Below are positions 1 to 64,000 of a stretch of 64,000 bases of DNA, one piece after another. A program made the translations under genes and the position numbers. Under the pieces are notes generated by a model. It was not told the origin of the DNA. It did not search any database and worked only from the letters and a program-made list of their open reading frames with translations. Source of the DNA: Priestia megaterium (lineage in GTDB: Bacteria > Bacillota > Bacilli > Bacillales > Bacillaceae_H); NCBI RefSeq assembly GCF_023824195.1, contig NZ_CP085442.1, positions 3,882,001 through 3,946,000 of the forward strand, read 5' to 3'. Each line of letters starts with the position of its first letter. Position 1 is the first letter of the stretch.

Positions 1-197
1 GGATCAAGGGCCATATGATCTTGATGAAGCACATCTGAAAAGCCATATTTTGAAATTAGCAGAATCAGCGTGCTACCGACAGCAACTAAAAAATGAGTTC
101 GAAAGCCCGCTTCTTTTGCTCTAAATTCTCTTTCTAATCCAACCAAAGCTCCTAACAGACCTGATAGGGCTAGACGACTAATAAAAGCTGCGGTCAT
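1..197 (-). CDS. MgtC/SapB family membrane protein (partial, N-terminus only)
   Basis: Only the first 65 or so codons are present; the gene continues beyond the left edge. The start is the ATG at 197, preceded by GGAGGGAGGA. The visible protein carries the MgtC family hallmark GLEREFRAKEAGFRTH at about residues 20-35, then a hydrophobic helix (LVAVGSTLILL). MgtC/SapB proteins are inner-membrane proteins linked to Mg2+ limitation and, in pathogens, to F-type ATP synthase control; in Bacillus the role is poorly known. Family assignment is firm from the signature; function here is inference. Confidence 0.85.
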   Translation of the reverse strand, partial: MTAAFISRLALSGLLGALVGLEREFRAKEAGFRTHFLVAVGSTLILLISKYGFSDVLHQDHMALD

Positions 198-309
198 TTT
201 TCCTCCCTCCTTTCTCTTCATCTTCATTTTTTCATAAATGCACCTATTAACTATTTCTATTTTTGTTATAATTTACTATAACTAATTTTTGAAGTGGAGG
301 CTAATCAAA

Positions 310-1119
310 GTGGATAAAGTTATCGATTATTACAGCAGGTTTGATGAGTGGGGGAGATTAGAACGCGAGCCTATTGAGTTTCAAGTAAACTGGCATTTTA
401 TAAAAAAACACCTTCCTCCTAGCGGACATATTTTAGATAACGGTGCCGGACCGGGAAGATATGCCTTAAAACTAGCAGAAAACGGCTACGAATTAACTCT
501 AACTGATTTGACGCCTCATTTAGTTGAAACAGCTAAAGAAAAGGCTTTAGAACGGCAAGTATACAATGCATTTCGTGATTTTCACGTGGCAGATGCTCGG
601 AACCTTCAATGTTGCCTGGATGAACAATTTCATGCGGCACTGATGCTTGGACCAATGTATCATTTGCAGAAGAAACAAGATCGCATTCAAGCTGTCCGAG
701 AGCTGTATCGAGTCACAAAGCCAGGCGGAACTGTCTTTATTTCGTTTATGCCTCGTGTTCAGCACGTCATTTCTTCTTTAACGTCCCCGGAGCGTTTAAA
801 ACCAAACAACACGGCAAAAGCGCTTCATGATTTCTATGAATCTGGCTGTTTTGATCATGCCGAAGAAGGACGGTTTACTCACGCTTATTACACTAAAATT
901 GAAGATGTTATTCCTTTTTTAAAGGAGCATGGCTTTCAATGCGTCGAGCTAATTGCCTCCAACGTCGCTTCATCCGTTAACTCAGAGGAATGGACGTACT
1001 GGCAGAAAACGTCTCCTGAAGAAATGAACAGCATCGTTCAGCTGCTTATTAAGCACGCATCGAGTCCTCATCACCTTGGACTGTCTTCTCATTTACTTTA
1101 TATCGGGCGAAAAAATTAA
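310..1119 (+). CDS. class I SAM-dependent methyltransferase
   Basis: A 269-aa protein with the Rossmann-fold methyltransferase signature LDNGAGPGRYALKLAENGY (motif I) at roughly residues 44-62, then TLTDLTP (motif II, ribose-binding acidic residue) and LMLGPMYHL (motif IV). It should bind S-adenosylmethionine; the substrate cannot be told. An in-frame TTG exists at 289, but GGAGG at 296-300 lies inside that extension and is 9 nt from the GTG at 310, so GTG 310 is chosen. Its stop codon lies at the base of the inverted repeat that precedes the next gene. Confidence 0.85.
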   Translation: MDKVIDYYSRFDEWGRLEREPIEFQVNWHFIKKHLPPSGHILDNGAGPGRYALKLAENGYELTLTDLTPHLVETAKEKALERQVYNAFRDFHVADARNLQCCLDEQFHAALMLGPMYHLQKKQDRIQAVRELYRVTKPGGTVFISFMPRVQHVISSLTSPERLKPNNTAKALHDFYESGCFDHAEEGRFTHAYYTKIEDVIPFLKEHGFQCVELIASNVASSVNSEEWTYWQKTSPEEMNSIVQLLIKHASSPHHLGLSSHLLYIGRKN

Positions 1120-1162
1120 TAATCACCTCTACCTATCATAGGATAGATAGAGGTGATTATTA
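1117..1162 (+). promoter_or_regulatory. 21-bp inverted repeat that masks the SD of the next gene
   Basis: Arms 1117-1137 and 1142-1162 pair over 21 positions with one C-A mismatch and a 4-nt ATAG loop. The left arm contains the upstream stop codon; the right arm contains GAGGTGAT, the ribosome binding site for the ATG at 1163. There is no U-tract after the stem, so it is not an ordinary intrinsic terminator. As RNA the hairpin would bury the SD. Confidence 0.75.
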
Positions 1163-1882
1163 ATGAACCGTTTATTCAAATGGAGTACGAGCATTTTGCT
1201 ATGTTTGATGTACTGCTTTGTGATTCCCCTTCCCTCTTATGCAAGCGGTGACTCTTACTCTTCCTATGCAGAACTGCAGCAGCACGAGATTCTCCATCAA
1301 GACTACGATATTCGCTACGAACAGCGCTTTAGCTATTTATCCATTATGGCCATTCACGGCGGAGGAATTGAACCAGGTACATCAGAAGTTGCCAAAGAAC
1401 TCGCCGATCGCTTTTCCGCTTCTTATTATTTATTCGAAGGCATCAAATCAAGCAACAACGGAGTTCTGCACATAACCTCAGAAAACTTTGACGAACCCAC
1501 TGCTAGAGGAATGGCTCAGCAAAGCATGTCCGTTTTGACGATTCACGGCTATAGCGGCAGCCAGCCTATCGTATATGTAGGCGGAAAAAATCAGCTTTAT
1601 AAAGAGCTGGTGAAGCAAGCGCTGCGCAAAAACGGCTTTACAGTCCGTGACGCTCTTTCTGACATAGCTGGAACAAGCGAACAAAATATTGTAAATGATA
1701 ATCTGCTAAAATCCGGAGTGCAGCTTGAACTTACAGCCGAACTAAGAAAATCTTTTTTTATAAACCACGACTGGTCGAGAAACAACCGCATGAATGTAAC
1801 GCCGCTTTTTCATACATTCGTATCTTCCTTACAAGAAGCCTCTTCTTCCTATCAAACTTTTCTTTACCTACAGATTCACTAA
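1163..1882 (+). CDS. secreted poly-gamma-glutamate hydrolase family protein (YjqB/PghP type)
   Basis: A 239-aa protein with a signal peptide (Lys/Arg n-region, hydrophobic core, cleavage near SYAS, residue 27). The mature part carries the family signature AIHGGGIEPGTSEVAKELA (zinc-ligand His and Glu), and LTIHGYSG further on. This family (formerly DUF867, similar to phage PghP and B. subtilis YjqB) hydrolyses gamma-linked polyglutamate, consistent with export. It follows the methyltransferase by 43 nt, a gap filled by the inverted repeat that holds its SD. Downstream is a terminator shared with the opposite strand. Confidence 0.85.
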   Translation: MNRLFKWSTSILLCLMYCFVIPLPSYASGDSYSSYAELQQHEILHQDYDIRYEQRFSYLSIMAIHGGGIEPGTSEVAKELADRFSASYYLFEGIKSSNNGVLHITSENFDEPTARGMAQQSMSVLTIHGYSGSQPIVYVGGKNQLYKELVKQALRKNGFTVRDALSDIAGTSEQNIVNDNLLKSGVQLELTAELRKSFFINHDWSRNNRMNVTPLFHTFVSSLQEASSSYQTFLYLQIH

Positions 1883-1907
1883 TTTTCACAAGCTTTCGAT
1901 TTTCAGA

Positions 1908-1948
1908 CAAAAAAACCAGCGCAGTCTGTGTAATCAAACGCGCTGGTT
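1908..1948 (-). terminator. intrinsic terminator
   Basis: Stem AACCAGCGC (1914-1922) with GCGCTGGTT (1940-1948). On the minus strand it is followed by a run of seven U. The stop codon of the 1934 gene falls in the loop. It could also act weakly for the convergent plus-strand gene. Confidence 0.8.
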
Positions 1949-2443
1949 CTTATCTATTTCTCTTGCTAAAATAGACCGTTTAAAGCCTTTTTGTTTAAAG
2001 AACTCTTTAATTTCACTTGGACTTTGATAAGAAAGACGGACTCGATAGTAGTTGATATACTCAATCCAAACAAACGCATAAAGGCCAAGAAAAAACGCTA
2101 ACCCTTTTAATCCATAGCGTATGCAGTGATAGATAAATACACCTAGACCGATCGCGAGAAGGATTTTATTTACTTTCTTAAAAAATAGAAACAGCTGAAT
2201 GTAGCTGGAAGGCAAATGAGAATCTTTTTTTTGGCTCAGCCGCTTCCATTTCCAAAACCAGTACAGGCTTCCTTGAAGCAGTATAAACTCAAGAAAGATA
2301 AAGACATACAGAGTAGAGAAGATTGTTAAATAAAAAGCAAGATGCGGAAACGCTTTTATATACCATATCCACAGTACGGCGAACAGTAAAGCTGACGTCA
2401 GCTCTCCCGTCCACAAACCGAATAGCTTTTTTTTGACTTTCAT
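1934..2443 (-). CDS. hypothetical four-helix membrane protein
   Basis: A 169-aa protein I do not recognise. It has about four hydrophobic segments (near residues 13-32, 36-58, 92-108 and 112-130) and a basic C-terminal tail with a possible soluble helix. The start ATG has a good SD (GGTGGAGG, about 7 nt upstream). It lies 21 nt downstream of the MocR regulator on the same strand, so the two are probably co-transcribed. Confidence 0.7.
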   Translation of the reverse strand: MKVKKKLFGLWTGELTSALLFAVLWIWYIKAFPHLAFYLTIFSTLYVFIFLEFILLQGSLYWFWKWKRLSQKKDSHLPSSYIQLFLFFKKVNKILLAIGLGVFIYHCIRYGLKGLAFFLGLYAFVWIEYINYYRVRLSYQSPSEIKEFFKQKGFKRSILAREIDKNQRV

Positions 2444-2464
2444 ACAGATACCTCCACCCTATTC

Positions 2465-3868
2465 TTAGTGGACGAACCAAGCTTTAAACAGCGAGTCTAC
2501 GCCCGTTTTTATCTCTTCGTCAGACAGTCCCGCAAATCCAAGCAATACATAAGGCGTCTTGTTTTCATCGGTACTATGATAATAAATCGACGTTGGATAA
2601 ACCGTTACCTCTTGCTTGGCAGCTGCTTCAATTAGTTTCTGTTCACTCATGCCGTTTTTTACCTTCAGAAGAATATGCAAGCCAGAATGTTCTCCAATAA
2701 CATCTACACGTTCTCCCATAATAGTAGTCAAGCAATCTAGCAGCAGCGCTTGTTTTTTGCGGTATGTTGTTCTCATTTTATTCAAGTGACGCTCCCAGTG
2801 TCCTTCTTTCATAAACAGAAAAAGCGTATACTGATGAAGTCTTGAAACAGGCTGTTTAAAAAGTCCACAGTGCTTCACATAGCTTGCAAGAAGCCGATTT
2901 GGCAGCACGGCATAACTTATTCGAAGAGAAGGCATCAGCGATTTTGAAAACGTACCTGTATAAATAACGCGATCGTCCCGGTCAAGTCCTTGAAGTGCCG
3001 GAATGGGTTTTCCTTTATAGCGAAATTCTCCGTCATAATCATCTTCTATAATATAGCCGTTCGTTTCCTTCGCCCATTCTAATAATTCAAGCCTTCTTGC
3101 AATCGGCATGACCATACCAATAGGAAATTGATGAGACGGGGTAATATACACCGCATCCGCTCCGCTTTCTTTCAGTTCCTTCACTTTCAAGCCAGAATCA
3201 TCAAGAGAAATAGGGACAACCGACATACCTTGTTTTTGAAAAACGTGCCTCGTTCGGTGAAAGCCTGGGTTTTCGAACCCAATTATTTTTTCTTTCCCCA
3301 GAATGACAGAAAGCAGCCACATGAGATACTGCGTACCTGCCCCTATCAGAATCTGCTCTGGTGTACAGCGCACTCCTCTTGAATGGTAAAGGTACGCTGC
3401 AATTTCTTGGCGAAGAAGCAGTTCTCCCTGCGGATGTCCGCTATAAAAAAGCTGGCTTTCCTCATGATAAATAGCTTGCACCGTTAGCTTTTTCCACGTG
3501 TTATACGGAAATTTTTCTACATCTATCTTTCCATGGCTAAAATCAATGGCAGCCGTTTTCCGTTCTTCTTGCGGCAAAGAGAAATAGGCGGGAGGCTGTT
3601 CTTGAAGCACTACTTCATTTTTTATCTCTTTTACAAACGCTCCTTTTCTAGCTAGTACCTCGATATAGCCCTCTGCTTCTAACTGTATATAAGCTGCTTC
3701 AATTGTATTTTGGCTAATGCTTAAATGAAGAGCCAGCTTTCGTTTAGAAGGCAGTTTTTCATGAGGCGGAATGGTACCTTTTTGAATTTGTTTCTTTATG
3801 TAGATATAAAGCTGCATGTATAAGGGATCTGCTTTTCTTTTATCAAGCAAAGGCATTAACTCTAACAT
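2465..3868 (-). CDS. MocR/PdxR-type transcriptional regulator (GntR HTH + aminotransferase domain)
   Basis: A 467-aa protein. Residues 10-75 form a GntR-type winged helix (KLPSKRKLALHLSISQNTIE); residues 110-467 are a fold-type I aminotransferase domain with IEDDYDGEFRY and the PLP-lysine motif GTFSKSLMPSLR. MocR proteins use PLP, or PLP plus an amino compound such as GABA, as effector and usually activate a divergent gene while repressing themselves. The divergent neighbour is the acetyltransferase at 3981, with a 112-bp shared intergenic region. ATG start with AAAGGAAAG upstream. Effector unknown. Confidence 0.92.
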   Translation of the reverse strand: MLELMPLLDKRKADPLYMQLYIYIKKQIQKGTIPPHEKLPSKRKLALHLSISQNTIEAAYIQLEAEGYIEVLARKGAFVKEIKNEVVLQEQPPAYFSLPQEERKTAAIDFSHGKIDVEKFPYNTWKKLTVQAIYHEESQLFYSGHPQGELLLRQEIAAYLYHSRGVRCTPEQILIGAGTQYLMWLLSVILGKEKIIGFENPGFHRTRHVFQKQGMSVVPISLDDSGLKVKELKESGADAVYITPSHQFPIGMVMPIARRLELLEWAKETNGYIIEDDYDGEFRYKGKPIPALQGLDRDDRVIYTGTFSKSLMPSLRISYAVLPNRLLASYVKHCGLFKQPVSRLHQYTLFLFMKEGHWERHLNKMRTTYRKKQALLLDCLTTIMGERVDVIGEHSGLHILLKVKNGMSEQKLIEAAAKQEVTVYPTSIYYHSTDENKTPYVLLGFAGLSDEEIKTGVDSLFKAWFVH

Positions 3869-3980
3869 GGTGTTCTTTCCTTTCTAACTGATACTATCAA
3901 ATTTACTATTTCTGACACTTACTTTCAGTTCAGTTTCTTCCTATACTGGACTATATCTTATAACTTAAGGAGATGACACA

Positions 3981-4379
3981 ATGACCATCACTTATAAAAC
4001 CAACGTCGCAATCCGTGCCCAACAAGCCGCTGAAGTGTTTGTACATTCAGGTATTAAACGTCCTGCACAAGATCTTAATCGTATTCAAAGAATGCTTGAT
4101 CACGCTTCTCTTACCATTACCGCTTGGAGCGACAGCGAACTCATTGGCATAGCCAGAGCGTTAACAGATTTTAGCTACTGCTGCTATTTATCAGATTTAG
4201 CGGTCGTAAAAGACTATCAAAACCAAGGAATTGGTACACAGCTCATCAAGCATGTTCAATCAGAAATCGGCGAAGAAACCGCGCTGATTTTACTTTCCGC
4301 TCCTTCTGCTATGAACTACTATCCAAAAGTCGGCTTTCATCAAATTGATAACGGATTTAAAATTGACAGAATTCGATAG
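3981..4379 (+). CDS. GNAT family N-acetyltransferase
   Basis: A 132-aa single-domain GNAT protein. Motif A is visible as YLSDLAVVKDYQNQGIGTQL (acetyl-CoA pyrophosphate loop Q/R-x-x-G-x-G/A), with a C-terminal YYPKVGF typical of this fold. AAGGAGATG lies about 7 nt before the ATG. It is divergent from the MocR-type regulator, which probably controls it; an aminotransferase-like regulator next to an acetyltransferase suggests an amine or amino-sugar substrate, but nothing in the sequence identifies it. Confidence 0.88.
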   Translation: MTITYKTNVAIRAQQAAEVFVHSGIKRPAQDLNRIQRMLDHASLTITAWSDSELIGIARALTDFSYCCYLSDLAVVKDYQNQGIGTQLIKHVQSEIGEETALILLSAPSAMNYYPKVGFHQIDNGFKIDRIR

Positions 4380-4411
4380 AAGCGAAGAAATGAGCTTCTC
4401 CTTTCTTTTTA
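4378..4411 (+). terminator. weak intrinsic terminator
   Basis: Six-bp stem AGAAGC/GCTTCT (4378-4383, 4394-4399) with a 10-nt loop, followed by CCTTTCTTTTT. The stem is short, so the call is tentative. Confidence 0.4.
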
Positions 4412-4535
4412 TCCAATAACTCATGAGTTCTCCTTTATAATTAAATAGTACAGAATAAATAGAATATTTTCTACATTATTTATACGTACCAATGATCCCT
4501 TAAAATAAACTAAGCCTTCGCGTATAAACTGATGA

Positions 4536-4567
4536 TAAAAAAAGACCTCTTTCCAAGAAAGAGGTCT
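4536..4567 (-). terminator. intrinsic terminator of the permease gene
   Basis: Perfect 10-bp stem AGACCTCTTT/AAAGAGGTCT (4543-4552, 4558-4567), 5-nt loop, followed on the minus strand by seven U. It begins 7 nt after the permease stop codon. Confidence 0.88.
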
Positions 4568-4573
4568 CTTCAT

Positions 4574-5977
4574 TTATTTCACTAGCTTTTGCTCAGCTGC
4601 AGCTGAACCTTGACTTCGTTTGTGGAATCCTTTTGCATAGTACGCGATAATAAGACCGATAAACCATAATGGTCCGATGACAACTGCAATTCTAGTATCT
4701 GGATTATATGCCATGAGAACCACCACCAGCGCTAGAAACGCAAGTGACACATAAGATGTTAACGGAAATAAAGGCATTTTATATTTCAGCTTTGCCTCTT
4801 CGCCTTTTTTTAACTTTTTGCGATACTTAATTTGAGAAAGCAAAATAATTCCCCATGTCCAAATCGCACCGAATGTTGCAATGCTTGTTACCCACGTAAA
4901 TACTTTTGCAGGCACAATGTAGTTTAACGCTACTCCCACTAATAAAGCACCCGCTGATGCTAAAACAGCTTTTCCCGGTACGCCGCCTTTTGTAAGCTGG
5001 CCGTATCCTTTTGGCGCTTCTCCGTGCTCTGCTAAGTTAAACAGCATACGGCCTGTACTAAAAATACCGCTGTTACAAGAAGAAAGAGCTGCTGTTAGCA
5101 CGACAAAGTTAATGATACCAGCCGCCGCTGGAATGCCGATTTTTTCAAATGTTAATACAAACGGGCTTCCCTGTGAACCAATTTCTTGCCACGGATAAAT
5201 CGACATAATGACAAATAATGCACCAACGTAGAAAATAAGAATACGCCAAAAGACAGAATCAATTGCTCTTGCTAGAGATTTTTCCGGATTTTTCACTTCT
5301 CCCGCGGTAACGCCGATCATTTCAATTCCTAAATACGCAAACATGACCATTTGAAGGGACAGCAAAATACCTTTGAATCCGTTCGGGAACAGTCCGCCGT
5401 TGTCCCACAAGTTTTTAATACCAGTCGCAACGCCGCCGTTGCCGATTCCAAACACAATCATTAATAATCCAACGGCAATCATTAACACAATCGCTAAAAT
5501 TTTAATAAGTGCAAACCAAAATTCCAGTTCACCATATGCCTTAACAGCTAAGAAGTTAACCGTTGTCATGATAACAAGCGCCGATAACGCCCAAATCCAG
5601 TTTGGTACATCCGGATACCAATACCCCATATAAATACCAACGGCTGTAATTTCAGCCATACATGTTACAACCCATAAAAACCAGTAGTTCCAACCTGTTA
5701 AATAACCAGCAAGCGGCCCTAAATAGTCGCGCGCGTACTTACTGAATGAACCTGCAACAGGTTTTTGAATCGCCATTTCTCCAAGTGCTCTCATAATAAA
5801 AAACATAATCATTCCGCTAAATCCGTACGCCAATAATATTCCTGGCCCTGCTAATTTAATAGCAGATGCAGATCCAAGAAACAGCCCTACCCCTATGGCT
5901 GCTCCTAAGGACATCAGCGTCACATGTCTTTCTTCTAACCCGCGTTTCAATTCTTTCCCCTGAGTTTTCCCCTGCAT
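4574..5977 (-). CDS. amino acid permease, APC superfamily (AapA/D-serine-alanine-glycine type)
   Basis: A 467-aa integral membrane protein with 12 predicted helices. The N-terminus holds the amino acid transporter signature RHVTLMSLGAAIGVGLFLGS; GEMAIQKPVAGSFSKYARDY and ALSSCNSGIFSTGRML follow. The sequence is closest, from memory, to B. subtilis AapA and the YtnA/AlaP group, which import D-Ala, D-Ser, Gly or Pro with protons. An upstream in-frame ATG at 6043 adds 22 codons, but AGGGGAGACG lies directly before the ATG at 5977, which is chosen. It is a single-gene unit with its own terminator. Substrate is inferred only to the family. Confidence 0.88.
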   Translation of the reverse strand: MQGKTQGKELKRGLEERHVTLMSLGAAIGVGLFLGSASAIKLAGPGILLAYGFSGMIMFFIMRALGEMAIQKPVAGSFSKYARDYLGPLAGYLTGWNYWFLWVVTCMAEITAVGIYMGYWYPDVPNWIWALSALVIMTTVNFLAVKAYGELEFWFALIKILAIVLMIAVGLLMIVFGIGNGGVATGIKNLWDNGGLFPNGFKGILLSLQMVMFAYLGIEMIGVTAGEVKNPEKSLARAIDSVFWRILIFYVGALFVIMSIYPWQEIGSQGSPFVLTFEKIGIPAAAGIINFVVLTAALSSCNSGIFSTGRMLFNLAEHGEAPKGYGQLTKGGVPGKAVLASAGALLVGVALNYIVPAKVFTWVTSIATFGAIWTWGIILLSQIKYRKKLKKGEEAKLKYKMPLFPLTSYVSLAFLALVVVLMAYNPDTRIAVVIGPLWFIGLIIAYYAKGFHKRSQGSAAAEQKLVK

Positions 5978-6292
5978 AAACGTCTCCCCTTTTTCCAATC
6001 TGTCAAAACGAGATGAACACAGCCTTTTTGTTAGCGCTTTCATATGAGTTTGTGCTAAAAGACAGCTAGGCTGTATATTTGTATTCTATCACCTTTCTCT
6101 CACTTTTCTTTTGTCGAAAAACAAAAAAATTATCTTATCATTTTGTTTAAATGTACAATTAGACGTAGACACTGCTATTTTAATATGTATTTATTATTGC
6201 ACCTAAGTAATAGTATTTTAAAAAAATAGAAAAACGCCGACTCAACTCCGTCAGCGCATCGTTCATTTTATGCTTTTTATAAAAACTAGCAT
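5978..6292. other. intergenic region, 315 bp
   Basis: AT-rich spacer between the permease start and the DUF1540 gene. It must hold the permease promoter, but I could not pick a convincing -35/-10 pair. Its left-hand end as read from the DUF1540 gene holds that gene's terminator (6222-6256). Nothing else seen. Confidence 0.5.
6222..6256 (-). terminator. intrinsic terminator of the DUF1540 gene
   Basis: Minus-strand stem CGCTGAC/GTCGGCG (one G-U pair; 6250-6256 with 6235-6241), followed by a U-rich tail (TTTTTCTATTTTTTT). Confidence 0.75.
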
Positions 6293-6451
6293 TTATCTCG
6301 CGGGTTCAAAAGTTTTACAGCCAGGTTCTTCCGTTTCAGAAACATGGTGACTACTTTCAGGACTCACAACGTAAATGGACTCTGCACTGCATTTATTTCC
6401 AGATTTCCAATACATGCACTCATTCACTTCACATAATACACCTTGGGCCAC
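6293..6451 (-). CDS. DUF1540 domain small protein (52 aa)
   Basis: A short cysteine-containing protein starting at GTG 6451 behind an excellent SD (AAAGGAGGGAT, 4-5 nt gap). The pattern VLCEVNECMYWKSGNKCSAE, followed by IYVVSPES and a late Cys (GCKTF), matches DUF1540, whose four conserved cysteines and C-x-Y-W-x-x-G-x-x-C core suggest a small metal-binding or disulfide unit. Function in spore formers is not established. Monocistronic with its own terminator. Confidence 0.8.
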   Translation of the reverse strand: MAQGVLCEVNECMYWKSGNKCSAESIYVVSPESSHHVSETEEPGCKTFEPAR

Positions 6452-6520
6452 TGTTATCCCTCCTTTGCTTGTCTTATCTATTTACTACCCGAAATATAAC
6501 GATTCTAACATTTTCACGCA

Positions 6521-6552
6521 AAAAAACCGCTTGTTTATCAAGCGGATCTTTT
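6521..6552 (-). terminator. bidirectional intrinsic terminator
   Basis: Perfect stem CCGCTTG/CAAGCGG (6527-6533, 6539-6545), 5-nt loop. Minus-strand reading ends in six U after the stem; it lies just beyond the stop of the S-box gene. Confidence 0.85.
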
Positions 6553-6890
6553 TATTGCGTGTGTTCAACATACTGTTTTTTAGCTAAATATAACTCACGG
6601 CTCAGCGTGATCCGCCGTTCTCTCAAGTGCCTTAATTTAGCCTGAAATTGTTCGTTAGTTGGCTCTTCTTGAATCAAGCGATACGTAAAAGAAATATCTT
6701 CATTTAACTGTTTAAAATCTTCCCATATCTCTTGAACTAGGGCGGATTGTTTTTCTTCAAATGAACGATTTTGCTGCGTTTTTAGCGCGGCTAAGATTTC
6801 CTGCTGCCACGTTTCGTCTTTTATTTCTTTTGCTAATAAGTATAGATCTAAATAATCATCAATGCATAAAGCCGTTTGTATATTGTTCAA
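6552..6890 (-). CDS. orphan helical protein controlled by a SAM riboswitch
   Basis: A 112-aa acidic, Glu/Gln/Leu-rich protein predicted all-helical, with no signal peptide, membrane segment or motif that I recognise. After the initiator it contains no methionine and one cysteine. The start is chosen as TTG 6890 because AAGGTGAT (6894-6901) is well placed for it; in-frame GTG 6899 and ATG 6896 sit inside that SD. The gene lies directly downstream of a complete S-box leader and a strong promoter. S-box genes normally serve methionine, cysteine or SAM synthesis and transport; this one resembles none of them. Confidence 0.75.
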   Translation of the reverse strand: MNNIQTALCIDDYLDLYLLAKEIKDETWQQEILAALKTQQNRSFEEKQSALVQEIWEDFKQLNEDISFTYRLIQEEPTNEQFQAKLRHLRERRITLSRELYLAKKQYVEHTQ

Positions 6891-6898
6891 TGTCATCA

Positions 6899-7059
6899 CC
6901 TTTTCTATACGAAATGTTTCTTCCTAAGAAGAGGGTTTCATCATAGAAAAAGATTCCTCTCCTTATCTGTCAGAGCTAGGCTATGCTGGAATTAGCACCA
7001 TTCAATAATTGTGGTTGCTGAGGCTTCAAAGGGCCAGTCCCTCCACCTCTCTAGATAAG
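6899..7059 (-). promoter_or_regulatory. SAM-I (S-box) riboswitch with a predicted translational expression platform
   Basis: Minus-strand RNA contains the S-box core: P1 5' strand CTTATCT (7053-7059), AGAGAGGTGGAGGGACTGG, GCCTCAGCAACC, GGTGCTAATTCCAGC and P1 3' strand AGATAAG (6962-6968). Downstream no U-tailed terminator is seen. Instead two exclusive helices can form: AAGGAGAGG (6956-6964) with CCTCTTCTT (6926-6934), which competes with P1; and CTTTTTCTAT (6943-6952) with ATAGAAAAGG (6899-6908), which masks the SD. SAM binding should stabilise P1 and the SD-masking helix, turning translation off. Aptamer identity is near certain; the switching model is inference. Confidence 0.93.
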
Positions 7060-7088
7060 AATATTTCGTTTTTAAATTATTTCTGACT

Positions 7089-7117
7089 ATTCTAATATGT
7101 TTTATAGGTTATGTCAA
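7089..7117 (-). promoter_or_regulatory. sigma-A promoter of the S-box gene
   Basis: On the minus strand TTGACA (7112-7117) and TAGAAT (7089-7094) are spaced by exactly 17 bp, about 30 nt upstream of the riboswitch aptamer. Confidence 0.85.
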
Positions 7118-7182
7118 TAGCTTTTCAATAAAAAGAAAAAAGAAGTAAAATATGGTATGCTTTCATAAAGGATGGTGAGCAC

Positions 7183-7479
7183 ATGAAACGATATATGTTA
7201 TCTGCTTTTTTGGGAAGCTTGCTGCTGCTTCTCAGCATTGCCTTTTCATCTACTTTCCATATTGCAATTGTCAAAACAACCGGAAGCATTGGAGGGATTA
7301 TTTTAGCAGCGGCGGCTTTGATTATGAACGCGCTTGAAGATCCCCCCTCCTCCGATAATACAGGTGGAGGAGCCGTTGAAGTACTAGATAAAGGCGCCGT
7401 TTGGGCTACTTATTTACTTTTACTTTCATTACCAAACCTCATCGCATGTATAACATCTTATGTTTTATGGACTCGCTGA
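7183..7479 (+). CDS. small membrane protein (possibly DUF5316-like)
   Basis: A 98-aa protein with two or three hydrophobic helices (about residues 4-26, 30-48 and 73-95) separated by a Pro/Ser/Gly-rich loop. It has a start ATG preceded by AGGATGGTGAG. Order and spacing recall DUF5316 small membrane proteins, but the match is from memory and weak. It is divergent from the S-box gene. Confidence 0.6.
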   Translation: MKRYMLSAFLGSLLLLLSIAFSSTFHIAIVKTTGSIGGIILAAAALIMNALEDPPSSDNTGGGAVEVLDKGAVWATYLLLLSLPNLIACITSYVLWTR

Positions 7480-7491
7480 CATTCACCAACG

Positions 7492-7938
7492 TTACGGACG
7501 TTTTACCACCTGCAGGCTCATTGATATTTGTTTATCTACAAATCCAAGTTCACGATACACATGCTGTGCAAAATTCCCAGCATGAACGCTGAGTCTGATT
7601 TCAGGATATCCTTTGATAGACAATTCATTGATTGCTTTTTGCATTAACGGCTTGGCTAGACCTTGCCCGCGGTATTCTGTTACAACATATAACTCGTAGA
7701 TAAAGCCAATTTCTGCTTTTGAAAAAAAGTCGGCAGATGGACCGACAAGAACCCAGCCTGCGAGTTTATTTTCTTGTCTAGATACTAAATAATAACACCC
7801 TTTTTTAAGGGCATCATCAATTAGTTCATTTACGCGTTCAGTTGACGGTTGAAACTGATGCGTTGTTCCTTCAAACAGCGCATCAGCAGATTTCATCCGA
7901 ATTTCCTGTATTTCTTCTTTAGTAGCTTTTGCAATCAT
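7492..7938 (-). CDS. GNAT family N-acetyltransferase
   Basis: A 148-aa GNAT protein. Motif A reads IYELYVVTEYRGQGLAKPLM, followed by IRLSVHAGNFAQHVYRELGF, the usual beta5-alpha4 stretch. The reading frame is open to 7992, but AAGGAGAG lies 7 nt before the ATG at 7938, so the shorter form is used. It converges with the small membrane protein gene (13-nt gap). Substrate unknown. Confidence 0.88.
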   Translation of the reverse strand: MIAKATKEEIQEIRMKSADALFEGTTHQFQPSTERVNELIDDALKKGCYYLVSRQENKLAGWVLVGPSADFFSKAEIGFIYELYVVTEYRGQGLAKPLMQKAINELSIKGYPEIRLSVHAGNFAQHVYRELGFVDKQISMSLQVVKRP

Positions 7939-7998
7939 TACGGATCTCTCCTTTCGTGTTCGTTTTCTACATGCACAAATGAATTCCTGCAAAAAAAG

Positions 7999-8276
7999 AT
8001 CTGGGACATAACTACATCAATCCACTCGAAAGATGAACAAATGGGATACATGATCTCGTATGGATCGCTTGTTATACCGCTGTCGATTTCCGTGCAAGAC
8101 TTCACTTTCCACGGGCGGGCGGTGAGCCTCCTCGTCGCTTGCGCTCCTGCGGGGTCTCATCCCTTCCGCTTCTCCCGCAGGAGTCTTCGCCTTGCCCTCC
8201 AATCAACTGCTAGAAGCCACTACATACATGAAATCTACGTTCGGATTTCCCTTCAATAAAACTACTTTTGCCCCAA
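7999..8276. repeat. dispersed GC-rich palindromic element (MITE/REP-like)
   Basis: A block whose composition differs sharply from its surroundings. It opens with CTGGGACATAACTACAT and closes with TTTTGCCCCAACCTC; inside are GTGCAAGACTTC and AGTCTTCGCCTTGC as partly inverted ends and a perfect 10-bp inverted repeat CTCCTGCGGG/CCCGCAGGAG (8144-8153, 8174-8183). Similar intergenic blocks are familiar from several Bacillaceae genomes, by recollection. The left end resembles 32461-32487. No convincing gene: open frames here lack an SD and protein character. Boundaries are approximate. Confidence 0.6.
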
Positions 8277-8282
8277 CCTCTT

Positions 8283-8723
8283 TTATTTAAATTCAAAATG
8301 CTCTTGATGATTACCTTGTTTGTCCGTCCAGTTAATCATGATGTCTAAGCTTGCTGCTTTTCCAGGAACAGCAAAATTCGCATAGCGAAAACGCTGACCG
8401 CTTTTGCTTAAATTAGACCTTTCAACAGGAGAAAACAAGCTGTATTTCGCCTTATTTTTTCCTTCGTGCCGAAAAGCTTGAACCTGCACGCGCTCTACGT
8501 CTTTTCCAATATTTTCAACGGTTAATCCATATGTATGATAGACGTTATTTTTCCACTTTAGCTGATTATCTCCCGTCATGCTCGCTTTTGTCAGTTCAAC
8601 CGACCATTGTTCAGATGATTTCTTCATTGGAAGCTTCTCAATCGAAAGAGCGCTGACATGAATGGCTGCAAAAGCAAGCCAAACAAAACAAAAAGTGCTG
8701 ACTGTATAAAATAGTCTTTTCAT
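8283..8723 (-). CDS. secreted hypothetical protein
   Basis: A 146-aa protein with an N-terminal signal peptide (MKRLF then a hydrophobic core, cleavage near ALS, residue 25) and a beta-rich mature part reminiscent of a small immunoglobulin-like domain, with no family I can name. The ATG at 8723 is chosen because AAGGAGATC lies 7-8 nt upstream; the frame is open 12 codons further. Probably extracellular or wall-associated. Confidence 0.65.
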   Translation of the reverse strand: MKRLFYTVSTFCFVWLAFAAIHVSALSIEKLPMKKSSEQWSVELTKASMTGDNQLKWKNNVYHTYGLTVENIGKDVERVQVQAFRHEGKNKAKYSLFSPVERSNLSKSGQRFRYANFAVPGKAASLDIMINWTDKQGNHQEHFEFK

Positions 8724-8796
8724 AGATTTTGATCTCCTTAGAAATTTTAGTAGTAGCATCTCCTGTTCACTTAAAAATTATGATAAACGCCTTAAC

Positions 8797-8824
8797 AAAA
8801 AAAGCCTCTCCATTTAGGAGAAGC
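8797..8824 (-). terminator. intrinsic terminator of the glycosyltransferase operon
   Basis: Stem GCTTCTCC/GGAGAGGC (one G-U; 8817-8824 with 8804-8811), 5-nt loop, then seven U on the minus strand. Confidence 0.85.
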
Positions 8825-8832
8825 TTCTTAAA

Positions 8833-9822
8833 TTAATGCATAAGCAAATCTTTTTGTTTGTCTAATGAGTGTTTTGTATATAAATCTCTTTCAATCGCAT
8901 ATTTAGGACGCTGTTTCACTTCGTTGAAAATCTTGCCAATGTATTCTCCGACAAGACCCACTCCCATTAGCTGCAGGCCGCCTACAAGCCAAATCGATAA
9001 AATAAGAGACGTCCAGCCGATTTGCGTATGATCTAAATATTTTTGAATCAGCGCATAAATACCAAACGCAATACTAAAGAGAAAAGAAGCTCCTCCAAGC
9101 AGCGTCAATAAGCGTATCGGCGCTACGCTAAAAGATGTAATCCCATCAAATGCAAAAGCGAGCATTTTCTTTAGCGGATATTTTGATTCGCCCGCCGTCC
9201 GTTCTTTGCGGTCATATGTGACTTCCGTGGAGCGAAATCCTACTAACGGTACAAGGCCTCGTAAAAAAACGTTTCCTTCTTTATATTTCATGAGTTCGCC
9301 AAGAGCACGTTTGCTCATGAGACGAAAATCAGCGTGATTTTGAACGAGCTGAATTCCCAGCTTATTCATAAAACGGTAAAACCCTACTGCCGTAGTTCGT
9401 TTAAAAAATGTATCGGTTTCTCTGCTGTCTCGAACACCATATACGACTTCATACCCGAGCCAATATTTCTCTACAAAAGTACGAATAACGTTGATATCAT
9501 CTTGCAAATCTGCGTCAATGGAAATGACGCAGTCAGATTGCTTATGGGCTGCTTCTAGTCCTGCCAGCAAAGCATTTTGATGTCCTACATTTCGCGCTAG
9601 CTTTAACCCTTTTACAAATAAATTACTGCAGCTTTCTTTTTCAATAAGCGACCACGTGCTGTCTTTGCTTCCATCGTCTACAAATAGAATGGTACTTTCA
9701 CTTGATACAAGACGTTCATTTATCAGTTCTTTTACTACAGTAGTTAATTGAAAAGATGTTTCTGTGAATACTTCTTCTTCGTTGTAACATGGAACAACAA
9801 TCGTTAAAATAGGTCTGTTCAT
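8833..9822 (-). CDS. polyprenyl-phosphate glycosyltransferase, GT2 family (YkoT/CsbB/GtrB type)
   Basis: A 329-aa protein. The GT-A domain starts with TIVVPCYNEEEVF, has VDDGSKDSTW and the metal-binding SIDADLQDD, and QNHADFRLMSKRAL further on. Two C-terminal transmembrane helices follow (about 236-258 and 270-295), as in enzymes that charge undecaprenyl phosphate with a sugar. It overlaps in function with its neighbours: GtrA-type flippase and DUF6044 polytopic protein upstream, the set used for surface-polymer glycosylation. B. subtilis ykoT occupies an equivalent place. Confidence 0.92.
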   Translation of the reverse strand: MNRPILTIVVPCYNEEEVFTETSFQLTTVVKELINERLVSSESTILFVDDGSKDSTWSLIEKESCSNLFVKGLKLARNVGHQNALLAGLEAAHKQSDCVISIDADLQDDINVIRTFVEKYWLGYEVVYGVRDSRETDTFFKRTTAVGFYRFMNKLGIQLVQNHADFRLMSKRALGELMKYKEGNVFLRGLVPLVGFRSTEVTYDRKERTAGESKYPLKKMLAFAFDGITSFSVAPIRLLTLLGGASFLFSIAFGIYALIQKYLDHTQIGWTSLILSIWLVGGLQLMGVGLVGEYIGKIFNEVKQRPKYAIERDLYTKHSLDKQKDLLMH

Positions 9823-9834
9823 GTTATTGCCCCC

Positions 9835-11574
9835 TTACTTTGCTTCATATACATACACTTTCCAAGCGGACTGTTTATCGTTAAACGCTTTTAAAAAGTG
9901 CAAACCGTCCCCTTCAGCATTTTCGATTGGCACAGCTGAAAAGATATAGCGACCGCCCATTTTTTTAAATTGGCTGATATTAAGCTGCAAATGACGGATT
10001 TTTTTCGTTGAGTCTTTTCGGTAATCATATTTTTTCCCTAGCTGGCTAACAAACACATAGCAGCGGTTGCCCCAGTGATCATAGTAGCTTTCTAACTTTT
10101 TATTCTTATCAAGCTCTTTGGCAATGATTTTGCGAAACTCATGTTTATACGTTAACGGATAGAAGTTGTTATACGTATCTAGCGTATAAAAGCCGTTATA
10201 CTGAGCAATTGATGGATGAAGCCCAATGCTTGCTACCCGATAAGATGATTTAGGTTTTCCTATATATCTGCTGATTTCATCGAATTGATGGACAGCATAA
10301 AATTCTTTAAACGACGGCTCGTGATTGTAGCGATAATAAAGCTCAGGGTTCGCTATAAATAACACAAGCAGCTGTAAAACCAAACACACCCACACAAACT
10401 TTTTCCACGTCTTGCCCCGTTTCCATAAAACATAGCCGCCAACTGCAAACATCAAATAAATAATGAGCGGGCGTAAAAAATGAAATCTAGCAAAGTTAAA
10501 CGTATTTAAAAGCTGAAATTTTTCTTTTAGCGGCTCCCATCCTTTATAAAACCAAAACGCATACCAAATCGACAGTAGTAGATTAAGAATAAATAACTGC
10601 AAAAACGTTTTTTCAAGCTTTCCCTTCTGATTCCGAGCGACAATCCACAGTACAATAAAAGAAAGCGGTAAAATTACAAAGGTATGAAGCGTCATTACAT
10701 GTGTATGCCCAAGCGTATAGTTCTTTAAAGCAAGGCGAATGGAATGTCCGAAACTTAGAGTAGAGCTTAAAAATTCATTTCGACTCGTCGGGGCCTCCGG
10801 AAATAAAAGAGAATCAACAAGCCGGTATTCAATGAGCAGAAAGACAGCGGTCATCGCTGCAATACTGCTTAAAAAAGGAATATTCCACGCTCGTTTTTTA
10901 ACTGCATCTCTTAGCCATAGCAGCCCCATCGCCGCTAAAAAGAAGAAAAAACCTAGCACAAAACTCGCGTAAAACGGAAGCAATAAAAGAGTAAGCCATT
11001 CCTTCCACGTTCCTTCACGGTTTCGAATGGTTAAAAACGCCCACAGTGCCAGCGGTTGTCCTAATGTACTCAGCATGCCCGAAGGCCAAAAAGGAGTAAG
11101 TGCAAAAGCAAGTGATACAAGCACTCGAATCGCATAAGCATCCTCGCTTTTGAGAAAATGCTTTTTTAATAATAAGTACATTCCAATTAAAGCAAATACG
11201 CGCGTGATCGTTTGACTCAGGCTGTACGCAAGCATGGTCGGGAATAAACCATACAGCCACTGAATACCGCTAAATTCTGTTCCAAACGTATTCCTCGGCA
11301 ATCCGTTAATAATTTGAGGTAATACGGCATGACTGGAGCCAAACAGCTCTCCGCTTCGATGCAGAACTTTATACCACGTAATATTTGAGTCTAAATTATC
11401 GTGCACGCGTATATGTGAATTTTCCCCGAGCAAAAACATAGGGGATACATACGCAAGCAGCAAAAGGAAAGCGATAATAAGCAATGTTTTTTCTTTATTC
11501 ATAGCTGTTTCTTTCTTCATAGCTGTTTCTTTCTTCATAGCTGTTTCTTTCTTCATAGCTGTTTCTTTCTTCAT
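9835..11574 (-). CDS. DUF6044/YkoS-like polytopic membrane protein with N-terminal MKKETA repeats
   Basis: A 579-aa protein with about 11-12 membrane helices and a C-terminal extracytoplasmic domain, in the style of YfhO/GT-C sugar transferases. It lies between the GT2 and GtrA genes, as YkoS does in B. subtilis, and may transfer the lipid-linked sugar. The N-terminus is four perfect copies of MKKETA followed by MNKEK; each copy offers an ATG. The first ATG (11574) has AGGTG 7 nt upstream and is used here, but the ancestral start may be the ATG at 11502. Confidence 0.8.
   Translation of the reverse strand: MKKETAMKKETAMKKETAMKKETAMNKEKTLLIIAFLLLLAYVSPMFLLGENSHIRVHDNLDSNITWYKVLHRSGELFGSSHAVLPQIINGLPRNTFGTEFSGIQWLYGLFPTMLAYSLSQTITRVFALIGMYLLLKKHFLKSEDAYAIRVLVSLAFALTPFWPSGMLSTLGQPLALWAFLTIRNREGTWKEWLTLLLLPFYASFVLGFFFFLAAMGLLWLRDAVKKRAWNIPFLSSIAAMTAVFLLIEYRLVDSLLFPEAPTSRNEFLSSTLSFGHSIRLALKNYTLGHTHVMTLHTFVILPLSFIVLWIVARNQKGKLEKTFLQLFILNLLLSIWYAFWFYKGWEPLKEKFQLLNTFNFARFHFLRPLIIYLMFAVGGYVLWKRGKTWKKFVWVCLVLQLLVLFIANPELYYRYNHEPSFKEFYAVHQFDEISRYIGKPKSSYRVASIGLHPSIAQYNGFYTLDTYNNFYPLTYKHEFRKIIAKELDKNKKLESYYDHWGNRCYVFVSQLGKKYDYRKDSTKKIRHLQLNISQFKKMGGRYIFSAVPIENAEGDGLHFLKAFNDKQSAWKVYVYEAK
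11503..11574 (-). repeat. four tandem 18-bp repeats at the 5' end of the DUF6044 gene
   Basis: Four identical 18-bp units (ATGAAGAAAGAAACAGCT on the minus strand) in frame, each encoding MKKETA, followed by ATGAATAAAGAA. Identity between copies points to recent slippage expansion. Confidence 0.95.
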
Positions 11575-11611
11575 CTGTTAACACCTATTTCCATTTCATA
11601 ATTGCTAGAAG

Positions 11612-12034
11612 CTAATCGTGTATGACGACTGCTTCTTTGTTTGCATTGAATACAAAGTATTTTTGACCCGTATAATTTAAAAGCGTGTACAGACCTGTTC
11701 CAATTAATATACCGACGTCTTTTTTGAACGGACGCACAGCAGCAGGAAGTTGGTGCAATAACCAGCTGGAGAACTGCAGTCCAATATAGTAAGATAAACC
11801 GTAGCAAACGCCAATAACCAAAATAAAACGCAGTATGCTTTTAGATAAATGAACTCCGCTTTTAAACGTAAATATTCGATTTAATACGTAGCTGACGACT
11901 GCTCCTGCTGCGTTTCCGATAAACGTTGCTGCCCAGTAGTGATGAAAAATATGAAGCAACACATACATAATGGAAAGACCTACTGCTGTATTGACCAGCC
12001 CTACTACTAAAAAACGTAAAAAAGATCCTTTCAT
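11612..12034 (-). CDS. GtrA family membrane protein (putative lipid-linked sugar flippase)
   Basis: A 140-aa protein with four membrane helices and the GtrA signature: FLVVGLVNTAVGLSIMY at the start, GNAAGAVVSYVLNRIFTFKS in the middle and the YTLLNYTGQKYFVF ending. GtrA proteins are thought to flip undecaprenyl-phosphate sugars. It lies 37 nt upstream of the DUF6044 gene on the same strand, forming a three-gene unit with the GT2 gene. Confidence 0.9.
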   Translation of the reverse strand: MKGSFLRFLVVGLVNTAVGLSIMYVLLHIFHHYWAATFIGNAAGAVVSYVLNRIFTFKSGVHLSKSILRFILVIGVCYGLSYYIGLQFSSWLLHQLPAAVRPFKKDVGILIGTGLYTLLNYTGQKYFVFNANKEAVVIHD

Positions 12035-12151
12035 ACAAACTCCTTTTGATTTTTGATACTTTCATTAAAATTACATATTATGACTTTAAATACAGTTTCA
12101 GTGTAGCAACTCCACTTAAAAATCTAATGAAAATAACATTAAAAACAGATG

Positions 12152-12195
12152 AAAAAAAGCTAAAAGAATAAATAAAAATCAGGATTCTTTTAGCT
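12152..12195 (-). terminator. intrinsic terminator of the phosphoesterase gene
   Basis: Twelve-bp AT-rich stem AGCTAAAAGAAT/ATTCTTTTAGCT (12158-12169, 12184-12195), then a U-rich tail on the minus strand. The stop codon of the gene is in the stem. Confidence 0.7.
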
Positions 12196-13519
12196 ATTTA
12201 GTAGAGCCTTCAATGATTAATTTTTGGTCGCTTTGATTGTCAAACGCATCCACTGCCGCTACTTCTATTTGATACGCAGTATGAGGCTGCAAACCCGATA
12301 ATGGAAGACTTAGAACATCCGGAACAGGATCGCTGTAATATTGAGAAAATGCATTGTATGTTTTGACCGCTTCTCCAGTTTCTTTATTTTTGACGGTAAT
12401 GCGATAAGAGTGAACCATCAGATTATCCACAGCTTGCGTAAACTGGATATAAAGCTGATTCGATGAAGCTTTTTCTTGTATAACAGAAATAGTAGAGCTT
12501 GGAAGAAAAACCGGTTTTACTAAATCTCGTTCATTCGTGTAGTGAAACTTTTTTGAATCTGCAGGTATGTCAATTTCCCACGCTTCTCCCGTCCACTTAT
12601 TTGCGTGAAAATCCCGCCTTTTAACGACTACTTTTCGATTATAAACCTCTACAAGAAGACCTTGACTCACGTCTCTGTAGCCAGGAGGAAGTTCACCTTG
12701 TAAATATCCGGCACCAGGCCATATATACCGAACAGAAGACGTTGCAAGAGATGTAAAATCTCTTTGAAAAATAGTACGAGGATCGTCCAACGGATGGTGG
12801 GTATGACCAGAAAATGTAATGACTTGCGGATAAGGTTTTAACGTATTGTAAAGAAGCTGTTCATTCACTTCTATCCCCCATCTGTTTTTCCCGTACAGTG
12901 TATTGTTAATAGGCTGATGAATAAAGACAAAAATCGGTTTTTTAGGATCGTCTCGCTTTGCTATCTTCAGCTGTTCTCCAAGCCAGTTAATTTGCTTGAT
13001 TGAATAATCACCGGCGGTCAGACGGCTTTCTGTTCCAAGCATGATAAAATGATATCCTTTTATCACTTGATGAAAATAAAGAGCTTTCATTTTGGTTTTA
13101 GATAAAAAACGCTGCTGCGCTTGCTGATTGGTTACACTGTCCCGGTATTCATGATTGCCAATTGTAAAAAGAGATACGGCCTGCGGCTGTTTATTTTGAT
13201 TATAAATAGAAAAAAAGCGGTCGTATTCTTTTAACGCGCCGGTATCAGCCAGATCTCCTACTACTACAAATGCATCTTGTTTCGGTGCCTGTTCATTTAA
13301 TTGCGTTAATGCATGTTGAAAAGTACGCAAATCAAGCGTTCCTGTTTCCTTAATATGAACATCACTGATCACAGGAAAAACTAGCTTTGGTTCGATGTAT
13401 CCGCTTCGTCCGCTCTTCTCTTCGGCTCGTACGTTTAAGGTAATACCGCATATAAGAACACTTATTAATACTAAAGCGAGCCAGTCTTTTTTCAGCGTTT
13501 CCATAAAACCGCCGAGCAT
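12194..13519 (-). CDS. membrane-anchored or secreted metallophosphoesterase (YkoQ-like) with FnIII-like tail
   Basis: A 441-aa protein. An N-terminal hydrophobic segment (about residues 14-30) acts as signal or anchor. Calcineurin-type metal ligands are visible in order: ISDVHI (D-x-H), VVGDLADTG (GDxxD), IGNHEY (GNHD/E), FVFIHQP and FSGHTHH (GHTH). The last 100 residues resemble a fibronectin-III fold (HTAYQIEVAAVDAFDNQS). ATG 13519 follows AAAGGAGGA by 6 nt; the frame is open a little further. It sits upstream of the glycosylation genes, as ykoQ does near ykoST. Confidence 0.88.
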   Translation of the reverse strand: MLGGFMETLKKDWLALVLISVLICGITLNVRAEEKSGRSGYIEPKLVFPVISDVHIKETGTLDLRTFQHALTQLNEQAPKQDAFVVVGDLADTGALKEYDRFFSIYNQNKQPQAVSLFTIGNHEYRDSVTNQQAQQRFLSKTKMKALYFHQVIKGYHFIMLGTESRLTAGDYSIKQINWLGEQLKIAKRDDPKKPIFVFIHQPINNTLYGKNRWGIEVNEQLLYNTLKPYPQVITFSGHTHHPLDDPRTIFQRDFTSLATSSVRYIWPGAGYLQGELPPGYRDVSQGLLVEVYNRKVVVKRRDFHANKWTGEAWEIDIPADSKKFHYTNERDLVKPVFLPSSTISVIQEKASSNQLYIQFTQAVDNLMVHSYRITVKNKETGEAVKTYNAFSQYYSDPVPDVLSLPLSGLQPHTAYQIEVAAVDAFDNQSDQKLIIEGSTK

Positions 13520-13740
13520 GATGCTTCCTCCTTTCTTCACTGCTGCGTCTCAGTCATTTTCTCTACGTGTATGAGCTTTTATTTTATGTAATTTCAAAAT
13601 ATCTAATCGTATAGTTTCAATATTTCTTTTCGTGTTTGCACACACTATGTTCACAATCAATTCATTACACTTTTCCTAGTCATAGTGGTATGATTTTCGT
13701 ATATTACAGACTAATTGTTGAAAATGTAGGAGTGAATATT

Positions 13741-15126
13741 TTGAAAACGGTCGCTGTTATTGGAGGAGGAATTACGGGCTTAACCACTCTGTACTATTTG
13801 CAGAAACTAAAACGAGAACGTAATCTCCCGCTTAAATTATTGTTACTAGAGAAACATTCCCATTTAGGAGGGAAAATCAATACGCGTGAAGCTGGGGAAT
13901 TTATCATGGAAACAGGGGCAGATTCTATTGTAGCTCGAAAAGAAAACGTTATGCCTCTGCTAGAAGAGCTGTACTTAACAAACGATTTAGTATATAACGA
14001 AACGGGCAAATCGTTTATTTACTCTGCTAATGAGCTGCTACCCATTCCTGAAGATACCATGTTCGGTATTCCAACAAGCGTAGAATCTCTTTTTAAAAGC
14101 GAGCTGATTTCTTCAAAAGCTAAAATTACAGCTTTAAAAGACTTAATCACTAAAAATACAACGTTTACGAAAGACAGCTCAATTGGACTCTTTTTAAAAC
14201 ATTTTTTAGGAGAAGAGCTAGTAGAAAAGCAAATTGCACCTATTTTATCCGGCGTCTACTCTGGCGATTTAGACAAACTCACGATTTCTTCGACTCTCCC
14301 GTATCTGCTCGACTACAAAAACACGTACGGCAGCATCATCAAAGGAATGGGAGCCAATGAAAAGAAATTTAAAACGGCAGGAAATAAAAAATTCATTTCG
14401 TTTAAACAAGGTTTATCAACGATTATTCACCGCTTAGAAGAAGAGCTTTCTGATGTAACGATTTTAAAAGATACGCCAACCACCAGCATAAAACGGGACG
14501 GTGAACGTTACCAAATCAGTACGCCGGGGCAAGCCTATTCAGCAGATTACGTGGTGTTAGCTACACCGCACACGGCTGCTCAGCACCTGTTGAACGATCC
14601 TGAATTAAACGAAGACTTTGAGCAGTTAAAAGATTCTTCTCTAATTAGCGTATACATGGGTTATGACGTTCCAGACGAATGCCTTCCTGCTGAAGGCACT
14701 GGATTTATTGTCTCTCAATCAAGCAACTTAATCGCTAATGCCTGCACGTGGACGAGCAAAAAATGGGCTCACACTTCTAAGCGAGGGAATTTGTTAGTTC
14801 GCCTGTTTTATAAAAGCACGAGCCACCACTTTGACAGACTGCGGATGATGTCAAAAGAAGAGTTGCTAGCAGTGGCACAAAAGGACATTGAAAACAGCTT
14901 AGGCATCAAAGAGCAGCCCATTGAAAGCGATGTAACCAATTGGGATAAATTGATGCCTACCTATCACCTTAAACACGGTGAACTCGTACGCAGCTTGACT
15001 CAAAAATTGCATGACAAGCACCCCGCTATTACATTAGCCGGCTGTTCTTACTATGGAGTAGGCATTGCAGCGTGTATAACAAACGGCAAACAAACGGCTG
15101 AAGCTATCTCTCAACAGTTGACTTAA
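13741..15126 (+). CDS. cgoX: coproporphyrinogen III oxidase (HemY/CgoX type)
   Basis: A 461-aa FAD-dependent oxidase of haem synthesis. The dinucleotide fold opens with VAVIGGGITGLTTLYYL; GGKINTREAGEF and METGADSIVARKENV follow, and the C-terminus has the second FAD motif YYGVGIAACITNGK. In Firmicutes this family oxidises coproporphyrinogen III to coproporphyrin III. The start is TTG 13741, with GTAGGAGTG about 8 nt upstream; the frame is open 35 codons further without an SD. Usual length is about 470. Unlike the common hemEHY arrangement it stands alone here, with a promoter gap in front and its own terminator. Confidence 0.9.
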   Translation: MKTVAVIGGGITGLTTLYYLQKLKRERNLPLKLLLLEKHSHLGGKINTREAGEFIMETGADSIVARKENVMPLLEELYLTNDLVYNETGKSFIYSANELLPIPEDTMFGIPTSVESLFKSELISSKAKITALKDLITKNTTFTKDSSIGLFLKHFLGEELVEKQIAPILSGVYSGDLDKLTISSTLPYLLDYKNTYGSIIKGMGANEKKFKTAGNKKFISFKQGLSTIIHRLEEELSDVTILKDTPTTSIKRDGERYQISTPGQAYSADYVVLATPHTAAQHLLNDPELNEDFEQLKDSSLISVYMGYDVPDECLPAEGTGFIVSQSSNLIANACTWTSKKWAHTSKRGNLLVRLFYKSTSHHFDRLRMMSKEELLAVAQKDIENSLGIKEQPIESDVTNWDKLMPTYHLKHGELVRSLTQKLHDKHPAITLAGCSYYGVGIAACITNGKQTAEAISQQLT

Positions 15127-15141
15127 ACAAGGTTTGAAAAC

Positions 15142-15186
15142 AATAAAAGGCCTGAAAATAAATATATTATTTTCAGGCCTTTTATT
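15142..15186. terminator. strong bidirectional terminator
   Basis: Perfect 20-bp stem (15142-15161 with 15167-15186) built around AAAAGGCCTGAAAATAA, 5-nt loop, U-rich on both exits. It ends the cgoX transcript. Confidence 0.9.
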
Positions 15187-15235
15187 ACCTTTTCGTTAGC
15201 ATATAAAGCTACTTTCCTTACTATTAACAACTCTT

Positions 15236-15331
15236 TTATCGCTTTTCTTTTTGCAAAGCAGCAGTAGCAAACAATACAAGATAGCGCTCATTTGAAGTTA
15301 ATCTAAGCCAATGTTTCACTTTATATCTCAC
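15236..15331 (-). CDS. candidate 31-aa basic microprotein
   Basis: GTG 15331 follows GGAAGGGAG by about 9 nt and opens a 31-codon frame encoding a basic peptide (begins MRYKVKHWLRL, ends LQKEKR). I do not recognise it. Support is the SD and amphipathic, basic character only; it could be chance in a 400-bp spacer. Confidence 0.4.
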   Translation of the reverse strand: MRYKVKHWLRLTSNERYLVLFATAALQKEKR

Positions 15332-15565
15332 AGGTTTCCGCTCCCTTCCTTCAAGGTTTTATATGAAAAGACTTTATATAAAGATTCAATAACAATAAGA
15401 AATGATGCTTGATATGTATTTTATTCCCACGCCCGCTTGTTTACAAACTTTTTTAAACGTAAGACTCTTCGTTTATTTCCCTGAAAATAACACCGTTTTC
15501 GCCATTATCATCTTACTATTTGAGAAAAAAGTGTACATTTCTTTCCTATTTTGACGAACATTGCG

Positions 15566-15599
15566 ATAAATAAAAGCTGCCAATTGCGGCAGCTTTTAT
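15566..15599 (-). terminator. intrinsic terminator of the catE-like gene
   Basis: Perfect 12-bp stem ATAAAAGCTGCC/GGCAGCTTTTAT (15570-15581, 15588-15599), U-rich exit on the minus strand, immediately after the stop codon. Confidence 0.85.
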
Positions 15600-15600
15600 G

Positions 15601-16452
15601 TTAAAGGACTAATCTAATTATATTACCTGATGGATCTTTTGTGATGAAATCTTGGTTTTCTTTAGACACAGCTGCTCCGATTTCACGAAGCTGATTTATT
15701 GCCTGCTCCCTTGCTTCTTCAGCTGGAAAAACAAGTGTAAATGACTCTAAACCAACGCTGCTTTCATGAGGACTAGGCGCTCCAATTCCATTCCAAACGT
15801 TTAGTCCGATGTGATGATGATAGCGCCCAGTTGAAATGAACAATGCTTGATTATGGTAATTGCTCACAACCTCAAAACCTAACCCATTTCGATAAAAGTT
15901 TTCCGTTTGCCCTAATTCAGAAACGTGAAGGTGAATATGTCCCATTAAGGTAGCCGAAGGTAATCCTGTCCATGGTTTACCGTTTCCTTCAGCTAATATC
16001 GCTTCTGCATCTAAAGGTTTTGTAGCCATTACTACTTCACTGTCATTCCATTCCCATGTACTTGACGGACGATCTCGATAAATCTCTATGCCGTTTCCAT
16101 CTGGATCTGCCAAGTACAGCGCTTCGCTCACTAGATGATCAGACGCCCCTTGAAGCGGATAACCGCTATTTAACAAATGCTGCAGAATACTTCCTAAATC
16201 AGAACGAGTCGGCAACAATAGAGCAAAATGATATAAGCCTGTTGTACGAGGCTGTTTTGCTGTAACGTTTTCCGGCTGTTCAATCGATAACAGCGTCGTG
16301 CGTCCATCAGCTGTTAACAGAGCTTTGTTCTCTTTTCTCCCTAAAAGTTTAAACCCGATTATTTGCTGATAAAAAGCAAGTGAACGCTCTAAATTTTCTA
16401 CTTTTAAATTTACTTTCCCAACAAATACATGAGGTGCACGGTGAAAGTTCAT
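15601..16452 (-). CDS. catE: catechol-2,3-dioxygenase-like VOC protein (CatE/YfiE family)
   Basis: A 283-aa protein made of two vicinal-oxygen-chelate modules (about 8-125 and 165-283). ADPDGNGIEIYRDRPSSTW closes the first module and GHIHLHVSEL with RYHHHIGLNVW opens and continues the second, supplying the His/His/Glu Fe(II) ligands of extradiol dioxygenases. Length and motifs fit B. subtilis CatE, which cleaves catechol and protects from quinone stress. ATG 16452 has AAAAGGAGAAA 5-6 nt upstream. No MhqR-type box was noticed at this gene. Confidence 0.85.
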   Translation of the reverse strand: MNFHRAPHVFVGKVNLKVENLERSLAFYQQIIGFKLLGRKENKALLTADGRTTLLSIEQPENVTAKQPRTTGLYHFALLLPTRSDLGSILQHLLNSGYPLQGASDHLVSEALYLADPDGNGIEIYRDRPSSTWEWNDSEVVMATKPLDAEAILAEGNGKPWTGLPSATLMGHIHLHVSELGQTENFYRNGLGFEVVSNYHNQALFISTGRYHHHIGLNVWNGIGAPSPHESSVGLESFTLVFPAEEAREQAINQLREIGAAVSKENQDFITKDPSGNIIRLVL

Positions 16453-16590
16453 GATTATTTCTCCTTTTGAGTATATCATTTTTTAATTAACTTACTTTAT
16501 GTAACTTATTATATTTTTATAACTTTATTTCGTCAAGTTATTTATTTTACTATCATAACTTAAAGCTTATATCACAGCACAACCAATTGA

Positions 16591-16634
16591 ATAAGCCCGC
16601 CTGCTCATAACATAGTATGAACAGGCGGGCTTAT
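16591..16634. terminator. bidirectional intrinsic terminator
   Basis: Perfect 13-bp stem ATAAGCCCGCCTG/CAGGCGGGCTTAT (16591-16603, 16622-16634) with extra pairing inside the loop. It ends the minus-strand metallo-hydrolase operon. Confidence 0.85.
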
Positions 16635-16654
16635 TTATCATTATGCATAAACTA

Positions 16655-17518
16655 TCAAAACAGTTCTCTGCTTTTGCGTTTGATATTTCCATTAACAAAA
16701 TACTGTATTCTCTCTTTTTGCTCATTTGTTGGCTTTTTATACGTTTCACACTCAAACTGAAAACATGCTTTTTCTAAATCGACTTCATTTCCTACAATTT
16801 CTCCAATCGCACTCAATTGGTTTAAATCTCGCCAAAGTTCTTCAGGAGTTTCAGGGTCAAAATGAGATGAGAGATAATACTGCGCATCATATTTTTTAAG
16901 CTCTCTCTGAATCCGCTCAAAGTCTTCTTTATCATAACTCCAGTCACCGCTATAAAAATCTGGACATAGACAATCACCTAAAAACAGGACTTTTTCTTGG
17001 GGTATGTAGACAATGGACGAGTCCTGCGCGTGTACTCCTCCAATATGCTGAATGCAACAAGTGATTCCACCTAGGTCAACTTCCATATGATGATGAAACG
17101 TTACGTCCGGCTCCTGTAAAATTAACGTCTCTCGACTCGGCATTTCTTTCTTTATCATATCCCGGCAAAATTCGATTTCCTCCCCCTCCTGGACGCGTTT
17201 ATCCAAGGAATCATCGTCCCAGCGCAGTGTCTTTAAATAGGCCAGCTTTTTCTTTGTTAAATGATGGCTGATTGTATACTTATTCATTGCATGAATGCCA
17301 AATGTATGATCCCAGTGCCAATGCGTAATAGCTACTCCTTTGATTGGAGGAACGCCCATTTTTTCCACTTCTTCTAAAAATGATGATGCATGCGCAGGAG
17401 AATTCCCGGCATCTACGATGAAACTATACTTCTCCCCGCATATAAGCCCGAGCACCGGCCGATCCGTTTCTTCAGAATGAGGAAAGTAATAAACGTAATC
17501 CGTTAGTTTTTTCAGCAT
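16655..17518 (-). CDS. metallo-beta-lactamase fold hydrolase
   Basis: A 287-aa protein with the MBL metal motif THWHWDHTFGIH (HxHxDH) at about residue 66, HIGGVHAQDSS (His ligand) and VLFLGDCLCPD (Asp ligand), plus a C-terminal helical extension after SSHFDPETPEELW. The substrate is unknown. The frame opens at a TTG touching the upstream stop codon (17617); I prefer the ATG at 17518 (GCGGGTG upstream) because the MBL fold begins there. It is the last gene of a GNAT-EamA-MBL run. Confidence 0.82.
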   Translation of the reverse strand: MLKKLTDYVYYFPHSEETDRPVLGLICGEKYSFIVDAGNSPAHASSFLEEVEKMGVPPIKGVAITHWHWDHTFGIHAMNKYTISHHLTKKKLAYLKTLRWDDDSLDKRVQEGEEIEFCRDMIKKEMPSRETLILQEPDVTFHHHMEVDLGGITCCIQHIGGVHAQDSSIVYIPQEKVLFLGDCLCPDFYSGDWSYDKEDFERIQRELKKYDAQYYLSSHFDPETPEELWRDLNQLSAIGEIVGNEVDLEKACFQFECETYKKPTNEQKERIQYFVNGNIKRKSRELF

Positions 17519-17617
17519 ATTTACACCCGCTTTATGTAGTTTAATAAAAGCCTCTTTACCAAATGGTAAATAATGATAAATAAACTGTATCATACTCGGT
17601 GCGGCTTGCCTATCCAA

Positions 17618-18544
17618 TTAGCTGATATTGGACTTTTCTTGAAGAGCCATGACTTTTTTCGGCTCTGCTGCTTTGTGCTTTAAGAAGATCATCACACTAA
17701 TCATCACAATCATCCCTCCCACTAGCTGAGAAACAGTTGTCATTTCTCCAAGCAAGAAATAAGCGAGAATGATGGCACCAATTGGCTCGCCTAAAATAGC
17801 CATTGAAATCGTTGTAGCACCTACGTACTTTAACAGCCAGTTAAATAAGGCATGACCAAAAATATTAGGAATAAGCGCTAAAAGCAAAAAGATCCACCAG
17901 TCTTTTGTGTCATACTGAGTCAACGATACGTTTGTACAAATATTGTAGACAAATAGAACCAGGCCACCGATTAAAAAAACGGCGAAGCTATAGATGATTG
18001 GAGGCATTTTCTTGCATAATTCTTGCCCCGCCAGCATATGAACAGAAACAGCTACTGTACCTAAAATAGAAAGTAAGTCTCCGTAAAGAGCCGTTTTAGA
18101 TACTCCGATATCTCCCGATGCGATAATCACCGAGCCGCTAACAGCAATTAAAATGCTGATGATTCCTACTTTGCTTGTTTTTTCTTTAAATAAAAAATAA
18201 GCTCCTGCCACTACGAAGACCGGCTCAAGCGCAGTCAAAATCATAGCGCTAGCAACTGTTGTATGTGAAAAAGACTCCATCCAAAACAGAAAGTGAAGCC
18301 CTAAAAACACGCCTGATACAGCTAGCATTAGCCATTCTTTTACCGTGCTGTTTTTAAAAAGAATTTTCATTTTCCTCCATGGTAAAAACGGTAAAAATAA
18401 AAGGACCGTAAACAGCAGTCTATACATTCCTAAAATAGAAGCAGGCGCTTGCGACCATTTAATTAAAATAGAAGAAAAAGAAACGGCTAATACACCGATT
18501 AAAAGAAAGACAGGAGGCGGTAAAGGAAGAGTTGATTTATTCAT
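17618..18544 (-). CDS. EamA/DMT family transporter
   Basis: A 308-aa protein with ten predicted helices in two EamA repeats; typical stretches are ILTALEPVFVVAGAYFLFKE (end of repeat 1) and ILGEPIGAIILAYFLLGE (end of repeat 2). DMT proteins of this group export amino acids or other metabolites. Its ATG overlaps the stop of the upstream GNAT gene (ATGA, 18541-18544), with AAAAGGAGT in front, so translation is coupled. Confidence 0.9.
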   Translation of the reverse strand: MNKSTLPLPPPVFLLIGVLAVSFSSILIKWSQAPASILGMYRLLFTVLLFLPFLPWRKMKILFKNSTVKEWLMLAVSGVFLGLHFLFWMESFSHTTVASAMILTALEPVFVVAGAYFLFKEKTSKVGIISILIAVSGSVIIASGDIGVSKTALYGDLLSILGTVAVSVHMLAGQELCKKMPPIIYSFAVFLIGGLVLFVYNICTNVSLTQYDTKDWWIFLLLALIPNIFGHALFNWLLKYVGATTISMAILGEPIGAIILAYFLLGEMTTVSQLVGGMIVMISVMIFLKHKAAEPKKVMALQEKSNIS

Positions 18545-19023
18545 GCCATTACTCCTTTTAGAATCTCTTTTTTCATATTTGCTACAGGAATATCCACTCC
18601 GTCTCTATGTACGATTTCTTTTTCCTCTATGTAAAAGCCGATTGATTCATACAAAGCTATATTACGAGAAACACTCATTCTCACCTTGCATGATAAACTT
18701 TCCTTGCCACACTCTTTGGCGTATGTTTCTAACCATTGAATAAGCTGTTTAGCCATTCCTTTTCCTTGAAAAGCAGGAATAACAGACAGGCGGTAAAAAT
18801 ATAAGCTCGTTTCTTCTAGTGTAAAACGCGCCATCGCTACCGGCTTATTTTCGACGTATAAAATGACAGCTTCTTTTCCGTGCTTTAACGATTGCATAAT
18901 AGATTCTATCGTTTCATCAAGAGCACTGGACGGGGGGACAGAATCGCGATATACGGAGAAGGCTTGCAGCATAAGATCGTGAACTGTAGCAGCGTCCTCC
19001 GGCTGTGCTAAACAGTACTTCAT
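18541..19023 (-). CDS. GNAT family N-acetyltransferase
   Basis: A 160-aa protein with GNAT motif A (YFYRLSVIPAFQGKGMAKQL) and the following VRMSVSRNIALYESIGFY. Four-base overlap with the EamA transporter suggests a detoxification pair: acetylate and export, or acetylation of the exported compound. The start ATG has AGAGGGTAA about 6 nt upstream. Confidence 0.87.
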   Translation of the reverse strand: MKYCLAQPEDAATVHDLMLQAFSVYRDSVPPSSALDETIESIMQSLKHGKEAVILYVENKPVAMARFTLEETSLYFYRLSVIPAFQGKGMAKQLIQWLETYAKECGKESLSCKVRMSVSRNIALYESIGFYIEEKEIVHRDGVDIPVANMKKEILKGVMA

Positions 19024-19243
19024 AAATTTTACCCTCTTTCTATAAAAATTAAGTATATCGAATTATTATACAATAACACCTATTTTTTTCCTACATCTTT
19101 TATTGATTTTTATTAGGGAGAATAACCTCTTTTTATGCTTTTATACCTTCTTAACTTTACTCCATTAATCTATTAATTCATTAGCACACACTCTTGAGAA
19201 CTTTTTGTCGAAATGGTTAAAATTCTGTTGGGAGGGAATCATC

Positions 19244-19864
19244 ATGACATTTTCTTGGCTTATACCTTACATAGCCGTGTCACTTATCATTGTCTTAATA
19301 CCAGGACAAGACATGATTTTTGTAATGACACAAAGTATTGCTTCAGGGGTCAAAGCAGGCATCAAAACCGTATTGGGATCTATTACGGGAACATTTGTAC
19401 ATACTCTTTTAGCCGCAGTGGGGCTATCTATTATCTTTCAAAAATCAATTATTGCCTTTACGATTCTAAAGGTTGTAGGCGTTCTGTACCTGCTGTTTTT
19501 AGCATACCAATCGTTTCGAGAAAAAAGCGGTCCGTTGGAATTAACAGAAAACGTTCAGCAGCACCATCACTTTAGAAAAGGATTTGTTAGCAACTTAACC
19601 AATCCAAAAGTAGCTATTTTCTTCATCACGTTCTTACCGCAGTTTGTTAATTCGTCTCTTGGACATGTAAGTTTGCAGATGATTTTGTTTGGTATCATCT
19701 TTATCGCCGAAACGCTTATCATCTTTTCACTTATTGCGCTATTTGCTTCTGGCCTTGGGAAAAAAGTCAAAAAAAGCCGTATCTTTCAGCACACATTAAA
19801 ATATGTAAAAGGAACGGTTTTTGGCGTACTTGGCCTAAAACTTTTATTTTCTAGCAACAATTAA
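19244..19864 (+). CDS. LysE/RhtB family amino acid exporter
   Basis: A 206-aa, six-helix protein with the LysE signature PGQDMIFVMTQSIASGVKAG near the N-terminus and NLTNPKVAIFFITFLPQFV in the middle. Such proteins export lysine, homoserine, threonine or related compounds. ATG 19244 follows GGGAGGGAA; the frame is open 13 codons earlier without support. Monocistronic. Confidence 0.9.
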   Translation: MTFSWLIPYIAVSLIIVLIPGQDMIFVMTQSIASGVKAGIKTVLGSITGTFVHTLLAAVGLSIIFQKSIIAFTILKVVGVLYLLFLAYQSFREKSGPLELTENVQQHHHFRKGFVSNLTNPKVAIFFITFLPQFVNSSLGHVSLQMILFGIIFIAETLIIFSLIALFASGLGKKVKKSRIFQHTLKYVKGTVFGVLGLKLLFSSNN

Positions 19865-19959
19865 GTAAAACAAAATGAAATTTCTTTCATCCCTGCTGTT
19901 ATCGCCTTTTCATACCCGCTTCATTTGTCATATCACCCTATTTTTCCATGTGAGGTTAG

Positions 19960-19988
19960 TTGACAAAAGACCAAAATTATTATTTTAT
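19960..19988 (+). promoter_or_regulatory. candidate promoter of the AGCS symporter gene
   Basis: TTGACA at 19960-19965 and TTTTAT at 19983-19988 with a 17-bp spacer, followed by alternating TATA sequence. It would leave a leader of about 150 nt before the ATG at 20142, whose structure I could not assign to a known riboswitch. Confidence 0.5.
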
Positions 19989-20141
19989 ATATATATAAGG
20001 TTCAGATTTAGCAACAAGATTCGACAAGGATAATGAAGAAAAACAGCGGGGAAATAGGGAGATCTATCTAAATAGAGGGAAAATTCTATAAATTCACGTT
20101 TTTTATTATTATTCTACTATAATTCATGAAGAGGTGAAACT

Positions 20142-21575
20142 ATGCAAGAAGTAGTTCAAGGTTTTGTTAGTTCAATCAACGAATTTCTTTGGTCCTACTT
20201 ACTGATTGCGATGCTGATTGCATTTGGTTTGTTTTTTACATTCAGGTCAAAGTTTTTACAAATTCGGTTATTAAGAGAAATGATTCGTGTATTAAAAGAA
20301 GGTGCGGATAGCTCTTCTAAAGACGGAATTTCGCCATTCCAAGCATTTTGTATCAGTATGGCAGCCCGCGTTGGTACGGGGAACATTACAGGTATTGCGA
20401 TTGCGATCGCTTTAGGGGGACCTGGTGCTGTATTTTGGATGTGGGTGCTTGCCGTTATCGGTTCAGCTTCAGCATTTATCGAAAGTACATTAGCACAAAT
20501 ATACAAAGTAAAAGACAAAGACGGCGGCTTCCGAGGCGGACCGGCTTACTATATGGAAAAAGGTTTAAAGAAGCGCTGGATGGGCGGACTGTTTGCTGTC
20601 TTAATCACTTTATCATTCGGCTTAATTTTTAATGCTGTACAATCGAACACGATTACTCTTGCTTTTGAAAATGCGTTCGGAACAAATCGTTTAGTGTTAG
20701 GAATTATTATGACAGTGGCTTTCGCTGCCATTATTTTTGGTGGAGTTAAGCGTATTGCAAAAATGTCAGAATATATTGTGGTAGTACTGGCTGTTGCCTA
20801 CATTGGCGTAGCACTCTTTATTATTATTATGAACATTCAAGAGATGCCTTCTCTTATTGCGTTAATCGTAAAAAATGCATTTGGTTTCGAGCAAATTGCC
20901 GGCGGTTCTCTTGGAGCAGCTCTTATGCAAGGAATTAAACGCGGCTTATTCTCAAACGAAGCGGGTATGGGTAGTGCACCGAACGCCGCAGCGGCTGCAA
21001 CAACAAGCCACCCGGTAAAACAAGGATTAATCCAAGCATTTGGTGTATTAACAGATACGCTTATTATTTGTAGCAGTACTGCCTTTATCATTTTGCTTTC
21101 AGGTGCTTATACAAATAAAAATTTAAGCGGTATTGAGTTAACACAAGCTGCTTTAAGCACTCACATCGGTTCTTGGGCTGCTGGTGCTCTTGCGATTATG
21201 ATTTTCTTATTTGCTTTTAGTACATTAATTGGTAACTACTACTATGGAGAAACAAATATTGAGTTCTTGAACACAAATAAAGCTTGGCTGATGACTTATC
21301 GTATTGCTGTACTTGCAATGATTGTGTTCGGTTCTATTTCTCAAATTCAGCTTGTATGGGATTTAGCAGATCTGTTTATGGGCTTTATGGTAGTAGTCAA
21401 CTTAATCGCAATTCTCCTGCTGTCAAAAGTTGCCTTTGCCGCACTCAAAGATTATCTTGCCCAAAAGAAAGCTGGAAAAGACCCTGTCTTCTATCAAGAC
21501 AGCATTTCTGGACTTGATAATATTGATGCGTGGGATCATTCAAAAGATAAATCCAGCTCGAAAAAAGCGATCTAA
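20142..21575 (+). CDS. sodium:alanine/glycine symporter, AGCS family (AlsT type)
   Basis: A 477-aa polytopic protein. Family motifs are visible: GTGNITGIAIAIALGGPGAVFW (shown in part: GNITGIAIAIALGGPGA), FIESTLAQIYK, GGPAYYMEKGL and LFSNEAGMGSAPNAAA. AGCS carriers import alanine, glycine or glutamine with Na+. The hydrophilic C-terminus (about 50 residues) is Lys/Asp/Ser-rich. GAAGAGGTG precedes the ATG. Monocistronic, between a candidate promoter and a strong terminator. Confidence 0.92.
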   Translation: MQEVVQGFVSSINEFLWSYLLIAMLIAFGLFFTFRSKFLQIRLLREMIRVLKEGADSSSKDGISPFQAFCISMAARVGTGNITGIAIAIALGGPGAVFWMWVLAVIGSASAFIESTLAQIYKVKDKDGGFRGGPAYYMEKGLKKRWMGGLFAVLITLSFGLIFNAVQSNTITLAFENAFGTNRLVLGIIMTVAFAAIIFGGVKRIAKMSEYIVVVLAVAYIGVALFIIIMNIQEMPSLIALIVKNAFGFEQIAGGSLGAALMQGIKRGLFSNEAGMGSAPNAAAAATTSHPVKQGLIQAFGVLTDTLIICSSTAFIILLSGAYTNKNLSGIELTQAALSTHIGSWAAGALAIMIFLFAFSTLIGNYYYGETNIEFLNTNKAWLMTYRIAVLAMIVFGSISQIQLVWDLADLFMGFMVVVNLIAILLLSKVAFAALKDYLAQKKAGKDPVFYQDSISGLDNIDAWDHSKDKSSSKKAI

Positions 21576-21576
21576 C

Positions 21577-21609
21577 AAAAAAAGCCGTGAATATTCACGG
21601 CTTTTTTTA
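21577..21609 (+). terminator. intrinsic terminator of the AGCS gene
   Basis: Palindrome AGCCGTGAATATTCACGGCT (21583-21602) flanked by A-run and T-run; strong in both directions. Confidence 0.9.
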
Positions 21610-21638
21610 TTGTGCATATTTACTTCTTTTTCTTTCTT

Positions 21639-22091
21639 CTAGTGAAGCAGTCTAAGACTAACCAAATACCTATAGTATAAATAAATCACGCTGTACGGAA
21701 TCCAGTAGGAAAAAAATGTCCAGCCGAGATTCCATCCGTTTCCGTATATAACTCTTTCCATATGCACATACGTTCCTTCTAAAAATGTTGTAAACAGCGC
21801 AATAAGAAAAATAAAAAAATAAGGTTTTCCGATTCGCTGGATTAAAAAAATCATATAGCTGGCCAATACAGGATAGACGCCTAAATTAAAAGGCAGCGCC
21901 TCTAATGCTTCATTTTCTAAAGAAGTGCGGAGTTTCCAAAAGCCATAATAACTCCCTAATTCATTGATAACGATTGCTAAAATGCAAAAAGCAGTTCCTA
22001 CTAAAGGCATTAAACGACGATTTTTAGGATGTAAATAGAGTGTGCCAAAAATCCAAGGTAAAACAAAAGCCAGCGCTATATTGATAAGCAA
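21639..22091 (-). CDS. CBO0543-like small polytopic membrane protein
   Basis: A 150-aa protein with five hydrophobic helices and conserved-looking polar spots (LHPKNRR, NELGSYYGFWK, PFNLGVYP, LEGTYVHMERVIYGNGWN). This pattern agrees with the CBO0543 family of uncharacterised membrane proteins common in spore formers; the match is from memory. The start is TTG 22091 with AAAAGG about 10 nt upstream. Confidence 0.7.
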   Translation of the reverse strand: MLINIALAFVLPWIFGTLYLHPKNRRLMPLVGTAFCILAIVINELGSYYGFWKLRTSLENEALEALPFNLGVYPVLASYMIFLIQRIGKPYFFIFLIALFTTFLEGTYVHMERVIYGNGWNLGWTFFSYWIPYSVIYLYYRYLVSLRLLH

Positions 22092-22248
22092 GAATATCCG
22101 ACCTTTTTCTTTCTATTATGCCACACCGTTTCTTTTTCTAATCATCTCTTTATCTTGAACGCAGCAAGCGTAAAAGCACCTTATCTCTCATCATTAAAAC
22201 AGAGTGCTTACTTTATGATTACTGTGGTTCGTCCCTTGCTTCTTCCAT

Positions 22249-23214
22249 TTATTTTAATGAAACAAATTCAGCGTCTTTTTTCTGGTAATAGTTTTGAACT
22301 AAACGCCCTGATAAAGCGGCTAATACCTGCTGAAATAACATCCCTAGTACGACGGGTACAGCAACGGGAGCTGGAAAATAAGATACGGCTAATACGGCTC
22401 CGGCGCTAATATTTCTCATGCCCCCGCAAAACGTAAGCGTCACAACTTTTGCTCGGTCCCACTTTAGCCATTTACCAATCATCCAGCTGAAGAAATAACC
22501 AGCTGAACTCATTAAAAAGACGATCACGATGATAAACAGCAGTTTTTTATCGATATGTTTTAAATAAGGGGCAATCACTCCCCCGTTTACCATGACCATC
22601 ACACTTAACCCTATTTTTGAAACAGGTGCCAGCTTTGGTCCTAATGTCTGCTTAATTGTTCCTTTTGTATATTGATTTAAGCACATGCCTAACAGAGATG
22701 GAAGGACAATCATAAAACATAAATCTTTGACTAGCTTTAGCGCTTCCAAATGCACGGTGTCTCCAACCACCAATAAAAGCGTATAAGGAACGATAAGCGG
22801 CGCTAAAAGAGTATCAATTAAAATAATGGACAGCGCAAGAGGAATGCTTCCTTTGTAAATAGAGACCCATATAAAACTAGTCACTCCGGTTGGAATAATC
22901 GCTGCTAGCAAAAGGCCCGTGCTTGTAAATACATCATGCGGAAAAATCACTTGGCCAACGCTCCAAGCCCACGCTGGCATAAAAATATGTAAAACAAACA
23001 GGGCCATAACGATTGGAAATGGACGGTGTATGGTGGCGTTTAACTGCTGAAAATTTGAGTTTAAACTTCCAGCAAACGTCATTAATGCAAAAAGCCATGG
23101 AATTAAAAAGGTATACTGACTCAGTGACGAACCAATAAGCACTCCTATAAGTAAGCTGACCGGCGTAATAAAGGGCATCAATTTTTCTAGCATTCTATTT
23201 AATTGACTTAACAA
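22249..23214 (-). CDS. bile acid:sodium symporter (BASS) family transporter
   Basis: A 321-aa protein with nine to ten helices. The stretch AAIIPTGVTSFIWVSIYKG and TFCGGMRNISAGAVLAVSYF match the two crossed-helix regions of BASS transporters, which carry organic anions (bile acids, pantoate, keto-acids) with Na+. The TTG at 23214 follows GGAGGGAGAAGC and is preferred to the more upstream opening at 23262. Substrate unknown. Confidence 0.85.
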   Translation of the reverse strand: MLSQLNRMLEKLMPFITPVSLLIGVLIGSSLSQYTFLIPWLFALMTFAGSLNSNFQQLNATIHRPFPIVMALFVLHIFMPAWAWSVGQVIFPHDVFTSTGLLLAAIIPTGVTSFIWVSIYKGSIPLALSIILIDTLLAPLIVPYTLLLVVGDTVHLEALKLVKDLCFMIVLPSLLGMCLNQYTKGTIKQTLGPKLAPVSKIGLSVMVMVNGGVIAPYLKHIDKKLLFIIVIVFLMSSAGYFFSWMIGKWLKWDRAKVVTLTFCGGMRNISAGAVLAVSYFPAPVAVPVVLGMLFQQVLAALSGRLVQNYYQKKDAEFVSLK

Positions 23215-23504
23215 AGCTTCTCCCTCCAACGAACGTTTTAAATAAATAATAAGATAAATCAATGTTTATAATATCACCTATTTATTATACAACTTATTTT
23301 CAGACTATTGTCTGTCTCTTTTACTAAAAAGAGATATATTCATAATTATCACTTAAATAGATTTACGGGTATTTTTATGCTATTTTAATAGGGAAGAAGC
23401 TTTTAAAAAGCATGAATTTAGGGTACAGTACACTCTACATAGAAATGCTTCAATTGACGGATATAAATGAACTGTAGCACAGTTTTGGTAACTAGGAGGA
23501 TTGT

Positions 23505-24611
23505 ATGGATTTTTTGAAGTCTCTGTCATCGTTAGATGATTGGAAAAAAATCGTGATTGCGATTGGGATCTTTCTGATCTTTTTAATTCTTCGCAAGCTG
23601 TTCACGACTTATTTGTTTAAGTTTATTATTGGTTTTGTCAAAAATAAAAAAATCAATTTAATTACGAGCGTTTTAGAAGCTTTTGAAAAGCCGCTGCGCT
23701 GGATTTTTGTGATTATTGGTTTCAAGCTTGCTCTTCCCTATCTTCCCTTTGATGTTTTAACAGCCGACACGGAAAGACATTTAGTTCGTTCAGCTTCTGT
23801 TGGCCTTGCAGGATGGGGCTTGTATAATTTAGCTGCTTCTACCAATTTATTTTTTGCAACGTTTGCCAAAAACTTTGATATCCAAGTGGATCGAATCATT
23901 ATTCCTTTTATTGAAAAGTTCATCCGCATCGTTGTTGTTATGCTTTCTATATCCATCATCGCAGAAGAATGGGGTTTTAACGTAAACGGCTTTGTAGCGG
24001 GTCTTGGGTTAGGTGGTCTTGCTTTTGCCCTAGCCGCAAAAGACACCGTTAGTAATTTATTCGGCGGAATTGTGATTATTACCGAAAAGCCTTTTACCAT
24101 TGGAGATTGGATTAAAACACCGAGTGTTGAAGGCGTTGTAGAAGATATTACGTTTCGAAGCACCAAAGTTCGAACGTTCGCTCAAGCAGTCGTAACGGTT
24201 CCAAATGCTACTCTTTCTAATGAGCCTATTATCAACTGGGCTAAGATGGGAAAACGTCAAATTGCCTTTCATTTAAACTTGAATTATAATACACCAAAAG
24301 AAAAGTTAGAAACAGTAGTGGCAAGAATTAAAAAGATGCTGACGGAGCACGAAGAAATTCACAATGAAACGATTCTTGTTAACTTTGACGGTTTCTATGA
24401 ATCCAGTCTAAATATTTATTTGTATTTCTTTACAAATACAACCGTTTTTGCTGATTATTTAGATGTAAAAGAAAATATAAACTTCGAAATTATGGACATT
24501 CTTGAAGAAGAAGGCGTAGAATTTGCTTTCCCTACGCGCACACTCATCGTTGAGCAGGATGGAAAGCTTTCAGGCAATCCAAAAGAATTTCTAGAAAGTG
24601 CTCGAAGCTAA
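23505..24611 (+). CDS. MscS-family mechanosensitive channel (YhdY-like)
   Basis: A 368-aa protein: four or so N-terminal helices, then the MscS pore helix and beta domain (FVAGLGLGGLAFALAAKDTV, NLFGGIVIITEKPFTIGDWI), then VVTVPNATLSNEPIINWAKM and a C-terminal alpha/beta region. It should gate under membrane tension to release solutes. AGGAGG lies 5 nt before the ATG. Together with the MpfA-like, MerR-like and sirtuin genes downstream it recalls the B. subtilis yhdP-yhdZ interval. Confidence 0.92.
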   Translation: MDFLKSLSSLDDWKKIVIAIGIFLIFLILRKLFTTYLFKFIIGFVKNKKINLITSVLEAFEKPLRWIFVIIGFKLALPYLPFDVLTADTERHLVRSASVGLAGWGLYNLAASTNLFFATFAKNFDIQVDRIIIPFIEKFIRIVVVMLSISIIAEEWGFNVNGFVAGLGLGGLAFALAAKDTVSNLFGGIVIITEKPFTIGDWIKTPSVEGVVEDITFRSTKVRTFAQAVVTVPNATLSNEPIINWAKMGKRQIAFHLNLNYNTPKEKLETVVARIKKMLTEHEEIHNETILVNFDGFYESSLNIYLYFFTNTTVFADYLDVKENINFEIMDILEEEGVEFAFPTRTLIVEQDGKLSGNPKEFLESARS

Positions 24612-24640
24612 AAAAAGCTGACTACTAAGTCAGCTTTTTT
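24611..24640. terminator. bidirectional intrinsic terminator
   Basis: Perfect 12-bp stem AAAAAAGCTGAC/GTCAGCTTTTTT (24611-24622, 24629-24640). It serves the MscS gene and the convergent LysM-CAP gene. Confidence 0.9.
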
Positions 24641-24650
24641 CCTTTCTTTT

Positions 24651-25274
24651 TTAGTTTGAAATGAACATTTGAGTCCAGTAATGGCCGTAGCTCCCGCCTT
24701 TAGCGTAACCTACTCCGATTTCGGTAAATTGACTCGATAGTATGTTTTTACGGTGACCTTCGCTATTCATCCATGCGTTAACCACTTCTTTTGGAGTTGC
24801 TTGTCCAGCAGCGATATTTTCACCTGCTGTACTGTATGTAATGCCAAAGTTTTTCATCATGTCGAACGGACTTCCATATGTAGGCGATGTATGACTGAAA
24901 TAATTTTTATCAATCATATCCTGCGATTTATAGCGAGCAACGCGAGCTACTTCCCAATTAGACTTTAAAGGCTTAAGCCCTACTTTAGCACGTTCTTGAT
25001 TCACTAGCTGAACCACTTGCTCTTCGTATGAACTTCCTGCTTTATCCGTTGGAATAGTAATTTTCTGTCCCGGATAGATCGAATTAGGATTTTTAATAGC
25101 AGAATTCGCTTCAATCAGCTCGGAAACACCAACCTGATATTTTACTGCTATTTTCCACATCGTATCTCCCGATTGAACGGTATGTACGGTTGCTGCTTGC
25201 GCAGTGTTATTAAGACCAAAAGCTAGAGTGACAGACAACAATGTTACTAATAAAAGTTTTGATAGAGTTTTCAT
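24651..25274 (-). CDS. secreted LysM-CAP domain protein (YkwD-like)
   Basis: A 207-aa protein. A signal peptide ends near AQA (residue 27). One LysM domain (HTVQSGDTMWKIAVKYQVGV ... YPGQKITIP, about 30-74) binds peptidoglycan; the rest is a CAP/SCP domain (VQLVNQERAKVGLKPL, YFSHTSPTYGSPFDMM, AGENIAAGQATPKEVV, WMNSEGHRKNILS, GHYWTQMF) with the usual His/Glu pairs. CAP-LysM proteins in Bacillus are wall-associated and often sporulation-related. The ATG at 25274 fits the signal peptide; no good SD is seen for it or for the TTG at 25301. Confidence 0.88.
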   Translation of the reverse strand: MKTLSKLLLVTLLSVTLAFGLNNTAQAATVHTVQSGDTMWKIAVKYQVGVSELIEANSAIKNPNSIYPGQKITIPTDKAGSSYEEQVVQLVNQERAKVGLKPLKSNWEVARVARYKSQDMIDKNYFSHTSPTYGSPFDMMKNFGITYSTAGENIAAGQATPKEVVNAWMNSEGHRKNILSSQFTEIGVGYAKGGSYGHYWTQMFISN

Positions 25275-25376
25275 ACTTTTATTAAAGCAAATTGATTTCA
25301 AGATTCATAGCGGTAATATTATCCCCTTGTTCCATCATATGCCTTTGCCATCTTCCCAGCACGCTTTTTTCATAAG

Positions 25377-25410
25377 AAAGGCGCATTGCTCTTTTGCAAT
25401 GCGCCTTTTT
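25377..25410. terminator. intrinsic terminator downstream of the MpfA-like gene
   Basis: Perfect 13-bp stem AAAGGCGCATTGC/GCAATGCGCCTTT (25377-25389, 25396-25408), T-rich on both exits. Confidence 0.88.
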
Positions 25411-25411
25411 G

Positions 25412-26776
25412 TTACGAAGATAAAGCCTGTGACTGGTTCATCTCTGACACATTAACCGCTTCATCCGTGCTTTGATGCACCTGACGTTTTTTGATCACAT
25501 CAATATATTGAATGTGATGTCCTTCCATTTTCGTAACGGTAAAGTCATACTGATCAAAGCTAAGGCTTTCTCCTTGCTTGACGTCATATTTTTCCGTCAA
25601 GACCCAGCCTCCAATTGTATCAACATCCGTATCATCAATTGTTGTGCCAAGCAGCTCGTTAAGCTCACTTACTAATAATTTTCCATCTACAATATAATGA
25701 TCGGGTTTGACTTTCTGAATTAATGGAAGTTCATCCGCATCAAATTCATCACGAATTTCACCGACAATTTCCTCTAAAATATCCTCTACTGTTACAATCC
25801 CTGCTGTTCCTCCGTATTCATCAATTAAAATAGCCATATGGATGCGTTCACGCTGCATCTTAAGCAATAAATCATGAATAGGAATCGATTCAATTACTTC
25901 AATAACAGGACGGATATACTGTTTTAAATCTATTTTTTCCTTGCTGTTGTTCATGACAATCTCGGTTAAAATCTCTTTCATATTGACCATTCCAATAATA
26001 TGGTCTTTATCTCCATCAATGACCGGATAGCGGGTAAACCGCTCTTCTTGGACCATCTCAAGGATGTATTCGACCGTATCTTCCTGGTCAATCGAAACGA
26101 CTTCCGTACGCGGCACCATAATCTCTTTGGCAACGCGATCATCAAAGTCAAAAATTTTACTTACATATTTAAACTCCGATTGATTGATTTCACCGCTTTT
26201 ATAGCTTTCTGATAACAAGATGCGAAGCTCTTCTTCACTGTGTGCAAGCTCATTTTCTGAAGCAGGCTTTAGACCAAATAACCCTGTTATTAAACGAGAA
26301 GAACTGTTTAATAGCCAAATGAAAGGATAGGTTACTTTATAAAAGAGTATAAGCGGACGAACAAATAATAAAGTGACTTTCTCTGCTTTTTGAATTGCAA
26401 ATGTTTTGGGAGCAAGCTCTCCGACCACAACGTTTATAAATGTAACAACCGCAAAAGAAATCGCAACAGATAGTACTTTTGTTAAAGCTCCGCTTATCCC
26501 TAGTTGATCAAGTAATGGTGACAGGAGATGCGAAAGTGTAGGCTCTCCTAACCAACCAATTCCCAGCGCAGTAATCGTAATACCAAGCTGACACGCAGAT
26601 AAGTATTCATCTAAATTTGAAATAACTTGCTTCGCAGCTTTTGCATTGCTGCTCCCTTCTGCTATAAGCTGATCCACTTTGGAACTCCTCACGCGAATAA
26701 TCGCAAACTCGGTAGCAACGAAAAAAGCAGTTAATGCAATCAGTACCGCTAGTAAAATCAAGTTAAATATGTCCAA
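25412..26776 (-). CDS. CorC/HlyC family divalent-cation transporter (MpfA/YhdP-like)
   Basis: A 454-aa protein: CNNM/DUF21 membrane domain (residues 1-190, with [20 protein letters not shown] and [18 protein letters not shown]), two CBS domains (about 210-335, [10 protein letters not shown] and [20 protein letters not shown]) and a C-terminal CorC_HlyC domain ([15 protein letters not shown]). This architecture matches B. subtilis MpfA, which protects from high Mg2+ by efflux. The first residues ([19 protein letters not shown]) also match that group. The start is TTG 26776; its main SD lies beyond a hairpin (see the leader entry), with only AAGGAA nearby. Confidence 0.9.
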
Positions 26777-26821
26777 TCAAGTTCCTTAGCTCGTTTAAAA
26801 ACGAGTAAGGACTCACCTCCT
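26777..26821 (-). promoter_or_regulatory. SD-hairpin leader of the MpfA-like gene
   Basis: On the minus strand a near-perfect SD, AGGAGGTGA (26813-26821), is separated from the TTG start (26776) by a hairpin: TCCTTA-CTCGTTT pairs with AAACGAG-(C)-TAAGGA (26783-26811; 13 bp, one bulged base, 2-nt loop). If folded, the SD lies about 10 nt from TTG across the stem. The same stretch also reads as a 17-codon frame GTG AGT CCT ... TAA that overlaps the gene start. Which reading matters is not known. Confidence 0.7.
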
Positions 26822-26924
26822 AAAAAATAAAAAATTTGGATAAAGAACTCTATCCCTGTACTGATCACTTGGAAAAGTGCATATAAGGAGGAATCACATG
26901 GTAAATGTATAAACATTTTTATAT

Positions 26925-27250
26925 GGAGCAAAACTGCCAGTCTTTCTTCCTTATCTCACGTTTCACTCGTTAATGTAGCAGGTCATTCTTTATTCAGCTG
27001 TTCTAGATGTGAAGCAATGGCTCACATCGCTTCATTTCATGATGTTGCTTCAGCGCTGATTCTCTCTTCCAATTCATTTATAAAAAATTTAGTAGTTTAC
27101 AATCTTTATAAAGTTAAAGTCTGTTAACGTCTTAAAAGAGCGATTATGTGATAAAGAGCGATATGCGTGAAGCAAATGTAGGTTTGTATAATACTGTATT
27201 GTACGCTTTGACACTGGTGCATATAATGCTACTTCGCCAACGTGGTACAC
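26925..27250 (-). pseudogene. decayed MerR-family regulator
   Basis: GTG 27250, about 11 nt after GAGGTGAT, opens a 53-codon frame (stop at 27089) that is a clear MerR DNA-binding head: YHVGEVALYAPVSKRTIQYY then TNLHLLHAYRS and FNFIKIV. It stops just after the wing. Past a T-run the next frame continues with helix-like text (NELEERISAEATS, AIASHLEQLNKE, DKEERLAVLL) broken by four TGA codons, as expected for the lost dimerisation helix. So a frameshift near 27083-27090 plus stops are likely. A stand-alone 53-aa HTH product remains possible. In B. subtilis a MerR gene (yhdQ) also adjoins yhdP. Confidence 0.65.
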
Positions 27251-27389
27251 TGCCCCATCCAATCACCTCTATTTCCGTATATCTAAAAAGAATAAGGAAT
27301 AATTATCCTATTTCTTTTTAAACTTATTGACTTTATTTTAAATGTTAAAAACTTTGCAGTCAAACGTTTTAGTTAGTCTCCTGCCCTTG

Positions 27390-27632
27390 CTATTTACTGG
27401 TGCGGCGATTTTTAGCAGGTAAATAAAAGCTTGCTGCTACACAAAAAAAACCAAGAACAAAACAGATAATGGGGAGTTTCATACCTATCGCTTCAGCATA
27501 ATAAGTGAGACTCCTTCCGTGAATAGGGACAAGATTCATTTCAAAAATCAAAGTCAAAACAGCTGTCACTTTGAGTGCAATACCAACAATGAAGAGACAA
27601 ACTCTCAAGCCTACACTCATATGCGAAAACAT
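27390..27632 (-). CDS. small two-helix membrane protein, hypothetical
   Basis: An 80-aa protein with two hydrophobic helices (about residues 7-27 and 52-70) and a basic tail (PAKNRRTSK). GAAGGG precedes; either ATG 27632 or ATG 27620 could be used, the latter having the better spacing. No family recognised. Confidence 0.6.
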   Translation of the reverse strand: MFSHMSVGLRVCLFIVGIALKVTAVLTLIFEMNLVPIHGRSLTYYAEAIGMKLPIICFVLGFFCVAASFYLPAKNRRTSK

Positions 27633-27704
27633 CCCTTCTATCCATTAGCGAATGGATGATGTACTACACCATATGATACATCCCTACACTTTATCACTAA
27701 ATGC

Positions 27705-27737
27705 TAAAAAAGCGCTATGTCCATGCATAGACGCTTA
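27705..27737 (-). terminator. intrinsic terminator of the sirtuin operon
   Basis: Minus-strand stem AAGCG(T)CTATG/CATAGCGCTT with one bulge and CATGGA loop, followed by six U. It overlaps the sirtuin stop codon. Confidence 0.78.
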
Positions 27738-28454
27738 TAAATTTGCGACCACTTGTCCAATGGAATCATAGATAACCAAATCAAACAAATAATCGTAATG
27801 CGTAGGTTCTTTATTAATCATCACCATGTTTGTACGATTGTACCGGCTCACAAGCAGCGGAATCTGATTAATCGGTGCTACTTCAAGCGATGAACCAAGC
27901 ACGATGAATAAATCAGATGACAGCGCTGCTGTAACTGCTTCATCGAACTGATGAATGGCATCTCCAAAGAGAACAACATTTGGCTTTAAAAGGCGCTCAC
28001 ACGCTGTACATTGTGGGAGCGCTGACTGATTTAAATACGCTAAGTCATACTCTTCTTTACAGTTCGGACAATGAGCTCTCTTAATGGATCCATGAATTTC
28101 AAAAACGTTCGTGCTTCCTGCATCTTGGTGCAAGCCATCAATATTTTGCGTAATAACATGCACGGTTTTGGCTTCTTCTAGTTCAGCAATAAAGCGATGG
28201 CCCGTATTTGCTTTATACTGATGCAGCATTTTAATATGAAAAATTTCTTTAAACAGCGGCCAAAATTCATGAGGATACTGTTCATAGAAGTCAGCAGCTA
28301 TTATGTCCACAAAGCTTTTGTTTTGGCGATATAAGCCATTTTGAGAGCGAAAGTCCGGTATGCCCGACTCTGTGCTCATTCCTGCTCCCGTAAAAAAACA
28401 AATGTGTTTAGCATCATCAATGAGCTGTTTTAATTCTTTGTACTGTTTTGACAT
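27735..28454 (-). CDS. srtN: NAD-dependent protein deacylase, SIR2 family (SrtN/CobB)
   Basis: A 239-aa sirtuin. NAD-binding GAGMSTESGIPDFR (about residues 21-34), catalytic VITQNIDGLHQDAGS (His acceptor), and a four-Cys zinc site (HCPNCKEEY ... PQCTACERL) followed by KPNVVLFGD and VLGSSLEVAP. It removes acyl groups from lysines using NAD+. It is 12 nt downstream of the universal stress protein gene on the same strand, so probably co-transcribed. Equivalent to B. subtilis srtN (yhdZ). Confidence 0.94.
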   Translation of the reverse strand: MSKQYKELKQLIDDAKHICFFTGAGMSTESGIPDFRSQNGLYRQNKSFVDIIAADFYEQYPHEFWPLFKEIFHIKMLHQYKANTGHRFIAELEEAKTVHVITQNIDGLHQDAGSTNVFEIHGSIKRAHCPNCKEEYDLAYLNQSALPQCTACERLLKPNVVLFGDAIHQFDEAVTAALSSDLFIVLGSSLEVAPINQIPLLVSRYNRTNMVMINKEPTHYDYLFDLVIYDSIGQVVANL

Positions 28455-28466
28455 TGCATTTCTCTC

Positions 28467-28868
28467 CTATTTAACAATTAGCACAGGAATCGTTACTTGC
28501 TGTGCAATCTTAGAACTCACGCTTCCAAGCAGCATGCCTTTTACAGGATTTAACCCTCTGCTTCCTATTACTACAAGGTCAAATGAATTTTGATTAGCAA
28601 ATTGAATCACTGTTTTAGCCGCGTCTCCATGCATAAACGTAATCTCATACTCCACATTTCCTTGTTTTAAAATCTCATCTGTTGTATGTATCCGACTTTC
28701 CCGTTCCTCGTCGCGGCTAAGTGATTTTAACCTTGAATCACCCTCTACTGCATAAATAACTTGAATAAAACTGTTTTCCGTCAGCTGAGCCAGCTGAACG
28801 GCTTTTTCTGTTGCTTTAGCCGCATGCTCTGAGCCATCTGAGGCAAGTAAAATTCGTTTAAACATCAC
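28467..28868 (-). CDS. universal stress protein, UspA family
   Basis: A 133-aa single-domain Usp. The N-terminal LLASDGSEHAAKATEKAVQL and the C-terminal ATP-binding loop VIGSRGLNPVKGMLLGSVS (G-2x-G-9x-GS) are intact, so it is likely of the ATP-binding class. GAGGAAGCG precedes the ATG. First gene of a two-gene unit with srtN. Confidence 0.93.
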   Translation of the reverse strand: MMFKRILLASDGSEHAAKATEKAVQLAQLTENSFIQVIYAVEGDSRLKSLSRDEERESRIHTTDEILKQGNVEYEITFMHGDAAKTVIQFANQNSFDLVVIGSRGLNPVKGMLLGSVSSKIAQQVTIPVLIVK

Positions 28869-29023
28869 GCTTCCTCTCCTCTTTTGTAAAATGATCTTCT
28901 CTCTTTACTATATCACTCGCTGTTCAAATGTAATCATTTTTTTGATTATTACTATAATTTTTAAAATTATTTGTCTACTTTTATGATAAACTGAAAGAAA
29001 ACGTGTACAGAGGGGATGGAACG

Positions 29024-29167
29024 ATGTTTGGTTTTGAATTAATTTGCACTTTTTGCAAAGGGCTCGGAAAGCTAGCCGTTATTCCTGGTATCGGTTACAT
29101 GAAAACATGCAAACACTGCGAAGGGACAGGGATGCAATCAAAAAAAGACGAAACTCCTTCAATATAA
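29024..29167 (+). CDS. DnaJ-type zinc-finger microprotein (47 aa)
   Basis: ATG 29024 follows GAGGGGATGG by 3-6 nt. The product has two CxxCxGxG-like motifs, CTFCKGLGK (residues 8-16) and CKHCEGTG (29-36), the repeat that binds zinc in DnaJ, separated by 12 residues. Such free-standing motifs occur in small proteins of unknown role. The coding 3' end overlaps the terminator of the convergent pfkA gene. Confidence 0.75.
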   Translation: MFGFELICTFCKGLGKLAVIPGIGYMKTCKHCEGTGMQSKKDETPSI

Positions 29168-29176
29168 GAAGTTTCG
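29140..29176 (-). terminator. intrinsic terminator of pfkA
   Basis: Minus-strand stem CGAAACT/AGTTTCG (29170-29176 with 29149-29155), extended inside by CTT/AAG pairs, followed by TCTTTTTTT. It lies within the 3' end of the zinc-finger gene. Confidence 0.78.
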
Positions 29177-29193
29177 CCTCAGCAATACTGTGA

Positions 29194-30498
<1,305 letters not shown>

Positions 30499-31176
30499 AT
30501 GAAAAAAGTAATAGCAGCTCTTACGCTTGCTGGCGTTATTGTTTCTACTAGCCCGATTTTCAGCCAAGCGGCTCTAGGCGACCAAACGCTTCGCCAAGGC
30601 ATGAATCACCAAGATGTTAAACAACTACAACAAACGTTGAAAAATAAAGGTTATTTTAAAGGGAATACGACTACATACTTTGGGACTGTTACAACTTCTG
30701 CTGTAAAATCATTTCAGCGCAAAAATGGACTAGCAGCAGATGGTATTGTCGGAAAAGGAACGTATGCTAAACTAGGCGTTTCAGCAAAGGGTAAATCGCC
30801 TTCTAGCTCAGCGCGCTATAACCCTAACGCAGTGATTAACAAAGGAAAACAGTATATGGGCGTTCGATATCGCTGGGGTGGAACAACGCCAAGCGGCTTT
30901 GACTGCAGCGGTTTTATTGGCTATGCGTTCAAACATGGCGGCGGGGTTCAACTTCCTCGAACAGTAGCTCAAATTTATCAAAAAGGAACGCGCGTCTCAA
31001 GTCCAAAAGCTGGAGATATTGTGTTCTTTCAAACCTATACAAAAGGGCCTTCTCATGCAGGAATTTATTTAGGAAATAACCAGTTTCTTCACTGCTCTTC
31101 ATCTAAAGGTGTGAGCATCTCTTCTCTGAAAGAGAGCTATTGGAGCAAACGCTATTTAGGTGCTAAAAGAATGTAG
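30499..31176 (+). CDS. secreted NlpC/P60 endopeptidase with peptidoglycan-binding domain
   Basis: A 225-aa protein: signal peptide (cleavage near SQA, residue 24), a PG_binding_1 domain (TLRQGMNHQDVKQLQQTL to GIVGKGTYAKLG, about 30-93), a short Ser/Lys linker and an NlpC/P60 domain. Catalytic Cys is in GFDCSGFIGYAF, His in SHAGIYLG and the third polar residue in FLHCSSS. It should cut D-Glu-type peptide bonds in stem peptides. AGGGGGT lies before the ATG. A WalR box upstream and a terminator downstream make it a monocistronic WalR-type gene. Confidence 0.93.
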   Translation: MKKVIAALTLAGVIVSTSPIFSQAALGDQTLRQGMNHQDVKQLQQTLKNKGYFKGNTTTYFGTVTTSAVKSFQRKNGLAADGIVGKGTYAKLGVSAKGKSPSSSARYNPNAVINKGKQYMGVRYRWGGTTPSGFDCSGFIGYAFKHGGGVQLPRTVAQIYQKGTRVSSPKAGDIVFFQTYTKGPSHAGIYLGNNQFLHCSSSKGVSISSLKESYWSKRYLGAKRM

Positions 31177-31183
31177 TTTCTAT

Positions 31184-31226
31184 AAAAAGGGCAAGCTGTG
31201 CGATTTTGATGCGGCTTGCTCTTTTT
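31184..31226 (+). terminator. intrinsic terminator of the NlpC/P60 gene
   Basis: Stem around GCAAGC/GCTTGC (31191-31196, 31214-31219) extended by AAAAGGG with CTCTTTT, then TTTTT. Confidence 0.8.
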
Positions 31227-31315
31227 CTGCATGTAAAAGATTTGGTATAGTAGAAGCAGCACATTACATTGCAAAACCAAGCGTGTAGATGAATACTGTA
31301 AAGGAAGTTGAATAA

Positions 31316-31858
31316 ATGCACACCCTTTTAATTGACATGGATTCTGTCATTTGTGATCTTATGACGGATTGGCATAACCAATATAACAAAGATTATTGCG
31401 ACAGCTTATCGGTTGAAAAGTTAAAATGCTGGGAATCAGAAAAGTATGTAAAGCCGGAATGCGGCACAAAAATTTATGACTACCTCGATCAGCCGGGGCT
31501 TTTTTTACATTTAAAACCTCTGCCTCATGCTGTTGAGGTTCTTAAACGACTTTATGAAAGGTTTGCCATTTTAATTGTCACAAGCAGCCGTACCTATGCT
31601 TATACAGAAAAAGAGCAGTGGGTTGAAAAACACCTTCCGTTTATCGGAAAGTACAATATCGTGTTTACACACCAAAAAGATAAAATATACGGAGACTTGC
31701 TATTTGATGATGCACCGCATAATTTGAAGGCTTTTCAAGCTACAGGTCGCCATGCTGTTGCCATGAGCTACCCGTATAACGAAGAAGTAAAGGTCCCTCG
31801 CGTGGACGATTGGCTTCAGTTTGAACAGTACGTAAATACTTATTTCAACGAATGCTGA
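31316..31858 (+). CDS. 5'(3')-deoxyribonucleotidase-like HAD phosphatase (NT5C family)
   Basis: A 180-aa HAD protein. The nucleophile motif is LLIDMDSVICD (DxDxxxxD), motif II LIVTSSR, motif III region THQKDKIYGDLLFDDAPHN (DD pair). This matches the 5' nucleotidase type C group (similar to phage-type YorS/YqfW). It likely dephosphorylates dNMPs, but HAD substrate prediction is loose. AAGGAAG precedes the ATG. Confidence 0.83.
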   Translation: MHTLLIDMDSVICDLMTDWHNQYNKDYCDSLSVEKLKCWESEKYVKPECGTKIYDYLDQPGLFLHLKPLPHAVEVLKRLYERFAILIVTSSRTYAYTEKEQWVEKHLPFIGKYNIVFTHQKDKIYGDLLFDDAPHNLKAFQATGRHAVAMSYPYNEEVKVPRVDDWLQFEQYVNTYFNEC

Positions 31859-31930
31859 GCTTAAAAAAACACGTGGACTTTGTCATCAGAGAATGAATGC
31901 AGTGCGTTTGTTAGCACAGCTATAAGCATA

Positions 31931-31960
31931 AAAAAAACCGCCTTTTGGGCGGTTTTTAGA
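31931..31960. terminator. bidirectional intrinsic terminator
   Basis: Stem AAACCGCC/GGCGGTTT (31935-31942, 31948-31955) with A-run before and T-run after. A second GC-rich stem (GGATATCCCCCTAAGGGTTATCC region) follows at 31961-31983. Confidence 0.85.
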
Positions 31961-32011
31961 GGATATCCCCCTAAGGGTTATCCGCTTTTTATTTAAAAAA
32001 GATATAGTTTG

Positions 32012-32137
32012 TTAGTACTTATCAGCTGATGAGAAAAAGTCCATAATGGCATGGATAATTTCAACGGACTGAAAAGAGAACAATGATATGGCTGTTAATG
32101 AAAAGAAACCAATCATGGCCATACGTACAAGTAACAT
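32012..32137 (-). CDS. 41-aa single-helix membrane microprotein
   Basis: ATG 32137 follows GGGAGGCGAT by 6 nt. The peptide has a hydrophobic N-terminal half (MLLVRMAMIGFFSLTAISLF) and a C-terminal part with FFSSADKY; not recognised. It follows directly on a possible upstream small frame whose stop (32141) is 3 nt before the ATG, and is followed by a terminator. Confidence 0.6.
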   Translation of the reverse strand: MLLVRMAMIGFFSLTAISLFSFQSVEIIHAIMDFFSSADKY

Positions 32138-32140
32138 AGA

Positions 32141-32260
32141 CTAATCGCCTCCCTGTTTTGAACTAAATGAACGCACCCAAAACAATTCGCTATCTGTCTT
32201 TGTTTGTACGACGTTTTCGCCAAGCAAAGGCAGCTCATTCACTGCGTGTAACAATGACAA
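32141..32260 (-). CDS. candidate 39-aa small protein, coupled to the next gene
   Basis: Frame from TTG 32260 to TAG at 32141 (MSLLHAVNELPLLGENV ... FWVRSFSSKQGGD). Its last codons form the SD of the 32012-32137 gene, an arrangement typical of translational coupling. The start is uncertain (weak SD, two possible TTG codons). Confidence 0.38.
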   Translation of the reverse strand: MSLLHAVNELPLLGENVVQTKTDSELFWVRSFSSKQGGD

Positions 32261-32455
32261 TGAATCTTCATCTTTGTTTTAAAAGATTAAGCGTATAGTT
32301 AGTATATCAAATGAAGCTTTTTCTTCAAGGCTATACTAGCGGTAAAAAAGGAAATAGTATGAAACGATGCGTTTTATCTTTATTTCATACAATTCAGTAC
32401 CCTAATATTTATTATATTAAACCTTTTAGGAAAATTGCTACTATTATATCTTTTT

Positions 32456-32536
32456 TTATAAAAAAAGATATTGAGACATAGCTACATACAGTAAACCTAC
32501 GTTCATCATCACAATGAAAAAATCCGAACGATTCAT
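32456..32536 (-). CDS. candidate 26-aa hydrophobic microprotein with strong SD
   Basis: ATG 32536 lies exactly 9 nt after GAAGGAGG (32546-32553) and opens 26 codons: MNRSDFFIVMMNVGLLYVAM then SQYLFL. It is a plausible single-helix membrane peptide. The ATG sits in the loop of a 10-bp hairpin whose 3' arm and U6 tail also look like a terminator, so the stretch may instead be the terminator of the 32587-32712 gene. Both readings are given. Confidence 0.4.
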   Translation of the reverse strand: MNRSDFFIVMMNVGLLYVAMSQYLFL

Positions 32537-32545
32537 CGTTCGGAT
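32516..32545 (-). terminator. terminator-like hairpin
   Basis: Perfect 10-bp stem ATCCGAACGA/TCGTTCGGAT with a TGAA loop (32522-32531, 32536-32545 on the plus strand), followed by TTTTTT on the minus strand. It would end the 32587-32712 transcript. Confidence 0.75.
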
Positions 32546-32586
32546 CCTCCTTCAACTGAAATACTTTTGTTCCGGCCTTCCCCATT

Positions 32587-32712
32587 TTATCGACACGTAC
32601 TGTAATACTCATTAACAATGTCTAAAATGGTTGGGTATTCTTCCACCCATGTAAAATTTGTTTTTTCATTTTCTTTTTTTACTGTTTCTTGTTCTGCACC
32701 TATCTTTTCCAT
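32587..32712 (-). CDS. 41-aa charged small protein, hypothetical
   Basis: ATG 32712 follows GGGAGAGATT by about 5 nt. The peptide is Glu/Lys-rich at the start (MEKIGAEQETVKKENEKT) and ends WVEEYPTILDIVNEYYSTCR. No family recognised; codon use looks like real coding. Another frame, MSITVRVDKMGKAG..., starts at 32612 inside its 3' end without an SD. Confidence 0.55.
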   Translation of the reverse strand: MEKIGAEQETVKKENEKTNFTWVEEYPTILDIVNEYYSTCR

Positions 32713-32815
32713 TGTTCAATCTCTCCCTTTAACTGTTATATAACATTTATATTAAATTAACTTTGTTTTATAACAATTTTCAGAAAAAAGTTGGACAATG
32801 ACGTATGAAAAAAAG

Positions 32816-33220
32816 TTATTGTGGGGATAAAATTTTCACATAATACGTACGAGTCCTCGGTCCATCAAACTCACAAAAATAAATTCCTTGCCACGTTCCC
32901 AGCAGCAGCTGTCCATCGTGAACGATTATATGCTGAGAGGAGCCGACCGTGCTCGCTTTGAGATGCGCCGCCGTATTTCCTTCCATATGAAGATCTAACT
33001 TATGTTCCCAAGGATATACTTCATCAAAGCGCCGAATCATATCGGTTTTTACATCCGGATCCGCATTTTCATTAATTGTTATACCAGCGGTTGTATGAGG
33101 ACAGTAAACAATTACAGCCCCTTCTTTTAATCCTTCTGTTCTTATCACTGCCTGTACTTGACTCGTGACGTCGATCATTTCGTCACGCTTATTCGTTTTT
33201 AACGTAAATGAATGCAGCAT
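32816..33220 (-). CDS. yjbQ: YjbQ family protein (UPF0047, secondary thiamine-phosphate synthase type)
   Basis: A 134-aa single-domain protein with the UPF0047 hallmarks: [21 protein letters not shown] and [18 protein letters not shown]. These conserved His, Thr, Glu and Asp residues form the proposed active site; the E. coli homologue has weak thiamine-phosphate synthase activity. ATG 33220 lies after AAAGAGGTGATGGT. It is divergent from the ger operon with a 117-bp gap. Confidence 0.92.
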
Positions 33221-33337
33221 ACCATCACCTCTTTTCTTTACCATAACATATCTTTTCTATTCTTCCACATTTTTCGCATAACTCGTTTTCACATCGTAAA
33301 CACTAAGCTCATTAACACAACAGGCGGTGAGTTATTT

Positions 33338-34774
33338 ATGCTCGATTCAAAATTTCAGCCCAATGCAGACTACACCGTTCAAACGTTTCTAGATTTGGTG
33401 GGTCAAAATACAGATGTTGGTTCCAAAAAATTATGGCTGTCTCCCACAAAATATACATGCATTATTTATCTCCAAGGATTAGTCGACGGCGAAAAACTTG
33501 ATAACCTTACTCAGCATATAGTTGAGACAAAAGCAAAAAGCGAAACGCAAACAATCGATGACATTGATTCGTTTATTTCCGTCATTAAAGACAAAGAAGT
33601 CTATACATACAAACAAGCGATCTCCTGTTTTTTTAAAGGTCAGCCCCTGCTGTTTATTAGCGAAAGCACTAAGGCATACTCGTTGAATATGTCCATGACG
33701 AAACAGCGCTCTTTAAGCGAACCTACAACAGAAAAAGTAGTGCGCGGCCCTAAAATTGCTCTTATCGAAAACTTAGATGAAAACCTTGGTCTTTTAAGGC
33801 AGCGTTCTACCGAAGAAGAAATGGTTATTGAAGACATTTATATTGGAAATACAAAGGAACATCGAACAAGTATCGTTTTTCATAATAAACACTGTCAAAC
33901 TCACATTGTGAATCAAGTCCGAGAGAAATTATTAGATATTCCTTTAGATAACATTCAAGACTCAGGAATGATTGAAGAATTTTTAGAAGAAGCACCTTAC
34001 TCACCGTTTCCTCAAGTACAAAATACCGAAAGACCGGATCGTGTTCTCGCTGCGGTGAATGAAGGGCGAGTAGCCATTTTAGTAGATGGCTCCCCTTTTG
34101 CTCTTTTAGTGCCTACAACTTTCGATATGATTATGAAATCACCCGATGATTATTACGAAAGATGGATAGCCGGTTCATTGCTAAGATTACTAAGGTACTT
34201 GTCTATTTTTATTACCCTATTCTTTTCAGCTATTTATATTTCACTCGTTTCGTTTAACCAAGGTCTGCTTCCGACGGAGCTAGCTATTACTATTGCCGCC
34301 ACACGAGAAAACGTTCCTTTTTCTCCTTTCATCGAAGCAGTGGTCATGGAAGTGACGCTTGAATTATTGCGCGAAGCCGGGCTGCGCCTCCCTACTCCTG
34401 TCGGACAAACAGTTGGACTTGTAGGCGGGGTTGTTATTGGTCAAGCAGCGGTAGAAGCCCATATCGTTAGCTCCGTTATGATTATTGTTGTATCTGTATC
34501 GGCAATTGCGTCCTTTACCGTTCCTCAATACGGAATTGGCCTTTCGTTTCGAATTTTGCGTTTCGTATCTATGATGATTGCAGCAGTCTTTGGGTTATAT
34601 GGCGTTACCATGTTTTTTCTTGTTCTCGTCATCCATTTAACCAAACTCGAAAGTTTTGGTATGGCTTACTTCAAACCGTTTTTTGCGTTAAATAAAAAAG
34701 CATGGAAAGACTCGTATGTTCGTCTTCCAAACAAAAGCCTAAAACAGTCTAAAAATAAATCTCAGCAAAACTAA
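33338..34774 (+). CDS. GerA family spore germination protein (GerAA/GerKA type, A subunit)
   Basis: A 478-aa protein. The N-terminal soluble domain (1-240) has RGPKIALIENLDENLGLLRQ and ILVDGSPFALLVPTTF; the C-terminal half has four to five helices with GLLPTELAITIAATRENVPF and the conserved EAGLRLPTPVGQTVGLVGG. It is the A subunit of a germinant receptor in the spore inner membrane. ATG 33338 follows GGCGGTGAG; the frame is open upstream into yjbQ. First gene of gerA-B-C. Confidence 0.94.
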   Translation: MLDSKFQPNADYTVQTFLDLVGQNTDVGSKKLWLSPTKYTCIIYLQGLVDGEKLDNLTQHIVETKAKSETQTIDDIDSFISVIKDKEVYTYKQAISCFFKGQPLLFISESTKAYSLNMSMTKQRSLSEPTTEKVVRGPKIALIENLDENLGLLRQRSTEEEMVIEDIYIGNTKEHRTSIVFHNKHCQTHIVNQVREKLLDIPLDNIQDSGMIEEFLEEAPYSPFPQVQNTERPDRVLAAVNEGRVAILVDGSPFALLVPTTFDMIMKSPDDYYERWIAGSLLRLLRYLSIFITLFFSAIYISLVSFNQGLLPTELAITIAATRENVPFSPFIEAVVMEVTLELLREAGLRLPTPVGQTVGLVGGVVIGQAAVEAHIVSSVMIIVVSVSAIASFTVPQYGIGLSFRILRFVSMMIAAVFGLYGVTMFFLVLVIHLTKLESFGMAYFKPFFALNKKAWKDSYVRLPNKSLKQSKNKSQQN

Positions 34775-34789
34775 CAAAAGGAGGACCAT

Positions 34790-35893
34790 ATGGAACAATC
34801 ACAGTCACAATCAAGCAAGCTTCTTTCCGATTTTTACGCCATTTCAATTATTTCTTCAACTATGCTTGGCGTCGGTTTATTAACGCTGCCAAGCAGCATT
34901 ACAAATCAGACAAATAATGCAGATGGATGGATTGTACTGATTATGGACGGTCTTTTGTTCATGGGAATTGTTCTGTTTTTAGTCTGGATGGTTAAGTATT
35001 TTACGATTAGCTGTATGTTTGATTTCACACAGGAAGTAACCGGCAAGCTGATTGGAAATATATTTAATTTTGCTATGGTCGTTTATTTCACATCTGTGGC
35101 AAGTTTTGAAGTAAGAGCTATGGCAGAAATGATTCATTTTTATTTACTGGAAACGATGCCTATTGAATTAATCATCCTTTCGTTTATTTTAACAGGCGTC
35201 TATTTAATCACTGGCGGTATTGATTCTATTGGGAAAGTAATGGCGCTATGTACACCTATAACCATCATTATCCTTCTTACCTTATATGCTCTTAGCATCG
35301 GAATGGTGGATTTAAAAAACTTGCAGCCCGTGTTAGCTGATGGATTCAGCCCGCTTCTTTCTGCTTTTACAACCGTCTCTGTTTCCTTTTTAGGAATCGA
35401 AACGATTGTATTTCTACCGAAACATATGAAAAACAAAAAGCATTTACGAAAAGTTTCCATCATCGGATTTTCTATTCCTTTACTTTTATATATTATCACT
35501 TACGTATTAGTTGTCGGCGCTTTATCCGTTCCAGAAGTAAAAACAACCGTTTGGCCTACAATTGAATTTGTTCAAACACATGAAGTAAAAGGAATTTTCT
35601 TTGAGAGACTTGAATTATTTTTGCTTATTGTCTGGCTTCTTCAGTTTTTTTTAACCTTTGTGATGTATTTCTTTTTAGCTGTTTCAGGCTTTAAAAAGAT
35701 CTTCAAAAACCGATCAACGACGAATATTATCTTTCTTGTACCAGTTTTATTTATGAGCGCTTTAGCACCCAAAACAGCAAGCGATGTGTCAAATTTTTCA
35801 ACGGTACTGGGCTGGGCATTTTTAGTGACATTTTTAGTTATTCCTCTTTTTTTCAGCCTGTTAATGAAAATAAAAAAGGTTGTGTTCCAATGA
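34790..35893 (+). CDS. GerAB/GerKB family germinant permease-like subunit
   Basis: A 367-aa ten-helix protein of the APC-like GerB group: FYAISIISSTMLGVGLLTLP at the N-terminus and FLGIETIVFLPKHMKNKKH in the middle. The B subunit binds the germinant, often an amino acid. AAAGGAGGA lies 4 nt before the ATG; it starts 15 nt after the A gene and overlaps the C gene by 4 nt. Confidence 0.94.
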   Translation: MEQSQSQSSKLLSDFYAISIISSTMLGVGLLTLPSSITNQTNNADGWIVLIMDGLLFMGIVLFLVWMVKYFTISCMFDFTQEVTGKLIGNIFNFAMVVYFTSVASFEVRAMAEMIHFYLLETMPIELIILSFILTGVYLITGGIDSIGKVMALCTPITIIILLTLYALSIGMVDLKNLQPVLADGFSPLLSAFTTVSVSFLGIETIVFLPKHMKNKKHLRKVSIIGFSIPLLLYIITYVLVVGALSVPEVKTTVWPTIEFVQTHEVKGIFFERLELFLLIVWLLQFFLTFVMYFFLAVSGFKKIFKNRSTTNIIFLVPVLFMSALAPKTASDVSNFSTVLGWAFLVTFLVIPLFFSLLMKIKKVVFQ

Positions 35894-37017
35894 CGAAAAA
35901 ATGTCTTCCTGTCATAATGACCATTTTTTTATTGTGCGGCTGTACAAACCATCGAAATATTGAACAACTTGCTCTTGTTATAGGAGTGGCAATGGATATT
36001 ACGTCGAAAATAGAACCAAAAACAGGAAAAAACCAGCTTGTGCTGACTCATCAAACGTTAACCGAAACGGAATCCGGAAATATGTCTTCTTCTATTCCGT
36101 ATAAGAACATTACAACTGCCGGCCCTACAATTCATGAAATCACGCGAAATATTTCGATGAAATCAGACCCTATATACAGTCAGCATCAGCGAGCGCTTTT
36201 AATAGGGGAAAAAGCGAGTAAAACGATTCCTCTTGATGCGCTTATCAATCAGTTTGTTCGTGATAATGAGATACGGCGCAGCAGCCTTGCATTTGTTACA
36301 AAAGGCGATGCTAAAAACGTTTTAACAATTCAAGGAATGTCTGTGCCGCCAGTCAACTTAATTTACGAGCTTGTTTACAATAAATTCAAAACGAATAAAA
36401 TTCTAAATCCCCTAACAATGGGCGAGCTATCAGCTAAGTTAAAAACAGATCAAAGCTTTCTGATACAGCGGCTTTCTAAAATTAAAAATAGTGTTGAAAT
36501 AGACGGTGCGGCAATCATAAAAGATAAGAAAGCAAAATTCACCTTAACTCAGCACCAAGTGGAGGCTTTAACGTGGTTAACGGGGAATATTAAAGGCGGA
36601 ATTATTTACGGCAAACACGGGCCATATCCCTTTTCCTATGAAATTGGAGATGTTCAGCAAGATGTGAAGGCCCGCATTGATTCAAATCACTCCGTTCACT
36701 TTGATATCAACGTTCAAACAAGCGGCAGGCTGTCAGAAGATTGGGAGACTTCAAAACAGGCTCTGTCCGCCTCTAATGTCAAGAAAGTCGAGAAAAAAAT
36801 AGAATCAATTATTCGTAAAGACGCGAAAAAAACACTCCGTTTGCTGCAAAACAGCTATAAAGCTGATGTAATTGACCTGCATGATTACGTACGAATTCAT
36901 CATCCTCGTTTCTGGAAAAAACATCAGCATGAATGGGATGAAATATTTAGCCAGTCGACCATTGACTATCATGTTGATGTTCAAATTAAAGATTTTGGGA
37001 CACAGGGCAGAGATTAG
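35890..37017 (+). CDS. Ger(x)C family germination lipoprotein (C subunit)
   Basis: A 375-aa lipoprotein: signal with lipobox LLCGC (Cys 18 modified), then NIEQLALVIGVAMD, and the C-terminal domain with DGAAIIKDKK and LTWLTGNIKGG. The order and overlaps (ATGA with the B gene) complete a standard tricistronic germinant receptor operon. The germinant cannot be deduced. Confidence 0.94.
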   Translation: MTKKCLPVIMTIFLLCGCTNHRNIEQLALVIGVAMDITSKIEPKTGKNQLVLTHQTLTETESGNMSSSIPYKNITTAGPTIHEITRNISMKSDPIYSQHQRALLIGEKASKTIPLDALINQFVRDNEIRRSSLAFVTKGDAKNVLTIQGMSVPPVNLIYELVYNKFKTNKILNPLTMGELSAKLKTDQSFLIQRLSKIKNSVEIDGAAIIKDKKAKFTLTQHQVEALTWLTGNIKGGIIYGKHGPYPFSYEIGDVQQDVKARIDSNHSVHFDINVQTSGRLSEDWETSKQALSASNVKKVEKKIESIIRKDAKKTLRLLQNSYKADVIDLHDYVRIHHPRFWKKHQHEWDEIFSQSTIDYHVDVQIKDFGTQGRD

Positions 37018-37023
37018 CTCTTA

Positions 37024-37392
37024 TTACTCAACGCCAGCTTCAGTCAGCTCTTTTTTCTTTAGTTCCATAATCGTGAACTTATCGGTATAGTTTTTGCTGA
37101 CGAAAAGCTGGCGTTCATTGTCGTTATTAAAATAAAATTTTTTATCATCTTGATATTGAAAATTCACTTTTTTCTTTTTCATTTGTTTAATAAACGTTAA
37201 GTAGTCATCTGAATGAATGAGATACCTTTTAGGCTTATCCGATATTTGCACAACGTCTTCGCCCGAAGACTTTAATTTTACAATACTCCATGCAATAGGA
37301 AGAGGGTTACCTTCTTGAAAGATCATTTTGTGAAAAATAAGCACAAAGAAAGCAGCTGTAATAATTGAAATAAGAACAAGCTGTTTTTTCAC
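37024..37392 (-). CDS. hypothetical membrane-anchored or secreted protein
   Basis: A 122-aa protein with an N-terminal hydrophobic segment (residues 5-22) and a Lys-rich soluble domain (KQMKKKKVNFQYQDDKKFYF). GTG 37392 has AAGGATGAT upstream. It converges on the ger operon with only 6 nt between stop codons, and no clear terminator is visible between them. No family recognised. Confidence 0.65.
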   Translation of the reverse strand: MKKQLVLISIITAAFFVLIFHKMIFQEGNPLPIAWSIVKLKSSGEDVVQISDKPKRYLIHSDDYLTFIKQMKKKKVNFQYQDDKKFYFNNDNERQLFVSKNYTDKFTIMELKKKELTEAGVE

Positions 37393-37622
37393 CGTATATC
37401 ATCCTTTCTTCACCTCGTTACTACGTTAAGTAATACGACAGGCGTATGAAAAAACCTGTTCATACGCAAAGGTTGTGTAAAGAAATAATGCAAAACCAAC
37501 AAAATATAACAGTTTGGTTACCTTTTGATTAAATAACATTACTTCTTTACAAATTTAGCTAATCACGTGATAGACTAAATTCAACATATTAAGTCAGGAC
37601 TAAACTAAATGAGGTGTTGCGT

Positions 37623-38225
37623 ATGACCACAATGCGACTTCAATCATACTTAACAACAATGTTTCCAAATGTTCAAATGAAAAGACCTCTTTTTTACAAC
37701 GCGCCCGCAGGTATCCGCTTTACGCTTACCAATCAAAAAGGCGTATGGGAACGAGAATACATGAAAAATGTGTACGCACGCGCTTATGAAATTTTCGAGA
37801 CACTCCATGAAAAAAATGATGAGCTGTTACTTGTTTTCAAAGCGAATGCTGCACAGGATGATTTACTTTTAAAAAAGAAAAAAGAAACAGCTATTAAAAA
37901 ATTCATTCGCTCTCGCCTGAAGAAACAAGAAGTTCAATCCGTAGCATTATTAAATAACACTGAGTATATTATTGCCTGTAAAACAAATGATGTGAAAGAA
38001 AAGCTTCTTTTGCAATCAATTGCTAACCGCGATCTTCATATTCATCCGGCTATTGAAGAAGAGTGTTACATTGTGAATTTGAATAAAGAAACCATCTTCC
38101 ACCTATACGACGAGCGCGGACTGGACATTGTATCGAACAATCAGTCTTCTCTTCAACTGCTTCAGCAAAAGTTTCACGACTGGATTCTAGATATTGATGC
38201 AGCTTGTTCTAAAAAAGTACAATAA
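37623..38225 (+). CDS. DUF3885 family protein
   Basis: A 200-aa cytosolic protein. The pattern GIRFTLTNQKGVWEREYMKN near residue 30 and FHLYDERGLDIVS near the end, with a final LLQQKFHDWILD, matches DUF3885, whose function is unknown. ATG 37623 follows GAGGTG by 6 nt; the GTG at 37614 is part of the SD. Monocistronic with a strong terminator. Confidence 0.78.
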   Translation: MTTMRLQSYLTTMFPNVQMKRPLFYNAPAGIRFTLTNQKGVWEREYMKNVYARAYEIFETLHEKNDELLLVFKANAAQDDLLLKKKKETAIKKFIRSRLKKQEVQSVALLNNTEYIIACKTNDVKEKLLLQSIANRDLHIHPAIEEECYIVNLNKETIFHLYDERGLDIVSNNQSSLQLLQQKFHDWILDIDAACSKKVQ

Positions 38226-38265
38226 AAAAGCAATCATTCAGTAAAGGAATGATTGCTTTTTTATT
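38221..38265. terminator. strong bidirectional terminator
   Basis: Perfect 19-bp stem (38221-38239 with 38247-38265), core AAAAAAGCAATCATTC, between the DUF3885 gene and the convergent ABC operon. Confidence 0.92.
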
Positions 38266-38959
38266 AGGCTTGATGGACAGGAGACGCTTTTTTTAAAAAT
38301 AGCCAGTTGATAAGGAAGAGTAGGAAGCTTACGATAACCATTGTTCCAAATGCAAGTAATAACGACCCGTTCGAAAAGCTTTTTATAAAATGAATAACCG
38401 GTTCTTTTGTCACTGGAATGGTAAACAGTAAAATTAAAACAGCACCGGTGATCATCCCTCCTGTTTGCCCGAATTTGTAAACGATGCTGCCGAGCAAACA
38501 CGCTGCTGCTGTAATAAAAAAGATAAATACAGCGTCTGTTAAAAAGTGCATAGCGACAGTAGGGTCGTGAAAGATAAAATCGCTCGCATAATAAAGCTGA
38601 ACATTCATTAAATTCAAACTATTAATCACCTTTGTAGAAACGCTCATGATCACCACATTGATAAGTGACATCACAATTGCAAATAGAGCAAAAACACAGG
38701 TCATCGTTAAAAGATATGCTTTACGAGTAGCTCCTAACTTTAAGCAAAAGGAGAAACTTTTTCGAATGATAATAAAACTGACAATACCTGAAAAGATGTA
38801 CTGCGGCATACTTGTTACTAATAGAAGATGCTCATTCACCTGACTGAACACTAAAATATCTACCGCAACAAAAGCTAACAGAATCGTCCAAAAGCGAATC
38901 ATTAAATACTTTAGTTCAACGTAGAGCGAATAACTAATGGCGGCAAACTGTCCTTTCAT
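38264..38959 (-). CDS. ABC transporter permease-like membrane protein
   Basis: A 231-aa protein with six predicted helices, no strong family motif. Its identity rests on context: its ATG overlaps the stop of the ATP-binding protein gene by one base. It is the third gene of a GntR-ATPase-permease operon of the YtrABC type. Confidence 0.8.
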   Translation of the reverse strand: MKGQFAAISYSLYVELKYLMIRFWTILLAFVAVDILVFSQVNEHLLLVTSMPQYIFSGIVSFIIIRKSFSFCLKLGATRKAYLLTMTCVFALFAIVMSLINVVIMSVSTKVINSLNLMNVQLYYASDFIFHDPTVAMHFLTDAVFIFFITAAACLLGSIVYKFGQTGGMITGAVLILLFTIPVTKEPVIHFIKSFSNGSLLLAFGTMVIVSFLLFLINWLFLKKASPVHQA

Positions 38960-39828
38960 TACGCTACACCTCCACGATTGGCTGTAAGATAAATCATAAT
39001 ATCCTGTATGTGAACAGCTTCTACATGAAATGAACTGTCGACAAGTTCTTCAGCATAAATATCTTCATTAAAGAGCACTATTTTTTTCTCTCCTCCAAAT
39101 ACTTGTTCATGGATTACTTGCTTTCCTTTTTCATATTCTTCAATTTGACTTTTAGGTCCTTTCACACTTACACAGCGCTGCTGCAAATTTTCTGCCGTAT
39201 CCTGAAGAATCAGCTTTCCTTTTTGCATAATGAGTACTTCTTCAAATAAATTACTTACTTCATCGATTAAGTGCGTTGAAATAATGAATGTGCGTGGATA
39301 TTCTTCATATTCATCCAATAAAAGCTCATAAAAGCGCGCTCGCATCGCAGCATCAAGTCCAATATAAGGTTCATCAAAGATTGTGATGCTCGTTCGAGAG
39401 GATAGCCCAACAATAATTCCTAATGCTGATTCCATACCTTTAGATAATGCTTTCACTTTCATATTACAATCTAAATCGAACTCTTCCATAAGCCTCTCAG
39501 CAGCTTCTTGGCTCCAATAAGGATAAAAAAGTGACGCAATTTTTAGCACGTCTTTGACTTTTAATGTTTTTTTGAAATTTCCGCTTTCGTTAATTAAGCA
39601 GATGTTTTGCAAAACAGAGCGGTTTTCAAACGGAGATTGATTTCCCACTTTTACCTCTCCTGTCGTAACTGGAATATGTCCGGCTACAATTTGCATAAGA
39701 GTCGTTTTGCCCGCTCCGTTTCTACCTAGCAACCCGTATATTTTATTTTGTGCTAGCGTAAGTGAAATGTCTTTTAACACTTGTTTAGATCCATAGCATT
39801 TATTTAACAGCTGCGCTTCTATATTCAT
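38959..39828 (-). CDS. ABC transporter ATP-binding protein (YtrB-like)
   Basis: A 289-aa ATPase. Walker A GLLGRNGAGKTTL (about residue 35), signature-like ALSKGMESALGIIVGLSS in place of LSGGQ, Walker B TIFDEPYIGLD, and H-loop ISTHLIDE. A C-terminal extension of about 75 residues follows. Overlaps the GntR gene by 4 nt. The LSKGM variant is usual in YtrB/EcsA-type exporters responding to envelope stress. Confidence 0.93.
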   Translation of the reverse strand: MNIEAQLLNKCYGSKQVLKDISLTLAQNKIYGLLGRNGAGKTTLMQIVAGHIPVTTGEVKVGNQSPFENRSVLQNICLINESGNFKKTLKVKDVLKIASLFYPYWSQEAAERLMEEFDLDCNMKVKALSKGMESALGIIVGLSSRTSITIFDEPYIGLDAAMRARFYELLLDEYEEYPRTFIISTHLIDEVSNLFEEVLIMQKGKLILQDTAENLQQRCVSVKGPKSQIEEYEKGKQVIHEQVFGGEKKIVLFNEDIYAEELVDSSFHVEAVHIQDIMIYLTANRGGVA

Positions 39829-40193
39829 TTTATTTCCCCCTTGTCTAACAGCTCTTTTAACTCGGTTACCGTAATTCCTAAATGCTGTGCTTCTTTTTTC
39901 AGCGGAACGATAAAACGGTTATAAAATTCTTCTTTTCTTTGTGTAAGCAATACTTCTTTTGCGCCCGCACATACAAACATCCCTATCCCTCTCTTTTTAT
40001 ACAATATTCCGTGGTCAACTAGCTGATTAATTCCTTTAGCTGCTGTTGCAGGGTTAATGCGATACATTTTGGCAAATTCATTCGTAGACGGTACTCTTTC
40101 TTCTTCTGGAAAAGCATCATTCAAAATATTCTCTTCAATGGTTTCTTTAATTTGTTGAAAAATTGGTCGCTGATGATCTAATGATTGTTTCAT
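39825..40193 (-). CDS. GntR family regulator (YtrA subfamily)
   Basis: A 122-aa protein: winged helix (residues 15-75, RVPSTNEFAKMYRINPATAA, IGMFVC) and a short C-terminal helix pair for dimerisation, the YtrA layout. ATG 40193 lies after GTGAGGTAG; an in-frame ATG at 40220 has no SD. It likely represses its own operon through the palindrome at the promoter. Confidence 0.9.
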   Translation of the reverse strand: MKQSLDHQRPIFQQIKETIEENILNDAFPEEERVPSTNEFAKMYRINPATAAKGINQLVDHGILYKKRGIGMFVCAGAKEVLLTQRKEEFYNRFIVPLKKEAQHLGITVTELKELLDKGEIK

Positions 40194-40229
40194 TTTGACT
40201 ACCTCACTTAAGTGGTTCATTACTCATGT

Positions 40230-40263
40230 AACTAACTATATAACTAGTTGGTTATTTTTTCAA
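40230..40263 (-). promoter_or_regulatory. promoter and GntR operator of the ABC operon
   Basis: Minus-strand TTGAAA (40258-40263) and TATAGT (40235-40240) are spaced by 17 bp. The imperfect palindrome AACTAACTA-TATAAC-TAGTTGGTT (40230-40253) covers the -10 and spacer, as expected for an autorepressor site. Confidence 0.7.
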
Positions 40264-40282
40264 GTTTTATTTCCAAAAAAAA

Positions 40283-40319
40283 GAAAAAAGTCCATCAGTT
40301 AGTTACTGACGGACTTTTT
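40283..40319 (-). terminator. intrinsic terminator of the hydrolase gene
   Basis: Stem GTCC(A)TCAGT/ACTGA(C)GGAC with one mismatch (40290-40299, 40305-40314), followed by a U-run on the minus strand; covers the stop codon. Confidence 0.78.
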
Positions 40320-41054
40320 CATTTGACTGTTTAACCACTTGACCGTTCTTTTTACTAGCTCATCCTGCTGCTCTTTAGGAGAAATACTGGCTTTGTTGTC
40401 TCCTTTTTGTTTCCCGTACATTCCAAACTGTGCGTGATTAGCTCCTTTTACTTGGACCAACTCCGTATTTTTTGAAAGTAAATGCTTGGTTTCTTTAATT
40501 TTTTTAGGCGTCGACAAACCATCTTTCTCACCGGTTAAAGACAAAATAGGGTAATTCGAGGTTGAAAAATCATTTTTATTCATGGGATACGATGCTAAAA
40601 GAACTAAGCCTTTTATTGAGGTTTGATGATCATACGCATAAGAGGCTGCACTCACTCCTCCAAGGGAATGCCCTCCGATAAACCATGCGGAAATCTTCGG
40701 GTAGCTCTTCACAATATCCGTCGCTTTGCTTTGACTAAAGAAGCTCATATTAAACGGAGAATCTACAACAGCAACAAGATATCCTTCATTTGCAATTTGC
40801 TGAGCATAATAGCCATATGCTAACGGCTCTACTTTAGCACCTTGATAAATAATATAGCCGGCTTTTATCTGTTTGTTCGTTTGGGCCTTGAATACGTAAT
40901 AATCGTCTTTCTTCACTACTTTTTTCTCATCTAATAGTGAGTGAAGCTGCTTTGAAGGTTCATAATCAAAACCTGACCATATGACAAAAAAAGCTACGGT
41001 TACTGCAATAAGAACGGCAAGACCGACTCCTAATATTTTAAACGTTTTTTTCAT
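40299..41054 (-). CDS. membrane-anchored or secreted alpha/beta hydrolase
   Basis: A 251-aa protein with an N-terminal anchor or signal (residues 7-27), then an alpha/beta-hydrolase: nucleophile elbow IGGHSLGGVSA, acid SLTGEKDGL and His in GANHAQFGMYG. It should be an extracytoplasmic esterase or peptidase-like hydrolase; substrate unknown. AGAGGGAGT precedes the ATG. Confidence 0.87.
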   Translation of the reverse strand: MKKTFKILGVGLAVLIAVTVAFFVIWSGFDYEPSKQLHSLLDEKKVVKKDDYYVFKAQTNKQIKAGYIIYQGAKVEPLAYGYYAQQIANEGYLVAVVDSPFNMSFFSQSKATDIVKSYPKISAWFIGGHSLGGVSAASYAYDHQTSIKGLVLLASYPMNKNDFSTSNYPILSLTGEKDGLSTPKKIKETKHLLSKNTELVQVKGANHAQFGMYGKQKGDNKASISPKEQQDELVKRTVKWLNSQMKKSVSN

Positions 41055-41271
41055 GTCACTCCCTCTTTCTGTTTTTTTACTATGTACTCTTTCTATATCT
41101 TTTAGACATTTTACATGTTTGTTTCAAAGACATACAAGAAAAAAGAGGGGCTCAATATGCATGAAGCAGCAAAAGTGACGCAAACCATTACAAATAATCG
41201 AATAAGCATAGAAAGCTAAAAATTCTGCTGTAAGCTATATAAGGAGCAGTCTCATTAGTAGACAACCTTCA

Positions 41272-42162
41272 TTAATGAATATCTCGTTTCTTAAACCTTC
41301 CTCCCCTGACTTCAGCAATAGCCGCTACAGCAAAAAAAGCAGATGGATCTATCTCATCGATAATCGCTTTTAGCTTTGCTTCTTCAAGCCTGGTAATAAC
41401 ACAAAAAATCACTTTTTTATCATCTCCCGTATACGCCCCTTCCCCATTTAAATACGTGACGCCTCTCCCTAAACGAGCAAGAATTGCTTCGCCAATTTGT
41501 TCATATTGTTCGCTGATAATCCAAGCTGACTTAGACTCATCTAATCCTTGAATCACAATATCAATCGTTTTAAAAGCAATGAAGTAAGCCATTAAAGAAT
41601 ACATAGCGCGATCCCAGCCAAATACAAAACCGGCACTTCCCAAAATAAATAAATTAAAAAACATAATTGTCTCACCTACGGAGAAAGGCGTACGCTTATT
41701 AAATAAAATAGCTAATATCTCGGTGCCGTCTAGCGAACCTCCGTACCGAATAACAATTCCTACTCCCACACCAAGAACAATTCCGCCAAACACAGTTGCT
41801 AAAAGAGGGTCACCTGTTAAGACCGGTAAGTCGTGAAAAATAGAGGTAGCAATGGATAGAATGATAACACCTAAAAGCGTAGATAGCGCAAATGTTTTTC
41901 CAATTTGCTTGTATCCGATAAAAAAGAATGGAAGATTTAATACGAAGATATAAAAGCCGATTTGAACATCCGTTAAGTGGGATAAAATAATAGATATACC
42001 TACAATTCCACCGTCAATAACCTCATTAGGGACAAGAAAAAATTCTAGTCCGACGGCCATTAAAAGGGCTCCCACTAAAATAAACAGCATGCGCTTTACA
42101 ATCATTTTAGCTGATAGCGAACGATGAACAACCTTTTTTATTTCATGATTCGTTTGCAGCAC
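41272..42162 (-). CDS. YitT family membrane protein (DUF161 + DUF2179)
   Basis: A 296-aa protein: five or six helices (DUF161, with GLEFFLVPNEVIDGGIVGIS and RYGGSLDGTEILAILFNKRT) and a C-terminal DUF2179 domain (ILARLGRGVTYLNGEGAYTG, VIFCVITRLEEAKLK). These are widespread in Bacillus; a transport role is suspected but unproven. The start is GTG 42162 after GGAGGGGAAG. Confidence 0.92.
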   Translation of the reverse strand: MLQTNHEIKKVVHRSLSAKMIVKRMLFILVGALLMAVGLEFFLVPNEVIDGGIVGISIILSHLTDVQIGFYIFVLNLPFFFIGYKQIGKTFALSTLLGVIILSIATSIFHDLPVLTGDPLLATVFGGIVLGVGVGIVIRYGGSLDGTEILAILFNKRTPFSVGETIMFFNLFILGSAGFVFGWDRAMYSLMAYFIAFKTIDIVIQGLDESKSAWIISEQYEQIGEAILARLGRGVTYLNGEGAYTGDDKKVIFCVITRLEEAKLKAIIDEIDPSAFFAVAAIAEVRGGRFKKRDIH

Positions 42163-42421
42163 ATAACTTCCCCTCCTTTTGTAATAGAGACATCAACTAC
42201 TAACCAAACGCTCTATTTTAATATTATCACAAAATTCAAACTATTTACCCGCTCCTTTACAAAAATTTCATCTAATGAAATAAATTATGCATATATTGGA
42301 TAAAATTGTAGATGATAACAAATGAATAAATGCCCGAGTACGTTCAAAAGTGAATGCATGCTGACCACTTTTCATACGGGATTAACAGGACAAACTTAGA
42401 TTAAAAGGAGAGTAAAACGTT

Positions 42422-43231
42422 ATGAACCGTGTAAAGATTATTGCTGCTTCTTTACTCGCAGTTTTATTGCTAGCTTTTTCAGATAATTTCACTTCTGCAG
42501 CTGTGCAGGAGGCGATGATACGAGTTGTGCATGCGTCACCTGATGCACCTGAAGTAGATATATATGTGGACAATCAAAGCATCGTAGTCGGCGCATCGTT
42601 TAAAGATGTGACAGATTACCTTAAGGTACCTGCGGGGTCTCATAAAGTAGAGGTATATGCCATAGGTACAAAAGGAAAAGAAAAACCTGTCATTTCCACT
42701 AATGTAACCGTCGAAGCAAACAAAGCATATACCCTTGCTGCCATTAACCAAGTTGCACACTTGGAATTAAAAGTAGCTCAAGATGATATGAACGTAGCTA
42801 AAGGAAAGAGTAAAATCCGAATTGCTCACTTTTCTCCAGATGCTCCCGCTATTAATGTAGGTATTAATCACGGCCCTACCTTGTTTAAAGACACTGCTTT
42901 TAAACAAATGACAAATTATTCTGAAGTAGATGCCGGAACCTATGATTTAACCGTCGCAACTAGTCAAGACAATAAAAAAGTACTGGACATTCCAAACCTT
43001 AATTTAGAAGCCAACACGGTCTACACAGTGCTCGCTATTAACAAAGCCGACAGTCTTGAAACGCTTTTATTAAAAGATAATACGGCTATGCCTTCCGAAA
43101 TGCCAAAAACAGGTATGGGCGGTGCTTCACAGGATAATTATAATTCAATTGTGCCGGTTCTTACTTTATTAGGAATTGGAGCGGTCGCTATATTTGTTGT
43201 TCGTCGTCACAGAGGATACGAAAGCGAATGA
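42422..43231 (+). CDS. DUF4397 protein with LPXTG-like sorting signal (sortase substrate)
   Basis: A 269-aa protein: signal peptide (cleavage near TSAA, residue 24), two DUF4397 repeats (MIRVVHASPDAPEVDIYVD and KIRIAHFSPDAPAINVGI), then a wall-sorting signal: MPKTG, a hydrophobic helix and the basic tail RRHRGYESE. The motif has M for L in LPXTG. It overlaps the sortase gene by 4 nt, which marks it as that enzyme's substrate. AAAAGGAGAG lies upstream of the ATG. Confidence 0.9.
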   Translation: MNRVKIIAASLLAVLLLAFSDNFTSAAVQEAMIRVVHASPDAPEVDIYVDNQSIVVGASFKDVTDYLKVPAGSHKVEVYAIGTKGKEKPVISTNVTVEANKAYTLAAINQVAHLELKVAQDDMNVAKGKSKIRIAHFSPDAPAINVGINHGPTLFKDTAFKQMTNYSEVDAGTYDLTVATSQDNKKVLDIPNLNLEANTVYTVLAINKADSLETLLLKDNTAMPSEMPKTGMGGASQDNYNSIVPVLTLLGIGAVAIFVVRRHRGYESE

Positions 43232-43851
43232 AATGGATAGGAGGGGTTTTCACCTTTTCTTTTATACTATTCATGAGCAGCTGGTTTGCCCAATCAGCAA
43301 TTGCAAACAGCTCGACAGATTTTGTTGTGAAGATGGCTGAAACAAAATCGGCTCAATCCTTGAAATCTTCAGGGACTGCTTCTACGCCTCTTCCATCTCA
43401 GCTTATTATTCCGAAGCTTCATATCAAGGCTTTTATAAAAGGAATGGGCCTTACTAATCAAGGTGAAATGAGCGTTCCTGATAATGGTCATGATGTAGCT
43501 TGGTTTAAGCTTGGAGCAAGACCCGGAGAGGAAGGAAATGCGGTCATTGCAGGACACGTTGATGACCAAAAAGGTCCCGCTATCTTCTATCATCTCGACA
43601 AGCTTACAAAAGGAGATGAAATTTTTGTAACCGATCAGCAAGGGGATCAGCTGACCTTTGTTGTTACTAATAAAGCTTCTTACCCCCGAGATTCTGCTCC
43701 TATCAGAGAGATTTTCGGTCCAACTTTTCAACACCAGCTTAATTTAATCACCTGTACGGGAACATTTGATCACAAACAGAAAACTCATGAGCGCAGACTC
43801 GTTATTTATACAAGCCTCCGTCCGGAAAAAACAGCCGATGTTTCTCACTAA
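43228..43851 (+). CDS. class F-like sortase
   Basis: A 207-aa transpeptidase with an N-terminal anchor (about residues 7-26). The catalytic His is in VIAGHVDD, the Cys in LNLITCTGTFD (TLxTC-like) and the Arg in HERRLVIYTS. It should join MPKTG-type signals of its partner to peptidoglycan. Translation is coupled to the substrate gene (ATGA overlap, 43228-43231). Confidence 0.92.
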   Translation: MKWIGGVFTFSFILFMSSWFAQSAIANSSTDFVVKMAETKSAQSLKSSGTASTPLPSQLIIPKLHIKAFIKGMGLTNQGEMSVPDNGHDVAWFKLGARPGEEGNAVIAGHVDDQKGPAIFYHLDKLTKGDEIFVTDQQGDQLTFVVTNKASYPRDSAPIREIFGPTFQHQLNLITCTGTFDHKQKTHERRLVIYTSLRPEKTADVSH

Positions 43852-43979
43852 ACATCGGTCTTTATTACTTTTAATTACATACTGGTTCGTTTTATTTAAA
43901 TATTTACACAGCCTTAATATGAACACAACATCTCGCTAGTAAACTAATGCACGACCCCTCAATAAAAAGGAGTTTTGAT

Positions 43980-44798
43980 ATGAGACGAAAATGGTGGTTT
44001 GTAAGCTCACTCACTCTTTGTTTATGCGGTATTTTTATGTTTATACATACGCAGGCAGCTTCTACTCAAGCAGAAAAAGTAGCCATTATTGCTCATCGAG
44101 GCGCATCAGGATATGAGCCAGAGCATACGATGCAATCTTATCTCGCCGCCGTACAGCAAAAAGCAGATTACCTTGAACTTGATCTTCACATGTCTAAAGA
44201 TCAGCAGCTTGTAGCAATTCATGACTATAGAGTTGACCGAACGACAAATGGAACAGGATATGTAAAACAGTATACAGTGAAGCAGCTTCAGCGTTTGAAC
44301 GCAGGAAAAGGTAATAAAAAAGCCGTCATTCCAACTTTAGAAGAAATATTCCGTACGTTTGGCAATCGAACAAACTATTATATTGAAACAAAATCTCCTC
44401 ATGAATATCCAGGTATGGAAAAAGAATTGTTAACGCTGATGGCTAAGTACAACATTCATACTGATCATGTTATTGTACAATCATTTAGTCCTGAAAGTTT
44501 AAAAACCGTCCATCGATACCGACCTACTATGAAACTAATTCAACTGATTCGTTCCAAGCAAACCAATATGTTAACAGATCAGCAGTTCAGACAAATTAAA
44601 ACGTACGCGAACGGCATCGGTCCTAATGCAAACACGTTGACAAAACCATATGTACAAAAAGCTCGCTCGTATGATTTAGACGTCCATCCGTATACAGTAA
44701 ATGATGAAAAACAAATGAGAACACTTATCGAGTGGGGCGTAACCGGCATGTTTACTAATTACCCGGATCGTCTTTATAACGTGCTTCATAATAAATAA
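43980..44798 (+). CDS. secreted glycerophosphodiester phosphodiesterase
   Basis: A 272-aa protein: signal peptide ending near TQA, then a GDPD TIM barrel with IIAHRGASGYEPEHTMQSY (catalytic His, Arg, Glu), LELDLHMSKDQQLVAIHD (catalytic His, Asp) and YIETKSPHEYPG. It hydrolyses glycerophosphodiesters, or teichoic acid units in some Bacillus GlpQ proteins, to glycerol-3-phosphate. AAAAAGGAG precedes ATG 43980. Confidence 0.93.
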   Translation: MRRKWWFVSSLTLCLCGIFMFIHTQAASTQAEKVAIIAHRGASGYEPEHTMQSYLAAVQQKADYLELDLHMSKDQQLVAIHDYRVDRTTNGTGYVKQYTVKQLQRLNAGKGNKKAVIPTLEEIFRTFGNRTNYYIETKSPHEYPGMEKELLTLMAKYNIHTDHVIVQSFSPESLKTVHRYRPTMKLIQLIRSKQTNMLTDQQFRQIKTYANGIGPNANTLTKPYVQKARSYDLDVHPYTVNDEKQMRTLIEWGVTGMFTNYPDRLYNVLHNK

Positions 44799-44830
44799 AC
44801 ACTTGCCGCGGCAAGTGTTTATTCTTTATA
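44794..44830 (+). terminator. intrinsic terminator
   Basis: Perfect palindrome AATAAACACTTGCCG/CGGCAAGTGTTTATT (44794-44823) followed by CTTTAT; overlaps the GDPD stop codon. Confidence 0.85.
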
Positions 44831-44839
44831 CATCTCTTT

Positions 44840-45526
44840 TTATACATCTCTTCTATTCGCCCGCCACAAGTACAGGCTAATTAATGCTATGGCATAAAGC
44901 AAAGCCCAGCCAAACACCAAAAATTTATTTAATCCTTCGTTAATAAATTGAATGATTGCAGATACAGGTGGCAGTACATACAGCAGCAGTCCGCCTCCTT
45001 GATACGGAAATGAGACGCCTGCCGCTGCAAGCGTAACGATTAAAATAAATAGAGGTCCGAACCACGATAAGCTGCCTTCTCTTACAACATCTCTTGTAAA
45101 AACAAGACCTATGCTCATACCAAGCAAACTAAACGTCCAGTGAATAATAAACCCAAACACCATTTGCTTAGTGGATATATCCACTTCAAACATATCAAGC
45201 AGCACGGGATAAGCAATTGAAACCGCTGATAAAAATGTAAACAGCAGAGCACAGCTAATAAGTTTGCTCGTAAAGTACTTGTTTTTTTTCCCTACGTGAA
45301 GTTTTGTAATAACTTCTTGACTGGAATCTTCCGCGTGAAACAGTGACATTGTAAACCAAGTAGTTAAAAAAAAGAGGAAAAGTGCCGTATTAAAAAAGCT
45401 ATCAAGCACTGGATTCGGTCTATATGTATAGTTCATAAACAGCGAAATAATATAAAGTGCAAGCGGCGGAATATATCGATACGATTTAATGTATGTAATA
45501 AAGTGATAGCGAATCAATGCACCCAT
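44840..45526 (-). CDS. ABC transporter permease-like membrane protein
   Basis: A 228-aa protein with six helices and no clear signature. It starts 1 nt after the ATPase stop codon, so it is the membrane half of a two-gene ABC exporter of unknown substrate. Confidence 0.8.
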   Translation of the reverse strand: MGALIRYHFITYIKSYRYIPPLALYIISLFMNYTYRPNPVLDSFFNTALFLFFLTTWFTMSLFHAEDSSQEVITKLHVGKKNKYFTSKLISCALLFTFLSAVSIAYPVLLDMFEVDISTKQMVFGFIIHWTFSLLGMSIGLVFTRDVVREGSLSWFGPLFILIVTLAAAGVSFPYQGGGLLLYVLPPVSAIIQFINEGLNKFLVFGWALLYAIALISLYLWRANRRDV

Positions 45527-45527
45527 C

Positions 45528-46370
45528 TTAAATTTCTTCCCTTTCCATATGATATAGCTTTACAACTTCAGCTTGAACAGCAAGCAATTCTGCAAGAAAC
45601 TCATTTACATATTTTTTATCTATATAAAAAATCCAGTAGTTTCCGTGCTGTTCAATTTTCGTGCACTTTTCTTTTAATAAACGAAGCGGCTTATTCAGAA
45701 TGACATTTGCCTCAATAACCGTTAAATGCTCAATGAGTTGAACGCGCTCATTTTTTAAAATGCGCTGTGAGCCAATGGTGATAACACGATCCGCTACAGC
45801 ATGAATGAGCCTTTCTTCATGACACGTAAATACAATGGTCATCCCTCGTTCTTTGAGCTTTGTAAAAATTCGTTCTACTTCTAGCTGAGCACGAGCATCT
45901 AATCCTGATAGAGGTTCATCAAGCAATAGCAGCTTAGAAGAACTCAGCAGTGCTTGCATCATGTTGACTTTTTGCTTCATTCCTTTTGAAAAAGAAATGA
46001 TTTCTTCATGTCTAAACTCTACCATTTCGAAAGTTTCGAGCAGCTCTTCAATTCTAGAGCTGCGCTTTTTCTTAGACAATCCTTGAATTCGTCCCATGTG
46101 CTGCAAATAACCTGCTAGCGTAAAACGCAGCTCCTGAGGAAATTGTTCCACCACAAATCCAGGCGTACCGGTTTCTTTATGAAAGTGAACTGTCCCTTTA
46201 GTCGGTTTAGATAATCCGCCAATTAGCTTTAAAAACGTACTTTTTCCCGCACCGTTTTTTCCAACAATCGCGACAGTCTCTCCTTTATAAAGGGTCGTAT
46301 GAACGTTTTCTAATACGGTATGTTTTTTGTATACTTTTGCAACATTTTTTAATTCAATCAGTTTTTCCAT
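45528..46370 (-). CDS. ABC transporter ATP-binding protein
   Basis: A 280-aa ATPase: Walker A AIVGKNGAGKSTFLKLIGG, signature ISFSKGMKQKVNMMQAL, Walker B LLLLDEPLSGLD, H-loop TCHEERLIH, and a 75-residue C-terminal extension. Upstream is an SD-like GAGGCGAGG. No regulator adjoins. Confidence 0.92.
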   Translation of the reverse strand: MEKLIELKNVAKVYKKHTVLENVHTTLYKGETVAIVGKNGAGKSTFLKLIGGLSKPTKGTVHFHKETGTPGFVVEQFPQELRFTLAGYLQHMGRIQGLSKKKRSSRIEELLETFEMVEFRHEEIISFSKGMKQKVNMMQALLSSSKLLLLDEPLSGLDARAQLEVERIFTKLKERGMTIVFTCHEERLIHAVADRVITIGSQRILKNERVQLIEHLTVIEANVILNKPLRLLKEKCTKIEQHGNYWIFYIDKKYVNEFLAELLAVQAEVVKLYHMEREEI

Positions 46371-46467
46371 CTGCTGCCTCGCCTCTCCATAATCCTATAT
46401 GTTAAATCATAGCATATTTATGGGGAATGTGCTTCCATCTCTATACGTTTCAGCTAAATTTTCCCGC

Positions 46468-46500
46468 ACAAAAAAGCCTTTGATCATATCAAAGGCTTTT
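46468..46500 (-). terminator. intrinsic terminator of the GNAT gene
   Basis: Perfect 13-bp stem AAAAGCCTTTGAT/ATCAAAGGCTTTT (46472-46484, 46488-46500), then U-rich on the minus strand. Confidence 0.85.
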
Positions 46501-46998
46501 CATAGACAATACCATATGCTCTTCATCGATAAATTCACCATCTACTTGAAGAGCTCTTTTTTCATACGCATAAGAAGTAAAACCGAGGCTTTTGTATAGG
46601 GCTTTTGCTCCTTCATTTTTAGCAGCGACGGCCAGGTAGATTTGCAAAACATTCGTTTTGGAAAAAGCTTGTTCAACAGCGGTTTTTAACAGCTTCTTTC
46701 CAAGACCTTTCCCCCTTGCTTCAGGGACTACGTACATCCCCCAAATATCTCCTTTATGCTGAACTTTTAAAGGCTTTTGCTGCTGAAACCCTACGATCCC
46801 CACAAGTTGTTTTCCCATAAAAGCTCCTACTACAAATTCTGATTGGCTGCTTGGAAAATAATTTCGGATATCAGCAATTTCTTTTTCATATTCTTCTTCA
46901 TAACTTAAAATAAAACTTTCGGGATGATCTTTTAAAGCACGAAGACGGAGTTCAAAGTACACGTCAGCGTCTTCTTTTACCAACAATCGTATATTCAT
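46489..46998 (-). CDS. GNAT family N-acetyltransferase
   Basis: A 169-aa GNAT protein: WGMYVVPEARGKGLGKKLL (motif A) and LAVAAKNEGAKALYKSLGF. AAGGTGAAA lies before the ATG. The N-terminal ADVYFELRLRALKDHPESFI resembles protein or amine acetyltransferases of the YvbK/PaiA-like groups, without enough detail to choose. Confidence 0.88.
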   Translation of the reverse strand: MNIRLLVKEDADVYFELRLRALKDHPESFILSYEEEYEKEIADIRNYFPSSQSEFVVGAFMGKQLVGIVGFQQQKPLKVQHKGDIWGMYVVPEARGKGLGKKLLKTAVEQAFSKTNVLQIYLAVAAKNEGAKALYKSLGFTSYAYEKRALQVDGEFIDEEHMVLSMKSL

Positions 46999-47033
46999 TT
47001 TTTCACCTTAGTTTCTTATGTTTTAATTAGCTA

Positions 47034-48239
47034 TTAAGGGCTGTACACGCTAAATACTTCATTCCACCGATACAGCTCATAATAATTTCCCGGCAGGTCT
47101 AAGTCTGAAATGAGTACCTTATCATTTTTCGTATCTTTTACGCGTGTTAAAAGATTTGCTTGTTTTCGATTTGTACGAATCCACATCGTTTGATTCGTTG
47201 CTTTATGATAAACAGGCGCGTAATCTCCTAATCCTTTTTGGGGAAATGTGAACTGACTTTGCTTATTGGTCTTTACGTTCATGCTATACAAAAAGGGCAG
47301 TGGCCTCTTTTTTTCATCATTCGACCACCCTGCTTCGGGCACACGTGAAATGATGATGTTATCTTTTCCTGTCCAAGTAAAATCCCAATCTGCGAAGCCT
47401 TTTGGAGTAAACACATGTTCTTTAAAAACCGGCATCTCTTTTAAAGTGAACTTTTTATTTTCTGTGGCAAACCTTCCTTCCCCATTAATAAATGCCAGTA
47501 CTTGCTCTTCATTGCTCCACTTAAACCAATTGGGTACGTTAAGCATATCTCCCACTACTTGAAAAGCTTTCCCTTCTTTTGTAATGATGCACAGCTTATT
47601 TGCATCTGCAGACATCGAAGCCGTTGGAATAGCAATAAAACTAATCCATTGACCGTTAGGAGACCATTTGAAGCTGCTTGTTGTATACGCAAAAAATGAA
47701 TCATTTTCTGCTGGCAGCGTCGTAAAAGCCTCCACTTTTTTTACGTCTAACCCTGCATATTTGCTCACTGTATATAGCTTTACCGGTCCCCATCCCGTGG
47801 GCGCCAGCGCAGCAGCTGACGTAATTAAAAATCGATCTCCTTCTGGAAACCATGAAAACTGATCAACCCCTACGGCTACACGCTTCTTTTCATGCGTTTT
47901 AACGTTGTAATATACTAAGATTCCATTCGAAATATACGCAAGTTCCTCAGCAATCGGTGACCATTGATAATGAGTCACATCATGTTCAACAAGTAGCGGT
48001 TTTCCTTTTAACGGTGCAATCATTAAAGAATCATTTTCTGCATAAGCAACCATATCTCCATGAGATGACCATTGAGGCATAGAGGCATGACGACCATTGG
48101 ATAACTGCCTTTCGGTACCGTTATCATATACCCATAGGTTTCCTTGCCGTATAAAACTGACTTTCACTGTATTGGCAGCATTTATTTGCATAGGGAACAA
48201 CATAAGAAAAAGCAGACATAACGCTATTTTTTTCACCAT
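47034..48239 (-). CDS. secreted TolB-like beta-propeller protein
   Basis: A 401-aa protein with a signal peptide (cleavage near NAA, residue 23) and repeated TolB/WD-like blades (MPQWSSHGDMVAYAEND, YQWSPIAEELAYISNG, FKWSPNGQWISFIAI, FKWSNEEQVLAFING). No enzyme motif follows, so it is probably a binding or scaffold protein at the cell surface. AGGAGTGA precedes ATG 48239. Confidence 0.82.
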   Translation of the reverse strand: MVKKIALCLLFLMLFPMQINAANTVKVSFIRQGNLWVYDNGTERQLSNGRHASMPQWSSHGDMVAYAENDSLMIAPLKGKPLLVEHDVTHYQWSPIAEELAYISNGILVYYNVKTHEKKRVAVGVDQFSWFPEGDRFLITSAAALAPTGWGPVKLYTVSKYAGLDVKKVEAFTTLPAENDSFFAYTTSSFKWSPNGQWISFIAIPTASMSADANKLCIITKEGKAFQVVGDMLNVPNWFKWSNEEQVLAFINGEGRFATENKKFTLKEMPVFKEHVFTPKGFADWDFTWTGKDNIIISRVPEAGWSNDEKKRPLPFLYSMNVKTNKQSQFTFPQKGLGDYAPVYHKATNQTMWIRTNRKQANLLTRVKDTKNDKVLISDLDLPGNYYELYRWNEVFSVYSP

Positions 48240-48305
48240 GTTCACTCCTGTCTTTTTTTATAGCGTTACACAAATCTCCTTATCTCATCACATTTTTGAA
48301 AAAAT

Positions 48306-48336
48306 AAAAAAGCGCAGCTATTCGCTGCGCTTTTTG
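48306..48336 (-). terminator. intrinsic terminator of yidC2
   Basis: Perfect 12-bp stem AAAAAGCGCAGC/GCTGCGCTTTTT (48307-48318, 48324-48335), loop TATTC, U-run on either exit. Confidence 0.9.
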
Positions 48337-48340
48337 TATA

Positions 48341-49159
48341 TTATGATTTTGACTTAGATTTTGGTGATGGCTTTGTTTTAGCTTGTGCTGTATTATTAGC
48401 CGCATCTTTTTCTTTTAATAAACTCATACGTTTTTTCAAGTAGTAACCTTGTCCAATTCCAAATAAGTTACCAATTACCCAATATAATGCAAGAGCAGAT
48501 GGAAGTGAAATTCCCGCTACTAAGATGAAGATTGGCATAATGTTCATCATCATTTTCATTGGAGGTTGAATTTCATCCGTCATACTTACACGAATTTGTA
48601 AGAATGTCGTAATCGCTGCAACTACCGGTAAAATGAAGTAAGGATCTGGCTTTCCTAAACTTACCCATAAGAATGAATGCTGTGCAATTTCATGCGTTCG
48701 TGCAATGGCATTATAAAATGCGATAATAATAGGCATTTGAATAAAGATTGGCAAACATCCGCCAACCGGATTAATTTTATGCGTTTGGTAAAGCTGCATC
48801 ATTTCTTTTTGCTGCTTTTGCTGTGTTTCAGGATCTTTTTTACCAGCATATTTCTTTTGAATCTTTTCCATCTCTGGACGAAGTGCTTGCATAGCCATCG
48901 TGCTCTTTTGCTGTTTTAAAATAAGCGGCAATAGAACTAAACGAATGATAACCGTCGCAATAATAATAGACAGACCATAGCTTCCGCCTGCCCACTCAGC
49001 AATTTTCGTTAATGCCATAGATAAAGGGTAAACAAAATAATGATCCCAGAATCCGCCGCTTGTAGCCGTGACCGGTGTTTTTGTACTGCTACAGCCGGCT
49101 AGAGCTAAAAGAAGCGCTCCCATTAAACCAAGCAATAATAATTTTTTATTTCTTTTCAT
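48341..49159 (-). CDS. yidC2: membrane protein insertase YidC2/YqjG (Oxa1 family)
   Basis: A 272-aa lipoprotein-type insertase: lipobox LLALAGC (Cys 22), then five helices with the conserved Arg in the first core helix (IIIATVIIRLVLLPLIL), GGCLPIFIQMPIIIAFYNAI and PSALALYWVIGNLFGIGQ, and a Lys/Ser-rich tail. It inserts proteins into the membrane with or without Sec. It follows a MifM-like arrest peptide gene, the arrangement that regulates YidC2 in B. subtilis; AGGAGG of its SD is masked by a hairpin. Confidence 0.94.
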   Translation of the reverse strand: MKRNKKLLLLGLMGALLLALAGCSSTKTPVTATSGGFWDHYFVYPLSMALTKIAEWAGGSYGLSIIIATVIIRLVLLPLILKQQKSTMAMQALRPEMEKIQKKYAGKKDPETQQKQQKEMMQLYQTHKINPVGGCLPIFIQMPIIIAFYNAIARTHEIAQHSFLWVSLGKPDPYFILPVVAAITTFLQIRVSMTDEIQPPMKMMMNIMPIFILVAGISLPSALALYWVIGNLFGIGQGYYLKKRMSLLKEKDAANNTAQAKTKPSPKSKSKS

Positions 49160-49162
49160 ATT

Positions 49163-49212
49163 CTTTCCTCCTAATAATGACTAAATGTATGAAGTGTTTT
49201 TCAGAAGGAAAG
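49163..49212 (-). promoter_or_regulatory. SD-masking hairpin between mifM and yidC2
   Basis: CTTTCCTTCT in the last mifM codons (plus-strand 49203-49212) pairs with AGGAGGAAAG, the yidC2 SD (49163-49172), over 10 bp with one G-U pair. A ribosome stalled at the upstream acidic stretch of mifM would cover or open the left arm and free the SD, as in B. subtilis. Confidence 0.8.
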
Positions 49213-49453
49213 GATCTTCTTCATCATTATTCTTCTCTTTAACTGGTGTTTTTCTATACACATGTATAAATACATTTCGTCTTTTCCATATTGTTAATAC
49301 TGAAGGATCAATCCCTGCATTCACATGGTCGGTGACAGGTTCCGCATGAAAAGCCGTAAACCTAGCTTCACGAAGCATATAATAACAAAGGATGTATAAA
49401 ACGAAAGCAGATAAATACGGCGCATATAGAAAAAGATCGTGATAAAATTCCAT
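49181..49453 (-). CDS. mifM: MifM-like ribosome-stalling sensor peptide
   Basis: A 90-aa protein: N-terminal membrane helix (LFLYAPYLSAFVLYILCYYM, about residues 7-26), a spacer, then SVLTIWKRRNVFIHVYRK and the acidic cluster KNNDEEDPF near residue 78. B. subtilis MifM has the same order: a transmembrane substrate segment for YidC, an I-x-x-W/K-x-VF arrest region and DEED, at which ribosomes stall when YidC activity is low. ATG 49453 is preferred to the upstream ATG at 49486. The gene ends 21 nt before yidC2. Confidence 0.85.
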   Translation of the reverse strand: MEFYHDLFLYAPYLSAFVLYILCYYMLREARFTAFHAEPVTDHVNAGIDPSVLTIWKRRNVFIHVYRKTPVKEKNNDEEDPFLLKNTSYI

Positions 49454-49589
49454 GTGCCAGCTCTCTTTCTGACTATAATAGTACAATCCAATATATGTAG
49501 TGTAGCATTTACATTCCTGTTACACAACATCAACTTATCTCTTTGACTGTTCTACGTATTACTTTTTAAAAAGTTTCATATTTACGACA

Positions 49590-49625
49590 CAAAATTTGCT
49601 CACCATAAAATATGATGAGCAAATC
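49590..49625 (-). terminator. intrinsic terminator of the PTS operon
   Basis: Imperfect stem ATTTGCTCA/TGAGCAAAT (49594-49602, 49615-49623 region) followed by TTTTGTG on the minus strand; about 40 nt after the EIIBC stop. Confidence 0.6.
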
Positions 49626-49664
49626 TAATACCATTCTCTATTCTCGTATGCTTACCGCTGGTTC

Positions 49665-51044
49665 TCAGTCTTCTTTTAGTTTCATTAACCACGTAACGCC
49701 GAATGCTACACCCACAGAGATAACCATACCGATTATATAGTGAATTAAATTGCTCATACCAAGCGGTGCAGCGATTGCCATCATTGGAATACCTGTGAGT
49801 CCGTATGCATTGGCTACTACGTGCATAAGTACAACGTAGCCTCCCCCGGCTGCTCCGCCTATAGCCGCAGCAATAAATGGCTTTCGAAGCCTTAAGTTAA
49901 CGCCGAAAATAATCGGTTCTGTAATTCCTAAGAAGGAAGAAATAGCCGCTGGAATCGCAATTTTTTTCGTTTTGGCATTTTTCGTTTTAAAGTAAACAGC
50001 TAATCCTGCTCCTCCCTGCGCCACATTCGCGCAGGCCCAAATAGGAAGTAAGAAGTTAACGCCAATCTTCGGATTAGCAAGCAGTCCTGCTTCAATAGCA
50101 TGAAAACTATGCTGCAAGCCTGTTAATACAATGGTTGAATATAAGCCACCAAACAAAATTCCTGCAAACACTCCGGCTACATCGTATAGAGACTGAAGGC
50201 TGATCGAAATTAAATCTCCAATATAGCGGCCGAAAGGACCAATAAACACAAGTGACACAAAGCCTGTGATAATAACAGTTAAAAAAGGCGTAACAAGTAA
50301 ATCAACCGAATTCGGCACAATTTTCCGGAGTCCCTTTTCAATTTTGCTCATGACGTAGATAGCCAATAAAATTGGAACGACAGTACCTTGATAGCCAATC
50401 AGCGGAATACTTAAGCCAAACAAATCCATATATTCTGGCTTAGCATCTGCTAATGTCCACGGATTTAATAACATCGGATGCGTCAAGATCCCTCCGATAA
50501 CCGCTCCCAGATAAGGATTTGAACCAAATTCTTTTGCAGCTGAAAATCCAATTAAAATCGGTAAAATGATAAATGCTGCGCCTGAGAACATATCTAACAA
50601 CACAAACAACGCGCTATCTTCTGAGACCCAGTGGAACGCTTTCATCATCCCGAGCAATCCCATTAATAAACCACTGGCTACAATGGCTGGAATAATGGGA
50701 ACAAAAATATTGGAAAGCATGCGGGCAAAACGAGCAAATGGGTTCATTTTCTTTTTCATTTCTTCTTGGTGATCCACTGGGGCAGCAGCCTCTTCAGCAC
50801 CTAATTCTTTAACAAAAGCAGCGTGAATTTTATTAACGAGACCGGTTCCAAAAATGATTTGAAACTGTCCTGAATTTGAAAAAGCCCCTTTTACATCTTC
50901 TATTTCATCCAAACCTTTTTGATCTATTTTGCTTTCATCTCGAATAACGAGGCGCAAACGCGTAGCACAGTGCTGAGCACTAGCAATATTTTCTTTTCCT
51001 CCTAAAAGCGGAACAAGCTTTTTAGCAATTTCTTTTACGTCCAT
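49665..51044 (-). CDS. sacP: PTS sucrose-type EIIBC component
   Basis: A 459-aa protein: EIIB domain (residues 1-80, phospho-Cys in SAQHCATRLRLVIRDESK, then KGAFSNSGQFQIIFGTG) joined to an eight-to-ten-helix EIIC domain (IGGILTHPMLLNPWTLAD, IGYQGTVVPILLAIYVMSK, FLGITEPIIFGVNLRLRKPF). It matches SacP/ScrA and lacks its own EIIA, which the third operon gene can supply. AGGAGGAAG precedes the ATG. A RAT-terminator lies in front. No sucrose-6-phosphate hydrolase is present in this window, so sucrose is an inference from the transporter only. Confidence 0.88.
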   Translation of the reverse strand: MDVKEIAKKLVPLLGGKENIASAQHCATRLRLVIRDESKIDQKGLDEIEDVKGAFSNSGQFQIIFGTGLVNKIHAAFVKELGAEEAAAPVDHQEEMKKKMNPFARFARMLSNIFVPIIPAIVASGLLMGLLGMMKAFHWVSEDSALFVLLDMFSGAAFIILPILIGFSAAKEFGSNPYLGAVIGGILTHPMLLNPWTLADAKPEYMDLFGLSIPLIGYQGTVVPILLAIYVMSKIEKGLRKIVPNSVDLLVTPFLTVIITGFVSLVFIGPFGRYIGDLISISLQSLYDVAGVFAGILFGGLYSTIVLTGLQHSFHAIEAGLLANPKIGVNFLLPIWACANVAQGGAGLAVYFKTKNAKTKKIAIPAAISSFLGITEPIIFGVNLRLRKPFIAAAIGGAAGGGYVVLMHVVANAYGLTGIPMMAIAAPLGMSNLIHYIIGMVISVGVAFGVTWLMKLKED

Positions 51045-51070
51045 CTTACTTCCTCCTTTTTGTATGTCAT

Positions 51071-51161
51071 AAAAAAAGCAAGACCTAAAATACGCTTATA
51101 AAAGACATAGTTGTCCTTCATGCGCATTCTAGGTCTTGCCTGCTTTACCAGTCACAATCCC
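51071..51161 (-). promoter_or_regulatory. RAT antiterminator overlapping an intrinsic terminator
   Basis: On the minus strand GGGATTGTGACTGGTAAAGC followed by AGGCAAGACCT (51131-51161) fits the ribonucleic antiterminator consensus of sac/lic/bgl operons. Its 3' part, GCAAGACCTA, is also the left arm of a terminator whose right arm is TAGGTCTTGC (51078-51087 on the plus strand), followed by seven U. The two structures are mutually exclusive. The BglG-type protein encoded just upstream should bind the RAT and let transcription reach sacP. Confidence 0.9.
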
Positions 51162-51222
51162 GATTATTCAATTAATACGCTTTCATTGTACTCAAAGCAA
51201 CAATATTCGTCAATGTTTTTTT

Positions 51223-52050
51223 CTATATTCTTTGCTCTATTCGGCAAATGTGAAGCGTGATGTATCCTAACTCCGCTTCTGGAAAATTAATTTCGTACTC
51301 ATCTTTGACAAATTGCTTTATCGTTTCGGCACACTGATACGATTTTTTATATTTGACTTTTAATACGTCGAGCATCTCTTCATCCATCTCATGAAAAGGT
51401 TCATTTTGCGCTAAACGATTTAACGCAAAGCGCAAGTGAGTCAGCAGACGCTGATAGGACATGCTATTTTCATCAATCTCCGTATTCAGCTCTTTTTTTA
51501 TAATCGTAACCATTTCATTAATAATCGTTGTATTCATCATTAGCTGCTGCATTCCCGGTGAATTCAGTTTCGCCGTATGAATATGAAGCGCAATATATCC
51601 CGCTTCGTCAATCGGCATCGTGATATCTAGTCTCTTTTTGATATGCTGAAGAGCCCACACTCCTATTGCATACTCAGGCTGATAGAGAGATTTAATTTCA
51701 TTAAGCAATTTATTTTGTATGGAAATTCCGCGGGCTATCCTTTCGACAGCAAAGGATAAATGATCGCTCAAAGCAATATGCACATGATGACTTAGCGTAG
51801 CAGAAAGCTGCTGCTCAGCATACGAAATGATTTCTTCCGCCACTTGAATATGCTCTTCAGGAAGGTTTTTTAATAGTTCTTGAAACTTTTCCTGTTCTTC
51901 TTTCATGACAAAGACTTTCTCCACTTTCGCAGCATTAATAAGGTCATTTTTACCTTTTTGAAAAGCGATACCGGGACCCATCGCAATCTTTTCAACTCCG
52001 CCTTCCTTAAAGACAACAGCGTTGTTATTTAACACTTTTAAAATCTTCAA
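51223..52050 (-). CDS. BglG/SacT/LicT family transcription antiterminator
   Basis: A 275-aa protein: CAT RNA-binding domain (residues 1-55, MKILKVLNNNAVVFKEG, GPGIAFQKGKND), PRD1 (about 65-170, HVHIALSDHLSFAVERI, DEAGYIALHIHTAK) and PRD2 (about 175-275, LTHLRFALNRLAQNE, ELGYITLHI), with the paired His residues phosphorylated by the PTS. TTG 52050 follows AAGGAGAG. Its place between EIIA and the RAT-sacP gene makes it the sucrose-type regulator. Confidence 0.92.
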   Translation of the reverse strand: MKILKVLNNNAVVFKEGGVEKIAMGPGIAFQKGKNDLINAAKVEKVFVMKEEQEKFQELLKNLPEEHIQVAEEIISYAEQQLSATLSHHVHIALSDHLSFAVERIARGISIQNKLLNEIKSLYQPEYAIGVWALQHIKKRLDITMPIDEAGYIALHIHTAKLNSPGMQQLMMNTTIINEMVTIIKKELNTEIDENSMSYQRLLTHLRFALNRLAQNEPFHEMDEEMLDVLKVKYKKSYQCAETIKQFVKDEYEINFPEAELGYITLHICRIEQRI

Positions 52051-52087
52051 ATGCGCTCTCCTTTCTTAAAGGAAAAGGCTTTGCTTA

Positions 52088-52585
52088 TTACTTCATCGTT
52101 ACTTTTGCACAAGCCGTTTCGCCTTTTTGAACCGTCCCTTGAGCCAAAATTTCGAAACTTTCACTTGCATCACTATTTGTAATAACAATTGGTGTGATAA
52201 TGCTTTTCGCTTTTTCTTGAATAAGTGCTAAATCAAATGTAATAAGAGGTGTTCCTACACTTACTTTGTCACCTTGTGCCACGTGAGCTTCGAATCCTTC
52301 GCCTTCCATTGCCACTGTTTCAAGGCCGATATGTATTAATACTTCCGTACCGGCTTCTGTTTTTAAGCCTACCGCATGTTTTGTATGGAAAAGCTGAACT
52401 ACTTCCCCAGCAACGGGTGAAACAACTTGTCCCTCTGAAGGCTCGATTGCAAAACCGTCTCCCATCATCTTCTGTGCGAACACTGGATCTGGCACTTCGC
52501 TGATTGGCAGGATATTACCTGAAAGCGGAGCTAGAACGGTTGTTTCTTTTGATTTTGTCTTATTACCAAATAATTTTTTAAACAT
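52088..52585 (-). CDS. PTS glucose-family EIIA component (Crr type)
   Basis: A 165-aa single-domain EIIA-Glc: FAIEPSEGQVVSPVAGEVV, HTKHAVGLKTEAGTEVLIH and IGLETVAMEGEGF supply the two active His residues (in HTKHAVG and LIHIG). It can phosphorylate EIIBC proteins that lack EIIA, such as the sacP product. ATG 52585 follows AAGGGTGA; the GTG at 52594 is less likely. First gene of EIIA-antiterminator-EIIBC. Confidence 0.93.
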   Translation of the reverse strand: MFKKLFGNKTKSKETTVLAPLSGNILPISEVPDPVFAQKMMGDGFAIEPSEGQVVSPVAGEVVQLFHTKHAVGLKTEAGTEVLIHIGLETVAMEGEGFEAHVAQGDKVSVGTPLITFDLALIQEKAKSIITPIVITNSDASESFEILAQGTVQKGETACAKVTMK

Positions 52586-52716
52586 CTCAATCACCCTTTT
52601 TTAGATTGTACTTGTAGCATACCCCAATGATTCTGCAGAAAAACTTCCCCTATCCCGATGTTACGTTAACATGGTCATTATTTAACCATGCTTTTTTTGT
52701 CTTGTAAATAAAAATG

Positions 52717-52730
52717 TATAAGCGCTTTTA
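52717..52730 (-). promoter_or_regulatory. cre-like catabolite-control site
   Basis: TAAAAGCGCTTATA (minus strand) agrees with TGTAAGCGCTTACA at 11 of 14 positions, upstream of the PTS operon. Suggests CcpA control; not proven. Confidence 0.5.
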
Positions 52731-52811
52731 TAAGAAGTACGTTCTCTATGCTGCACTTTATGTAACCCTTTACATATTTTCCGAAGGAGGGATATTGAAT
52801 TTTAAACCTAA

Positions 52812-52837
52812 AAAAAAGCCCTTTTAAAGGGCTTTTG
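52812..52837 (-). terminator. intrinsic terminator of azoR
   Basis: Stem AAAGCCCTTT/AAAGGGCTTT followed by a run of U on the minus strand, 4 nt after the azoR stop. Confidence 0.8.
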
Positions 52838-52840
52838 ACA

Positions 52841-53467
52841 TTAGAACGTTGACGCAACTTCTTTTGCTTTTTCAGATGCTTTTGCTAGAATATTGTCTGC
52901 TTCTGCTGGTGTGTAAGCCATGCCTTCTGCAACAACCAGTTGGAAATCTTGAACACCAATGAAGCTCATCACTGTACGTAAATAGCTTTGAGTAAATTCT
53001 AGCTCTGCCGCAGGGCCTTCTGAATACACGCCTCCACGAGCTTCTAGTAATACTACTTTTTTATCTGAAGCTAATCCTACTGGACCATTTTCAGTATATT
53101 TAAACGTTTTTCCTGCAATTAAAATGTTATCAATATATGCTTTCATTAGTGGAGGGAAGCTTAAGTTCCACATTGGAGCTGAGAAAATAACTTTGTCAGC
53201 TTGTAAAAACTGCTCTACTAATTCACCCATACGCGTTACTTTTTCTAATTCAACAGCTGATAATTCTTCACCAGCTCCAGCTTTTCCCCATGCCGCTAAA
53301 ACATCTCCATCAATGAATGGAACTGTTTCTTTATACAGATCAAGCGTTGTCACTGTATCAGTCGGGTTTGCTGTTTTATACTCATCTAAGAAAACCTGTG
53401 CTAAACGAGTTGAAAATGATGCTTCATCAACCTGCGGATTTACTTTTACATATAATACATTTGCCAT
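52841..53467 (-). CDS. azoR: FMN-dependent NADH-azoreductase
   Basis: A 208-aa flavodoxin-fold quinone/azo reductase: NVLYVKVNPQVDEASFSTRL, FSAPMWNLSFPPLMKAYIDN (FMN loop), LLEARGGVYSEGPAAELEF and a final FIGVQDFQLVVAEGM. It reduces quinones and azo dyes with NADH, protecting thiols. ATG 53467 follows AGGAGATG. Two MhqR-like boxes in the 5' region suggest quinone-responsive repression, as for B. subtilis azoR2. Confidence 0.93.
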   Translation of the reverse strand: MANVLYVKVNPQVDEASFSTRLAQVFLDEYKTANPTDTVTTLDLYKETVPFIDGDVLAAWGKAGAGEELSAVELEKVTRMGELVEQFLQADKVIFSAPMWNLSFPPLMKAYIDNILIAGKTFKYTENGPVGLASDKKVVLLEARGGVYSEGPAAELEFTQSYLRTVMSFIGVQDFQLVVAEGMAYTPAEADNILAKASEKAKEVASTF

Positions 53468-53494
53468 AAATGTCATCTCCTAAAAAGTGTATTT

Positions 53495-53543
53495 TATCAT
53501 TAATTCGAGATATTACTAAACGAATTATCTTTAATTCGAGATT
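53495..53543. promoter_or_regulatory. two MhqR-type operator boxes
   Basis: TATCATTAATTCGAGATA (53495-53512) and TATCTTTAATTCGAGATT (53526-53543) each agree with the MhqR palindrome TATCTCGAATTCGAGATA at 15 of 18 positions, between the azoR start and its presumed promoter. Confidence 0.65.
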
Positions 53544-53584
53544 TATTATATAACGTCATTTTTTATGCGTCAACCTTTTCGCAC

Positions 53585-53609
53585 AAAAAAACTCCGCAAG
53601 CGGAGTTTT
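53585..53609 (-). terminator. intrinsic terminator of the Gly/Pro-repeat gene
   Basis: Stem AAAACTCCG/CGGAGTTTT (53588-53596, 53601-53609), loop CAAG, then A-run (U on the minus strand); covers the stop codon. Confidence 0.85.
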
Positions 53610-54060
53610 ATACACATTGAAATTCTCGAATTTGATTTACATCTACCCCAGCATACACCCAGAAAGATCCTGTCCAGCGATATCCTGCAACTGAGCGTCT
53701 GCCTACAAAGGTTGGGTAAAACCAGTAAGGTCGACCATTTCTCGGCCATATATAGGTGTATCGGTATAAGCACCCTGAAATAGCACCTGGATCAACAGCA
53801 TAAAGTGATGGACCTCCTGAACCTAGCTTTGGTGTAGGTGTAAAAGCTGGCGGTGGACTTGAAGGCGGCTGCGCTCCTCCCTGCGGCGGAAACCCTTGGC
53901 CCCCTCCTCCAGGTGGTGGCGGTGGAAATCCTTGACCTCCTCCAGGTGGCGGCGGCGGAAATCCTTGACCTCCCCCTCCAGGTGGAAACGATGGAAACCC
54001 TTGGCCTCCTCCAGGTGGAAACAAATTTTGAAAACGTGGATCGTATTGATATGGATACAT
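53608..54060 (-). CDS. Gly/Pro-repeat protein with conserved aromatic C-terminal domain
   Basis: A 150-aa protein. Residues 15-72 are imperfect repeats of PPGGGQGFP with varying Pro and Gly runs; the tail (about 85-150) is Tyr/Trp/Arg-rich (YRYTYIWPRNGRPYWFYPTF, GYRWTGSFWVYAGVDV). No signal peptide. AAAGGGGGAG precedes ATG 54060. The composition is that of a spore-coat or surface structural protein, but the gene has not been identified by me. Confidence 0.75.
   Translation of the reverse strand: MYPYQYDPRFQNLFPPGGGQGFPSFPPGGGGQGFPPPPPGGGQGFPPPPPGGGGQGFPPQGGAQPPSSPPPAFTPTPKLGSGGPSLYAVDPGAISGCLYRYTYIWPRNGRPYWFYPTFVGRRSVAGYRWTGSFWVYAGVDVNQIREFQCV
53885..54025 (-). repeat. GC-rich tandem repeats coding PPGGGQGFP units
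   Basis: Four imperfect 27-36-bp units rich in CCTCCAGGTGG/CGGCGG triplets, inside the Gly/Pro-repeat gene. Copy number is likely variable between strains. Confidence 0.8.
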
Positions 54061-54200
54061 ACGCACTCCCCCTTTATAATGCTTGCTACGTTACAGTATG
54101 CATCATAATGAAGATAGGTGAATGTCTACTTTTACCTTCTATAGACTAATTGAACTATGTCAAACTTGGTGAGCTTAAAGGGGAACCTTATCGGAGGAAA

Positions 54201-54237
54201 TAATAAATCCAACACGGAAACTACTTGCGTGTTGGAT
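54201..54237 (-). terminator. intrinsic terminator
   Basis: Perfect 10-bp stem ATCCAACACG/CGTGTTGGAT (54207-54216, 54228-54237) with a U-rich but interrupted tail; the stop codon of the 54221 gene lies in the loop. Confidence 0.7.
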
Positions 54238-54766
54238 CTGCTTGCGGAAAATATTTTTCAATAAAATTATACAGCCAAAATACGGTAATCAAAATAGGAG
54301 CTATCAGAAAAGGATGTTGAATCCACATTTTCACCAGTACCTTTTCAAATGACGGAATCGATTTTAACACTTGAAATAACGAGCTTCCGCTAAAAATAAC
54401 GCTCGTTCCTATCAATAAAAACGATAGCCAGTTAAATTGATCCATCCACATGCTCATAGAGATATAAAAACTAACACCCGTTCCTATGCCCCCCATTATT
54501 CCGCTTAAAATACTTTTTACCGAAAAAGGAATCCCTACAAACCATCCGGCTCCTAGTCCTGCACACCCTGCTAAAATGCTAGAAAAAAGCAGCGGCTGCT
54601 CAAGCCAGAGACATGCATTCACTCCAACCACTAAGGTGACATGTATTCCTACGTGAAGGGAAATTCTTTTGCCCACAGGCTCTGAAACATAATGATAGTA
54701 GCGCCCGCTATAAAAAATTGTCCACCATAATAATAAAAATGCTGTCACGCTTGCCCCTATAATCAT
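54221..54766 (-). CDS. hypothetical polytopic membrane protein
   Basis: A 181-aa protein with about five hydrophobic helices, including Gly-rich stretches (LAGCAGLGAGWFVGIPF, ILSGIMGGIGTGVSF). AGAGGTG lies 5 nt before ATG 54766 . No family recognised. Monocistronic. Confidence 0.7.
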   Translation of the reverse strand: MIIGASVTAFLLLWWTIFYSGRYYHYVSEPVGKRISLHVGIHVTLVVGVNACLWLEQPLLFSSILAGCAGLGAGWFVGIPFSVKSILSGIMGGIGTGVSFYISMSMWMDQFNWLSFLLIGTSVIFSGSSLFQVLKSIPSFEKVLVKMWIQHPFLIAPILITVFWLYNFIEKYFPQADPTRK

Positions 54767-55452
54767 AAACACACCTCTCTACGTTATGATTCTATTAATC
54801 TCTATCTATTATTTTCCTAATATCCTGTGTCTCTTATTCAGTAATCTATCCGTATACCTTCCATACGTTCGTTCATCAGCAAGAAAGTAGAATATAACTG
54901 TATTCTTGTCTCAACTGTTTACTTGTGGGAGTGCTAAGAAGTTGAATGTCTGCATTTAGAAAAAGATAGTGTAGAACACTTTCTCTTATCTTTACTATTA
55001 TTCATATGTATAGCTTGCTAGATTTAGTCCTCGCAGTTTAGAATTTTTCAGTCGTTCGTATGAAACTATTTGCCCTTTCTTTCGTTATATATACACGTTC
55101 CTTTATCTTTTCACGTGCAAAAAAAGATAAATTCCTATAATATGTTTTCATATTAACCTTTAAGGAGATAAAGAAGATGAATTGAATAAATCCCTGCAAA
55201 TAGAGTTTTTAGAAAAAAGAAATTGTTATCATTTCTCCTATTTATGTTATAGAATAATTCATGTATAATAAGAGGCTGTATGGTAACGCAGCTTGCGACA
55301 TATCTTTTCTTACTTTTAGCAAGTCTATATTCAAAGCAAAAACTGCAAAGTGGGGTTAGTGCGACTCTTCATTAATCGACTTTGCATTAAAAACCAGCAT
55401 TTTTCTTTTATCATAAAGAAAGAATGAGATTTAATAGTGACAGGTGAATAAT
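54767..55452. other. intergenic region, 686 bp, with an inverted repeat
   Basis: Long AT-rich stretch between two divergent genes. No convincing gene. At 55144-55157 a strong AAGGAGAT precedes ATGAATTGA, a two-codon frame; TTG 55180 opens a 28-codon frame without protein character. TGCAAAGT (55344-55351) and ACTTTGCA (55379-55386) form an 8-bp inverted repeat with a 27-nt GC-rich interior, about 70 nt before the RodA start. A rodA promoter must lie here, but I could not fix it. Confidence 0.5.
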
Positions 55453-56619
55453 ATGGGTGAAAATCAAAGAAATGTTAGTAGATTTGACTGGAACTTGGCT
55501 TTCCTAATCTTCCTATTGTTTTGCGTAAGCGTTGTGGCAATCCATAGTGCTGAAAAAATTGGGCAGTATGATAAGAACTTCGTAGCGCAACAAGTTGTTT
55601 TTTATATAATCGGAATGGTGATTATAGGGTTTGTCATGCGTTTTGACTCCGATCAGCTTCAAAAGCTAACGTGGGTTTTTTATGGATTTGGGAACTTTTT
55701 ATTGCTTCTTTTACTAGTGGCTCCGTCAAGCATTGCCAGAGAAATTAACGGGGCAAAAAGTTGGTTCACACTTCCAGGCTTTTCGTTACAGCCATCAGAG
55801 TTTATGAAAGTGTTTTTGATTATCACACTGAGCACGGTCATTGTGAAACACAATGAAAAATATCGTATCCGGACAGTAAGAGAAGACTTTTTACTGCTTG
55901 GTAAACTGGGTGCTGTACTTGCTTTACCTTTATTATTAATCATGCAGCAGCCTGACTTAGGTACCGCTCTTGTGTTCTTAGCAATCACGGTTGGACTTGT
56001 ATTTGTTTCAGGCGTAAGCTGGAAAATCATCGCGCCTGCATTTTTAGGTATTACGGCGGTTGGTTCTGTCATTTTGGGACTTGTTGTTTATGCACCTAGC
56101 CTATTAGAAAAGTATCTAGGGGTTAAGCAATACCAATTTGGACGTATTTATTCTTGGCTTGATCCTGAGTCATATAGTTCGGGAGAGGGTTATCATTTAA
56201 AGAAATCGTTAGATGCGATTGGATCAGGAATGGTAAACGGTAAAGGAATTGGAAATGGAGTTGTCTATTTGCCAGAGGGACAGACCGACTTTATTTTTGC
56301 GGTTATTGGAGAAGAGTTTGGCTTTATCGGCGCCAGCATTGTTATTAGTCTTTTCTTCGTACTCGTTTATTACTTGATCAAGCTAGGCCTTGAAACAAAA
56401 AATGAATTCAATTCTTACTTATGTGTAGGCGTTATTTCAATGCTTACGTTCCACGTATTTCAAAATATCGGTATGACCATTCAAGTCTTGCCTATTACCG
56501 GAATTCCACTTCCTTTTATTTCGTATGGAGGTAGTTCACTGATGGGGAACATGTTTGCAATGGGTCTGATGTTTGGAATCTCATGGCATCACAAACGCTA
56601 TATGTTTGGAAATGATTAA
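55453..56619 (+). CDS. rodA: FtsW/RodA/SpoVE family peptidoglycan glycosyltransferase (RodA-like)
   Basis: A 388-aa ten-helix SEDS protein. SEDS signature positions are visible: KSWFTLPGFSLQPSEFMKV, MQQPDLGTALVF (catalytic Asp), YLPEGQTDFIFAVIGEEFGF and LPITGIPLPFISYGGSSLMG. It polymerises lipid II into glycan strands with a class B PBP. Motifs and length are closer to RodA than to FtsW, but a paralogue is possible. ATG 55453 follows AGGTGA; the GTG at 55444 is part of the SD. Confidence 0.9.
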   Translation: MGENQRNVSRFDWNLAFLIFLLFCVSVVAIHSAEKIGQYDKNFVAQQVVFYIIGMVIIGFVMRFDSDQLQKLTWVFYGFGNFLLLLLLVAPSSIAREINGAKSWFTLPGFSLQPSEFMKVFLIITLSTVIVKHNEKYRIRTVREDFLLLGKLGAVLALPLLLIMQQPDLGTALVFLAITVGLVFVSGVSWKIIAPAFLGITAVGSVILGLVVYAPSLLEKYLGVKQYQFGRIYSWLDPESYSSGEGYHLKKSLDAIGSGMVNGKGIGNGVVYLPEGQTDFIFAVIGEEFGFIGASIVISLFFVLVYYLIKLGLETKNEFNSYLCVGVISMLTFHVFQNIGMTIQVLPITGIPLPFISYGGSSLMGNMFAMGLMFGISWHHKRYMFGND

Positions 56620-56646
56620 AGAGAGACGATGGTCTCTCTTTTTTCT
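56619..56646 (+). terminator. intrinsic terminator of rodA
   Basis: Stem AAGAGAGAC/GTCTCTCTT (56619-56627, 56632-56640), 4-nt loop, followed by TTTTTC. Confidence 0.88.
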
Positions 56647-56718
56647 TTTATCTCCCTATTAAGCATGCTACAATAAAGAAAACGCTTCCGAATTCTGTTT
56701 TAAAAGGAGTAGATATGC

Positions 56719-56838
56719 ATGCTTGATTACCAATATCGGCGCAAAGCCTATGCTATTTTGTTAAAACAGACATCCGTACCTTCATCTACAACTTCTTTTT
56801 TCACCTGGCTCATACAGCTACTAAAACGAAACGCATAA
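56719..56838 (+). CDS. 39-aa basic microprotein, hypothetical
   Basis: ATG 56719 follows AAAAGGAG by 9 nt; an out-of-frame ATG 4 nt before it stops at once. The peptide begins MLDYQYRRKAYAILLKQT and ends FFTWLIQLLKRNA, with a hydrophobic-basic C-terminus that could be membrane-bound. It is followed by a strong terminator, which supports a real transcript. No family recognised. Confidence 0.6.
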   Translation: MLDYQYRRKAYAILLKQTSVPSSTTSFFTWLIQLLKRNA

Positions 56839-56863
56839 AAAAAGGTGTGCAATTGCACACCTT
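56838..56863. terminator. bidirectional intrinsic terminator
   Basis: Palindrome AAAGGTGTGCAATTGCACACCTTT flanked by A and T runs, shared by the microprotein and the SulP gene (stop at 56864). Confidence 0.88.
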
Positions 56864-58312
56864 TTATTTATGCGTCAGCGACGTTAAGCCAATTTGCCTT
56901 ACGATTTTTTTACTCTCTTCATTTAGTCCTTTTACAATAACCTTTTTATTCAATTGCTCGTACTTATCGATAATTTTTGAGATGCCAATCACGGCCGATT
57001 GATCCCATATATGAGAAGAACTAAAATCAATAATGATGGTATCTGGGTCTGTTTCATACTGAAATTCATCCATGAAGAAACTGATGGTGGCAAAAAATAA
57101 TTGCCCTGAAACCCTGTATTGTTTCATATTGCCTTCTGTTTGTGAAGTTGTTTTGATTTTAGCCATCTTCCAGCCAAATACAATGGTACTTAAAACAATA
57201 CCTACCATTACTCCTAATGCTAAGTTATGTGTAAACAATACGATAACCACCGTAACAACCATTACAATGGCATCCGATAGAGGATATTTCGTTAAGTCTT
57301 TAAGGGACTGCCAATCAAATGTACCGGCAGCTACCATAAACATAACGCCTACAAGAGCAGCCATTGGAATTTGTTTAACAACATCGCCAAGCACCATAAT
57401 TAAGAACAATAAAAAGACTCCGGCGACTAAGGTAGATAACCTTCCTCGTCCCCCTGATTTTACATTAATCATAGATTGTCCAATCATGGCACAGCCAGCC
57501 ATTCCTCCAAAGAAGCCTGTTACAATATTAGCGATGCCTTGACCGCGCGCTTCTTTATTTTTATTCGAAGGCGTATCTGTAATTTCGTCCAGTACCGTTG
57601 CCGTTAGCATAGATTCAAGTAGGCCTACAATCGCCAAAGGAAGCGAATAAGGTAAAATGATAAGCAGTGTCTCCACTGATAAATCAACCTTCGGAAAATG
57701 AAGAACCGGCAGTGAACGCGTAATATTCCCCATATCTCCTACCGTTTTTAAATCTAAATGAAAGACAATCGCTACAATCGTCATCAAGACAATAGCAACA
57801 AGCGGAGATGGTATTGCTTTGGTCATGAACGGAAATAAATAGACGATGAGCAGCGTTCCGGCTACCATTGCGTACATCATCCAATTTGCTCCTTCAAAAT
57901 GCGGAAGCTGTGCTGTAAAAATTAAAATACCCAGCGCATTTACAAATCCAATCATAACTGTTTGAGGAAGAAACGATAAAAACCTTCCTACTTTCAAAAC
58001 ACCAAGTAAAATTTGAATGATTCCAGTTAAAACAGTAGCTGCAAATAAATACTCAATGCCGTGATCTTTGACTAAGTTAATCATCAATAAAGACATTGCT
58101 CCTGTTGCAGCTGAAATCATAGCTGGTCTTCCGCCTGTAAAAGCAATCACAATTGCCATACAAAAAGATGCATACAGACCAACCATGGGATCGACACCGG
58201 CGATAATGGAAAAAGCAAGGGCTTCTGGAATAAGCGCAAGAGCAACTGTCATCCCAGACAAAATATCTGCTCGAACGTTTGAAAACCACTGCTGTTTAAT
58301 ACTTGCCATCAT
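56864..58312 (-). CDS. SulP family inorganic anion transporter with STAS domain
   Basis: A 482-aa protein: SulP transmembrane domain (residues 1-380; [33 protein letters not shown] start, [20 protein letters not shown]) and a C-terminal STAS domain (about 395-480, [18 protein letters not shown]). It could carry sulfate or bicarbonate (BicA-like). The STAS domain binds nucleotides or regulators. Start ATG at 58312 or 58309 after AGAGGTGAT. Confidence 0.9.
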
Positions 58313-58432
58313 GATGGTTTATCACCTCTTATGAATTTTTTATACGATTTTCGACTTTCACGAAAATCAAAGCCGTTTTTAACGTATCAAATCGTACCAT
58401 ACAATTTCCCGTTTGGAAACAATTAATTTTCA

Positions 58433-58478
58433 CAAATAAAAAGACGAGAAGCTTGATTGCTTCTCGTCTTTTTATTTG
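58433..58478. terminator. strong intrinsic terminator of deoD
   Basis: Perfect 20-bp stem (58433-58452, 58459-58478), core AAAGACGAGAAGC, 6-nt loop, A/T runs on both sides. Confidence 0.93.
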
Positions 58479-58531
58479 TTACGCCGCAGTATTTCGCTGC
58501 TATTCAGCAAATAAACGAAACGAAATTATGT

Positions 58532-59236
58532 TCATTCATTAATTGCTGCTTCAAGCGCAACAACAATCATATCGTTAAACGTCGTTTGACGCTCTTCTGA
58601 CGTTGTTTCTTCACCAGTGAAAATGTGATCACTTACTGTTAAAACCGATAAAGCATTACGACCGTATTTAGCAGCTAGCGTATACAAAGCCGTTGTTTCC
58701 ATTTCAACTGCCAATACGCCGTGAGCTGCCAATTTTTCTAGCTGGCCGTCTTCATTGTAAAATTGATCAGATGTAAATACACTTCCTACTTTTAACTGAA
58801 GGCCTTTTTCAACACCTGCATCGTAAGCGCGCTTTAATAAATCAAAGTTAGCTGTCGGTGCATAGTCAATAGGACCAAATTTAACGCGGTTCATTTGTGA
58901 ATCACTTGACGAAGACATGGCTAAAATAACGTCACGTACTTTTACATCTTTTTGAATTGCTCCGCATGTACCAACGCGAATTAGGTTTTGAACACCATAT
59001 TCATTCATTAGTTCATTTACATAAATAGCAATTGATGGTACACCCATTCCTGTTCCTTGAACAGAAACGCGCTTTCCTTTATATGTTCCTGTAAATCCAA
59101 GCATACCGCGCACTTCGTTATAGCAAGTTACATCTTCTAAAAATGTTTCTGCAATGTATTTTGCACGAAGTGGATCACCTGGAAGTAAAATCGTTTCTGC
59201 AATATCACCTTGTTTTGCCCCAATATGTACGCTCAT
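58532..59236 (-). CDS. deoD: purine nucleoside phosphorylase DeoD
   Basis: A 234-aa trimeric-type PNP of the hexameric NP-II family: [20 protein letters not shown] (phosphate site), [54 protein letters not shown] (ribose binding) and [11 protein letters not shown] (catalytic Asp). It phosphorolyses purine (deoxy)nucleosides. ATG 59236 follows TAGGAGGTA; the frame is open 27 codons upstream. Order deoD-yodL-yodM here is as in B. subtilis. Confidence 0.95.
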
Positions 59237-59330
59237 TTCGTACCTCCTATATGTAAAAAATCTTACGCTTTCACTATACCATATTGTATCCCTTGCATGT
59301 CTATTTACTTCTAACATTATGCGTCAAAAA

Positions 59331-59375
59331 TAAAAAGACATACTGCCCAAAAAATGGCGTAGTATGTCTTTTTAT
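59331..59375. terminator. terminator-like palindrome upstream of deoD
   Basis: Stem AAAAAGACATACT/AGTATGTCTTTTT (59332-59344, 59361-59373) with extra GCC/GGC pairing. It lies 5' of deoD and before the divergent small gene, so which transcript it ends is unclear. Confidence 0.55.
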
Positions 59376-59430
59376 ATAAGGGTACGCTAATAGCGCAAGG
59401 GATTTACTAACGTTAGCTGAGGTGATATGT

Positions 59431-59583
59431 ATGGGAAAAAAACATCGCAACCGAATTAATTCGCCTAAAAAGAATAATCATATTCCAAAAGAAGCAATTA
59501 TAGCAGAACATGAAGCCCATGGAGATGAATATTCAGCAACAAACCGAAAAAATGGCCCTGGCCATCATACTCGTGATTACTAA
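59431..59583 (+). CDS. 50-aa His/Lys-rich small protein, hypothetical
   Basis: ATG 59431 follows GAGGTGATAT by 2-6 nt. The peptide begins MGKKHRNRINSPKKNNHIPK and ends NGPGHHTRDY; it is hydrophilic, basic and glycine/histidine-rich, like the short acid-soluble-type spore proteins of Bacillus, though I do not recognise the family. Followed by a weak bidirectional terminator. Confidence 0.6.
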   Translation: MGKKHRNRINSPKKNNHIPKEAIIAEHEAHGDEYSATNRKNGPGHHTRDY

Positions 59584-59600
59584 GGGTTAACATATAAATA

Positions 59601-59625
59601 AAAAGCGGCCAGATAGGTCGCTTTT
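59601..59625. terminator. bidirectional terminator
   Basis: Stem AAAAGCG..CC with GG..CGCTTTT (59601-59610, 59616-59625; one mismatch), loop AGATA; between the 50-aa gene and yodL. Confidence 0.7.
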
Positions 59626-59634
59626 ACCTTATGT

Positions 59635-59958
59635 TTAACGTACGTGCAGGCGGTTCACTTTTTGCCAGCCGTCTGTCCATAGCTTGTAGTAATACTTTCC
59701 TCGAGTACCTTCATCAATTAACAAAATATCGCCTGTGCTAATAAACCTCGCATCACAATCTTTTGGCAAATTATCAGCAATATTAAACATCTGAAATACT
59801 TGTGTTGCTGCGTCTTGATGATCGAATGCTGTAATCGTTAGACGATGGACAGGCTTATATCCGCGCTTTTCGCCTTTTTCTTCTGTTTGCATAATGGTTA
59901 CATCATATTCTGTGCTAATATTAAATTGTTTTTTTATTGTGGTCCACACACTCAACAT
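59635..59958 (-). CDS. yodL: YodL domain protein
   Basis: A 107-aa protein matching the YodL domain: DVTIMQTEEKGEKRGYKPVH, ITAFDHQDAATQVFQMFNIA, ARFISTGDILLIDEG and RGKYYYKLWTDGWQKVNRLH. Function unknown; expression in B. subtilis is sporulation-linked. ATG 59958 follows GGAGGGAAGA. Order deoD-yodL-yodM is conserved. Confidence 0.82.
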   Translation of the reverse strand: MLSVWTTIKKQFNISTEYDVTIMQTEEKGEKRGYKPVHRLTITAFDHQDAATQVFQMFNIADNLPKDCDARFISTGDILLIDEGTRGKYYYKLWTDGWQKVNRLHVR

Positions 59959-60204
59959 TCTTCCCTCCACCCAAAAGCAAGTATTTACTCTTTTACGTCA
60001 TGTATTCTTATATAATTAGTGATAAAATCCGAAAATCCTTTATCGAATCAAAACGTTTTTTGTCGAAATTACTAGTTTTTTCTTATTAAACATGTACATA
60101 AAATATTTGTTTCCCATTTTATCATTAGTTGTTTTTGAATGGATGAATCAATAGGCCTACTTAAACAAAATGAAATATTAACGAAAAAAATGTAACCATT
60201 GCTC

Positions 60205-60831
60205 CTATTTTTGGTTATATAGGCGCTTAGAAAGGAGGTAGACCACTAAAGACCAAGCAAGTCCTAAACAATATCCTGCTAGTATATCCGTTAAAAAGTG
60301 TACGCCTAAATACAAACGGCTAAATCCAATTAATAAAATAACAATAGCAATTACGCATGCAGCTGCCGTTTTAATAGCCCTGCTTCTTGTATACATCCAT
60401 ATTAACAAAAGTACTCCGCTGTAAAACGCCATTGAGTTCATGGCATGTCCGCTCGGAAAACTATAGTGAGAGGCGGGAACGACTTGACTCCAATCAGGTC
60501 TTGGTCTTGCAAAAATCTCCTTCAATCCCCAATTTAAAGCGCGAACTCCCCAAAAAACGAGCGTGATATATATAGCGAGCAATCCTTTTCGTTTATAAAG
60601 AAGAAATACTATAATCGCAAACCATATTGGCGCAGTGACATACCAAGATCCTACGGTTGTTATAAATATGATGATGGGTGTTAACGTGTCCGTCCTCCAT
60701 CCTTCAATAGTATGAAGTACATTAAAGTCAAGCTGTTTCACCCAAGGTGTATTAAACGTAAATAAAATGAGTAAAAAGAAAGCTAAAAGCGATACAATAA
60801 ATAGAGAATATTTTGTAGTGCGATTTACCAT
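60205..60831 (-). CDS. yodM: PAP2 family phosphatase (YodM-like)
   Basis: A 208-aa six-helix protein with the complete PAP2 active site: KEIFARPRPDW (KX6RP), HYSFPSGHAMNSMAF (PSGH) and FSRLYLGVHFLTDILAGY (SRX5HX3D). It probably dephosphorylates undecaprenyl pyrophosphate or a related lipid. GGAGGAAAT precedes the ATG. It follows yodL in the deoD block. Confidence 0.9.
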   Translation of the reverse strand: MVNRTTKYSLFIVSLLAFFLLILFTFNTPWVKQLDFNVLHTIEGWRTDTLTPIIIFITTVGSWYVTAPIWFAIIVFLLYKRKGLLAIYITLVFWGVRALNWGLKEIFARPRPDWSQVVPASHYSFPSGHAMNSMAFYSGVLLLIWMYTRSRAIKTAAACVIAIVILLIGFSRLYLGVHFLTDILAGYCLGLAWSLVVYLLSKRLYNQK

Positions 60832-60854
60832 TTTTTATTTCCTCCAACCTATTA

Positions 60855-60886
60855 AAAGAAAAAGCATGTAGCGTTCTACATGCTTT
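60855..60886 (-). terminator. intrinsic terminator
   Basis: Perfect 11-bp stem AAAGCATGTAG/CTACATGCTTT (60861-60871, 60876-60886), loop CGTT, then CTTTTAAT on the minus strand. Confidence 0.85.
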
Positions 60887-61004
60887 ACTTATTCACACGT
60901 TTTGGCTGAATATAGTCTTCTGGCCTAGGAGCTTGATGAACGACAAATTCAGCCGAAAATTCCTCTTTTGCATTTATTTTTTTCGTTTGCTTTGATTGCG
61001 GCAT
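60885..61004 (-). CDS. 39-aa charged small protein, hypothetical
   Basis: ATG 61004 follows GGAGAGAGG by 4-6 nt. The peptide begins MPQSKQTKKINAKEEFSAEF and ends APRPEDYIQPKRVNK; hydrophilic, no helix of membrane type. Followed by a strong terminator. No family recognised. Confidence 0.65.
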   Translation of the reverse strand: MPQSKQTKKINAKEEFSAEFVVHQAPRPEDYIQPKRVNK

Positions 61005-61066
61005 ATACCTCTCTCCTTTCTTTTTACTGTCTTTAATATACGAAAAATAAAGGAGAGCTATGCACG

Positions 61067-61837
61067 TTAGCTATAGCGTGAAATAATACTGGTTAATATA
61101 TTTTTTAACTGAGGAATTTCTTTTTCAGAAACATGAACATGAACGAGCGACTCATCTGCATCCAGCATTTCAGATAGAAAGCCGCCAAACCCTCTGGCAC
61201 GTCGATCTACTTCTATAAATAAATCGTAGTCATGTAAGCCGCTCGGCTGCACGATGATTTCAATTTCATCTACTTTCCCAGCATACACTCCACCGCTTGG
61301 AACAAATTCAAATTCTTGAACAAAAGGAAGTCTTTTTCTCATCCGGCGAGGAGCTTCTTCGCACTCGACTTGGCGCAAGCGAAAGCCAAGCTGTTCCATA
61401 GCTTCAATTGTGCTTGTTACCATAAGGTTAGGAAGCACTTTTACATGATCAATATCTGACGGATCAACGGCATCTTTAATATCAAGGCTCGTTGCTACCC
61501 AAACCCGGGTTCTTCCTAATGTAACAGGCGTATCATCAGGCAGCTGAAAGGTAAAAGGAATAGACTTCGTTTCAGATGGTTGAATCGTGAACGGGTCATT
61601 AATCTTAAACGTATTAAGCTCAATATCCTGCTTGTATTTTTTATCGTCTCTTTCTTTTACATAGGTTGTAAATAGACGCAGATAGATGCTGTCAATTTTC
61701 TGCTCAACATTTCCTCCGTACACTTCAACAATCCCTTCAATCTTTTCACCAGCACGAAATTCATCATTGACAAGCTTAGCATCTACACGCGCTGCACCAA
61801 TTCCAATGCGGGCTAACGCTTTATTAAATAGCGCCAT
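61067..61837 (-). CDS. spo0M: sporulation-control protein Spo0M
   Basis: A 256-aa arrestin-fold protein. FNKALARIGIGAARVDAKL at the N-terminus, YGGNVEQKIDSIYLRLFTTY, PFTFQLPDDTPVTLGRTRVW and the C-terminal RRARGFGGFLSEMLDADES are typical of Spo0M, which affects the phosphorelay and cell cycle in B. subtilis. AGGGAGGGGA precedes the ATG. Its first codons overlap the upstream kinase gene by 14 nt, so it is the third gene of a repeat-protein/kinase/spo0M operon. Confidence 0.93.
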   Translation of the reverse strand: MALFNKALARIGIGAARVDAKLVNDEFRAGEKIEGIVEVYGGNVEQKIDSIYLRLFTTYVKERDDKKYKQDIELNTFKINDPFTIQPSETKSIPFTFQLPDDTPVTLGRTRVWVATSLDIKDAVDPSDIDHVKVLPNLMVTSTIEAMEQLGFRLRQVECEEAPRRMRKRLPFVQEFEFVPSGGVYAGKVDEIEIIVQPSGLHDYDLFIEVDRRARGFGGFLSEMLDADESLVHVHVSEKEIPQLKNILTSIISRYS

Positions 61838-62657
61838 ACTTTCCCCTCCCTGAGTTCTTACTATTTATATAGTCATAAATATCTTTTTGTAAACTTTTAA
61901 TGCTTTCATACGATTCATCTGCTCTCAGCATTTTTTGAATGATGGTCTTAATAGGTGTCGACAAACTTAGCTCTTGTTCCCAGCTTCTTTCTTGTTTTTC
62001 CGTAGGCTCATAACCAGAGTATAATAAAAATAAAAGAAAATGACCAAGTGCATAGATATCGCTTGCAGCAGATGTTCTTCTCATAAACTGCTGCTCTTCT
62101 ACCAGGCTGCTTGTTTCTTCATAATCTCCTAAAAATCTAGAAAGACCGAAGTCGATAATATGAATGGTTCCTTCAACATCAATAATATTTGGAATACGAA
62201 GGTCACGGTGAACAATTCCTTGCTCATGAATAACGGAAACTACTTCTAGAATATCAAGTAAAATGTCAAGCGCTTTTTCTTCCGTATATACGCACTTCTC
62301 TTCAAAAATTAAATCTTCAAACGTTTTTCCTTGAATCAACTCCATCACTAGGAAACATCCTTCATCGGTTTCCACAGCTTCATACAGTGAAGGAATTTGA
62401 GGATGATTTAATTGAGACAGCAGTTTCGCTTCATAATGATAAGACTTCAGCCCCTGAGACGTGCGCTGCTTCGTTTTACGGAGCTGCTTTACTACTACCT
62501 TTTTTTGTTGCACAATGTCATTAGCAACATATGTTATACCATAGCTTCCCATTCCCAGTACATCTATGATTTCATAGCGTTCACAAATGACTTTTCCTTT
62601 TTTAAAAGTACGGTCAACTAGCCAGCGATGAAGATGTTTAAACATTCGTTTTTTCAT
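61824..62657 (-). CDS. Hanks-type Ser/Thr protein kinase (YbdM-like)
   Basis: A 277-aa cytosolic kinase with no transmembrane or PASTA part: glycine loop LGMGSYGITYVAND, ATP Lys in KKVVVKQL, catalytic loop IVHRDLRIPNII (HRDLK with Arg for the usual Lys) and IIDFGLSRFLG (DFG). Activation segment is short. It lies between the Ser/Arg/His-repeat gene (6-nt gap upstream) and spo0M (14-nt overlap). A substrate role of the repeat protein is an inference from position and composition. Confidence 0.9.
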   Translation of the reverse strand: MKKRMFKHLHRWLVDRTFKKGKVICERYEIIDVLGMGSYGITYVANDIVQQKKVVVKQLRKTKQRTSQGLKSYHYEAKLLSQLNHPQIPSLYEAVETDEGCFLVMELIQGKTFEDLIFEEKCVYTEEKALDILLDILEVVSVIHEQGIVHRDLRIPNIIDVEGTIHIIDFGLSRFLGDYEETSSLVEEQQFMRRTSAASDIYALGHFLLFLLYSGYEPTEKQERSWEQELSLSTPIKTIIQKMLRADESYESIKSLQKDIYDYINSKNSGRGKYGAI

Positions 62658-62663
62658 TCCAAA

Positions 62664-62918
62664 TCAACTTGAGAAAAAGCTTGAGAAGAAGCTTCCACTT
62701 TTACGTTTGCGCTTGTAGTGGTGGTGGCCATATTTTGAATGACTGTGGCTGTCATAATATTTGCTTCGTTTATAATCGCTACTGCTGCTATGGTGACGAG
62801 GACGTCTGTAATGATGATCGCTGCTGCTGTAGTGACGAGGACGTCGATAGTGTCGATCGCTGCTGCTGTAGCGTCGATGTTTAGATCCAGTTAATGATTC
62901 AAAAATTTTTCTGAACAT
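62664..62918 (-). CDS. Ser/Arg/His/Tyr-repeat protein (CotG-like composition)
   Basis: An 84-aa protein. After MFRKIFESLTGS come repeats of the type HYRRPRHYSSSD (about residues 13-50), then SHSHSKYGHHHYKRKRKSGS and FFSSFFSS. The composition (Ser, His, Arg, Tyr, Lys with almost no acidic or hydrophobic residues) resembles CotG and other coat proteins that are phosphorylated on Ser/Arg-rich repeats. ATG 62918 has AAGAGG about 8 nt upstream. Co-directional with the kinase and spo0M. Confidence 0.75.
   Translation of the reverse strand: MFRKIFESLTGSKHRRYSSSDRHYRRPRHYSSSDHHYRRPRHHSSSSDYKRSKYYDSHSHSKYGHHHYKRKRKSGSFFSSFFSS
62780..62880 (-). repeat. short tandem repeats in the Ser/Arg/His-rich gene
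   Basis: Three related units of about 36-39 bp containing GCTGCTGCTGTAG and GACGAGGACGTC-type words on the plus strand, encoding HYRRPRH(Y/H)SSSD. Confidence 0.75.
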
Positions 62919-63036
62919 AAAGAAAACCTCTTTTCTTAACATTTGTTACCCTTTATACGTACGAAATGTTATAAAGGTTTCAAAAAGTCCCTTACCCTTT
63001 TTTTATATAGTTAAACGTTTCAAAGGAGGCTTAACA

Positions 63037-64000
63037 TGACTTCTACTGACACAAATCCCCTCATTAGATTGGCGGATGTTCTTCGCCTGCAGCAGATGAT
63101 GCAGCTCAAACCTCCTGCTACCCTCCCGCTGTCTTTTATCGGAGAAGACGTAAAATTGATTAAAGAGATTCGAAAAAAAGTAAAAAAAGCTAATCAAAAC
63201 AATGTTACACGTACCCAAGCTTATTTAGACTATTATCAAAAACACCCCGAAATTCACTGGGCTTTTTTAGCACACTTGGTTTCACGAAACGGCGGCTATT
63301 ACATGACAGATCTCTCCACTACCTTAATAAAATCCCTGCTTTCTCCAGAAAAACAGCACGCGTACTTCTTGTTTTTAGAACATTCCAATTCCGCCATTTT
63401 TCATGATGCTTACGCTCAGCTGTTACTCTATGAAAAAAGCAAAGAGCAAAACAGCAATCTGTTTCATTTACTCCCAGCTTTTCACATATCTTCTTTTATG
63501 AAAGCTGTTTGGAATGACTTTTGGCAGCATAGAAACAAAACGCTCTTATCAATAGCCCTGATTGTGAACGAACAGTATCATATCGAAAAAAATGTTCTCT
63601 TTAAAAAAGAGTTTCAGCGGGATGTTCTTCACTCTTGGCAGTTTCACACTCAAAACTTTCTCGGTATGACTCAAATCGTCTTTCCCTATTATTCAGGTAA
63701 TAAAATTGATTTAAGTGGAACAAAAGTGTATCATTTCGAGTCTGTCTTAAGACGGATTGAAGTGGGAAAAACTTTATACGTTCTTCTTTTTTATTCAAAC
63801 TTGCATGATTCTATCTATACATTTAGCCTTAAACACCCCCACACAGGGTCTCGAAGCGATTATAATTCGGATATATTTACAAAGAATCGAACTCATTTCA
63901 AAAAGCTGTATAGCCCGACTTTAAATATGAGCTGGGGAGACCGCGTACACCTTTTTTTAAGAAAAGATGAGTGGTTTGAAGACGAAAGCATATTTTCTCT
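63037..64000 (+). CDS. DUF2515 protein (YppC-like), cut by the window end
   Basis: Open from ATG 63037 (AAAGGAGG 6 nt upstream) to the last base, 321 codons visible; the C-terminus is missing. It has DUF2515 features: QKHPEIHWAFLAHLVSRNGG, MTDLSTTLIKSLLSPEKQ and YAQLLLYEKSKE. Function is unknown; the family is restricted to Bacillales. It is divergent from the kinase operon. Confidence 0.85.

Follow-up and report, generated by a model that had tools for sequence, protein, structure and literature searches.

A SAM riboswitch, probably acting on translation, upstream of the gene for a small and nearly methionine-free helical protein in Priestia megaterium

The transcription unit and its product

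The window, that is, the whole 64-kb stretch of Priestia megaterium DNA considered here, carries on its minus strand, between positions 7117 and 6527, a compact one-gene unit comprising a promoter-like element, an S-box, a gene and a terminator, with a linker of 69 nt between the aptamer and the gene. The features are as follows.

7089..7117, minus strand: promoter-like element TTGACA-17-TAGAAT, matching the consensus at 11 of 12 positions
6960..7061, minus strand: complete S-box (SAM-I) aptamer (RF00162, 93 bits)
6956..6964, minus strand: 5' arm of the predicted antisequester helix, AAGGAGAGG, sharing nucleotides with the 3' strand of P1 and forming 9/9 pairs with 6934-6926
6926..6934, minus strand: 3' arm of the predicted antisequester helix, CCTCTTCTT, within the sequester hairpin
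6899..6952, minus strand: predicted Shine-Dalgarno-sequestering hairpin (minimum free energy −16.6 kcal/mol; without a U-run, not a terminator)
6895..6904, minus strand: Shine-Dalgarno sequence AAAAGGTGAT, assigned from the sequence
6552..6890, minus strand: gene of a 112-aa helical protein with the TTG start at 6890 and no internal methionine (dN/dS, AlphaFold2)
6527..6545, minus strand: intrinsic terminator 3' of the gene (terminator scan)

The aptamer (7061-6960, minus strand) is the sole match at the Rfam gathering level in the window, and its score of 93 bits over model positions 1-108 (E = 5.4e-21) exceeds the gathering score of 44.4. In the other 13 S-boxes of the genome, 33 aptamer columns are invariant; all of them are intact here as well, and only 3 of the 102 aptamer sites vary among five Priestia genomes. 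Thus, the full S-box claimed in the sequence-only reading is borne out, as are the promoter, present in its place with 11 of 12 consensus matches, and the single gene, one 112-codon frame ahead of the terminator at 6545-6527. Promoter-like matches are not enriched in the window as such (two, versus a shuffle mean of 2.6), hence the weight of this one comes from its place and not from match frequency.

A spermidine-sensing variant of SAM-I was considered and set aside, as all 33 invariant core columns are intact. These variants, as PMC10853860 describes them, resemble the window S-box in having a SAM-I-like fold and in occurring in Gram-positive bacteria, but are altered at SAM-contact positions, whereas the invariant columns of the window aptamer are unaltered. 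In the open-licence literature, we found no paper on an S-box SAM riboswitch in Bacillus megaterium.

In-frame GTG and ATG codons just upstream of the TTG allow for an alternative reading of 115 aa. We took the TTG at 6890 as the start because the upstream ATG is not conserved, being AGG in genome G003, and because the Shine-Dalgarno sequence AAAAGGTGAT fits the TTG. The gene is present in five of ten genomes of the genus Priestia; one of the orthologous loci belongs to P. aryabhattai B8W22. The dN/dS ratios in the ten pairwise comparisons of the five genomes are 0.06-0.26, and the sites that vary among the orthologues number 13, 6 and 26 of 112 at the first, second and third codon positions, respectively (the "up" row of this comparison was left out, as an indel in L018 misaligns it). 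The gene is thus real and under purifying selection.

The protein reached no Pfam or NCBIfam family at the cut-off; the earlier reading had seen in it no likeness to the enzymes and transporters that handle methionine, cysteine or SAM. AlphaFold2 predicts three helices, chiefly one long hairpin (pLDDT 89.9), and fold searches with the 112-aa protein returned only generic helical hairpins and coiled coils and no known fold family. The N-terminal part has a weak likeness to DUF7667 (PF24704), with E = 0.03 for the window protein and 0.002 for a homologue (L044), but the scores of 14.9 and 18.7 bits, respectively, against the cut-off of 27 place both outside this family by the curated rule. A protein search listed 21 relatives, all at least 88% identical except one that matches 59% of the query; the named matches are mostly from Priestia megaterium or aryabhattai. 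The protein contains no methionine after the TTG initiator and one cysteine, exactly as had been noticed from the sequence.

Two further genes adjoin the unit. On the same strand, 3' of the terminator, the gene at window positions 6304-6462 encodes a cysteine-containing 52-aa protein with the DUF1540 domain (PF07561), while a divergent gene at 7183-7479 (plus strand) encodes a 98-aa membrane-type protein that is present in the same five of the ten Priestia genomes.

Translational control versus termination

The genome (G000) carries 14 S-boxes. Each of the 13 others is followed by a terminator hairpin with a U-run, whereas the same script found no terminator between the aptamer and the gene in any of the five Priestia leaders of the window type, and a general terminator scan of the window agrees. 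The sequence-only reading had not remarked on this lack. By best match, the targets of the other S-boxes include MtnK, MtnW, MetK, a PAPS reductase, a homocysteine methyltransferase/MTHFR protein, a MetE-like methyltransferase, a Bmp-type lipoprotein and a protein of the Na+/H+ antiporter family; MetN, MetE and a cystathionine-type lyase are also best matches, but below the curated cut-off, with MetE cut by the locus end. The transcriptional S-boxes of this genome, such as those of metK, mtnK, mtnW and cysH-type genes, share with the window S-box the aptamer, the core bases and the competition for the P1 strand; they differ in having a terminator, which the window leader lacks, and the window product is not recognised as an enzyme or transporter of sulfur metabolism.

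Three other S-boxes of the genome deserve a separate mention. One (L014 1501-1910; G000 C1:1185929-1186030, plus strand) has a terminator and lies in front of the gene for an 80-aa protein that matches no Pfam family. Another terminator-bearing S-box (L007; C1:939266-939365, plus strand) has no same-strand open reading frame of at least 50 aa starting within 560 nt, and may be an orphan S-box or an unannotated small RNA. In the metE leader (L004; C1:3528572-3528682, minus strand), the S-box is followed by an element that by eye looks like a cobalamin riboswitch.

We compared the folding of eight leaders from five lineages. In all of them the predicted minimum free energy structure is a sequester hairpin pairing the Shine-Dalgarno sequence, and the 3' strand of P1 can form 9/9 pairs with a stretch inside this hairpin, the 3' arm having been picked in each leader for the best pairing (in G056 it lies in another register). 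Since there is no terminator and the leader can alternate between the P1-strand helix and the Shine-Dalgarno hairpin, translational control is probable: we favour, with fair confidence, a SAM-OFF S-box riboswitch acting on translation, and not on termination, of a one-gene transcript. When SAM is bound, P1 would form, CCTCTTCTT would lose its P1-strand partner, and the Shine-Dalgarno sequence would be paired in a long hairpin. When SAM falls, the 3' strand of P1 would pair with CCTCTTCTT, trapping the 5' arm of the sequester hairpin, so that the hairpin would be broken and the Shine-Dalgarno sequence released. The product, a small alpha-helical protein nearly free of methionine and cysteine, could then be made when methionine is short.

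The quantitative signals are uneven among the leaders, and a clear release of the Shine-Dalgarno sequence is seen in some of the models only. The mean accessibility of the 12-nt Shine-Dalgarno stretch rises from the sequester to the antisequester state in 8/8 leaders, but for the 4-nt core it drops in G056 and G170 and is nearly flat in G003; when 60 coding nucleotides are included, the accessibility in the five Priestia leaders is nearly equal between the states (for example, 0.32 vs. 0.37 in the window, with a drop in G003). In G056, G054 and G212 none of 500 shuffles folds as low as the sequester hairpin; in the other five leaders, Priestia ones among them, 6 to 36 of 500 do so (18 in the window). 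Swapped arms form 8.6 of 9 pairs at −8.5 kcal/mol versus −9.9 kcal/mol for the native ones; as they pair nearly as well, covariation is modest. Paired G-C to A-T changes are seen in the sequester stem of G003 and in the antisequester helix of G212.

Of the four distant leaders, three still have a terminator-like inner hairpin at the place where the U-run is gone in Priestia; the design may be a mixed one, with Priestia at its purely translational extreme. The same observation would fit a leader whose terminator arm has eroded, leaving an aptamer that no longer controls the gene, or controls it only via Rho-dependent termination of poorly translated RNA. We regard such decay as rather improbable, since the aptamer varies far less than the third codon positions, as expected for a switch in use, and the antisequester pairing is still complete. 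A translational SAM-I riboswitch is described for the met operon of Xanthomonas campestris in a paper of 2020, which states that previously characterised SAM-I switches had relied on Rho-independent terminators (PMC7270179). According to that source, the Xanthomonas switch shares with the window leader a SAM-I aptamer, the lack of a terminator and a masked Shine-Dalgarno sequence (the masking being predicted here), but it has another platform sequence, phylum and target, and it also senses initiator tRNA. Yet another arrangement is seen in family f15 (G337, G356, G393), where the second S-box ends with AAGAA and runs at once into GGGG, with the ATG 9-11 nt further on; the P1 helix would therefore lie next to the Shine-Dalgarno sequence or overlap it.

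Distribution of the S-box and methionine content

The family, with the motif DYLDLY...W..EI, occurs in Bacilli. Among 397 genomes from the order, a profile of close relatives detects it in 21, and in 12 of these the S-box is directly upstream of the gene (G000, G001, G003, G006, G009, G054, G056, G170, G212, G337, G356, G393). In two more it lies farther upstream (G108, G211), and in the remaining seven no S-box was found upstream. The 12 genomes fall in six families (f1, f15, f17, f30, f40, f42); all five Priestia orthologues have the S-box, and the other seven genomes represent five other families. By chance, an S-box would be found within 200 nt of a given gene in approximately two cases per 10,000. 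Of 398 genomes from the wider class, 131 contain a match to the family profile, in some cases limited to the N-terminal part. Among 28 scanned loci of this class the S-box was found in three: farther upstream in L075 and L084, and abutting the gene in L087 (G501), which we scored as direct despite the weak aptamer (48.2 bits) that overlaps the start. Mapping the presence of a direct S-box onto the protein tree requires six changes, only two of them forced by well-supported branches.

The S-box, as judged from sequence, is thus a feature of a part of the family and controls it in several lineages, and the assignment of the window gene as a new S-box target, a member of the S-box regulon, is well supported. 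The sequence-only reading would have counted homologues lacking an upstream S-box against it, and such homologues are part of the picture: the S-box is kept in all five Priestia orthologues and, these included, lies directly upstream in 12 of the 21 order genomes, but for 32 of the 48 full-length homologue loci the approximately 1.5 kb scanned upstream contains none. It had also suggested that the gene may belong to a sulfur-sparing regulon; membership in the S-box regulon stands, while sulfur sparing is a plausible suggestion.

Given the methionine share of 2.54% over the 66 open reading frames of the window, the probability of no methionine in 111 residues is 0.058. None of the 15 window frames of 90-160 aa, scored from the first start codon, is methionine-free, the window gene itself being counted among them with one methionine from its GTG reading. 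The methionine-free trait alone is thus near chance, while the S-box is not. Among 48 full-length homologue cores, those with a direct S-box are methionine-free in 10 of 13 cases (five of the 13 being near-identical Priestia sequences), versus 5 of 32 without one; the three cores with a more distant S-box have one or two methionines. The association is significant by the Fisher (P = 1.8e-4) and Mann-Whitney (P = 1.8e-5) tests, both ignoring relatedness, but a test on the tree leaves two to four independent contrasts, too few for significance, and single Priestia proteins (L017, P0008, P0013, P0019) have internal methionines. Lower methionine with a direct S-box is thus a trend, not proof.

The methionine-rich neighbour and the possible role

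In 20 of 49 family loci, a methionine-rich open reading frame, defined by at least nine methionines in 40 residues, is situated on the 3' side of the homologue, convergent to it in 16 cases and on the same strand in four. These loci comprise six with a direct S-box (one of them, L043, truncated) and 14 from f50 without an S-box. Methionine makes up 34-48% of nineteen of these frames and 29% of the truncated one; the encoded protein mostly has 43-48% methionine and a conserved CDEMM motif. A profile of this protein matches seven of 397 genomes of the order, five of which are among the 21 with a homologue (hypergeometric P = 5e-6). Three versions of the protein had no Pfam or NCBIfam match. Its named relatives, from the Bacillus cereus group, Peribacillus, Aneurinibacillus and Priestia, are hypothetical proteins. 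Nothing clear was seen by eye as to the promoter type of the gene.

No such frame is present in the 64-kb window or in 43.5 kb around the 14 S-boxes of the genome, and no methionine-rich gene was found in the ten Priestia genomes, either with the profile or with the plasmid protein as a query (the latter search having no positive control). The gene does occur in nine PLSDB records of Priestia plasmids; in the four inspected, it adjoins genes of a 53-aa hypothetical protein and of a DUF2292/YezD protein, and an Rfam scan of these four stretches yielded no match, the S-box included. The Bacillus mycoides version of the protein had no match among plasmids.

Several other homologues are found in S-box-headed or sulfur-type gene strings. 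In G543 the order is S-box, DUF2292, FMN reductase, homologue; in G408, a terminator-bearing S-box, an FbpA-family protein and a truncated homologue; in G145 an FbpA-like gene, DUF2292, ferredoxin, an FAD oxidoreductase and a luciferase-like monooxygenase lie near the homologue; in G212 a family-3 solute-binding ABC transporter and OsmC are upstream of the S-box. DUF2292, FMN reductase and luciferase-like enzymes are putative markers of sulfur limitation.

In the f50 paralogues (L080-L082, L086, L088, L089, L091, L092, L097, L098), a dyad close to ATACCGAGTATAATACTTGGTAT lies over the promoter, and we take it to resemble CymR sites. With up to three mismatches, the dyad ATACC...GGTAT has one site per genome, at the f50 gene, in 5/5 genomes. 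Control of these paralogues by a CymR/Rrf2-type factor was considered and rejected, as a single site per genome provides no tie to a sulfur regulon. In L065, L067 and L068 (G356, G393 and G337, respectively), S-boxes flank the gene of a single-domain LysR HTH protein and the homologue, downstream of fliW-csrA-like flagellar genes; the locus holds three S-boxes in both G337 and G393, and two in G356.

The switch implies that the protein works under methionine or sulfur limitation. We infer that its role is that of a partner-binding effector of the limitation response; in the relatives, the partner is likely the neighbouring methionine-rich protein, which is the best lead to the molecular job. 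If instead the protein were a general small regulator (of motility, c-di-GMP or stress) that has come under sulfur control, its scarcity of methionine would be incidental. This is less likely, but a serious contender: the f15 relatives adjoin genes that by eye are fliW-csrA-type, EAL-like and PilZ-like, as well as single-domain LysR HTH genes, and most members of the class have no S-box, while S-box control recurs in six families and proteins behind a direct S-box tend to contain less methionine. It is very improbable that the prevailing convergent orientation reflects antisense control, with S-box-driven read-through from the gene repressing the methionine-rich one. The gaps in the S-box loci of G054 and G170 are indeed short (67 and 41 nt), but both contain a strong hairpin, of −17.4 and −25.6 kcal/mol, which looks like a terminator serving the two genes, on which ground we rejected antisense control as the main reading; moreover, the same-strand loci and Priestia, which has no methionine-rich neighbour, do not fit it.

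Returning to the partner-binding effector, we tentatively suggest, as an unlikely but specific possibility, an undescribed methionine-buffering module. The methionine-rich protein would store methionine in times of plenty, and the SAM-switched, near-methionine-free helical protein, made at low SAM, would act either on this store, for instance by serving as an adaptor in its degradation, or on other clients. In Priestia, the chromosomes would keep the SAM-controlled half, and some plasmids the methionine-rich one. In the open-licence literature, we found no paper on bacterial methionine storage by such a protein pairing.

Genes preceded by an S-box are nearly always those of methionine, cysteine or SAM enzymes or transporters. 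A conserved S-box target unlike such enzymes, apparently controlled at the level of translation, as opposed to the 13 S-boxes with terminators in the same genome, points to a wider use of SAM switches in Bacilli, and, with a near-methionine-free protein recurrently paired with a methionine-rich partner, methionine storage in bacteria can be put to a direct test.
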